The position numbers were made by a program, and so were the translations under genes. A stretch of DNA of 29,656 nucleotides from a virus, in IMG/VR virus record IMGVR_UViG_3300034104_001088, positions 1-29,656 of that record; one strand, written 5' to 3'. The notes below the pieces were generated by a model. It saw only the letters and a list, made by a program, of their open reading frames with translations, was not told the DNA's origin and searched no databases. This document shows positions 1 through 29,656 of the stretch, one piece after another; within the stretch, counting starts at the first letter, position 1; each line of letters begins with the position of its first letter.

Positions 1-254
1 GAGAGTATTATAACAATTTAATAAATGAATTATGAATGAAGATTTAAAAGTAATGGGTTACTACAAAAACACGACCCGAGAGCAAATAGTACAAATCAAA
101 GACTTTAAAAAAGATAAACTTTGGTAAGAAACAATAAGACAATACGAAACAAATCCTATAACGGAGTTTTGTTGTTCAGTTGAAAGATTTAAACGATTAT
201 ATATTAAAACAAAGTAAAAATGGAAAAGACAATCAACGAAGAAGAGTTTATAGG
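1..254. repeat. Left copy of 254-bp terminal repeat (circular junction)
   Basis: Bases 1-254 match 29403-29656 except at position 127 (A here, C at 29529). The copy holds the last codons of the exonuclease gene (stop at 33-35), a truncated copy of the next small gene, and the start of the gene at 220. The simplest reading is that a circular or circularly permuted genome was written slightly past its own start. A true direct terminal repeat is the alternative. Confidence 0.93.
32..127 (+). pseudogene. Truncated allele of the 61-aa gene at 29434
   Basis: The reading frame is the same as in the intact copy at 29434-29619, but base 127 is A instead of C, turning a Tyr codon (TAC) into a stop (TAA). 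Only 31 of 61 residues remain. The start codon overlaps the stop of the exonuclease gene as ATGA. Because this copy lies in the terminal overlap, it is probably the same locus read twice, showing a population variant or an assembly error, rather than a second decayed gene. Confidence 0.7.
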
Positions 255-555
255 TATTATAGGCAACGAGGCTTATTTTAAGTTTGCTGGAGATATTTAT
301 AAGTTACTTAAAGAAAGCGAAGCATATAAACGCCAAGATGACGTAGTGTATTATATTGGTGCTTCACCTTTAAACGAAACAACGTGGTTTCATTATGAAG
401 CATCTTTATTTAAAAAGCTGGAGGGTGATGAGTTTGGGTTTACTCGAATGATAATAACCGATGACTTAGATATGACCTTAGATCGTATTAATTATGCAAA
501 AGACGAAATAAAAAAGAACGGCGGTGAAGATGGAATTTGGATTAATCATAAATAA
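220..555 (+). CDS. Hypothetical acidic protein, 111 aa
   Basis: No family was recognised. The protein is acidic, rich in Glu, Asp and aromatic residues, with no signal peptide or membrane segment, so it is probably cytoplasmic. Its ATG follows an A-rich stretch, and its first 35 bases recur at 29622-29656 in the right terminal copy. On the circular map it follows the Erf, exonuclease and 61-aa genes and precedes a possible ssDNA-binding protein, so it probably belongs to the early recombination operon. No function can be assigned. Confidence 0.8.
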   Translation: MEKTINEEEFIGIIGNEAYFKFAGDIYKLLKESEAYKRQDDVVYYIGASPLNETTWFHYEASLFKKLEGDEFGFTRMIITDDLDMTLDRINYAKDEIKKNGGEDGIWINHK

Positions 556-564
556 ATAAGTAAA

Positions 565-816
565 ATGGAAAACAAAGAATGGAGTACGGGTGCTTGGAAA
601 AAGCAGACTCAAAAAGGCGAAGTAATTAACTTCACTATCAACAATGTTAAATATTCAATGTGGGTTAATAATAATAAAAAAGAAGATAAACACCCTGATT
701 ACAGAATAGTAATTAATGACTTTAAACCTAAGCAACAAGGTGAACAAGCGAAGCCAACAGCTGGAAGACCAAGTTATGGCAATAAAGACTTTGACGATTT
801 TTTAGGTAACTTATGA
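565..816 (+). CDS. Possible single-stranded DNA-binding protein, 83 aa
   Basis: A small basic protein. The N-terminal half has a short beta-rich pattern (KGEVINFTINNVKYSMWV) and an HPDYRI segment around residues 42-47, like the small DUF736-type phage proteins. The C-terminus is a low-complexity linker ending in an acidic-hydrophobic tail (DFDDFLGNL), which resembles the partner-binding tip of SSB proteins. It lies nine bases after the 111-aa gene and overlaps the next gene as ATGA. The place beside Erf and exonuclease genes supports an ssDNA role, but no OB fold can be proven by reading. Function is inferred. Confidence 0.75.
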   Translation: MENKEWSTGAWKKQTQKGEVINFTINNVKYSMWVNNNKKEDKHPDYRIVINDFKPKQQGEQAKPTAGRPSYGNKDFDDFLGNL

Positions 817-1016
817 ATTACGCAGCACAAGTATTAAGCGAAGCGAATGAAGTAACGAGGGCAATGGTTAAACAGTACCTACAAAAACACGAATTAAGCC
901 TTAACGCTTTTTCAAAGTTAGTAGATATAAGACAACCTAACTTACATAAATTCATGAGCGGAAGTAGTTTATCCAGTAAATCAATAGAAAAGCTGGGTGA
1001 GTTTTTTAGTAAATAA
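813..1016 (+). CDS. Small XRE-like helix-turn-helix protein, 67 aa
   Basis: Residues 25-66 read as a Cro/XRE-type helix-turn-helix. LNAFSKLVDIRQPNLHKFM fits helices 2 and 3, with a turn at VDIRQ, and SSKSIEKLGEFF resembles the following helix. It would bind DNA as a small repressor or activator of early genes. The start overlaps the stop of the previous gene (ATGA), and the gene is last in its operon: a terminator follows at 1038-1072 and a promoter at 1105. No integrase was found, so there is no positive sign of a lysogeny switch. The DNA target is unknown. Confidence 0.8.
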   Translation: MNYAAQVLSEANEVTRAMVKQYLQKHELSLNAFSKLVDIRQPNLHKFMSGSSLSSKSIEKLGEFFSK

Positions 1017-1037
1017 CTGAGGTTCGGCAAAACCAAC

Positions 1038-1072
1038 AAAAAGGCGGAATGTAAAAAATTTCGCTTTTTTTT
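1038..1072 (+). terminator. Intrinsic terminator of the recombination operon
   Basis: Bases 1038-1049 can pair with 1059-1070 over 12 positions, counting G-U pairs, around a 9-base loop, and the right arm runs into a T tract. It follows the HTH gene and separates the early operon from the promoter at 1082-1112. Confidence 0.7.
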
Positions 1073-1081
1073 GTTAAAATG

Positions 1082-1112
1082 TTTGTTATATTAAAAAGAA
1101 TAATTATATTTG
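1082..1112 (+). promoter_or_regulatory. Bacteroidetes-type promoter (TTTG ... TATATTTG)
   Basis: TTTG at 1082-1085 and TATATTTG at 1105-1112 are 19 bases apart, matching the known Bacteroidetes -33/-7 pattern (TTG ... TAnnTTTG). The leader continues with an ACAATTAA-type A-rich stretch to the ATG at 1141. No other clear promoter was seen before the terminase genes, so this may feed transcription well into the late region. Confidence 0.75.
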
Positions 1113-1140
1113 TAGACAATTAACAATTAAAAAAAGAATT

Positions 1141-1500
1141 ATGAAAGATTTAACAAGACATTGCAGCGAGTGTGACGGTTGGGGAACCATTACAATTGAA
1201 CACAACGGAACTGAAATTCCTTATTTACAAAATATTGTTGACTACGAATGTATGTCATGTTTTGGAACAGGTGAGCAGTTAGACCCCGAATCAATTAAAG
1301 ACCGTATTGAAGATATTGATTGGATGATTGAAGGAATGCAAACACGGATGAGAATGCATTCGGATTTTATCATGCAGTTAAAGAAAGGATACTTACATGA
1401 ATTAGCAAATAAATACAACGATCGTTTAGACACTTGCGCTCGTGGTTTAGGTCGTTTAATGAATTATAAAAGAAAATTACATAACTTAGTCGCAAATTAA
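1141..1500 (+). CDS. Zinc-knuckle protein with two CxxCxGxG motifs, 119 aa
   Basis: CSECDGWG (Cys8, Cys11) and CMSCFGTG (Cys37, Cys40) form the CxxCxGxG pair used by DnaJ-type zinc domains, so one zinc ion is probably bound. The remaining part is helical and Met/Arg-rich (residues 50-119), possibly a coiled coil. There is no J domain, so it is not a DnaJ chaperone. It is the first gene after the promoter at 1105, with an A-rich leader. The role is unknown; nucleic-acid or protein binding is possible. Confidence 0.8.
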   Translation: MKDLTRHCSECDGWGTITIEHNGTEIPYLQNIVDYECMSCFGTGEQLDPESIKDRIEDIDWMIEGMQTRMRMHSDFIMQLKKGYLHELANKYNDRLDTCARGLGRLMNYKRKLHNLVAN

Positions 1501-1504
1501 GACT

Positions 1505-1759
1505 ATGTTATTAATACTATTAGTTGCAGTTGCGTGGTGGTTTGTTAACTTCGAACCCCTGCAGCTGCTTTTTGATTTTATATTTACCCAGTTTAAAGTT
1601 AGTCACCTTTCGAATTACATTCATTCGAGTTTAGGTTGCTGGAAATGTTGGAGCTTTTGGACCACCTTAATTTACACGGGTAGCTTTCAATTAGCTTGTT
1701 TAGGTGCTTTAATTGCTTTTACTATAGATATATGTTTGAACAAGTTGAACTTGAAGTAA
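1505..1759 (+). CDS. Small membrane protein with CWKCWSFW motif, 84 aa
   Basis: A hydrophobic N-terminal segment (residues 1-20) and a second near residues 57-76 suggest two membrane spans. Between them lies a Cys-Trp motif, GCWKCWSFWTT, of the kind seen in small membrane proteins with a CxxCxxFW core (loosely like DUF1360). The start is five bases after the previous stop, and the end overlaps the next gene by 28 bases. A holin role is conceivable, but the gene is far from the endolysin at 22134, which has its own holin-like neighbour. Function is unknown. Confidence 0.75.
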   Translation: MLLILLVAVAWWFVNFEPLQLLFDFIFTQFKVSHLSNYIHSSLGCWKCWSFWTTLIYTGSFQLACLGALIAFTIDICLNKLNLK

Positions 1760-1935
1760 TAAACGAAATAAACGCTTCGCAGGACGTTATTAAGTATTCA
1801 AAGGTTAGTTTGAATAAGCTAAAAAAGATTAAGGAACTAAAAACAGGAAAAAAGGATGGCGAATGCTTTTGTTCAAACGTCCGAAGGCGTGTTTGGTTTA
1901 AAGATTTCATGCAGTGGGTTGAAAGCAATACTTGA
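1732..1935 (+). CDS. Small Cys-motif protein, 67 aa
   Basis: I chose the ATG at 1732. An upstream TTG at 1696 would lengthen the overlap with the membrane protein and adds an unlikely N-terminus. The first two thirds are helical and Lys-rich. The end carries a compact GECFCSNVRRRVWFKDFMQW block (residues 42-61), with a CxC followed by an Arg cluster, which suggests metal or nucleic-acid binding. It overlaps both neighbours, as is common in tightly packed phage operons. No precise function can be given. Confidence 0.65.
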   Translation: MFEQVELEVINEINASQDVIKYSKVSLNKLKKIKELKTGKKDGECFCSNVRRRVWFKDFMQWVESNT

Positions 1936-2449
1936 CAAATACATTAACACGAATTACGCTGAGATTAGAAAATATACTAACTATTTTTTGGTGCGTATGA
2001 ATAGCCGAATAAATGCCGATGTAGTAATAAACAATAGCTATCTGTATTTAGTTAAGTTAAACCCCGACTTAAAGACGGAAAATGAAGTTAAAAGCTATCT
2101 ATTAAACGCTATAAAAAAACAAATCATTTGGAATACCTCACAAAGTAACAACGAAGAGTTAGTTACGGCACTTGAATACGAGCCAAACGAAACGAATGAC
2201 GATACGGATTTAATATATAAGATAGAGCAGGAGCGCAAATATCAGTTATACAAGTCATGTATTGAGATTTACAGAAACACGATTAAAGATAGAATTAAGT
2301 TAATTATATTTGAAGCATACTACGATAAAGGATATACGACAGCCAGGGCAATGGGAAAGTATTTCGACCTACCATTTACAACGGCTCACTATTGGATTAA
2401 AGAAATAAAAGAAGATTTAAAACGAATAAAACTTGAAAATGAAAATTAA
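1919..2449 (+). CDS. Sigma-factor-like HTH protein, about 176 aa
   Basis: The C-terminal part, from about 55 residues before the end, reads as a sigma region-4-type helix-turn-helix (YYDKGYTTARAMGKYFDLPF, then TTAHYWIKEIKEDL). The N-terminal part (LDKYINTNYAEIRKYTNYFL) resembles the region-2-like start of phage sigma-like proteins. It may direct RNA polymerase to phage promoters or simply bind DNA next to the terminase genes. The start is uncertain. ATG at 1856 gives 197 aa but overlaps the previous gene by 80 bases with an unconvincing N-terminus. TTG at 1919 keeps the overlap at 17 bases and begins at the conserved-looking part. Confidence 0.7.
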   Translation: MKAILDKYINTNYAEIRKYTNYFLVRMNSRINADVVINNSYLYLVKLNPDLKTENEVKSYLLNAIKKQIIWNTSQSNNEELVTALEYEPNETNDDTDLIYKIEQERKYQLYKSCIEIYRNTIKDRIKLIIFEAYYDKGYTTARAMGKYFDLPFTTAHYWIKEIKEDLKRIKLENEN

Positions 2450-2669
2450 AGACGAATTTAAAGGAAAAGTAATTGTAAAATACGACAGTGTATTAGGACA
2501 AAAGCGAATTGAAGTAGATAAATTAGACCCGGCACGATTTACTTACTATCAATCAATAGGACTTGGATACTTATTTGAACCTGAAGCAATAAGTTACACT
2601 GGAATAGACCAAGAAGAAACCGAAGAGAAAGTTGAAAAGCCAAAAAGACGGAGAAAAAAAGCTGAATGA
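2439..2669 (+). CDS. Hypothetical protein with basic tail, 76 aa
   Basis: I chose the ATG at 2439; an in-frame TTG at 2433 is less likely. The N-terminal 50 residues are mixed beta/helix (KGKVIVKYDSVLGQKRIEV, then LDPARFTYYQSIGLGYLF). The C-terminus is an acidic stretch followed by a strongly basic one (KPKRRRKKAE). It overlaps the sigma-like gene by 11 bases and the next gene as ATGA. Small proteins of this pattern sit before the terminase genes in related phages as I recall them, but the function is unknown. Confidence 0.75.
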   Translation: MKIKDEFKGKVIVKYDSVLGQKRIEVDKLDPARFTYYQSIGLGYLFEPEAISYTGIDQEETEEKVEKPKRRRKKAE

Positions 2670-2866
2670 GTGTAATTCTTAAAAGCGATTACTACATTAT
2701 TTTCATGAATCCAAACAAACATAAAAAGGAATGGAACGCTATGAGGTTAATAATGAACGTAGCTGAAATAAATTACTGTATTTTTATAGACTACAATCTA
2801 AACTATTTAGAATTTCACCCAGTTACAAAACAAGAATTTAGAGATTATCAATACAACCCTAATTAA
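2666..2866 (+). CDS. Hypothetical protein, 66 aa
   Basis: A small protein rich in Tyr, Asn and Ile with no recognised family. The ATG at 2666 overlaps the previous stop (ATGA), and the stop directly abuts the start of the methyltransferase gene at 2867, so the genes are translationally linked. An internal Met at residue 14 could be an alternative start. Function is unknown. Confidence 0.65.
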   Translation: MSVILKSDYYIIFMNPNKHKKEWNAMRLIMNVAEINYCIFIDYNLNYLEFHPVTKQEFRDYQYNPN

Positions 2867-4084
2867 ATGAAGTTAGTAAACATATCGGACGTAAAGCCAA
2901 ACCCAAAGAACCCAAGAATAATAAAAGATGGAAAATTCCAAAAGTTAGTTAAATCTATCCAAGAGTTCCCTGATATGTTAAATAAACGCCCTCTAATCGT
3001 TTTTACTGACGTAGATGATAAATACGTTGTATTAGGCGGTAATATGCGTTTAAAAGCCTTAAATGAGCTAAAATTTAAAGAAATACCAATTATAGTAGCA
3101 GACGAATGGACGGAGGAACAGAAAAACGAATTTTTAATTAAAGATAATGTAGGTTTTGGAGAATGGGATTGGGATAGCTTAGCAAATGAATGGGACGCTG
3201 AAAAATTAGACGATTGGGGTTTGGATTTACCTATTGATTTACACGTTGTGGAATTAGAAGCCGAAGAAGATAATTACGAAATACCAAACGAAATTGAAAC
3301 CGATATTGTTTTAGGCGACTTATTCGAAATAGGCGAACACAGGTTACTTTGCGGGGATAGTACTTGCAGTGATACCGTTGCAAAGTTGATGAATGGAGAG
3401 AAAGCCGATATGGTGTTTACAGACCCTCCTTATAATATAGATTTCAAAGATGATAAAAACAGAAAAATACTAAATGATAATTTAGGCGAAGGTTTTGAAG
3501 AGTTTATTTGCGATATAGTCAATAATATAGTTTTATTTGTAGATAAAGGTGCAGTTTATATGTGTTTTTCACAAAGATTTATTTTAGACTATACAAAAGC
3601 AATAAAAGAAGCAAACATAAAAGATTATGATTTAATTATATGGTATAAAGATACGACAATGAGAATGGGAAAAGATTACAGAAATTATTACGAACCTATT
3701 TGGCTGTTGAGAATAAATGGGCCTGTTTTTTATGGAGAAAGAGAGTTTGAAAAAAATGTTTGGGAAATAAATTCAATACACTCAGCAGGTAGTAAAGATG
3801 ATAGTGGCAAATCTTGGTTTCAAGGAGGCAATAAAGATTTAACATTGCACCCAACACAAAAACCAATACAAGTACCAACAAAAGCAATAAATAATAGTTC
3901 AAAAGCAAATGATTTAATACTTGATTTATTTTTAGGTAGCGGCTCAACAATGGTAGCAGCACACCAACTAAAACGCAAATGTTATGGTACGGAATTAGAC
4001 CCGAAATACTGCCAAGTTATCATTGACCGTATGAAGAAACTTGACCCGAGTTTAGTTATTAAGAAGAACGGAGTTGAAATCTAA
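2867..4084 (+). CDS. ParB-like domain fused to DNA methyltransferase, 405 aa
   Basis: Residues 1-120 form a ParB/Srx-like domain (ISDVKPNPKNPR, then VVLGGNMRLKALNEL around 54-68). The rest is an S-adenosylmethionine-dependent DNA methylase. TDPPYNI at 185-191 is the catalytic motif IV and LDLFLGSGST near 352-361 is the SAM-binding motif I. Motif IV before motif I is the beta-class order, used by N6-adenine or N4-cytosine enzymes. No restriction enzyme is nearby, so it is an orphan methylase, probably protecting phage DNA from host restriction or marking it for packaging. The central part is more AT-rich than both ends, suggesting exchange of the target-recognition region. Confidence 0.93.
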   Translation: MKLVNISDVKPNPKNPRIIKDGKFQKLVKSIQEFPDMLNKRPLIVFTDVDDKYVVLGGNMRLKALNELKFKEIPIIVADEWTEEQKNEFLIKDNVGFGEWDWDSLANEWDAEKLDDWGLDLPIDLHVVELEAEEDNYEIPNEIETDIVLGDLFEIGEHRLLCGDSTCSDTVAKLMNGEKADMVFTDPPYNIDFKDDKNRKILNDNLGEGFEEFICDIVNNIVLFVDKGAVYMCFSQRFILDYTKAIKEANIKDYDLIIWYKDTTMRMGKDYRNYYEPIWLLRINGPVFYGEREFEKNVWEINSIHSAGSKDDSGKSWFQGGNKDLTLHPTQKPIQVPTKAINNSSKANDLILDLFLGSGSTMVAAHQLKRKCYGTELDPKYCQVIIDRMKKLDPSLVIKKNGVEI

Positions 4085-4086
4085 TA

Positions 4087-4107
4087 ACAGCACAATTACA
4101 GCACAAT
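4087..4107 (+). repeat. Two ACAGCACAAT direct repeats before the small terminase
   Basis: ACAGCACAAT occurs at 4087-4096 and again at 4098-4107, 11 bases apart, in the short gap before the small terminase gene and reaching its ATG. Terminase recognition (pac) sites often lie in or near the small-subunit gene, so this could be a binding site. It could equally be a chance duplication of a translation leader. Confidence 0.4.
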
Positions 4108-4483
4108 GGGAGCAAAAGATATTGAACAGCATAAATTCCAAAAAGGCGAATCAGGAAACCCTAACGGCAGACCTCGAAAATATGTTTCAGCACTAAAGGA
4201 ACATGGCTACAAAGCATCTGAAATTAACGATTGTATTTTAGTAATGATTTCAATGAGCCTTGATGAACTTAAAGACGTATGGCAAAACCCAAAAGCAACG
4301 ATACTCGAAAAGACGATTGCAAATGCTTTACGTAAATCTTTGGAGAAAGGAAGCCTATATTCAATAGAAACTTTATTAAGTCGAGCAGTTGGAAAACCAA
4401 AAGAATCAATCGACCATACAACAAACGGAGAGCCAATGCGAGATATTAAAGTCACAATAATAAATGGAAATAAAGGCGACTAA
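4106..4483 (+). CDS. terS: Probable small terminase subunit, 125 aa
   Basis: Residues 11-25 (FQKGESGNPNGRPRK) match the DUF5681 N-terminal signature. The rest is helical (about 40-95), with no enzyme motif. It overlaps the large terminase gene by 20 bases, which is the usual position and size for the small subunit that recognises phage DNA and loads the motor. DUF5681 proteins occur next to large terminases in many phages and prophages. The assignment rests on that context plus the domain; no binding assay evidence can be read from sequence. Confidence 0.75.
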   Translation: MGAKDIEQHKFQKGESGNPNGRPRKYVSALKEHGYKASEINDCILVMISMSLDELKDVWQNPKATILEKTIANALRKSLEKGSLYSIETLLSRAVGKPKESIDHTTNGEPMRDIKVTIINGNKGD

Positions 4484-5615
4484 CATATTCCAAAAAAACT
4501 TTAACGCACTTCAAAATAAAGAGGTGCGTTTTGTTATTAATGAGGGTGGCTCCCGTTCATCCAAAACTTATTCGCTTTGTCAATTACTAATCGTTTACGC
4601 TTTGCAAAATCCTCAAAAGGTAGTTAGCATCATTCGAAAAACATTTCCTGCTTTGCGTGCCACGGTAATGCGTGACTTCTTAGAAATCTTAAAAGACTTG
4701 GATATTTACTCACAGGAACGCCACAACAAGTCTGAACACATCTATACATTCGAAAATGGTTCGATAATAGAATTTTTTAGTGTTGATGATGAACAAAAGA
4801 TTAGAGGGCGTAAAAGGGACGTAGCATGGTGTAATGAAGCGAATGAACTTTATTACGATGACTTTACGCAATTGAATATGAGAACCGAGTTTAAATTGAT
4901 TTTTGATTACAACCCGTCCGAGTCTTCAAGTTGGTTATATGAGTTACCAAAAGACGAATCAATATTAATCAAGTCTACTTATCGTGACAATCCGTTTTTA
5001 CCTGAAAGCATTAAAAAACAAATCGAGGATTTAAAACGAACCGATGAAGCCTTATATCAAATATACGCACTTGGGGAGAAAGCAATAAGTAAAAGTAATA
5101 TATACTCAAATTGGACTTTCTTGAATCACAGGCCATCAAAGTTTGTTAACTATGTTTATGGTCTGGATTTTGGATATAACCATCCAACCGCGCTCGTTCG
5201 AGTTTATTGGGTAGATAACGACATTTTTATTGAAAAGGTAATTTACGAAAGCTACCTAACTACGACAAACCTAATCGACAAAATGAATCAGTTAGGCGTA
5301 GAAAAACACGTGACAATATTAGCTGACTACTCAAGACCTGAAATAATAGCAGAAATGAATAACGCGGGCTTTGATGTTCAAAACGCAAATAAGGTAGTTA
5401 AAAAAGGAATTGATAACATCAAAACATTTGGGGTATTTTGCGAGGACAGCAAAGAAATTAAAAAGGAATATGATAACTACAAATGGAAAAAAGTTGGTGA
5501 CATAATCACGGACGAACCTATCAAATTATTTGATGATGCAATGGATGCGATTCGTTACGCGGTTACTCATATTAGACAAGAATATTACACGGATGATTCA
5601 TACTTTGCCTTCTAA
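4464..5615 (+). CDS. terL: Terminase large subunit, 383 aa
   Basis: This is the ATP-driven packaging motor and nuclease that fills proheads through the portal. The Walker A-like loop is GGSRSSKT (28-35) and the Walker B strand ends in NEAN (VAWCNEAN, 120-127). The C-terminal RNase H-like nuclease carries acidic residues in YGLDFGYNHP (Asp235), ILADYS (Asp288) and FDDAMDAIRYA (Asp361 region). Length is somewhat short but normal for this family of Bacteroidetes and Firmicutes phages. The start at 4464 lies inside the small-subunit gene in another frame. All expected catalytic positions are present. Confidence 0.96.
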   Translation: MEIKATNIFQKNFNALQNKEVRFVINEGGSRSSKTYSLCQLLIVYALQNPQKVVSIIRKTFPALRATVMRDFLEILKDLDIYSQERHNKSEHIYTFENGSIIEFFSVDDEQKIRGRKRDVAWCNEANELYYDDFTQLNMRTEFKLIFDYNPSESSSWLYELPKDESILIKSTYRDNPFLPESIKKQIEDLKRTDEALYQIYALGEKAISKSNIYSNWTFLNHRPSKFVNYVYGLDFGYNHPTALVRVYWVDNDIFIEKVIYESYLTTTNLIDKMNQLGVEKHVTILADYSRPEIIAEMNNAGFDVQNANKVVKKGIDNIKTFGVFCEDSKEIKKEYDNYKWKKVGDIITDEPIKLFDDAMDAIRYAVTHIRQEYYTDDSYFAF

Positions 5616-5633
5616 ACAAAAACACGAAAAAAA

Positions 5634-5642
5634 TTAATATTG
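5634..5642 (+). promoter_or_regulatory. TTAATATTG element before the fibre gene
   Basis: A one-base variant of the TTAATATAG element found at 15361, 17051 and 19675, again two bases before the start codon. The short gap 5616-5644 separates packaging genes from tail genes. Confidence 0.4.
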
Positions 5643-5644
5643 GT

Positions 5645-7135
5645 ATGGCTTACCGAGAAAGACAAAAGATTAGTCAAATGACACCTAAGGGTGCTAACTT
5701 AGCAGCTACGGATTTAATCGAAGTTAGTGAATTAGTAAGTGGCTCTTATGTTACTAAGTCAATCACTGGTCAAGAAATCATTGATGCCTCTGGTGGTGGA
5801 ACTGGAACTGTTACAAGTGTTGGTTTAACAACAGGCACAAGCGGAACTGATATAAACGTAACAAATTCTCCTATTACTACTTCAGGTGATATTACATTAA
5901 ACATTCCAATTGCAAGTGCTACAAATACCGGTAAACTTTCTTCAACTGATTGGACTACGTTTAACAATAAAGGAAACGGAACGGTTACAAGCGTAGATTT
6001 AACTATGCCTTCAGCTTTTACGGTAACAGGTAACCCTATAACATCGAGTGGAACATTAGCAGTTGCAGGAGCAGGTGTTGTTAGTCAATATGTTCGTGGC
6101 GATGGTTCGTTAGCTAACTTCCCTTCCGTTTCGGGTGGTGGTGCTTCGACAAGTTACTATTTAAATGGTTCGGTAAACCAAGGAACAATTGGTGGTGTTA
6201 CTTATTACGAAATGAATAAGACACCTATATTAGGAGCGGGAACGGATTTCGTTCGAACAAATGGTGCGGGTAATGGTTACATCGCTTCATTCTTAACTGA
6301 TGCCAATGACCCAAATTTATTAAAGATACCGGGCGGAAATTGGAATTTAGAATTTTATTTTTCAGCGTCAAGTAGTGGAAGCACACCTTCGTTTTATGTA
6401 GAGCTTTATAAATACGATGGAACTACGTTTACGTTAATCGCTTCGAATTCTACAAATCCCGAAATCATAACGGGTGGTACTGCAATAGATGCTTATTTTA
6501 CTACTTTAAGTGTTCCTGAAACTATTTTGTTAGCAACGGATAGGTTAGCAATTCGAGTTTATGTAACTACGGCAGGACGAACAATTACAATGCATACTGA
6601 AGATAACCATCTTTGTCAAATAATCACGACATTCACAACGGGTTTAACTGCATTGAATGGATTAACTGAACAAGTGCAAAACTTTGCAACGGGAACAAGT
6701 GGAACGGACTTTGGTATTAATTCAAGTAGTTCAACACACACGTTTAATTTACCTACAGCAAGTGCAACAAATAGAGGTGCATTAAGTTCAACTGATTGGA
6801 CTACGTTTAACGCAAAAGCACCAACGGAAGTCACAATAAACACTCAAACTGTTAATTACACTTTAGCCTTAACTGATAACTATAAATTAATCGAAGTAAA
6901 CAATGCGAGTGCGAGAACAATAACAATACCCACAAATACTGCGGTTACTTTTCCAATAGGCACTCAAATTTTGATTAGTCAATATGGAGCAGGTCAAGTT
7001 ACTATTGCACCTGATACTGGCGTTACTTTACGGTCAAGTGGTGGAAAAACAAAGACAGCTGCTCAGTATGCAATGGCTACTTTAGTAAAACGCGGAACAA
7101 ATGAATGGTATTTAGCAGGAGATTTAACAACTTAA
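5645..7135 (+). CDS. Tail fibre / receptor-binding-like protein with repeats, 496 aa
   Basis: Rich in Thr, Ser and Gly, with repeated beta units: GTVTSVGLTTG and GTVTSVDLTMP near residues 54 and 112, and SATNxGxLSSTDWTTFNxK at 91-109 and again at 373-391. QYVRGDGSLANFP (148-160) and a C-terminal domain ending YAMATLVKRGTNEWYL are typical of fibre or decoration proteins of Bacteroidetes phages as I know them. The short N-terminal part probably anchors it to the tail tip. It directly follows the terminase, an unusual place for a fibre gene. Host receptor binding is inferred. Confidence 0.8.
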   Translation: MAYRERQKISQMTPKGANLAATDLIEVSELVSGSYVTKSITGQEIIDASGGGTGTVTSVGLTTGTSGTDINVTNSPITTSGDITLNIPIASATNTGKLSSTDWTTFNNKGNGTVTSVDLTMPSAFTVTGNPITSSGTLAVAGAGVVSQYVRGDGSLANFPSVSGGGASTSYYLNGSVNQGTIGGVTYYEMNKTPILGAGTDFVRTNGAGNGYIASFLTDANDPNLLKIPGGNWNLEFYFSASSSGSTPSFYVELYKYDGTTFTLIASNSTNPEIITGGTAIDAYFTTLSVPETILLATDRLAIRVYVTTAGRTITMHTEDNHLCQIITTFTTGLTALNGLTEQVQNFATGTSGTDFGINSSSSTHTFNLPTASATNRGALSSTDWTTFNAKAPTEVTINTQTVNYTLALTDNYKLIEVNNASARTITIPTNTAVTFPIGTQILISQYGAGQVTIAPDTGVTLRSSGGKTKTAAQYAMATLVKRGTNEWYLAGDLTT

Positions 7136-7146
7136 AATAAAAACAA

Positions 7147-7419
7147 ATGTCAACAAATTTAATGGGCGAATTAGTGGCCAACAAAGGAACTTTTATTCTA
7201 AACAATACAAACGAATTTACAGGCGTAATTGACGCTATTGTAGTTTTGGAAGATACGGTATTCAATTCGGTTAAAATCGCAAACACGGACGTAAAAACGC
7301 AATATATCGGAACGGCTGCAACAGCAGTTAAAGCTGGAGCTATTATAACACCAAAGTCTGATTTACAATTTAGCGGTGTTAAGTTAACATCTGGAAGTGT
7401 CGCACTTGTATTAGGTTAG
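7147..7419 (+). CDS. Small beta-rich structural protein, 90 aa
   Basis: A short protein of Val, Ile, Thr and Ala-rich strands (GVIDAIVVLED, GAIITPKSDLQFSGVKLTSGS) ending in VALVLG, with no charged helix or membrane segment. The composition and place between two fibre-like genes suggest a fibre tip, spike or virion decoration protein. Its ATG follows a short A-rich leader. No named family was recognised. Confidence 0.7.
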   Translation: MSTNLMGELVANKGTFILNNTNEFTGVIDAIVVLEDTVFNSVKIANTDVKTQYIGTAATAVKAGAIITPKSDLQFSGVKLTSGSVALVLG

Positions 7420-7421
7420 TC

Positions 7422-8225
7422 ATGTATGGATACGGAAACAGTATGTTCTTAGCAACAACAGGAATATTAGCAAGGGGTAGTGGTGGAGTTGATCCAGATG
7501 CACAAGCATTCATAACAGCGGCTGCAATAACAGACCCTACTCAACAAAGTGCTATTATTCAGTTAGTAGTTGATTTAAAAGGTTATAGCATTTGGACAAA
7601 GTTCAAAGCTATATATCCAATAGTTGGAGGCACAGAATCACAGCACAAATATAACTTGAAAGATCCAAGAGATTTAGATGCTGCGTTTAGATTAACTTTT
7701 GCAACGGGTTGGACGCATTCAAATTTAGGAATGACGCCTTTAAATACTTTTGCAGATACAAATTTAAACGATAACACAATTTTAACTTTGAATTCAGTTC
7801 ATATAAGTTACTATTCACGTACAAATGAAAATGTAGCGGTAATTGAAATGGGGGCGGGTTTAGTTGATGGTTTATTTATTGAAGCCAGAACATCTAATGT
7901 TTCATATTACAGAGTTCATTCATCAGCTTTATTGCAGCACTCGGATACTGATTCAAGAGCTTTTTATGTAGCAAATAGAACAGCATCTAATGTAATGAAC
8001 GCATGGAAAAACGGAGTTAAATTAGCAACAAGCACAGGAGCATCAACAACTAAGCAAAATTTAAATATATATTTAGGTGCTTTAAGTACTGGCGGTACAG
8101 CGTCTTTTCCAACTGGTAAACAATGTGCCTTCGCTTCAATAGGTGACGGATTAACAGATACGGATGCAGCTAACTTTTACACAGCAGTTCAAGCATATCA
8201 AACAACTTTAAATAGACAAGTATAA
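7422..8225 (+). CDS. Tail fibre / lectin-like virion protein, 267 aa
   Basis: After a Gly-rich start, residues 24-70 (DPDAQAFITAAAITDPTQQS ... GYSIWTKFKAIYPIVGG) form a helical module that I know from fibre proteins of Bacteroidetes phages. The remaining 190 residues are beta-rich and may form a concanavalin/LamG-like jelly roll (SYYRVHSSALLQHSDTDSRA and a final helix ANFYTAVQAYQTTL). Such domains bind sugars on cell surfaces, so a receptor role is inferred. The ATG at 7422 is two bases after the previous stop, and the end overlaps the next start by one base. Confidence 0.75.
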   Translation: MYGYGNSMFLATTGILARGSGGVDPDAQAFITAAAITDPTQQSAIIQLVVDLKGYSIWTKFKAIYPIVGGTESQHKYNLKDPRDLDAAFRLTFATGWTHSNLGMTPLNTFADTNLNDNTILTLNSVHISYYSRTNENVAVIEMGAGLVDGLFIEARTSNVSYYRVHSSALLQHSDTDSRAFYVANRTASNVMNAWKNGVKLATSTGASTTKQNLNIYLGALSTGGTASFPTGKQCAFASIGDGLTDTDAANFYTAVQAYQTTLNRQV

Positions 8226-8455
8226 TGGAAGGTAGAATAGTAACAAACCAACAAGCAGAAGAACTACAAGGAGTATTCTTTGACGCTGATACATTTTTTA
8301 ATTTCGTTCAAGATATTAACGATGTATATTTTTTATTTTTAAGTGGGCAGGATGAGGTAGATATTGCACCAACTGAATATGCTTATTTGTTAAATATTCC
8401 TTTAAGTCCTTACGAACCAAAACCAACCCCACCTTTTCCACCAATTGAAAAATAA
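8225..8455 (+). CDS. Hypothetical fibre-associated protein, 76 aa
   Basis: A small acidic protein ending in a Pro-rich tail (YEPKPTPPFPPIEK). It shares single-base overlaps with both neighbours (fibre and tail-tip genes), so it belongs to the virion block. Small genes placed right after a fibre gene often encode fibre-assembly chaperones or minor tip proteins, which is the best guess. No catalytic motif is visible. Confidence 0.7.
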   Translation: MEGRIVTNQQAEELQGVFFDADTFFNFVQDINDVYFLFLSGQDEVDIAPTEYAYLLNIPLSPYEPKPTPPFPPIEK

Positions 8456-9957
8456 TGGCGATAACTTTAATAGCAAGACCGCAGGATATTACACCCGTTT
8501 ACAATCCAGTCAAATGGATCGTAGATTCTAATATAAAAAACTATGATGGTTTTCGCTACGTCTTTAAAATTAAAACTTCATTAAGCAGTCCAATTGCAAC
8601 GTTTCGTCTTTTGCCAACTTTTGGGACTGGATACGGTGAACAAGACCTATCAAAGCTTTTAAGCAATTACGTATCTTTTGACTTGAATACAAATTCAACA
8701 AGTTATTACGCTGCAAATAATTCTTTTTATATATATAAAATTGAATTAGGAGAAGAATACACAACGAGGGTAAGCTACACCTCAACACTGGTAAATAGTT
8801 CAGGCAATGTAAGAATAAACGTAACTAATACGTTTGTAGCAGGTGACAGGATAAACATAAAACAAGCGGATGGCGGTGTTGCAAATCCTTATTTAGAAGG
8901 TTTATTCACGGTGTTAAGTGCAACGGGTTCTTATTTAGTTGTCGATTCGCTTTGGTCGCTTGTAACGAGTTCCACAATGGACGGTGTTATAACCTACGCG
9001 GATAACAGAAAAACTTATTCTTTTGGAGTTGAATATACAAAAAGCGTTTTTAATGGAGCTTTAAGATGGTTAGATTTTCCTGTTTATAATTACCTGGACT
9101 TTAACCCGACTTCAAATGTTAAAAGATGGTTTACAAACCAACCAACAACTTTTTATTCAACGTTGGGACAGGATATTTATTTGAATGTAGGAAACGCAAC
9201 AGGCAATCCGGATTACGTAATATTCAAAAATTCAAATGGTGAATATTTTTACAAAACAATTTCAGGAACTACGCCGTTAATACATCAGGTTGCAGTTGGT
9301 CCAAATAATTACGGAGTGTTAATTCCTATTGGAGCATCAACGCTACCAATGATAAAAACGGACACGACGTATTACGAGGTATATTACTCGAACCAAAACA
9401 CGGGAACCCCAAATCAAAGGTCATTAAAATACAAAATTAACTTAGACACTCGCGTTCAGATTTCTGAATACCATTGTTTATTCTTGGATCGTTTAGGGTC
9501 ATTCAGTTCTTTTGCTTTTCAGCTTAAAAACTATGAACGTGGTGAAGTTTCACGCGAGGAATATAATAAGGACGTTACTGGATTAGTTAGAAACATTGAA
9601 GGCTTAAACCAATGGACATACGACACGATTGAAGATGGATTTAAAACGTTTAATATCAATGTAAGAAAATCAATAGACCTAAATACAAACTGGATGACTG
9701 AAGAAATGAATCGCTATTTTGAAGAGTTAATAACGTCACCGCAAGTTTATTTGAAATTGGCTTCATATACAAACACGGAAAACTGGCTATATCCAGAAGA
9801 TGAAAGTGGATGCCCTTTAAGAATTCCAGAAAGCACTGAATACCAACCCGTAATCGTTCAAAATAATCAATACGAAATATTCCAACAAAGAAATAAGAAT
9901 TTAATTAAGCATTCAATAACGGTTCGTTTAGCAAATCAGGATAATATCAATGGTTAG
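8455..9957 (+). CDS. Tail tip / baseplate structural protein, 500 aa
   Basis: A mostly beta protein beginning with MAITLIARPQDITPVYNPVK, with many Tyr, Asn and Ser residues and no enzyme motif. The C-terminal 150 residues (from about LDRLGSFSSFAFQLKNYERG) look like a separate domain. It overlaps the 931-aa gene by eight bases, and these two lie next to the tape measure gene where distal tail and tail-associated proteins are expected. The pair recurs in Bacteroidetes phages as I recall. The exact role (hub, tip or side fibre) cannot be read from sequence. Confidence 0.75.
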   Translation: MAITLIARPQDITPVYNPVKWIVDSNIKNYDGFRYVFKIKTSLSSPIATFRLLPTFGTGYGEQDLSKLLSNYVSFDLNTNSTSYYAANNSFYIYKIELGEEYTTRVSYTSTLVNSSGNVRINVTNTFVAGDRINIKQADGGVANPYLEGLFTVLSATGSYLVVDSLWSLVTSSTMDGVITYADNRKTYSFGVEYTKSVFNGALRWLDFPVYNYLDFNPTSNVKRWFTNQPTTFYSTLGQDIYLNVGNATGNPDYVIFKNSNGEYFYKTISGTTPLIHQVAVGPNNYGVLIPIGASTLPMIKTDTTYYEVYYSNQNTGTPNQRSLKYKINLDTRVQISEYHCLFLDRLGSFSSFAFQLKNYERGEVSREEYNKDVTGLVRNIEGLNQWTYDTIEDGFKTFNINVRKSIDLNTNWMTEEMNRYFEELITSPQVYLKLASYTNTENWLYPEDESGCPLRIPESTEYQPVIVQNNQYEIFQQRNKNLIKHSITVRLANQDNING

Positions 9958-12745
9958 GATACAAATTGAAACTGGATATTTGGATGTAAAAGAGGGAACT
10001 AATTTTCCGCTTAACTTTCAAGTTGGCGATATTCGCGATTTAACGCAACGCAAAGGAACTTTCTCAAAGACAATAGTATTAAGTGGCACAAAGAATAACA
10101 ACACGCTTCTAAACAACTATTACGACGTAAATATACAAGCGGGAACTTTTGACATAAATAAGTTGACACGTTGCACGGTTTTGCAAAATGGTATTCCTAT
10201 TGTTACCGATGCTTTATTGCAATTAGTAAACGTCAAAAAGACGCAATTAACAGATGCATATGAACAAAGTTTGGAGTATGAAGTTTTGGTTCGCGATTCA
10301 CAAGCTGAGTTCTATACATCAATAACTAATTTAGAGCTTACTGATTTGGATTTTAGCGATTTAAATCATGACTTTGATATTCCTGCGATAACAAATAGTT
10401 GGAGCAATACACAAAGCGACCATTATAAATATTTAATGCCGTTTAACGACACGTCAAATTACACGGTTAACCATTTTAAACCTGCTATTTATGCGAAGTC
10501 TTATTTTGATAGGATATTTGCGAATGCTGGATTTACTTATAACTGGAATAACTTAACAGATTTTCACTTTGACAAGTTAATAATTCCTTACAACGGTGAT
10601 GTAAATAACTTCGACTACACGGATTATAGAGTTACGGCAAATACAACTTTTTTAAGTGCATACGCGCAGCCAAATCCAGGTTATAATCAATCGTTTACTG
10701 AGCAAATAATTATATGGACTGAAACGCTTGACAATCAAAATTTATTCAATCCAACCTTAGGTGAATATAATGCACCGTTTAATTCAGATACTACGCAAGG
10801 TCAAACCTATACGTTTTCGTTTAGCTATGCCTATGAAATTATTTTAGATAATGCAAGCGTTGCGCCACCTTCAACAGCTTATTTAAAAGTCCAAGACCCA
10901 AATACTTTATTGTATCAAAATGCTGAAATAGAATATAACCTGCAATTTGAATTATTAGTAAATGGTTCGGGCGTTGGTTTTATTCAAGCGATTGACGTAG
11001 CTCACGTAGGTAATGGCGTTACAAGTTATAGCATTCCAGTTGGTCAAACATCTGTTTTAAGTGCTTCAGGAACGAGCACAATTCCAATACCTATAAACGT
11101 AACTGCATCCGATGTAATTGAAATACAGGCAGGGATTAATGTCACGTCTTTATATAGCAATACCGAAGCAGTTTGGAGGGACACCAACGCAACTACTGGA
11201 GGGTCAAATGTTCAAGTAAATCCACAAATAAGTTTTTCAACTTTAACCGTGGATATCGTTCCATCAAATAACATTCAAGTTATAACAGGGACGCAAATCG
11301 TTAACGAGTTTATTCCGAAGCAAATTAAACAATCTGATTTTGTCAAAGCAATCTTTCAGATGTATAACCTTTACGCCTACCCAAACACGGAAAATCCTAA
11401 CGAACTTATATTAGTTCAACGTGATGAGTGGTATGATGCGGGAACCGAAAAAAACTGGAGCGAAAAATTAGCAAAAAACCAAGAACAGGAATTGGTTTTC
11501 CTTCCCGACTTAAGCAAAAAGAAATTAAAGTTAACATACAAACCCGATACGGATTCTGCCAATGTAGTATATACGCAAGCGACCTCAGAAATTTACGGTC
11601 AACTTGAATATACATTTGATAACGAATACGTCAAAGACACGGACACAAAAGAGCTATTATTTTCACCTACTCCAGTTAACCGAACAACCTTTGATGCTTA
11701 CCTTCCTACGATAAACGGAATAGCTCCAAATAATAACATTCGAATACTATACGATGCAGGATTAAGAACATGTCAACCGTTTAATATCTATGAACAAGGA
11801 ACGACAGGCGTAACGGGTTTAACAAGCTACCCGCAAACTGGACACTTCAATGATGCCTTAACGCCAACCTTTGATATTAATTTTGGGGTTTGTGATTATT
11901 ACTTTTACCAAACAAGCGTTTTAACAAATAATAATCTTTATAATCTTTACTGGAGACGGACGGTTAATCAAATCAACGTTGGTAAAATGTTAATCGCTTC
12001 CTTTCATTTGAATGAAGCTGATATACAAACGTTAAAACTTAACGACAAAATACGAATAGATAATTCATGGTGGAATATAAACAAAGTAATTGATTATAAC
12101 GCTAACAATGAAACCTTAACAAAAGTCGAATTAATAAGCGTCGATACTGAAATTGATTTCGCTAATTTTCCAGTTAGAAGATCGCGCCCTATTGGAATAC
12201 TACAGGATGCGGATTCAACAAAAGGTGAGAAAGAAATAATTCGTAAACAATCAAATGTTAATTTGAGCAAAGGTAACGTTGAGGTATACGGCAAAGGCAA
12301 CGTTGTTTCTGAAGGTTTAAAGGGTGTTGTAATAGGTGACAATCAAACGGTGACAGAAAGCGGCGTAACGACCACGAATTTACGTGTAACAGAAACAATA
12401 AACGGTGAGCCTGTAAATAATATAGTTCCAACTTATAAAAAATATATTGCTACAATCGTTCAATCTGGAACTAACGACCCGACTGTAACGATTCTTGAAA
12501 ATACAATAGGCGATATTGTTTGGACGAGAGTAATGGCAGGGCAGTATGAAGGGTATTTATTAAATGCTTTTCCAAATATTGATAAAACATATTTATCAAT
12601 TAGTCAAGTAAGCAATACGCAAGGAGTTTTTTATATGACTTATTTTAGCGCGGATGCAATTTTAATTGACTGGTTCGATTTTACATACAATCAATTAGAT
12701 AGCGTATTGCAATATAACACAATAGAAATAAGAGTTTACCCGTAA
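9950..12745 (+). CDS. Large tail tip protein (Tal/hub-like), 931 aa
   Basis: The largest protein of the phage, just before the tape measure gene. The N-terminus (IETGYLDVKEGTNFPLNFQV, RKGTFSKTIVLSGTKNNN) is a beta domain typical of the tail-tip proteins of this phage group. The middle is Asn/Thr/Tyr-rich beta structure. Around residues 755-830 there is a short Gly/Val repeat region (KGNVEVYGKGNVVSEGLKGV), possibly a beta-helix stalk, followed by a C-terminal domain. Position suggests the cell-proximal hub combining distal-tail and tail-associated roles. No peptidase or muramidase motif was found. Confidence 0.75.
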   Translation: MVRIQIETGYLDVKEGTNFPLNFQVGDIRDLTQRKGTFSKTIVLSGTKNNNTLLNNYYDVNIQAGTFDINKLTRCTVLQNGIPIVTDALLQLVNVKKTQLTDAYEQSLEYEVLVRDSQAEFYTSITNLELTDLDFSDLNHDFDIPAITNSWSNTQSDHYKYLMPFNDTSNYTVNHFKPAIYAKSYFDRIFANAGFTYNWNNLTDFHFDKLIIPYNGDVNNFDYTDYRVTANTTFLSAYAQPNPGYNQSFTEQIIIWTETLDNQNLFNPTLGEYNAPFNSDTTQGQTYTFSFSYAYEIILDNASVAPPSTAYLKVQDPNTLLYQNAEIEYNLQFELLVNGSGVGFIQAIDVAHVGNGVTSYSIPVGQTSVLSASGTSTIPIPINVTASDVIEIQAGINVTSLYSNTEAVWRDTNATTGGSNVQVNPQISFSTLTVDIVPSNNIQVITGTQIVNEFIPKQIKQSDFVKAIFQMYNLYAYPNTENPNELILVQRDEWYDAGTEKNWSEKLAKNQEQELVFLPDLSKKKLKLTYKPDTDSANVVYTQATSEIYGQLEYTFDNEYVKDTDTKELLFSPTPVNRTTFDAYLPTINGIAPNNNIRILYDAGLRTCQPFNIYEQGTTGVTGLTSYPQTGHFNDALTPTFDINFGVCDYYFYQTSVLTNNNLYNLYWRRTVNQINVGKMLIASFHLNEADIQTLKLNDKIRIDNSWWNINKVIDYNANNETLTKVELISVDTEIDFANFPVRRSRPIGILQDADSTKGEKEIIRKQSNVNLSKGNVEVYGKGNVVSEGLKGVVIGDNQTVTESGVTTTNLRVTETINGEPVNNIVPTYKKYIATIVQSGTNDPTVTILENTIGDIVWTRVMAGQYEGYLLNAFPNIDKTYLSISQVSNTQGVFYMTYFSADAILIDWFDFTYNQLDSVLQYNTIEIRVYP

Positions 12746-12749
12746 CGAT

Positions 12750-14909
12750 ATGAATGAAATAGAAGTTCCTTTAAAGATAACCGGAATCGGTGACATAAAA
12801 AAAGAGTTACGCGATTTAAAAGGTCAAATTGCAAGCGCAACCGATCCAGCTACAATTGCAGCACTTTCACAACGTGCGGGTGAGTTGAAAGACCAACTTG
12901 CGGATACCAATGAACAAGTAAAAATCTTCGCGTCTGGTTCTAAATTTGAACAAGTTAGCAACGGATTAGGCTCAATCAAAGATTCATTAACAAGTTTAGA
13001 TTTTGCTGAAGCAGGAGATAAGGCTAAAATGTTAACGACTACCTTAAAAGGAATAAACCCCGAAGATATCGCAAACCAATTTAAGGGACTTGGAAAAGTT
13101 TTTGGCTCTTTGGGGTCGGCTATTGGTATCGTTGGTAAACAATTCATTGCTTTTGGTGCTTCGCTTTTGGCAAACCCTATATTTTTACTGGTTGCCGTAA
13201 TCGTTGCAATTGTCGCAGCTATTGGAATTTTCCTACATAAAATGGGACTATTAAAAAAAGTTTTAGATTTTTTATTTGCTCCTATAAAAGCATTAATACA
13301 AGGGTTTAAAGACCTTACCGACTGGCTCGGTTTAACTGCTTACGCAGCAGAAGAAAACGCGGCTAAAATGGTAGCGGCAAACGATAGGATAGTTGAAAGC
13401 TCAAAGGATAGACAAGCGGCAGTTGGTGCAACCTTTGACTTTGAAATTAAAATGGCAAAGATTGCAGGCAAAGAAACGACAGGTTTGGAGTTGGAAAAAT
13501 CCAGATCTTTACAAGCTGAATCAAAAAAGCGTTATAAATCCGCACAAGATGCATTGAAAGCGCAACAAAAGTTAGGCGATGATGCAGACAAAGAAATAAT
13601 TAAAAAACTTAAGCAGCAAATCAAAGAAGAAAAAGCGTTAATAATCGAGCAACGCCGCGAACGTAAATTGATAGTTGCACAAAGTCAAAAGGACAAACAG
13701 GATGAATTAGAAAAAGACTTAGAAGCTGAGAAAAAAGCGAACGAAGAAAAGCGAAAAGCGGGTATTGATGCGGCAAAAAAACGTGCTGAAGATGCTAAAC
13801 GCTTCGCAGAAAATAGATTGAATGCAGCCCGTGCAATTAGAGATATTGAAATATCGTTAATTAAAGACGAAGGAGATCGAGAAATTGTAGCCACTCAAGA
13901 AAAATACGCACGACTTATTGCCGATGTTCAAAAAAACGAAAACTTTACAAAAGACGAAAAAATAAAATTACAACAGTTATATCAAAAGCAACTTGAAGCT
14001 GAACTATCTAAACAGGAACAAACCGAAATAGATGCTGAAAAAGCGAAACAAGCGAAGTTATTAGAAGAATATAACAACGGCTTAATTAAGAAAGCCGAAG
14101 AACAAGACAAACAATGGTTAAGGTTACAAGAATTAACATCGTCACAAACTGATTTTGAAAAGTTACAACTTCAATTAAAATACGATCAAGAAATTGCAGC
14201 TGCGGAAGGCAATGCAGAATTACAAACCGCTTTAACTACTAAGTTACAAAGTGACTTGAATGCTATTGATAAAAAGAATGCGGACGAGCGCGTTAAAATA
14301 AAAGCCGATGAAGAAGCTAAAAAGCGACAGGAACAATTAGACACGGCAAACGCTGCCATTGACTTAGCGGATAAATCAACAAAGTCTATTCAAGCGATAG
14401 GAGATATTGCCTTTGCTGCTAAAATGTCAAAAGTTAAAAAGGGCAGCAAGGAAGAAGAAGAACTTGCAAAGAAACAATTTAAGTTTAACAAGTCAATGCA
14501 ATTAGCGGGTGCAATAGTTGACGCGGGAAAAGCGGTTACGGCTTCGTTGGCTTCTGCTCCTTTGGCTATCGGTGCGGTTCCTAATCCTGCGGGTATTGCT
14601 TCACTGGCTTTGGCGGTTACAACTTCAGCAGCAAATATTGCTAAAATAGCATCAACACAATTTAGCTCCACTGGCGGTGGTGGCGGTGGTGGTGGGCAAC
14701 CTTCAATACCTGATGCTTCATCCACTTCGACAACTGGAACAGCAACACCTGCGTTTAATTTGTTTGGAGGTGGTAACAACATGAATAATGTTGGACCAGA
14801 TGGACAAACGCAACCGACAGAAATAACTGTTAAGGCGGTGGTAAGTGAAACCGAAATAACGAATACGCAAAATAAAGTAACTAAAATAAATCAAAGCGCG
14901 ACACTATGA
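12750..14909 (+). CDS. Tail tape measure protein, 719 aa
   Basis: Sets tail length and travels in the tail tube lumen. Residues 138-162 form a strong membrane-type segment (LLANPIFLLVAVIVAIVAAI). About residues 215-560 are charged coiled coil rich in Ala, Glu, Lys and Gln. Another hydrophobic Ala-rich stretch follows near 590-640, then a run of eight Gly before the C-terminal tail. Using the usual rule of about 0.15 nm per residue, the tail would be roughly 105 nm. It overlaps the next gene as ATGA. Its probable chaperones are on the opposite strand at 15782-17018. Confidence 0.9.
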   Translation: MNEIEVPLKITGIGDIKKELRDLKGQIASATDPATIAALSQRAGELKDQLADTNEQVKIFASGSKFEQVSNGLGSIKDSLTSLDFAEAGDKAKMLTTTLKGINPEDIANQFKGLGKVFGSLGSAIGIVGKQFIAFGASLLANPIFLLVAVIVAIVAAIGIFLHKMGLLKKVLDFLFAPIKALIQGFKDLTDWLGLTAYAAEENAAKMVAANDRIVESSKDRQAAVGATFDFEIKMAKIAGKETTGLELEKSRSLQAESKKRYKSAQDALKAQQKLGDDADKEIIKKLKQQIKEEKALIIEQRRERKLIVAQSQKDKQDELEKDLEAEKKANEEKRKAGIDAAKKRAEDAKRFAENRLNAARAIRDIEISLIKDEGDREIVATQEKYARLIADVQKNENFTKDEKIKLQQLYQKQLEAELSKQEQTEIDAEKAKQAKLLEEYNNGLIKKAEEQDKQWLRLQELTSSQTDFEKLQLQLKYDQEIAAAEGNAELQTALTTKLQSDLNAIDKKNADERVKIKADEEAKKRQEQLDTANAAIDLADKSTKSIQAIGDIAFAAKMSKVKKGSKEEEELAKKQFKFNKSMQLAGAIVDAGKAVTASLASAPLAIGAVPNPAGIASLALAVTTSAANIAKIASTQFSSTGGGGGGGGQPSIPDASSTSTTGTATPAFNLFGGGNNMNNVGPDGQTQPTEITVKAVVSETEITNTQNKVTKINQSATL

Positions 14910-15358
14910 TAAGCTATCAAAGTTTAATAAATAAGATTATTACTTTTTACGATAATCATTTGCAAGTTAAAAAAGTTGGTTCGGATTTTCGTGAGCAGCT
15001 GGAAAACTTTGCAACTAAGGACGAAAAATATCCTTTGGTTTATATTTGTCCAGTGGATGCGGTGCCAAGTGAAATGGGTTTCACTACAGAAATAAACTTG
15101 GAAATCTATTGCTTTGATATTATCCAAAAAGACCGAGCAAATATTAACGTAATTTTAAGCGATTGCCATTTGATTTTAAACGACATTTATAACTGGTTTT
15201 TAAACTCAGATGATTATAGCTTTGACATTGTAGGAGTGCCAACTATGACACCATTAAATAATGACTTGTTAGACTATGCTGCGGGTTGGGTTATGACTGT
15301 AACTTGTTCAATAAATAATTACACGGATTGTCAAGTTCCCGAACAAAACGAAGATTAA
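14906..15358 (+). CDS. Probable tail completion / terminator protein, 150 aa
   Basis: A mixed alpha-beta protein (ISYQSLINKIITFYDNHLQV, then LEIYCFDIIQKDRANINVIL). Size, acidic character and position next to an HK97-gp10-like gene fit the neck or tail-terminator proteins that cap the tail tube and join it to the head. It overlaps the tape measure stop. No strong motif defines this family, so the name rests on context and general resemblance. Confidence 0.65.
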   Translation: MISYQSLINKIITFYDNHLQVKKVGSDFREQLENFATKDEKYPLVYICPVDAVPSEMGFTTEINLEIYCFDIIQKDRANINVILSDCHLILNDIYNWFLNSDDYSFDIVGVPTMTPLNNDLLDYAAGWVMTVTCSINNYTDCQVPEQNED

Positions 15359-15360
15359 TA

Positions 15361-15369
15361 TTAATATAG
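15361..15369 (+). promoter_or_regulatory. TTAATATAG element before the neck gene
   Basis: TTAATATAG lies two bases before the ATG at 15372. The same nine bases precede the genes at 17064 and 19686, each in a gap not covered by translational overlap, so it may be a late promoter or an initiation signal. Confidence 0.45.
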
Positions 15370-15371
15370 TC

Positions 15372-15785
15372 ATGCCAGATAAAGAATTTAAGTTAAAATA
15401 CAAAATAAGAAATAAAGCTGCGCAGGTATTAAAACGAGTTATTAAAGAGGATGCGTTAATAGATACTGGAACGCTTTACGAATCAATACGTATCAATGCT
15501 AAATTTACTACGGATGGCAATTTAAGAATTGAAATTTTGGCAGCTTATTACTTTGGTTTCTTGAATAACGGAACTATAAGTATCGAACCGTATCATTTAG
15601 TAAAACAGTTTAACAAACGTCTTGAAATGGACGGCATCATATCGGAAATGTATGCGCAATACATTGAATGGCTTTCGAGCAAATATCCACTTGTCCAAGT
15701 TGCGGGAATGTTACGTAAAAAACAACGTGTTATTTATGATTTCAATCCGTTATTTGGTGAGTTTTGGGCGGCGTTGGAATATTAG
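15372..15785 (+). CDS. HK97-gp10-like neck/head-tail joining protein, 137 aa
   Basis: Early in the protein, LIDTGTLYESIRI followed by AAYYFGFLNNGT is the pattern of the HK97 gp10 family (a DTG-L--S motif, later an Y--F---GT block). These proteins sit at the head-tail joint or act as tail completion factors. The gene ends in a 4-base overlap with the stop of the convergent minus-strand gene at 15782, with no terminator between. Assignment to the family is fairly sure; the exact role in the neck is not. Confidence 0.75.
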   Translation: MPDKEFKLKYKIRNKAAQVLKRVIKEDALIDTGTLYESIRINAKFTTDGNLRIEILAAYYFGFLNNGTISIEPYHLVKQFNKRLEMDGIISEMYAQYIEWLSSKYPLVQVAGMLRKKQRVIYDFNPLFGEFWAALEY

Positions 15786-16522
15786 ACGTTCAATTCTTTT
15801 TTCATTCCTAAAAAATTAAATACCAAAATCAAGGGTAATTCACAAACGGCGTTAAACTTTGTTAAGTCTTCATTGCATAGGTGCCAAATGAGTTGCTCCC
15901 ACGCCCATTTCTTTTGTTTCTTTTCCTCTTCGACGGTTTTTAAATCTTCAGCGTCCATGTTTTGGTCAACTTCAAAATCGTCTTCATAACTTTCAATCAT
16001 TAAATTTTTATATTGGTCAATAATACCCTCTCGAAATTTTATATATTCAGGAAGCAAGCCGTAAACTTCAGTAATTGGAAAATCTAAAAACCAATCTAAA
16101 CGGTCATTTGAATTGAAATTATAAGGTTCAAGTATTTCATCGTCCCACTCATTAACACGGACACGCCTGTAAAGTATTGCAATAATATTTAAAAGCTTTT
16201 CAATGTAGTTATCTGAGAAATATGCTTCTAAACTTATAAATTCGCCAAGCGTTATTTTATTAAAAGGCTTTAATGTAAAGTTACCTATCTTTTTATTGTA
16301 GTTTTTTGGCGGTTCATCGCGAATAAATTTAACCTCTATTAATAGTTCGTCAAGTTCTTCAATTGCTAAATGGTCCAAATCTTCTGGATAGCAATCTAAA
16401 AGCGTGCAAAGAACGTCTATTTGATAATTGAAAACGCCTTCATCCTGTGACAAAGTGCGCAGTTCAATAAAGGATTCAATCGTTATTTGATTCCACGCTT
16501 TCGGAAGCTTGTTTTTCAGCAT
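15782..16522 (-). CDS. Probable tail assembly chaperone, second frame, 246 aa
   Basis: Encoded on the minus strand, unlike almost the whole genome. The N-terminus (KAWNQITIESFIELRTLSQD) and a later segment (FNKITLGEFISLEAY, near residue 88) repeat the same pattern, NxITIxxF, which also begins the neighbouring 180-aa protein, so the two look related. The acidic, helical C-terminus ends in a Trp/Lys-rich stretch. Genes of this kind lie next to tape measure genes and are often joined by frameshifting (G/GT type). It overlaps the 180-aa gene by 47 bases in another frame and converges on the gp10-like gene. Confidence 0.7.
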   Translation of the reverse strand: MLKNKLPKAWNQITIESFIELRTLSQDEGVFNYQIDVLCTLLDCYPEDLDHLAIEELDELLIEVKFIRDEPPKNYNKKIGNFTLKPFNKITLGEFISLEAYFSDNYIEKLLNIIAILYRRVRVNEWDDEILEPYNFNSNDRLDWFLDFPITEVYGLLPEYIKFREGIIDQYKNLMIESYEDDFEVDQNMDAEDLKTVEEEKKQKKWAWEQLIWHLCNEDLTKFNAVCELPLILVFNFLGMKKELNV

Positions 16523-17018
16523 GGTTTGATATAGTTTCTGTTACAAATGTAATGTAAGGTATTGCAATTTCTGCGGGTTGCGTTCTAAATAACTTTGCTT
16601 TGTGCTTCAAATGTGCTGAATCGTAATGTTCAGCGTTACTCAAATCGGTTCTTTTAAACATCAAAGCCATAATATCGGACACGCTATGTTTGTTTTCTTT
16701 GACAATCATTTTTTCGATTAGTTTAGTATCCTTAACAGATAGCTTAAATTCAGCTTTGTAAGTAAATCCGTCAATGTCTATTACGCTAATTGGATTTTTT
16801 TTATCGTAATTATCTGTATTAAATTCTTTTGTCTTTTCAACAAAGTATTTAAAGTCGTCCCATTCGTCCTCTTCGACTCCTACAACTTCAAAAACCTTAA
16901 TTTGTTTTTCTATATTGTCAAGCTCTTTGTCGTTATGAATTGCAGAAATTTTTTCGAATTCATCAATAGTTATTTCGTTCATTTTGTTGGCAATGTTACG
17001 CCCAAATACTTCAATCAT
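16476..17018 (-). CDS. Probable tail assembly chaperone, first frame, 180 aa
   Basis: First gene of the minus-strand pair. NEITIDEFEKISAIHNDKEL near residues 14-33 has the same NxITIxxF start pattern as the 246-aa protein, and the rest is helical and charged. The start is either ATG at 17018 or the internal Met13 (16982); the promoter at 17035-17042 leaves only a very short leader for the first. It would act during tail assembly by binding the tape measure before tube polymerisation. An alternative is that both are unrelated regulators, but position and paired out-of-frame overlap favour chaperones. Confidence 0.7.
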   Translation of the reverse strand: MIEVFGRNIANKMNEITIDEFEKISAIHNDKELDNIEKQIKVFEVVGVEEDEWDDFKYFVEKTKEFNTDNYDKKNPISVIDIDGFTYKAEFKLSVKDTKLIEKMIVKENKHSVSDIMALMFKRTDLSNAEHYDSAHLKHKAKLFRTQPAEIAIPYITFVTETISNHAEKQASESVESNND

Positions 17019-17034
17019 ATTTATATTTTTTGAA

Positions 17035-17042
17035 CAAATATA
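17035..17042 (-). promoter_or_regulatory. Minus-strand TATATTTG promoter element
   Basis: Read on the minus strand, 17042-17035 is TATATTTG, the Bacteroidetes -7 element, about 17 bases before the ATG at 17018. The 45-base gap thus serves two divergent directions, because the plus-strand gene at 17064 is preceded by TTAATATAG at 17051-17059. No convincing -33 TTG was seen. Confidence 0.6.
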
Positions 17043-17050
17043 GAAATAAT

Positions 17051-17059
17051 TTAATATAG
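17051..17059 (+). promoter_or_regulatory. TTAATATAG element before the protease gene
   Basis: TTAATATAG lies four bases before the ATG at 17064. Together with four bases upstream (TAAT) it is shared almost exactly with the site before 19686. Confidence 0.45.
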
Positions 17060-17063
17060 GGTA

Positions 17064-18056
17064 ATGACAAAGGATTTACCAGTCTATAAAATTACGATTG
17101 AGCCAGAATATTCCGATGGCGAAGATTTAGGTATTGAGCAAATTGCTTTTACTTCAAATCCTGCTATTAAAGTAAAGGGTATGGCTTTTAATCAATCTCA
17201 AAAATTATTGTTTGCAGATGACCTAAAATATCGGATAACTGCTCCTGCAATGATTCCAATGGAAATATACAGACGGGACGATGAAAGCGGGGAGTATTAC
17301 GTTCAATTTAGCAAAGAAACGATTGAACAAATTCATGTTAAGTTCATGCAGGATTTAAAGAACCGCGATATCTTTAATTTAGAACATGACCAGGCGCAAA
17401 TGGTTCCCGCTTTTATTCTTGAAAGTTGGATCGTAGACAATCCTGAATACGACAAAGCATTTACAACGTTTGGAATTGAAGTCCCAAAAGGAACGTTAAT
17501 GTTAACTGCTCAAATTACTGACAAAGAATATTATAACGAGTTAGTAAAAAACGAACAAGTTGGTTTTTCTATCGAGGGCTTTTTGGGTATGAAGTTAAGT
17601 AATCAAATAAAACAAAATAATATGAACAAATTACCTGATGGCGAGCATCTAATCGAAGGTAAAATCTATGTCGTAAAAGGCGGTGAGATTATCGAGATTA
17701 AAGACGCTCCACAAGAAGAGGTTGCAATGGAGGATACTGTTGTCGAGGAGGAAGTAACTACAGAAACTGAGCCTATCGACGAGCAACCAGAACCTGAAGA
17801 ACTTGCAAAAGAAGAAGAGGTTAAAGAAGAAAAAATGGCTGTTGACGTTGCTACGGATGCAGAAGCTGTTTTGGCTATCGTTGCTCCTGTATTAGAAGAG
17901 CAAGTTAACAACCTATTAAAAATTATCGCTGACTTAAAATCTCAAATGGAAGAGATGTTAGCAGAAAGAACTGAAGACGAAATCGAATTAAAGTCTGAAG
18001 TTAAAATGAGTATTGCTGAAAAGTTCAGCGCATTAAATAAATTAAGTAATAACTAA
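17064..18056 (+). CDS. XkdF-like prohead protease with acidic scaffold tail, 330 aa
   Basis: Residues 1-175 resemble the XkdF putative serine protease family: FNLEHDQAQMVPAFILESWI, then an EVPKGTLMLTAQITDKEYYN block and VGFSIEGFLG. His117 in LEHD and Ser170 in FSIEG are candidate catalytic residues. From about residue 215 the protein is strongly acidic (EEE and EE runs), followed by a helical end (260-330) typical of capsid scaffolds. It would cleave the scaffold during head maturation. An in-frame ATG at 17622, after an A-rich stretch, could give a separate 144-aa scaffold protein. Confidence 0.85.
   Translation: MTKDLPVYKITIEPEYSDGEDLGIEQIAFTSNPAIKVKGMAFNQSQKLLFADDLKYRITAPAMIPMEIYRRDDESGEYYVQFSKETIEQIHVKFMQDLKNRDIFNLEHDQAQMVPAFILESWIVDNPEYDKAFTTFGIEVPKGTLMLTAQITDKEYYNELVKNEQVGFSIEGFLGMKLSNQIKQNNMNKLPDGEHLIEGKIYVVKGGEIIEIKDAPQEEVAMEDTVVEEEVTTETEPIDEQPEPEELAKEEEVKEEKMAVDVATDAEAVLAIVAPVLEEQVNNLLKIIADLKSQMEEMLAERTEDEIELKSEVKMSIAEKFSALNKLSNN
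17622..18056 (+). CDS. Possible nested scaffold protein, 144 aa, in-frame start
   Basis: ATG at 17622 begins MNKLPDGEHLIEGKIYVV in the same frame as the protease gene (residue 187). It is preceded by AACAAAATAAT, an A-rich leader like those of true starts here. The product would hold the acidic and coiled-coil parts only, like the nested scaffold genes of lambda. Nothing in the sequence proves that this start is used. Confidence 0.35.
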   Translation: MNKLPDGEHLIEGKIYVVKGGEIIEIKDAPQEEVAMEDTVVEEEVTTETEPIDEQPEPEELAKEEEVKEEKMAVDVATDAEAVLAIVAPVLEEQVNNLLKIIADLKSQMEEMLAERTEDEIELKSEVKMSIAEKFSALNKLSNN

Positions 18057-18074
18057 AAACAAATACAAACACAA

Positions 18075-19007
18075 ATGGAAAGAAAATTAAAATTTGACTT
18101 GGACATTGAAACAAATGCTTTGCTTTGTCCTAACCCTAACGAGTTCTATTCAAGAGCTTATTTAACAGCAGACGTTGCTGACACTTACAGAGCTTTGCCT
18201 TCAATTAAGAGCCGTGCTCGCATTGCAAACGTAGCTTTTGGTTCTATTTTACAAGCTTCAACTTGTAACTTTAGCGCTCCAACTGATACGCTTGACGCTA
18301 TTGATATCGAAGTTTGTCCATTCTCGGCAATGGCGCAAATTTGTCAGTTTGACTTAGAGCAATCATTTGTTGCTTTACAAATGACTCAGGGCTCTAACGG
18401 TGACTTTTCAGTTGCTTCTTTCATGAACTACTATTGGAGCATCATGGCTAAACAAATCGAAGAAGATATTGAATTGATTAGATGGCAAGGTGACACAGAA
18501 AGCGAAAACACGCTTTTGGCTTTGTGTGATGGTCACTTGAAAAAACTTTGTGCAGATGAAGCTAACTTGGCTTACCATAACGGCGGTGCGGTTAACTCAT
18601 CAAACGTTCTTGCTACATTTAACACAGTAGTTAATAGCCTTCCCGCTTCAGTTCGATTCAAAAAAGCTGACTTAAGAATCCGAGTTTCTTCTAACGTAGC
18701 TGCTGCTTACGAGCTTGCTGCTGCTTCAGGTAACACTTTAACGTATGTTTCTGCTCCATTGCAAATGACTTACTTAGGAATTAAAGTAATCGTTTGTGAG
18801 GGCATGCCTGATAACACAATCGTAGCTTCTTTGAAAGACGATTTGATTTATGCGTTTGATGCTGAAGGTGATGCTAAAGCATTGAAAGCAGTAAACTTAA
18901 CAGATACAGTTGCTGAGCCTTACATCCGTACACGTGCGAATGTTAAAGCAGGATTTTTCCATACAAACCCTGAGCAAATTTCTGTTTGGGCTCCTTGTTT
19001 TGACTAA
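18075..19007 (+). CDS. Major capsid protein, 310 aa
   Basis: The size, the position after a protease/scaffold gene and the composition (Ala-rich, few charged runs) fit the HK97-fold major capsid protein. ERKLKFDLDIETNALLCPNP opens the protein, and a long helix-like stretch (FMNYYWSIMAKQIEEDIELI) fits the spine helix. Codons such as GCT and AAC are more frequent than in neighbours, as expected for a highly expressed gene. A terminator-like hairpin follows at 19026-19043. No other plus-strand gene of suitable size fits this role. Confidence 0.85.
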   Translation: MERKLKFDLDIETNALLCPNPNEFYSRAYLTADVADTYRALPSIKSRARIANVAFGSILQASTCNFSAPTDTLDAIDIEVCPFSAMAQICQFDLEQSFVALQMTQGSNGDFSVASFMNYYWSIMAKQIEEDIELIRWQGDTESENTLLALCDGHLKKLCADEANLAYHNGGAVNSSNVLATFNTVVNSLPASVRFKKADLRIRVSSNVAAAYELAAASGNTLTYVSAPLQMTYLGIKVIVCEGMPDNTIVASLKDDLIYAFDAEGDAKALKAVNLTDTVAEPYIRTRANVKAGFFHTNPEQISVWAPCFD

Positions 19008-19025
19008 TCAAAAATAAATAATAAT

Positions 19026-19049
19026 GGGGGTGTAAAAACCCCCTATTTT
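19026..19049 (+). terminator. GGGGG/CCCCC hairpin after the capsid gene
   Basis: GGGGG at 19026-19030 pairs with CCCCC at 19039-19043 around an eight-base loop, followed by TATTTT. It lies between the capsid and tail-tube genes and may partly stop or stabilise transcripts so that capsid mRNA is in excess. Confidence 0.7.
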
Positions 19050-19073
19050 AAATAACTAAAAAAATATAAAAAT

Positions 19074-19604
19074 ATGTCATGTGAAGCTTTAGAAGGAATT
19101 GTTAAGTCGTGCGACAACAACTCTGGAGGGATTTACAAGGTATGGATTAACCAACAGGATAACATCGATGAGTTTACATTGGATGGAACATTAACTTGGA
19201 CGATTGATTCAATTACCTTAACTGATCCTTTAAATATATATACTGAATTCGAAATCCGTCGAAACACGGGTTCTTATACTGAAGAAGCAGCCATTGATTT
19301 GGTTAATGGTTCTTCTTATTACACTCAAACCATTACTTTAATGTTCCATCGTCGTGACCAATCTAAGTCGCAAGCGATTAAAGTTTTAGGAGCAGGACAG
19401 CAGTATCTTAACGTGATTGTTCAGGATGCTAACGGAAAGTATTGGTTTTTCCCTTATATGCAATTAACTGGAGCTGCTGAAGGTTCGGGTACTGCAAGAG
19501 CCGATGGTTCTAAGTATTCCGTAACTTTAACAGCTGAGAATGAGTTTTTATCATATGAGGTTACACAAAACGCTGTTGAGTCAGTTATAACTGTAGCTCC
19601 TTAA
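19074..19604 (+). CDS. Major tail tube protein, 176 aa
   Basis: A beta-rich protein beginning MSCEALEGIVKSCDNNSGGI. The pattern of strands, the segment FEIRRNTGSYTEEAAIDLVN and the length fit the tube-forming major tail proteins (gpV/Hcp-like fold). Codon use resembles the capsid gene, suggesting high expression. It sits between two hairpin terminators (19026 and 19629), so it may be made from its own short transcript. Two Cys near the start are unusual but without known meaning. Confidence 0.8.
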   Translation: MSCEALEGIVKSCDNNSGGIYKVWINQQDNIDEFTLDGTLTWTIDSITLTDPLNIYTEFEIRRNTGSYTEEAAIDLVNGSSYYTQTITLMFHRRDQSKSQAIKVLGAGQQYLNVIVQDANGKYWFFPYMQLTGAAEGSGTARADGSKYSVTLTAENEFLSYEVTQNAVESVITVAP

Positions 19605-19628
19605 TAGCTTTTTTCTCCAAGCAAAATT

Positions 19629-19654
19629 AGCATCCTTCGGGGTGCTTTTTTTTT
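19629..19654 (+). terminator. UUCG-tetraloop terminator after the tail tube gene
   Basis: AGCATCC (19629-19635) pairs with GGGTGCT (19640-19646) over seven positions, including one T-G pair, around the extra-stable TTCG loop, followed by a T run to 19654. This is the strongest intrinsic terminator in the window. Confidence 0.9.
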
Positions 19655-19674
19655 AAACAAAAAGACGAACTAAT

Positions 19675-19683
19675 TTAATATAG
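19675..19683 (+). promoter_or_regulatory. TTAATATAG element after a terminator
   Basis: TTAATATAG lies two bases before the GTG start at 19686 and 20 bases after a strong terminator. A gene so placed needs a new promoter or read-through, which makes this copy the best argument that the element is a late promoter. Confidence 0.5.
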
Positions 19684-19685
19684 TT

Positions 19686-20027
19686 GTGATATACATAAAC
19701 AAAGACGAAGTAAATAATATAGTTTTGACGTTAAGCGAAGTTAGTAGTTTAACAAATCCTTTTTATTTGTTCGTGTTTCAAAACGAAATGAATCCCGAAA
19801 GCGCACCAATTTTGTTTTCAACTGCGGATATTTCTGCATATCCTGAAAGATACAATCAGTTTATATTAGATGAGCCTGTGGACGTTGAATTAATCAAAGG
19901 GCAGTATTCTTATTTTGTTTATGAGTCACTTACCGCACCAACTGAAATTGCAGACACTACGGGCGTAATTATCGAAGAGGGTCGGATGGTTGTTTCGGGT
20001 GCAATTGTAAATTCAATATACGACTAA
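19686..20027 (+). CDS. Hypothetical virion-block protein, 113 aa, GTG start
   Basis: The frame opens with GTG at 19686, since no ATG fits the conserved-looking beginning (IYINKDEVNNIVLTLSEVSS). It is acidic and beta-rich (FYLFVFQNEM, ISAYPERYNQFILDEPVDVE). It lies between the tail tube and portal genes, so it is probably a minor head, neck or tail protein. No family was recognised. It is preceded by the TTAATATAG element. Confidence 0.7.
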   Translation: MIYINKDEVNNIVLTLSEVSSLTNPFYLFVFQNEMNPESAPILFSTADISAYPERYNQFILDEPVDVELIKGQYSYFVYESLTAPTEIADTTGVIIEEGRMVVSGAIVNSIYD

Positions 20028-20030
20028 TTT

Positions 20031-21350
20031 ATGGCTTGGTATAACATATTTAAACAAAGTGAAAATAAAAGTATTGAGGTTGTGGAGGGCTATCATAGTT
20101 TTTCTACACCTTTTGCTAAAATTGGTGGCGCAAATCTCGCATTACCTTATGTAAATGGACGCTATCAAGTCGCAGGTTACGTTCCTTTTGGTCAAGATAA
20201 TCTTTATCCTGAAATCCTTAATCAAATGTATTACAGTTCACCGTTACATGGTGCAATTGTAGACTATAAAGTTAACGCCGTAATCGGTGGTGGGTTTAGT
20301 ATCATTACGGATAAGCTTACAAATGAAGAAAAATTAGAGCTTTACGCATTCGAAAAGAAGATAAAACTAAAAAAAGTAGCTGCAATTACTACAAAACAAC
20401 TGGTAATTCATAATAGAGTATATTTTAAATTGTGCTTTTCAGACAAAGGAAAACTAACGAAAATAGAAAACCTTTCGCCCGAGAAATTAAGACGCTCACA
20501 GGATGGTAAAACCTACTTTATATGCGATGACTGGGCGTCAAGAATAGATGTTTTTGAAATTACACCCTACCATCCGTTAAATAAAGAATACGAGCAGCTA
20601 TATATTTACGAGTTGCCGTGTATTGGACAAGATTACTACCCACTACCGCAATATTCAAGTGCGTTAAACTTTGCTTTTTTAAGTGGTGAACTTAGTTATT
20701 TAGCAAAAAGTAATATTCAAAACGCTGTTTTTCCATCTTTTGCTATGATGTTCCCTAAACGCCCTCAAAGCGAAGAGGAAAAAAATGTGTTAAGACGAAC
20801 CATTGACAAGCTGAAAGGCGCGGAAAACGCAGGAAAAGCGGTTGCATTCTTTGCAAACAGTCCCGAACAAATGCCAAAAATTGAAAGTTTACCTACGAAT
20901 TCAAATGATAAGCTATTTCAAGAAGCTTCAGCGTTAAACACCGAACAAATTTGTTTCGCTCACACTATCGACCCTATATTAATGGGGGTTCGAACTACGG
21001 GAGCTTTGGGCAGTGGATCGGATATTAAACAAGCTTACGTTATATTTGAAAAGAATGTTGTTAAACCTTTGCGTGAAATCGTCCAGGATATTTTTAACGA
21101 GTTATTGCATATCGCAAAAGTCAAAGGCGAGTTAGTTATTAATAACTTTCAAATCATTAATGAAACGATCGTTGAAGTTGAAGAAAGCGCATCAAAAACA
21201 AGCGAGGCGTTAAATTCATTAAGTCCTTTAGTAGCGACAAAAGTTCTCGGTTCTATGACTGCTAACGAAATTCGTTCTTTGGCTTCATTACCACCTGTTG
21301 AGGGAGGGGATATTTTACCAATTGCAAAACCTGAAACACCTGTTGAATAA
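20031..21350 (+). CDS. Portal protein, 439 aa
   Basis: Forms the dodecameric ring through which DNA enters the head. The length and pattern are typical: YVPFGQDNLYPEILNQMYYS near the start, AIVDYKVNAVIGGGFSI, a central wing, FAHTIDPILMGVRTTGALGS near the end of the core, and an acidic C-terminal tail. Its stop overlaps the connector start by one base. It lies downstream of capsid and tail genes, whereas in most siphophages the portal is just after the terminase. Confidence 0.9.
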   Translation: MAWYNIFKQSENKSIEVVEGYHSFSTPFAKIGGANLALPYVNGRYQVAGYVPFGQDNLYPEILNQMYYSSPLHGAIVDYKVNAVIGGGFSIITDKLTNEEKLELYAFEKKIKLKKVAAITTKQLVIHNRVYFKLCFSDKGKLTKIENLSPEKLRRSQDGKTYFICDDWASRIDVFEITPYHPLNKEYEQLYIYELPCIGQDYYPLPQYSSALNFAFLSGELSYLAKSNIQNAVFPSFAMMFPKRPQSEEEKNVLRRTIDKLKGAENAGKAVAFFANSPEQMPKIESLPTNSNDKLFQEASALNTEQICFAHTIDPILMGVRTTGALGSGSDIKQAYVIFEKNVVKPLREIVQDIFNELLHIAKVKGELVINNFQIINETIVEVEESASKTSEALNSLSPLVATKVLGSMTANEIRSLASLPPVEGGDILPIAKPETPVE

Positions 21351-21910
21351 TGCTTTACTTTATAACTGAAAACTACCTAAAAACGAACACACCTATAACG
21401 GCAAATGTAGACGTTACAGATGTAACACCATACGTTGCAACGCAGGCTCAATTACGAGTAATGCCAATTTTAGGGACCGTGTTTTTTAATTATATGCTCG
21501 AAGTCTATAATACACAAGCCGCAGCACCTGGTAGCCCAGAAGAAACACTAATCAAATTTATTCAACCTATTGTTGCATGGCGAAGCGCAGAAGATGCTGT
21601 ATTTGGTTTAACCTACCAACTTAAAAATAAAGGGCTTCAATTACAAAACGGTGATTTTTCAAGCTCGGTAAGTCGCAACGAAGTTGCTTTTGGTATGGAA
21701 CACTACGCACAAAAAGCGGCTTTCTTTGAGCAACGATTAATTAAATACCTAATTAAAAATAAAAATCTTTTTCCTGAATTTATTTCGGAAGAGAATAGAG
21801 ATACGGATTTAAGACCTATGATTGACTGCCACGGATGCAGCGGATGTTGTGACGGTCATTGTAACTATGAAAATGGAAACGGATATAATACTCAAATTTT
21901 AATACTGTGA
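21350..21910 (+). CDS. Head-tail connector protein with Cys-rich tail, 186 aa
   Basis: Position after the portal and a helical make-up (TQAQLRVMPILGTVFFNYML, AAFFEQRLIKYLIKNKNLFP) fit the gp6-like connector group (DUF6712-type proteins of Bacteroidetes phages as I recall). The C-terminus adds a Cys cluster, CHGCSGCCDGHC, that looks metal-binding and is odd for a connector. The end overlaps the next gene as GTGA. Role: joining portal to the tail. Confidence 0.75.
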   Translation: MLYFITENYLKTNTPITANVDVTDVTPYVATQAQLRVMPILGTVFFNYMLEVYNTQAAAPGSPEETLIKFIQPIVAWRSAEDAVFGLTYQLKNKGLQLQNGDFSSSVSRNEVAFGMEHYAQKAAFFEQRLIKYLIKNKNLFPEFISEENRDTDLRPMIDCHGCSGCCDGHCNYENGNGYNTQILIL

Positions 21911-22137
21911 TTGATTTAAATAAACTTTTTGAAATTATTAAAAAGCAAGGAGCGACAGGAGTTCTTGCGTTATGGTTATTTTACACACATACGGAAGTGC
22001 AGGAATTAAAACAACGCCTTTATGAATGCTATGGTAAAACCGAGCAGCAATTTGAAAAGGAATTAGACAAAGAAACAAGCTTTGTAATAATACCAAAAGA
22101 CGAAGTTAATGAAAAGCTTAAAAATCTAATTTCATGA
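21907..22137 (+). CDS. Holin-like small membrane protein, 76 aa, GTG start
   Basis: The GTG at 21907 overlaps the previous stop (GTGA). A short hydrophobic segment near residues 15-28 (GATGVLALWLFYTH) is followed by a charged coiled coil (HTEVQELKQRLYECYGKTEQ). This layout, one membrane span plus a cytoplasmic helix directly upstream of the endolysin, fits BhlA-type small holins or holin-like proteins. The segment is short for a membrane span, so the call depends mostly on context. Confidence 0.65.
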   Translation: MIDLNKLFEIIKKQGATGVLALWLFYTHTEVQELKQRLYECYGKTEQQFEKELDKETSFVIIPKDEVNEKLKNLIS

Positions 22138-22652
22138 GCTACGAATGGCTAAAAAAAGAAACTGCACCACGTATTTTAGTGCAAGCCGTTAAGCAACTTG
22201 GAGTTAAAGAGTTTGTAGGCAAAGAACACAATCCAATTATCTTAGGTTGGGCAAAAGAAACAGGACTTTCGAACGTTTACACTAACGATGAGATACCCTG
22301 GTGCGGTTTGTTTATAGCTTACTGCGCAAAGATGGCAGGGCTTGACGTAGTAGAGCGCCCTTTGTGGGCTTTAAACTGGAATAAATTTGGTAACCGTGTT
22401 TTTGATCCTATGCTTGGGGATGTTCTTACCTTCAAAAGAAATGGAGGTGGTCATGTAGGTATTTATGTAGGCGAAGACAATACACATTATCATGTGTTAG
22501 GCGGTAACCAAAACAATTCGGTAAGTGTTTCACGGATCGCAAAGAGTAGATTGAATCAGGCACGAAGAACAGCATGGAAGGTAGCACAACCTGCAAACGT
22601 TCGCAAGGTGCAATTGGAACCAAAAGGAGTAATAACAACAAACGAGCAATAA
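22134..22652 (+). CDS. Endolysin, TIGR02594/NlpC-P60-like peptidase, 172 aa
   Basis: A cell-wall hydrolase of the Cys-His papain-like type. IPWCGLFIAYC holds the catalytic Cys57 and GGGHVGIYVGED the catalytic His107, with HVLGGNQNN as the third conserved block. This is the pattern of TIGR02594 proteins. No signal peptide is present, so release depends on the holin-like protein whose stop it overlaps (ATGA). It probably cuts peptide links in murein. Confidence 0.88.
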   Translation: MSYEWLKKETAPRILVQAVKQLGVKEFVGKEHNPIILGWAKETGLSNVYTNDEIPWCGLFIAYCAKMAGLDVVERPLWALNWNKFGNRVFDPMLGDVLTFKRNGGGHVGIYVGEDNTHYHVLGGNQNNSVSVSRIAKSRLNQARRTAWKVAQPANVRKVQLEPKGVITTNEQ

Positions 22653-22653
22653 A

Positions 22654-22875
22654 ATGGCAAAGAAAAAAAAGATTGATGTTGAAATTCAAGTGAATGACGC
22701 ATCTTTAGAAATCCACAAGGATGAAACAGTTAACGAAGTGAAGTTGGATACAAAAAACTTGGACGTAGAGGTTAAAAAGACGGATGACAAAATCGAGGTG
22801 AAAGTCGATGCTCAAAAGCCGCTTTTAAATTTTGTAGGAAAAGTTTTGGGAAGGTATATAAGTAAGAAAATATAG
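22654..22875 (+). CDS. Hypothetical charged protein, 73 aa
   Basis: Starts one base after the endolysin stop. Strongly charged, with alternating hydrophobic and Lys/Asp/Glu residues (KIDVEIQVNDASLEIHKDE, NLDVEVKKTDDKIEVKVDA), giving a regular beta pattern, and a basic amphipathic end (LLNFVGKVLGRYISKKI). The end could bind membranes or nucleic acid. It is last in the late operon. Function is unknown; a lysis accessory role is only suggested by position. Confidence 0.7.
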   Translation: MAKKKKIDVEIQVNDASLEIHKDETVNEVKLDTKNLDVEVKKTDDKIEVKVDAQKPLLNFVGKVLGRYISKKI

Positions 22876-22876
22876 T

Positions 22877-22884
22877 TATATTTG
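22877..22884 (+). promoter_or_regulatory. TATATTTG promoter element before a short RNA
   Basis: TATATTTG at 22877-22884 straddles the last gene's end region. Start of transcription would be near 22889-22891. There is no clear TTG at the proper distance, but the -7 element is perfect. Confidence 0.55.
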
Positions 22885-22888
22885 CTGA

Positions 22889-22948
22889 ACTTTCATAATT
22901 GATTAGTTTAATTGTTAACGAGAACCCTGCCTTTTGGTGGGGTTTTTT
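22889..22948 (+). ncRNA. Candidate small RNA, about 60 nt
   Basis: A promoter element and a strong terminator are only about 40 bases apart, with no start codon followed by a useful frame between them. The transcript would be about 60 nt: an AU-rich unstructured 5' part (TTTCATAATTGATTAGTTTA) and the terminator hairpin. The alternative is that the hairpin merely ends the late operon and the TATATTTG is chance. Both can be true. Confidence 0.45.
22923..22948 (+). terminator. Intrinsic terminator after the lysis genes
   Basis: AACCCTGCC (22923-22931) pairs with GGTGGGGTT (22936-22944), nine pairs counting two G-T, around a TTTT loop, followed by a T run to 22948. Confidence 0.88.
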
Positions 22949-23000
22949 AGTTTCAAGAAAAAAAAATTAAAAAAATGTAACCTTATATTATATTAATTAG

Positions 23001-23008
23001 TATATTTG
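23001..23008 (+). promoter_or_regulatory. TATATTTG promoter of the accessory gene block
   Basis: TATATTTG at 23001-23008 is followed by an AAAACAATTAA leader and an ATG 24 bases after the element. It would drive the run of small genes to 24520. The -33 region has no clear TTG. Confidence 0.65.
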
Positions 23009-23032
23009 TCAAAACAATTAAACAATTAAGCT

Positions 23033-23188
23033 ATGAAAAATCAATTAAACCAACAGCTTCCGATTTATTACAACGGTAAGTTATGTAAGTTTATCGACTG
23101 GGATTCGTTAGACTTTTTAGGATATGTAAAAATTCAACTTACATCCAAAAAATTTATTAAAGTTTCACTAAACAATTTAAACAATTAA
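23033..23188 (+). CDS. Hypothetical protein, 51 aa
   Basis: A short frame starting MKNQLNQQLPIYYNGKLCKF and ending SLNNLNN. It has its own promoter and an A-rich leader, and fits without overlap before the next small gene. The leader and start region (23013-23041) recur at 23171-23200, where they provide the last codons of this gene and the start of the next. No family was recognised. Confidence 0.55.
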   Translation: MKNQLNQQLPIYYNGKLCKFIDWDSLDFLGYVKIQLTSKKFIKVSLNNLNN

Positions 23189-23191
23189 GCT

Positions 23192-23329
23192 ATGAAAAAT
23201 TACTTTTTAAACTTGTTGGATCAAATTACGCCAGCAAATGAAGAACACAAAGACATTTTAAACGTGTTTTTATTCGGTTTCCCGCTGTTTCTTATAACAC
23301 TTGGGGGTTTACTATTAACTTTAATTTAA
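23192..23329 (+). CDS. Small membrane protein, 45 aa
   Basis: MKNYFLNLLDQITPANEEHK is followed by a single hydrophobic segment (VFLFGFPLFLITLGGLLLTL, residues 25-44) at the very C-terminus, giving a tail-anchored layout. Start context duplicates that of the previous gene. Such small early membrane proteins often alter host functions, but nothing specific can be said. Confidence 0.6.
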   Translation: MKNYFLNLLDQITPANEEHKDILNVFLFGFPLFLITLGGLLLTLI

Positions 23330-23334
23330 AAGCC

Positions 23335-23508
23335 ATGAGAACGCCTAAAAATGCAAATCCTACTTTGATAGAAATTATCGACTATTGGTTGGACCAAAAG
23401 AAAAAGAATACTGGATACATGGATATTCAGCATTATATGCGTGTTTGTCATGCAAAAGCACGAACATTACGATGGAATGAAGACAATAAAACTTGGACGC
23501 AAATATGA
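23335..23508 (+). CDS. Hypothetical protein, 57 aa
   Basis: Begins MRTPKNANPTLIEIIDYWLD five bases after the previous stop and ends in an ATGA overlap with the next gene, which supports it as coding. It is basic and helical, with RVCHAKARTLRW near the end. No domain was recognised. Confidence 0.6.
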   Translation: MRTPKNANPTLIEIIDYWLDQKKKNTGYMDIQHYMRVCHAKARTLRWNEDNKTWTQI

Positions 23509-23753
23509 AATACTTAATAATAGGTTTTTCTGCGCTTATAATCGAGATTTGTTCAACGTTTTATATTAGGTTTGTATCAGATGCGGATGTTTTGGGAATG
23601 TTATTTTTTGCTTTTATTGGCCCGTTTTTAAGTTTACCGTTTACGGGTTACATGGTAGAGAGTGAGAAATGGTCTGAGCGTGCTTATATGGCACTGGCAA
23701 TGGCAATCGGTTATTTAATAGGATCAGCGATAGTAATAACATTTATAAAATAA
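23505..23753 (+). CDS. Membrane protein with three hydrophobic segments, 82 aa
   Basis: The ATG at 23505 overlaps the previous stop (ATGA), so it is preferred over the in-frame TTG at 23493. Hydrophobic segments lie near residues 3-20, 29-48 and 61-81, suggesting three membrane spans. It might be a holin or a host-membrane modifier, but it is separated from the endolysin by a terminator. Function is unknown. Confidence 0.7.
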   Translation: MKYLIIGFSALIIEICSTFYIRFVSDADVLGMLFFAFIGPFLSLPFTGYMVESEKWSERAYMALAMAIGYLIGSAIVITFIK

Positions 23754-23755
23754 TT

Positions 23756-23989
23756 ATGAAAGCAAAAAAAGTGACGGTTAGTTTTGAATATACTAATTTT
23801 AACGTATTAGAAACAATGATAGAGTGTTTAAAAGCTCAAATAATGGACGGTAAGGAATATTTTGAAGACATGGTAAAAGACGGCAGCGGTGCAAAGCGTT
23901 ATCTTCAATTCATGCAGGAATACAAGTCTAAACGTAATTACGTTGTTGATGCTTCGAAAACACGGATAACTATTAAATCAAATATATGA
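23756..23989 (+). CDS. Hypothetical protein, 77 aa
   Basis: A soluble, basic protein: VTVSFEYTNFNVLETMIECL, then KRYLQFMQEYKSKRNYVVDA. A beta-alpha-alpha-beta layout is plausible. Starts two bases after the membrane gene and overlaps the next start as ATGA. No family was recognised. Confidence 0.7.
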   Translation: MKAKKVTVSFEYTNFNVLETMIECLKAQIMDGKEYFEDMVKDGSGAKRYLQFMQEYKSKRNYVVDASKTRITIKSNI

Positions 23990-24168
23990 AAGCAAAAGAC
24001 GAAGCCAGAAGCTTAGTTGAACATTTTTGTTTCAAGTTAGGAGTTAAAGACTATCAAAAGGCTAAATACTGCGCTATATATCTTTGTCACACTCATGTAA
24101 TGGAAACTTTAGACGTTGAAAGAATAAAGCACTGGAAGGAAGTTGTTAACGAAATTGAAAAGCTATGA
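23986..24168 (+). CDS. Small paralogous protein A, 60 aa
   Basis: The N-terminus KAKDEARSLVEHFCFKLGVK and the end VVNEIEKL match the pattern of the next gene (PKEKANELINKF ... VNNEIEKL). I recognise this as a small helical family recurring in Bacteroidetes phages and prophages (K--A--LV-KF, then an alpha segment, ending EIEKL). Both genes overlap as ATGA. They are likely tandem duplicates. Role unknown. Confidence 0.75.
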   Translation: MKAKDEARSLVEHFCFKLGVKDYQKAKYCAIYLCHTHVMETLDVERIKHWKEVVNEIEKL

Positions 24169-24416
24169 CGCCAAAAGAAAAAGCAAACGAATTAATAAAC
24201 AAATTCGGTCATGCGGTTCGTTTTGATGAAACAAGCGAAGGTTATTTTGTTAATATGCATTCAGTAAAAGAATGTGCATTGATTGCAGTTGAACAAGTTA
24301 GATTTTTTCATGAAAGTTTATTTTATGTTAATGATGGTAGTTTGTTTGATGACTACCTAAACAAAGTAAAACACGAAATTGAAAAACAAGTAAATAATGA
24401 AATCGAAAAGCTATGA
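24165..24416 (+). CDS. Small paralogous protein B, 83 aa
   Basis: Similar to the previous gene at both ends: PKEKANELINKFGHAV at the start and KHEIEKQVNNEIEKL at the end, with CALIAVEQVRFFHES in the middle, which is the most typical block of this family. The longer middle (residues 44-70) is not shared. Overlaps the next start as ATGA. The family is common in these phages but has no assigned function. Confidence 0.78.
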   Translation: MTPKEKANELINKFGHAVRFDETSEGYFVNMHSVKECALIAVEQVRFFHESLFYVNDGSLFDDYLNKVKHEIEKQVNNEIEKL

Positions 24417-24520
24417 AAATTTATAGCGCATATCAAAAGATCCAATATCGTAAAATAAAACGATGGCATATTAAAATGAATATTCAAGAAAATTTTTATA
24501 AGAATTTTGAGTTTGATTAA
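24413..24520 (+). CDS. Hypothetical basic peptide, 35 aa
   Basis: ATG at 24413 overlaps the previous stop (ATGA). Basic and aromatic: MKIYSAYQKIQYRKIKRWHI, ending FYKNFEFD. Its last codons contain the probable -33 TTTG of the next promoter. It could be a real small gene or a coupled chance frame; the overlap style favours the former. Confidence 0.5.
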   Translation: MKIYSAYQKIQYRKIKRWHIKMNIQENFYKNFEFD

Positions 24521-24539
24521 AAAATAATTAGTATATTTG
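24512..24539 (+). promoter_or_regulatory. Promoter of the replication operon leader
   Basis: TATATTTG at 24532-24539, with TTTG at 24512-24515 (16-base gap) or TTTTG at 24505-24509 (22-base gap) as the -33 element. Transcription would start near 24544-24548, just before the structured leader. Confidence 0.65.
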
Positions 24540-24544
24540 TAAAC

Positions 24545-24635
24545 GGTTTGGCTTCACACTATAAAACCTAAAGATGTTATTGAACCTCTTAATGAATTTG
24601 GACGTGAAGCCCCAAAGGATTTAAGGGGTTTTTTT
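24545..24635 (+). ncRNA. Structured leader or small RNA with attenuator layout
   Basis: Between the promoter and a terminator lies a region with an exact 8-bp inverted repeat, GGCTTCAC (24550-24557) and GTGAAGCC (24604-24611). Its right arm shares two C residues with the terminator stem that follows. Inside the loop a 16-codon frame at 24574-24624 (MLLNLLMNLDVKPQRI) begins Leu-rich and ends within the terminator loop. This is the layout of a transcription attenuator with leader peptide, placed before the replication operon. A stand-alone small RNA of about 90 nt is the other reading. Confidence 0.5.
24610..24635 (+). terminator. Terminator ahead of the replication operon
   Basis: CCCC (24610-24613) pairs with GGGG (24625-24628), and the stem can extend outward through GAAG against the T run. 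Seven T follow the last G. Genes start again at 24657 with no new promoter seen in the gap, so read-through must be allowed. Confidence 0.75.
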
Positions 24636-24656
24636 ATTTATTTTAAATTTTATAAA

Positions 24657-24809
24657 ATGAAAAGTGTTTATTATTTAATTGAAATTACAAAACATCATTC
24701 CAAAGCAAACGATATTTATTGGTATTCAGTTATTTATTCTAATGGGTTAGAGTTAATTGATAAAGAATATACGATTGGAGAATCAATTCCTACAATTGTT
24801 TTAAAATGA
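24657..24809 (+). CDS. Hypothetical protein, 50 aa
   Basis: MKSVYYLIEITKHHSKANDI opens a small beta-rich frame (YWYSVIYSNGLELIDKEYTI). Its stop overlaps the start of the replication initiator as ATGA, strong support that it is translated. First gene after the structured leader. No family was recognised. Confidence 0.65.
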   Translation: MKSVYYLIEITKHHSKANDIYWYSVIYSNGLELIDKEYTIGESIPTIVLK

Positions 24810-25441
24810 GTGGATGGATTAAAATACATCGCAAGTTTTTAGACTGGGAGTGGTTTAATAAAAGCGAAGCAGTTCATCTGTTTATGTATTTAGTTTTAAA
24901 AGCCAACTATAAAGATGGACAATGGCAAGGAATTGATATTAAAAAAGGTCAATTTGTTACGTCTTTCGGTAAGATTTCAACCGATACAGGAATCAGTTTA
25001 CAAACGATTAGAACGCTTTTAAAAAAGTTTGAAAAATCAAATGAAATTAACATACAAACAACAAACAAATATAGTGTTGTAACTATCTGTAAATATGAAT
25101 GTTACCAAAAAGAAACTGAAACAACTAACGAGCAACTAACAAACAAACAACAATCAGCTAACAATCAACTAACAACAAACAAGAATGATAAGAATGATAA
25201 AGAAATATTATTAGACACTTGGGTTGAATATCGTAAGCAAATTAGAAAGCCAATTAAACAAGCTACGATTGAAGTAATTTACAAAAAGATGTTAGAACAT
25301 ACATTTGAAGATTGTAAGTTTGTAATTGATAATTCTATTGAGAATGGTTGGCAAGGTTTATTTTGGGATAAGATACCTACGAAACAACAATATGAAATAG
25401 ACCCATTAGTAGAATACGTTAACAAACAACTTGGATTATGA
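24806..25441 (+). CDS. Replication initiator / DnaD-like protein, 211 aa
   Basis: Residues 1-100 form a winged-helix domain of the phage replication-protein type: SGWIKIHRKFLDWEWFNKSE, LKANYKDGQWQGIDIKKGQF, SFGKISTDTGISLQTIRTLL. A Gln/Asn/Thr-rich linker (105-132) holds the DNA iteron array. The C-terminal part (133-211, LDTWVEYRKQIRKPIKQATI, NGWQGLFW) resembles DnaD/DnaB-II domains that load helicase. It overlaps the helicase gene as ATGA. It would bind the origin, probably within its own gene, and recruit the helicase encoded next. Confidence 0.85.
   Translation: MSGWIKIHRKFLDWEWFNKSEAVHLFMYLVLKANYKDGQWQGIDIKKGQFVTSFGKISTDTGISLQTIRTLLKKFEKSNEINIQTTNKYSVVTICKYECYQKETETTNEQLTNKQQSANNQLTTNKNDKNDKEILLDTWVEYRKQIRKPIKQATIEVIYKKMLEHTFEDCKFVIDNSIENGWQGLFWDKIPTKQQYEIDPLVEYVNKQLGL
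25122..25176. repeat. Five 11-bp iterons, probable replication origin
   Basis: Units start at 25122, 25133, 25144, 25155 and 25166, each 11 bp, with consensus CAACTAACAAN (the third unit is the most divergent: CAAACAACAAT). An 11-bp period places all units on nearly the same DNA face. A short tandem repeat of AGAATGATA and an AT-rich stretch follow at 25182-25220. Iterons inside the initiator gene are known from lambda gene O. An origin here is inferred. Confidence 0.65.
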
Positions 25442-26382
25442 AAGGAGATGCTACTCAATACCTACTTGACTATAAACACGGAAAAATTAAAAAGGGTTAT
25501 GGAATAGATTGCTTTTTAGACAACCATCTTAGATTTAAACGCAAACAGCTTAATATAATTTTAGGACATGACAACGTAGGTAAGACTTACTGGATAAATT
25601 GGTATTTCTTGACATTGGCAATAAAACACGAATTGAAGTTTTGTATCTGGAGCGGTGAAAATCAAAAAGGGCAAATCTTGCGTGACATGATTCAAATGTA
25701 TTTAGGGCAAAAGTTTACTGAAATTGAAGATTCAAAGATATTAAGCACGGCAACATTTTTAGAACAGTATTTCGACTTTATTCCAAACGACAAACTTTAT
25801 AAACCTACTGAACTTTTAAAGCTATTTAAGGAAAGCGAATGCGATGCAGCATTAATTGACCCTTTTACTGGATTAGATAGGGCTATGAATTTCGAAGGCA
25901 ACTATCAATTTTTGAATGAAGCACGGCAATTTGTTAACGAATCAGGAATAACAATTTACATAAACACGCACCCAAATAGCGAAAGTGGTCGAAGTGGTAA
26001 TTTATACGGTGAAAATCATATGTGGAAAGGTCATCTGAAACCCCCATTGAAAGACCACGTTGAGGGTGGAAAGGCTTTTTTAAATAGATGCGATGATATG
26101 TTTGTAATTCATAGGCTAATAAAACACGAATCAATGAAGTATTACACTATGGTAAACGTTGAAAAGATTAAAGACTTAGACACTGGTGGAATGCACACGA
26201 GATTAGATGAACCGATACTTTGTGAATTTAACAACGGATTAGGATTTAAAATTAATTCAGTTGATCCGATCAGAAACACGAAACCAATATCAAATAGTTT
26301 TCCAACTTCGAAACCCGATATAGTAAACGGAAAAGAATTACTTTCGTTTAGCGAAAAGATGAAAAAAGATGTTCCTTTTTGA
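25438..26382 (+). CDS. DnaB-like replicative helicase (RecA fold), 314 aa
   Basis: A RecA-type ATPase core without the DnaB N-terminal domain. Walker A is GHDNVGKT (43-50), a catalytic-type SGEN follows at 72-75, Walker B is ALIDP (138-142, Asp141), and YINTHPN (174-180) fits motif III. KGGKAFLNRCDD-like sequence near 210 fits the arginine-finger or loop region. The C-terminus is Pro/Ser-rich. It follows the initiator gene by ATGA overlap, the normal loader-helicase order. Shorter than host DnaB (about 450-500 aa), like other phage forms. Role: unwinding the phage replication fork. Confidence 0.88.
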   Translation: MKGDATQYLLDYKHGKIKKGYGIDCFLDNHLRFKRKQLNIILGHDNVGKTYWINWYFLTLAIKHELKFCIWSGENQKGQILRDMIQMYLGQKFTEIEDSKILSTATFLEQYFDFIPNDKLYKPTELLKLFKESECDAALIDPFTGLDRAMNFEGNYQFLNEARQFVNESGITIYINTHPNSESGRSGNLYGENHMWKGHLKPPLKDHVEGGKAFLNRCDDMFVIHRLIKHESMKYYTMVNVEKIKDLDTGGMHTRLDEPILCEFNNGLGFKINSVDPIRNTKPISNSFPTSKPDIVNGKELLSFSEKMKKDVPF

Positions 26383-26410
26383 TTATTATAACTTACAAAA
26401 ACACGAATAA

Positions 26411-26704
26411 ATGGATGAACTGACAATTATAACTGGCAAAGTAAACTTAGACACTACTTATTTAAAGATTAAACTAAGTCTTGAAGAAATAAAAGAACGT
26501 GCTTCAAATAGATATGATTTAATACACTCAATGGAACGTAGCTTAGCAGACTTACAACAAGTGAAGATTAGCTACGATGCTATGGAAAAAGAACTAAGAG
26601 CAGCGTTACAGCAAAATTTCAGACTTGAAAAGCTATTAATGGAGGAGAAATTTAAAAATAAGGATTTAGAAACACAATTAAATTTTAAAGATGTAACCTT
26701 ATGA
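26411..26704 (+). CDS. Hypothetical coiled-coil protein, 97 aa
   Basis: Almost wholly helical with heptad-like hydrophobics (IKLSLEEIKERASNRYDLIH, MEKELRAALQQNFRLEKLLM). No domain was recognised. The 28-base gap before it holds a copy of AAAACACGA. It overlaps the next start as ATGA. Possibly an accessory of replication or recombination. Confidence 0.7.
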   Translation: MDELTIITGKVNLDTTYLKIKLSLEEIKERASNRYDLIHSMERSLADLQQVKISYDAMEKELRAALQQNFRLEKLLMEEKFKNKDLETQLNFKDVTL

Positions 26705-26892
26705 ATCAGTTAAAAATGTATCGTGTTTTTAAAGTTTACGATTTACTTCAAGAACGACCAAGAACGATTCCAACAATTTGTAGATATTTGAACGTAAGCG
26801 AAAGGACAGTATATCGTTATTTTGATTTATTTAAAAACTTAGGATTCGTAGTTGAAAAACACGAATTTAATAAATACCAAATAAAAAAATGA
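26701..26892 (+). CDS. Small winged/HTH DNA-binding protein, 63 aa
   Basis: Residues 8-58 form an HTH_11/DeoR-type fold: VFKVYDLLQERPRTIPTICR, then YLNVSERTVYRYFDLFKNLG as recognition helix region, then a wing (FVVEKHEFNKYQIKK). It probably regulates early phage transcription. It overlaps neighbours on both sides as ATGA. No effector domain exists, so it acts as a simple DNA-binding protein. Confidence 0.8.
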   Translation: MNQLKMYRVFKVYDLLQERPRTIPTICRYLNVSERTVYRYFDLFKNLGFVVEKHEFNKYQIKK

Positions 26893-27032
26893 AGTGTAAA
26901 AAGCAACTAAAATACCCAATGAATTACAATGAATGGAAAAGATTAAAATCTACAAAAGAAAAAATGAAAATCTTAATTAAAGATTTAAAAAAATACAATA
27001 GCGGTCAATTAGAGTTTGATTATGAGATGTAA
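26889..27032 (+). CDS. Hypothetical basic protein, 47 aa
   Basis: ATG at 26889 overlaps the HTH gene's stop. MKCKKQLKYPMNYNEWKRLK and a Lys-rich helix follow; ends GQLEFDYEM. It overlaps the ninG start by 11 bases. Basic make-up could mean nucleic-acid binding. Coding is supported mainly by the overlap style. Confidence 0.55.
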   Translation: MKCKKQLKYPMNYNEWKRLKSTKEKMKILIKDLKKYNSGQLEFDYEM

Positions 27033-27543
27033 ACATTGCAAAGAGAAGTTTGAGCCTATACGCTTTAATCAAAAGTATTGTTTAGAATCGGAGTGCATTC
27101 GTGTTTGGGTAGAATCTGAAAAGGAAAAGACTTGGAAAAAGACGAAAGCTAAAATGAAAAATGATCTTGAGACTGTTCAGGAACTAATTAAAGCTACTCA
27201 AATAATATTTAACAAGTACATTCGACTAAGGGATAAAGGTCAAGTTTGTATAAGCTGCCAAAAAAAACCATTAAAAGAAAACGCAGGTCACTACTTCAAC
27301 GCTAACAACCATTGGAACGTTCGTTTTAATGAATTGAATGTTCATCTACAGTGCGAACATTGTAACACCTATCTTTCAGGTAATTTAATTGAATATCGCA
27401 AAGGATTAATTAACAAGATAGGAGAAGAACAATTAACACTTTTAGAAGCGGAAGGTCATAAAACACGGAAGTTCACAAAGGACGAGCTGAAAGAAATAAT
27501 TAACACTTATAAAAAAAAGATTAAACAATTAGAGCTATATTAA
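27022..27543 (+). CDS. ninG: NinG/Rap-like recombination protein, 173 aa
   Basis: A recombination nuclease of the lambda NinG (Rap) family, which acts on branched DNA. Zinc-type pairs are CKHC (3-6) and C20/C25, then CISC (76-79) with HYFNANNHW (90-98) and QCEHCNTYLSGN (110-121), the HNH-like core. I chose the ATG at 27022; a TTG six bases upstream is in frame but weaker. It cooperates with annealing proteins such as the Erf-like protein at 28242. All core Cys and His residues are present. Confidence 0.9.
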   Translation: MRCKHCKEKFEPIRFNQKYCLESECIRVWVESEKEKTWKKTKAKMKNDLETVQELIKATQIIFNKYIRLRDKGQVCISCQKKPLKENAGHYFNANNHWNVRFNELNVHLQCEHCNTYLSGNLIEYRKGLINKIGEEQLTLLEAEGHKTRKFTKDELKEIINTYKKKIKQLELY

Positions 27544-27553
27544 AAAGAATAAC

Positions 27554-27561
27554 TATATTTG
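27554..27561 (+). promoter_or_regulatory. TATATTTG promoter element before 27585
   Basis: Followed by an ACAATTAAAA leader and an ATGAAAAA start 23 bases on, as at 23001 and 28212. No clear -33 TTG was seen. Confidence 0.6.
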
Positions 27562-27584
27562 ACCCAACAATTAAAACTTAAATT

Positions 27585-27815
27585 ATGAAAAAGTCAGGAT
27601 TAAAATGGTTTTACGCACAAGTAGAACAACTATCAACAAGGGCAGGTATCCATATGTCATGGGTTATGATGGATAATTTATTTAAAGATGCTATTGAAAT
27701 GGAAAAACACGAAGATTTAAAACGTCAAATGTTTATAGGAAAAGTATCCGAAATATTAGGTATGGATAAAACGGTTGAATTATTAAAAGAATGTAACGAA
27801 ACTTTTGAAAAATGA
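27585..27815 (+). CDS. Hypothetical protein, 76 aa
   Basis: Helical and mildly acidic: LKWFYAQVEQLSTRAGIHMS, then MFIGKVSEILGMDKTVELLK. It has its own promoter and overlaps the next start as ATGA. No domain was recognised. Confidence 0.7.
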   Translation: MKKSGLKWFYAQVEQLSTRAGIHMSWVMMDNLFKDAIEMEKHEDLKRQMFIGKVSEILGMDKTVELLKECNETFEK

Positions 27816-28174
27816 GCGTAACAAATTTTGAAGAGTTCACACACGAACTTACAAGCGAAGAAATGGAAATACTGCCAGTAGTGGTTCATGGTTTCCGAAA
27901 CTACAAAAAGGCGAACCCAATTAAAAGTGAATTAATAGTAACCCGAATGAACGAATACCTAAACACGAAAGGTTATAAAACTAAAATGAATGGTCCGCGT
28001 TTACGTAAAATGGTTAACTATATTCGTACAAATGGCATTATTCCTTTAATAGCTACGTCTAATGGCTACTTTACAAGCGATTGTAAGCAAACTATCCAAG
28101 AACAAATCCAAAGCCTTCAGGAACGAGCAAACAGCATTGAACGATGTGCGGCTGGATTAAAGAAATTTTTATAA
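27812..28174 (+). CDS. Winged-helix-like protein of Bacteroidetes phages, 120 aa
   Basis: FEEFTHELTSEEMEILPVVV is followed by a winged-helix-like stretch (NPIKSELIVTRMNEYLNTKG, MNGPRLRKMVNYIRTNGIIP) and a wing LIATSNGYFTS. A C-terminal helix (IQSLQERANSIERCAAGLKK) may dimerise. I recall this pattern as a family common in phages of Bacteroidetes, lying near replication genes. It probably binds DNA; its target is unknown. Confidence 0.75.
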   Translation: MSVTNFEEFTHELTSEEMEILPVVVHGFRNYKKANPIKSELIVTRMNEYLNTKGYKTKMNGPRLRKMVNYIRTNGIIPLIATSNGYFTSDCKQTIQEQIQSLQERANSIERCAAGLKKFL

Positions 28175-28185
28175 TTTTTTTATTC

Positions 28186-28219
28186 TTTGCTATTATATTA
28201 GAAAATATAGTTATATTTG
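28186..28219 (+). promoter_or_regulatory. Promoter of the recombination operon
   Basis: TTTG at 28186-28189 and TATATTTG at 28212-28219, 22 bases apart, then AAAACAATTAAAA and the ATG at 28242. It would drive the Erf, exonuclease and following genes across the circular junction to the terminator at 1038-1072. Confidence 0.75.
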
Positions 28220-28241
28220 TAAAACAATTAAAATTCATATT

Positions 28242-28769
28242 ATGAAAAACCTATTTAAAAGTTTAGCAGCATTTCAGCAAGAGGTGCCAGTAATTCACAA
28301 AGGAACGCAAGGATACGGATATTCGTATGCAGACCTTCCTAAAATCTTTGAAGTAATTAACCCATTGTTGCAAAAACACGGATTAGGCTTCACCCAACTA
28401 ATTAACGGTCAAACAATAGTAACTTGTTTATTTCATTGCGAAAGCGGTGAACAAATAGACAGCCAAACAGATATTCCGCAAGGAGTACAATTAAAAGGAA
28501 TGAATGATTTTCAAGTTTTAGGCTCTGCAATCACTTATTTAAGACGTTACGCATTATCTTCGATTTTAGGTATTGTAACAGATAAAGATGTTGACGCAGC
28601 TGGAGAACAAATAAAAGCCGTAAAGACGGAAGCAAAAAAGCCTACAATACAAGGTGAACGATTCTTAAAAGCAGTAGAAGCTATCCGTAACGGAGAATTT
28701 ACAGCCCAAGAACTACAAGCAAAGTTTGAATTAAATGAAGTTCAACAAAAAGCATTGTTACTGATATGA
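28242..28769 (+). CDS. erf: Erf-family single-strand annealing protein, 175 aa
   Basis: The core reads as the ERF superfamily: YSYADLPKIFEVINPLLQKH (27-46), FTQLINGQTIVTCLFHCESG, then FQVLGSAITYLRRYALSSIL with the conserved LRRYAL block and DKDVDAA. The C-terminus (130-175) is a Lys-rich linker and a small helical domain. It anneals single strands, probably those made by the exonuclease encoded next with an ATGA overlap, as in lambda Red. Start is set by the promoter and A-rich leader. Confidence 0.92.
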   Translation: MKNLFKSLAAFQQEVPVIHKGTQGYGYSYADLPKIFEVINPLLQKHGLGFTQLINGQTIVTCLFHCESGEQIDSQTDIPQGVQLKGMNDFQVLGSAITYLRRYALSSILGIVTDKDVDAAGEQIKAVKTEAKKPTIQGERFLKAVEAIRNGEFTAQELQAKFELNEVQQKALLLI

Positions 28770-29437
28770 AAATACGAGCATCACAAATAGGAAAAATAAT
28801 GAGTCTCCCCAAAACAAACGTGGAGGTTCTATCTAAGACTACAAAGACCTACATTCAGGAACTTGCAATAGAGCATAAATACGGAATCCGTAAAGAGTTT
28901 TGGAGCAGGTACACGGATAAAGGAAACGAAGTTGAGGACGAAGGCATAGCACTTGTTAACGATTTGTTGAACTTAGGCTTTATTTACAAGAATGAAGAAA
29001 ACCTAAACAACGATTATTTAACAGGAACACCAGACGTAAACACGAACGAAGTTCTTTTGGATGTAAAATGCAGTTGGGATGCTACAACGTTTCCATTTTT
29101 TGAAACCGAATGCCCGAACAAAGATTACTACTATCAATTACAAGGTTATATGTGGTTAACAGGAAAAGACGAAGCATTACTTTGTTACTGCTTAGTAAAC
29201 ACACCTTTTCAAATTGTAGAAGATGAAGTTAGGCGCGAACATTGGAAACAAGGGTTAATAGATGAAAGTTTGGATGTAAGAGACTTTGTTCAGTCTAAGC
29301 ATAACTTTGACCACATACCAAAAGAAAAGCGCGTGAAAGTCTTTAAAATAGCAAAAGACGAAAGCGTAATTGAACAAATTAAAGAAAGAATAGAATTAGC
29401 AAGAGAGTATTATAACAATTTAATAAATGAATTATGA
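28766..29437 (+). CDS. PD-(D/E)XK exonuclease (YqaJ/lambda Exo type), 223 aa
   Basis: The nuclease core is GTPDV (87-91, Asp90), LLDVKCSW (97-104, Asp99 and Lys101) and YYQLQGYMWL (122-131, with the Gln-Tyr motif of YqaJ-like enzymes). An earlier acidic helix (GNEVEDEGIALV) fits the N-terminal Glu. It would degrade one strand from DNA ends, giving a substrate for the Erf-like protein. Partner gene overlap (ATGA) on both sides supports one operon. Its last 35 bases are repeated at the window's left end. Confidence 0.9.
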   Translation: MKIRASQIGKIMSLPKTNVEVLSKTTKTYIQELAIEHKYGIRKEFWSRYTDKGNEVEDEGIALVNDLLNLGFIYKNEENLNNDYLTGTPDVNTNEVLLDVKCSWDATTFPFFETECPNKDYYYQLQGYMWLTGKDEALLCYCLVNTPFQIVEDEVRREHWKQGLIDESLDVRDFVQSKHNFDHIPKEKRVKVFKIAKDESVIEQIKERIELAREYYNNLINEL

Positions 29438-29656
29438 ATGAAGATTTAAAAGTAATGGGTTACTACAAAAACACGACCCGAGAGCAAATAGTACAAATCA
29501 AAGACTTTAAAAAAGATAAACTTTGGTACGAAACAATAAGACAATACGAAACAAATCCTATAACGGAGTTTTGTTGTTCAGTTGAAAGATTTAAACGATT
29601 ATATATTAAAACAAAGTAAAAATGGAAAAGACAATCAACGAAGAAGAGTTTATAGG
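29403..29656. repeat. Right copy of the 254-bp terminal repeat
   Basis: Matches 1-254 with one mismatch (C at 29529). It contains the exonuclease end, the intact 61-aa gene and, from 29622, the first codons of the 111-aa gene, which is cut by the window end and complete at 220-555. Confidence 0.93.
29434..29619 (+). CDS. Hypothetical protein, 61 aa (intact allele)
   Basis: Overlaps the exonuclease stop as ATGA. Sequence pattern MNEDLKVMGYYKNTTREQIV, then FCCSVERFKRLYIKTK near the end; Lys/Tyr/Thr-rich, soluble. The left copy of this locus (32-127) has a stop at codon 32, so the gene may be dispensable or under variation. No family was recognised. Confidence 0.7.
   Translation: MNEDLKVMGYYKNTTREQIVQIKDFKKDKLWYETIRQYETNPITEFCCSVERFKRLYIKTK

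Follow-up and report, generated by a model that had tools for sequence, protein, structure and literature searches.

The window analysed here, the whole stretch of DNA of a virus record, is 29,656 bases long. Structural and small genes lie upstream of the leader described below, and a replication operon lies downstream of it on the plus strand. The first gene of the operon (24657-24809) encodes 50 amino acids with no assigned function, and this first gene differs among phages. It is followed by a replication initiator/DnaD-like helicase loader (24806-25441; PHROG 2514, E 9e-32) and a primase/helicase-like gene (25438-26382; PHROG 18375, E 6e-20), and the further genes of the operon are NinG, ERF, and an exonuclease. 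Elsewhere in the window, one protein (2867-4084) joins a ParB-like domain with a DNA methyltransferase (PHROG 498 and ParB-like PHROGs), and two overlapping genes at 15782-17018 are on the minus strand, while the rest of the phage genome is plus-strand.

Comparison of relatives identifies 24545-24635 as a structured RNA that lies upstream of replication operons in Bacteroidota viruses. All of its parts are on the plus strand. A Bacteroidetes-type promoter -7 box, TATATTTG (TAnnTTTG), is located at 24532-24539 and is conserved upstream of the first kissing arm. Hairpin P1 pairs GGTTT (24545-24549) with AAACC (24564-24568), approximately at the predicted transcript start, and its loop carries the kissing arm K, GGCTTCAC (24550-24557). 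The second hairpin begins with the 5' strand of the terminator stem P2, GAACCTCTTAA (24582-24592), and continues with an internal loop in which UGAA (24593-24596) faces GGAU (24617-24620) and with an inner stem P3 of TTTGG (24597-24601) and CCAAA (24612-24616). The loop of P3, which is the apical loop of the terminator hairpin, holds the second arm K', GTGAAGCC (24604-24611). The 3' strand of P2, TTAAGGGGTTT (24621-24631), runs into a U-tract (24629-24635), giving a predicted intrinsic terminator (24621-24635). A small reading frame of 16 codons, MLLNLLMNLDVKPQRI, overlaps this hairpin at 24574-24624.

A preliminary description of the window had proposed an attenuator-like leader, and much of its anatomy stood. 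The promoter, the T-run, and a terminator are present, the two arms form an exact 8-bp inverted repeat 46 nt apart, and no promoter motif occurs between the T-run and the gene at 24657, so that a leader with a terminator does lie between the sole recognisable promoter and the replication operon. The terminator stem, however, is not CCCC/GGGG but the covarying P2, and the two C residues adjoining the right arm pair with the GG of P3, not within the terminator stem. The stem of P1 had been overlooked. In the window alone, one G+C-rich 8-bp inverted repeat at such spacing was found against 0.63 expected; the repeat by itself is no rarer than chance, and the comparative evidence bears the finding.

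Comparative evidence for the fold

Relatives were collected by a pattern scan and from loci reached through the neighbouring replication genes. A model derived from the first 16 sequences matched 76 places in 83 sources, namely the window and loci that had mostly been retrieved via adjacent genes, and the arm sequences were quite different among these 76 matches. The fold was tested on 85 distinct aligned sequences (alignment columns: P1, 3-7/29-33; K, 8-11 and 16-19/80-87; P2, 56-66/99-109; P3, 73-77/88-92). In the full structure of 29 pairs, 98.2% of cells were paired, and double changes occurred in 26 of the 29 pairs. The double-change cells numbered 632, whereas shuffled controls gave 162 and slid controls no more than 86. 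Covariation was present in each helix. Both sides had changed in 5/5 pairs of P1, 11/11 of P2, and 4/5 of P3, with 99.3%, 98.6%, and 99.4% of cells paired, respectively, and 6 of the 8 pairs between the arms covaried. Compensatory changes in 24550-24557/24604-24611, which the preliminary description had named as a supporting sign, were thus looked for in relatives and are decisively present. Because the model to which the alignment was fitted contained P1, P2, and P3 but left out K, the kissing helix is an independent test.

The arms were complementary in 51 of 51 distinct full-length members, which carried 21 arm-pair versions and had been selected through gene homology and the model, independently of arm sequence; when the right arms were re-dealt among these members, pairing fell to 67%. 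A structure-blind covariation analysis placed its top 19 pairs all within P1, K, P2, or P3. The alignment therefore shows a conserved fold consisting of hairpin P1, hairpin P2/P3, and an 8-bp kissing helix predicted to join their loops. The nested energy model is unable to draw K together with P1; for a transcript ending just 5' of the terminator's 3' strand, it makes K the favoured helix, at -15.7 kcal/mol. Among unpaired bases, conservation extends to an A and the triplet AUA of the first loop, to UUAUU of the linker, and to UGAA facing GGAU between P2 and P3, with UGA in all weighted sequences and GGAU at 83-100%. The first four columns of the U-tract were 91-100% conserved.

The preliminary description had considered that ribosome movement over the Leu-rich peptide controls the operon. 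The 16-codon frame does exist in the window and overlaps the terminator, but a homologous ATG was found in only 7 of the 85 distinct relatives, neither start codon nor frame is conserved, and no alternative helix is conserved either, so we consider ribosome-coupled attenuation highly improbable. The classical two-state attenuator likewise found no support: since the structure-blind analysis of the 85 distinct sequences yielded the P1, K, P2, and P3 helices and no further conserved helix, no mutually exclusive antiterminator is conserved. As for regulation by a ligand or protein, the conserved unpaired AUA, UUAUU, and UGAA/GGAU would fit it. Of the features of a riboswitch, conserved unpaired bases and a terminator were seen in the 5' leader, and no alternative state was seen.

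Distribution and genomic setting

At a score of 17 or more, a descriptor composed of the promoter, P1, kissing arm, P3, P2, and U-tract had at least 332 matches, versus 1 in reversed sequence. These represent at least 218 distinct instances and at least 32 arm versions; one instance, L504:3049, is not followed by a gene and is possibly a chance match. The structured RNA was thus recorded at no fewer than 218 distinct phage loci, in 3 Bacteroidota genomes, and in the cultured phages 11b, phi19:3, and phi13:2. Flavobacterium phage 11b (NC_006356.2, 33621-33737) has the same layout with arms CGGGCAGG/CCTGCCCG upstream of PHG11b_62/63, and Cellulophaga phages phi19:3 and phi13:2 have it with arms CTCTCACAA/TTGTGAGAG ahead of the initiator homologues gp007 and gp006. 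These three were assigned by a looser descriptor and inspection, because the model score was weak at the phi19:3 site (21.3 bits, E 0.15) and the 11b site was unreported by the model. No convincing member was found in the stretches read of Riemerella phage GRNRAP2, Maribacter phage Panino, and Cellulophaga phage phi38:1.

Three chromosomal copies, each preceding phage-type or replication genes, were found in approximately 990 drawn Bacteroidota genomes (with some overlap between draws), and therefore we regard the element as a phage RNA and not a common host gene. In bacterial genomes near distant relatives of the initiator, no leader RNA reached significance.

Four of 30 phage records had no model match, and in one of these four the RNA is interrupted. 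At about 2820-4020 of L176, approximately 1.2 kb of other sequence separates the initiator from the upstream promoter and the RNA's first half (ACGCACTCCTTCGACATTA), and the terminator half of the RNA is absent. Other short promoter and terminator units (for example, TAGATTTG...GGGGGTCATTGACCCCTTTTTTT) occur in leaderless phages (L147 at about 4044, L176 at about 609) and are possibly further small RNAs. A shorter second subclass, whose P1 loop consists largely or entirely of the arm (as in GTAG-[GTTACGG]-CTAC), was noted at L300:951, L475:2714, L277:1780, L261:8476, L565:3955, and L318:4475, often upstream of HNH-endonuclease-like or replication genes.

In 101 of 102 distinct loci, the TAnnTTTG box lies 9-15 nt upstream of the kissing arm. 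Apart from it, promoter motifs of this type are rare in the 400 nt to either side; no antisense promoter motif is concentrated anywhere opposite the leader. A co-directional ORF follows the U-tract in 216 of the 218 loci listed, at a median of 19 nt (quartiles 17-20). The aligned loci thus show a promoter box at a near-fixed distance 5' of P1, a U-tract right after P2, and a gene about 19 nt further on with no recognisable promoter in between. The first genes of the operon fall into at least 33 clusters among the 216 loci listed, and several unrelated replication-initiator families lie downstream of leaders. Because the layout is near-constant while first genes and initiator families vary, the promoter, RNA, and ribosome-binding region are, as judged from these loci, one unit that travels ahead of replication operons. 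For the replication genes, the only visible promoter is usually the one upstream of a conserved terminator.

Being located where transcripts of replication operons are predicted to begin, the leader would also suit processive antitermination of the kind known from phage HK022, whose put RNA forms hairpins at the 5' ends of early transcripts. A leader of this kind would bind RNA polymerase and carry it past its own and later terminators. The two hairpins with conserved unpaired bases, the single fold, and the lack of an antiterminator helix agree with it. However, put sites are not known to need a U-tract, and the phage leader ends in a canonical, strongly conserved one; the leader appears to add a conserved intrinsic terminator and a kissing helix to the 5'-end hairpins that the two share. 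We consider this explanation unlikely.

Exchange of the kissing-arm versions

Near-identical neighbouring genes can be accompanied by different RNAs. In four pairs of phages (L148/L149, L163/L149, L191/L199, and L194/L192), RNA identity was 0.61-0.62 and that of the immediate flanks approximately 0.83-0.99, and the divergence starts and stops near the RNA borders. When the arm versions of 71 phages were placed on a tree of the neighbouring replication gene, the arm changed at least 47 times, compared with a minimum possible of 19 and approximately 54 for random labels; the count of 47 is approximate because the tree is short and many of its forks are weak. Exchange of this kind is not confined to the RNA: other parts of these phage genomes, above all those further upstream, are mosaic as well. 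Five phages (L272, L291, L475, L565, and L514) carry two leaders with differing arms. In L272 (leaders at 2947-3042 and 5321-5414) and L291 (1591-1685 and 3959-4046), one leader precedes an operon that includes a PAPS-reductase-like gene, whereas the other precedes the replication operon.

The kissing arm thus behaves like an exchangeable barcode as far as the sequences tell, and the near-random swapping of the pairing sequence among close relatives suggests selection for specificity. We tentatively consider, as a rather doubtful reading, that a few dozen exchangeable kissing-loop leaders, one per phage, make up an RNA barcode system; with the same reserve, the version would fix which other phages' replication operons the terminated RNA can silence or must not cross-pair with. 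If this were true, there would be RNA-based immunity groups among Bacteroidota phages.

The main rival is that the phage makes the terminated RNA of approximately 90 nt for its own sake, as a small RNA acting in trans, either for version-specific immunity or competition like the P4 CI RNA or as an anti-defence RNA, and that leaky read-through feeds the replication genes. The cassette-like swapping between similar flanks, the number of arm changes on the tree, and the different arms of two leaders within one phage all speak for it, and fast exchange of RNA versions is not needed by a plain cis attenuator, which keeps a trans or immunity role alive. There is also a precedent: the Gifsy-1 prophage small RNA IsrK has its own promoter and terminator with functional read-through into the downstream message, whose translation it activates in trans (PMC4825925). 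IsrK shares this layout with the phage leader, and we claim no kinship of sequence or fold; the activation in trans is a feature of IsrK, and for the phage leader the layout is known from sequence alone. Against a trans role, both arms are already engaged inside the same molecule, no second target for them was found in the phage genomes, where the arm 8-mers are essentially confined to the RNA itself (extra arm copies in G630 lie in unrelated contexts), and the usually promoterless co-directional gene that comes next would be needless for a free-standing small RNA. We give the trans-acting RNA the second place in likelihood, well behind a leader acting in cis.

Proposed action of the leader and its meaning

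We believe, with a probability of about 0.58, that the region 24545-24635 is the 5' leader RNA of the phage replication operon and limits read-through in cis; it probably sets the expression level of the replication genes. A promoter, a stem with a U-tract, and a promoterless gene next to it, as expected of a cis-acting leader with an intrinsic terminator, are all found at the sequence level. From these features we infer the start, termination, read-through, and control of transcription and the reason for the arm diversity. Transcription would start at P1, which would fold first as polymerase emerges, and the P1 loop would then pair with K' and align P3 and P2. Because P2 and the U-tract would act as an intrinsic terminator, most transcripts would end at approximately 90 nt and the replication genes would be reached via read-through only. 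The docked loop would set the efficiency of the terminator, either fixed or adjusted, and a host or phage factor might read the conserved unpaired bases or undo the docking. Inspection of protein families, with no statistical test, showed no phage protein limited to leader-bearing genomes. With no conserved antiterminator in the alignment, the leader may act as a brake that is fixed, not regulated. The exchangeable kissing sequences may prevent cross-pairing between the leaders of different phages, and the same exchange may keep apart two leaders within one phage.

Several known systems resemble this leader in part. The trp, leu, and his leaders have a terminator between promoter and operon, as the phage leader does, whereas the latter has no conserved peptide or antiterminator and instead has a loop-loop contact inside the terminator. 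In attenuation of the pT181 type, a terminator likewise lies in the leader of the replication initiator gene, but there is no concentrated antisense promoter motif opposite the phage leader. In phage P4, early termination occurs ahead of the replication genes, and the P4 CI and P1/P7 C4 RNAs (RF01695) are also phage RNAs whose base pairing is tied to operon control. The C4 model does not match the leader, however, and the leader's arms pair with each other inside a single RNA; the second target in the phage that a C4/CI-type antisense RNA would have was not found for them.

The covariance models of Rfam 15 had no match in the window at or above the gathering score, and matches at E<=10 were at chance level, far under the gathering scores. 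A DNA similarity search of phage records gave weak chance-level matches only. No description of the leader RNA was found in the open-access papers searched, where absence does not prove novelty, and a terminator with its apical loop docked on the first hairpin was found in none of the RNA libraries or papers searched. A survey of 104 candidate RNAs has Bacteroidetes and phage motifs, and the word "kissing" is absent from its text.

Gene timing in Bacteroidota phages seems little known, and no account of it was found in the papers searched. Three cultured phages carry the leader, which makes the question experimentally accessible. The leader's occurrence in hundreds of phages with unrelated initiators suggests a control step of general use as replication begins.

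Follow-up and report, generated by a model that had tools for sequence, protein, structure and literature searches.

Introduction

Phage lambda carries its origin within gene O, where iterons in the middle of the gene are followed by A+T-rich DNA (PMC7466680). At oriL of phage SPP1, direct repeats lie within the gene for the initiator gp38 together with an A+T-rich unwinding element, and a second origin is found elsewhere in the genome (PMC6316719). Plasmids of the pSK41 RepA_N type encode an initiator whose winged helix binds repeats within its own gene, in the part that codes for the linker, and in the chimera pPR9 the N-terminal domain and the origin have been swapped together for a phage-like one (PMC5703833). 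The closest described case is phage L, in which six 11-bp repeats (TGTCCAACGGA) within gene 18 have been published as the likely origin (PMC8022706).

Here we describe a 29,656-nt stretch of viral DNA (IMG/VR record IMGVR_UViG_3300034104_001088; the whole stretch is termed the window), for which a reading of the letters and open reading frames (the sequence-only reading) had proposed an in-phase array of 11-bp units inside a replication initiator gene as a candidate origin, with lambda as the precedent. In the case of the O proteins of three lambdoid phages, Sf6, HK620 and L, this precedent amounts to homology: the N-terminal domain of the window's initiator is homologous to theirs (E about 1e-8 to 1e-13), their records annotate a putative rep_origin inside the initiator gene, and 11-bp repeats are shared as well (the array unit of Sf6 is TTGTCCAACGG). 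These phages differ from the window in having two array blocks, which give an 11/22-bp signal, and in having other A+T-rich flanking DNA in place of AAGAATGAT, the second element described below. To lambda itself the likeness is by description, its iterons being inverted repeats of about 19 bp, whereas the array here consists of 11-bp direct units and no inverted repeats were found at it. Likeness to SPP1 gp38 is in layout and by description only; the pSK41-type RepA_N plasmids have a different initiator domain and four Rep boxes. Judged by homology, then, an 11-bp origin within the initiator gene is of a kind already known from phage L and the lambdoid O-type phages. What the window appears to add is the second element, a tandem AAGAATGAT at fixed spacing behind arrays that are unrelated to one another.

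The initiator gene and its surroundings

The features of the locus are mapped in Table 1. The 211-aa product matches the profiles PHROG 2514 (E=9e-32), PHROG 186 (E=3e-17) and the O-like PHROG 678 (E=3e-13), which place it among the DnaD-like/O-like phage replication initiators; against RepL (Pfam PF05732) it scores 19.1 bits, below the gathering cut-off of 20.3. An AlphaFold model, built on a close alignment (A2) of ten relatives and having a mean pLDDT of 67, predicts with moderate confidence an N-terminal winged helix, a linker and a separate C-terminal domain; the order of elements is that of a winged helix, and the domain lies at about residues 15-101. A fold search of the PDB returned generic winged helices only, none at E<=0.001, and a PDB sequence search gave nothing useful.

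Table 1. Features of the initiator locus, in window coordinates
Feature	Positions	Strand	Basis or remark
Initiator gene, 211 aa, DnaD-like helicase loader/O-like	24806-25441	+	PHROG profiles; homology to lambdoid O proteins
Winged-helix DNA-binding domain (predicted), aa 1-101	24806-25108	+	AlphaFold pLDDT about 80-88 over aa 21-100
Disordered linker (predicted), aa 102-127, with the array within	25109-25186	+	pLDDT<50 over aa 102-127
Iteron array, five 11-bp units, CAACTAACAAN	25122-25176	+	Tandem Repeats Finder; null models; codon identity
Fixed spacer CAAAC from array to 9-mer	25176-25180	+	C shared with unit 5
Two AAGAATGAT copies, conserved second element	25181-25198	+	Exact copies at 25181-25189 and 25190-25198
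A+T-rich stretch, proposed unwinding region	25181-25215	.	17% G+C
Helical C-terminal domain (predicted), about aa 131-180	25196-25345	+	AlphaFold model; freely exchanged among relatives
RecA-fold replicative helicase gene	25438-26382	+	PHROG 18375/239 primase-helicase; PHROG 19 DnaB-like

As is characteristic of the family, the gene adjoins that of a replicative helicase, whose start overlaps the initiator stop (ATGA); the early region also carries NinG, Erf and YqaJ-like exonuclease genes. Upstream of the initiator gene, positions 24628-24687 are the most A+T-rich 60 bp nearby (8% G+C) and adjoin a possible terminator stem. Far from this locus, positions 2867-4084 encode a 405-aa protein that, read from its sequence, has an apparent ParB-like N-terminal domain and a DNA methyltransferase (DPPY motif).

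The iteron array

The five units begin at 25122 (CAACTAACGAG), 25133 (CAACTAACAAA), 25144 (CAAACAACAAT), 25155 (CAGCTAACAAT) and 25166 (CAACTAACAAC), as had been proposed. The column majority is matched at 48 of the 55 positions, unit 3 being the least consensus-like, and no other 5x11 window in the 29.6 kb comes close to this score; Tandem Repeats Finder reports the same array (25122-25175, period 11, 4.9 copies). The tandem direct repeats in the linker-coding DNA exceed chance: in 20,000 trials each, shuffling of codon order or bases never attained the array score, and synonymous codons drawn at random for the array peptide attained it in 0.015%.

The last of these null models bears on whether the repeats could simply follow from a linker peptide of low complexity (Asn/Gln/Thr/Lys) in a genome rich in A, the linker being disordered and such linkers using A- and C-rich codons. 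Besides the rarity with which recoding attains the score, this explanation is opposed by the reading of the units in all three frames (codon phases 1,0,2,1,0, confirming the sequence-only reading on this point) and by the state of the two-fold synonymous codons, which in 62 distinct relatives are 99.5% identical within the array and 100% identical in the NKN codons, against 77% in the DNA-binding domain. It is opposed too by GC-richer relatives, whose 11-bp arrays are of different composition (GCAAAGGGCAA in a Cellulophaga phage, AGCAGCGGGAC in a Sulfitobacter phage), and by arrays in non-coding DNA (below). On the strength of the recoding nulls, the frozen synonymous codons and the non-coding copies we reject the idea that a low-complexity peptide gave rise to the repeats, considering it highly improbable.

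Period and unit sequence among relatives

Relatives were pooled from 80 IMG/VR loci, phage records and further scans, and included 27 whose DNA-binding domain is of a second type; 258 initiators fell into 53 clusters whose DNA-binding domains are <65% identical. Within the linker-coding DNA, 11 bp was the best period in 38 clusters and 22 bp in four, so that the spacing is kept in 42 of the 53 diverged clusters, and a control segment of the same genes was flat. Period 9 was best in eight clusters, several of which owe it to the 9-mer AAGAATGAT; a few clusters have no clear period-11 signal. The units themselves differ in sequence, for example ACAACAAATCA in Staphylococcus, GCTAACAAACA in Listeria and CCATCAAGTGT in Lactobacillus. 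One record with a DnaD-like replisome organizer and an exonuclease (PP511318.1, Dulem virus 31; 35.8 kb; our locus L110) is classed as Microviridae, a taxonomy that looks wrong.

The sequence-only reading had expected the repeat to change with the DNA-binding domain while its spacing is kept, and both hold among these relatives. Where two DNA-binding domains are at least 80% identical but the C-termini unrelated, array similarity is 0.81; for unrelated pairs it is 0.58. The case named as damaging to the proposal, in which winged helices are nearly identical but repeats unrelated or absent, was not found among these relatives. Two pairs of loci illustrate the contrast. L018 and L064 have C-terminal domains that are 95% alike and DNA-binding domains that are 48% alike, and their arrays are unrelated (0.59, at the 0.58 baseline); L019 and L061 have identical DNA-binding domains and unrelated C-termini, and their arrays are alike (0.85). 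Within the window's own cluster several unrelated C-terminal domains have been swapped in, with the DNA-binding domain and the array constant. The separation is not absolute, since all pairs with alike C-termini whose DNA-binding domains are <55% identical have, taken together, a mean array similarity of 0.73, which we tentatively attribute to staphylococcal pairs with alike arrays. By these comparisons it is the DNA-binding domain, not the C-terminal one, with which the unit sequence co-varies.

The second element

The two AAGAATGAT copies are the only ones in the window and lie in frame in the initiator gene. They open a stretch whose G+C content (Table 1) compares with 29% for the initiator gene, so that by composition an A+T-rich region suited to unwinding is present next to the array. 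The sequence-only reading had taken the repeat and the A+T-rich DNA for a melting region; both are there, and what does not stand is that this is a mere melting region, for AGAATGATA is the more conserved half.

Many relatives have AC(A/T)AAC and then tandem AAGAATGAT directly past the last unit. A scan of IMG/VR with the 25-mer AAGAATGATAAGAATGATAAGAATG, which detects the perfect form only, gave 81 stretches; 79 of the 80 examined lie in initiators of the DnaD-like/O-like family and the remaining one is truncated, nearly all matches standing directly behind an array with units of its own. The same peptide written as a 25-mer with AAA codons gave four stretches in IMG/VR, none in an initiator. 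The Lys codon AAG is correspondingly frequent in Lys-Asn pairs of the linkers (82/100, against 11/58 elsewhere; P=7e-15), and also in clusters that had not been retrieved by peptide (33/43 against 4/38; P=1e-9).

Some loci had been retrieved partly by the peptide NKNDKNDK, and these were set aside in a second calculation of prevalence: AAGAATG lies no more than 150 nt past the DNA-binding domain in 13 of 35 clusters not selected by peptide, and in 19 of 35 when AATAATG is counted (control segments, 0/35 and 1/35). The element is common among relatives, not universal; enterobacterial members have other A+T-rich DNA in its place. The pattern AAACAAGAATGATAAGAATG, searched in about 1190 genomes of three orders, gave five matches, too few for an estimate of prevalence: all are in initiator genes, four of them in the genomes that had served as centres, and the fifth, L358, is new.

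Alignment of 57 dereplicated sequences on the 9-mer shows the spacer C[AT][AT]AC at -5 to -1 in most of them and a degenerate core AC[AC]A at -9, -20, -31 and -42; the steps are of 11 bp, and array and 9-mer therefore keep a constant register even though the units are unlike. Column information for this register is 18.6, and the highest value among 500 in-frame shifts was 14.5.

The fixed register, held in phages of unrelated hosts, also weighs against AAGAATGAT being a recombination boundary for swaps of the C-terminal domain instead of a working part of the origin. C-terminal domains do change just 3' of AAGAATGAT, and boundary sequences of this sort have been suggested in lambdoid phages (Sf6 annotation), but the non-coding copies described below have no domain to swap. 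We regard a boundary in place of an origin part as unlikely; AAGAATGAT may serve as both.

At B. subtilis oriC, DnaD binds paired 5'-TnnT-3' motifs as single strand (PMC10201434). The lower strand of AAGAATGAT has T at every third base and hence many TnnT motifs, and the initiator is DnaD-like; this likeness is a lead only, because Lys/Asn/Asp codons impose TnnT. A DnaA-trio reading of AAGAATGAT was rejected, there being no fit to the trio consensus. The 17-mer AAGAATGATAAGAATGA was not found in the literature searched, in which shorter forms match unrelated papers only among those listed; nor was a family-wide 11-bp rule or the AAGAATGAT element, the Weigel and Seitz 2006 review lying outside the scope of that search.

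Copies in non-coding DNA

Phage Lily of Paenibacillus larvae (NC_028841.1) has three 11-bp units followed by AAGAATGATAAAGAATGATAAGAAT, with stops in all frames there; the copy is intergenic, near the right genome end (about 1458-1540 of our locus L352), and the segment recurs at >90% identity in about 70 other P. larvae phage records. Two origin-like copies with different 11-bp units lie in unannotated DNA of pDMB13, a mobilizable 6.6-kb plasmid of Bacillus safensis (NZ_CP150834.1; about 1452-1530 and 1660-1735 of locus L351). One is similar to origins that lie within the initiator genes of elements from Staphylococcus, Lactobacillus and Enterococcus. The other is 83% identical to a stretch inside the initiator gene of a B. 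altitudinis plasmid, in which AAGAAT recurs every 8 bp and hence out of frame. The DnaD-like profile PHROG 186 detected no initiator in pDMB13 or Lily, and pDMB13 may borrow the initiators of resident phages or phage-plasmids.

The non-coding copies, in the Paenibacillus phages as in pDMB13, retain both halves, array and 9-mer. From those in Lily and pDMB13 it follows that selection acts on the DNA; the proposal that it does so, rather than on a repeated peptide, is upheld by these copies together with the recoding nulls and the near-frozen synonymous codons. A Porphyromonas phage record (PP754928.1; about 1450-1540 of locus L353) has array and 9-mer in an apparent frameshifted initiator remnant, annotated on the other strand only.

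Discussion

The segment from 25122 to about 25215 is very probably the replication origin of this phage, situated inside its own initiator gene. The array, its period, its co-variation with the DNA-binding domain and the homologues with a putative rep_origin all favour the candidate put forward by the sequence-only reading. The winged helix of the 211-aa protein would bind the 11-bp units, as the co-variation strongly implies; with units about one helical turn apart, several protomers could be arranged along the same face of the helix. The resulting nucleoprotein complex would open the adjacent A+T-rich DNA, where the AAGAATGAT repeats, at their fixed distance, would act as an element for unwinding or for single-strand loading; the helicase whose gene comes next would be loaded at the opened repeat.

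Alternatively, the array could be an autoregulatory operator, by which the initiator controls its own transcription while replication begins elsewhere. Binding inside its own gene could indeed also repress transcription, and by gene content the array sits in an early operon. It is placed in mid-gene, however, rather than at a promoter; conservation of the adjacent 9-mer extends across hosts; homologues are annotated with a putative rep_origin at the array; and the pSK41 RepA_N and SPP1 gp38 sites of the same layout are origins (PMC5703833, PMC6316719). An operator alone is thus very unlikely. GC skew shows no switch at 25.1 kb and is positive on both sides, which is a weak test in a phage of 30 kb whose genes lie almost all on the same strand. 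Local skew goes negative at 15782-17018, where two overlapping minus-strand ORFs (246 and 180 aa) stand in an otherwise plus-strand genome.

Beyond this phage, the two-part layout of interchangeable 11-bp repeats and a nearly constant AAGAATGAT recurs among relatives of the initiator gene in phages of very different bacteria. We tentatively suggest, at somewhat less than even chances, that AAGAATGAT is an unrecognised sequence-specific element for unwinding or helicase loading in O/DnaD-type phage origins across phyla, independent of both the iterons and the C-terminal domain, and that small plasmids without an initiator carry such origins for replication by phage proteins.

For many phage genomes the layout gives a rule by which the origin may be found from sequence: 11-bp in-phase repeats in the initiator linker, then AAGAATGAT. 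The many natural pairings of a DNA-binding domain with its cognate repeat are a source from which a recognition code might be learned. The near-invariance of AAGAATGAT raises the question of what reads it, given that neither the DNA-binding nor the C-terminal domain is constant, and the non-coding plasmid copies suggest that elements can borrow phage initiators.
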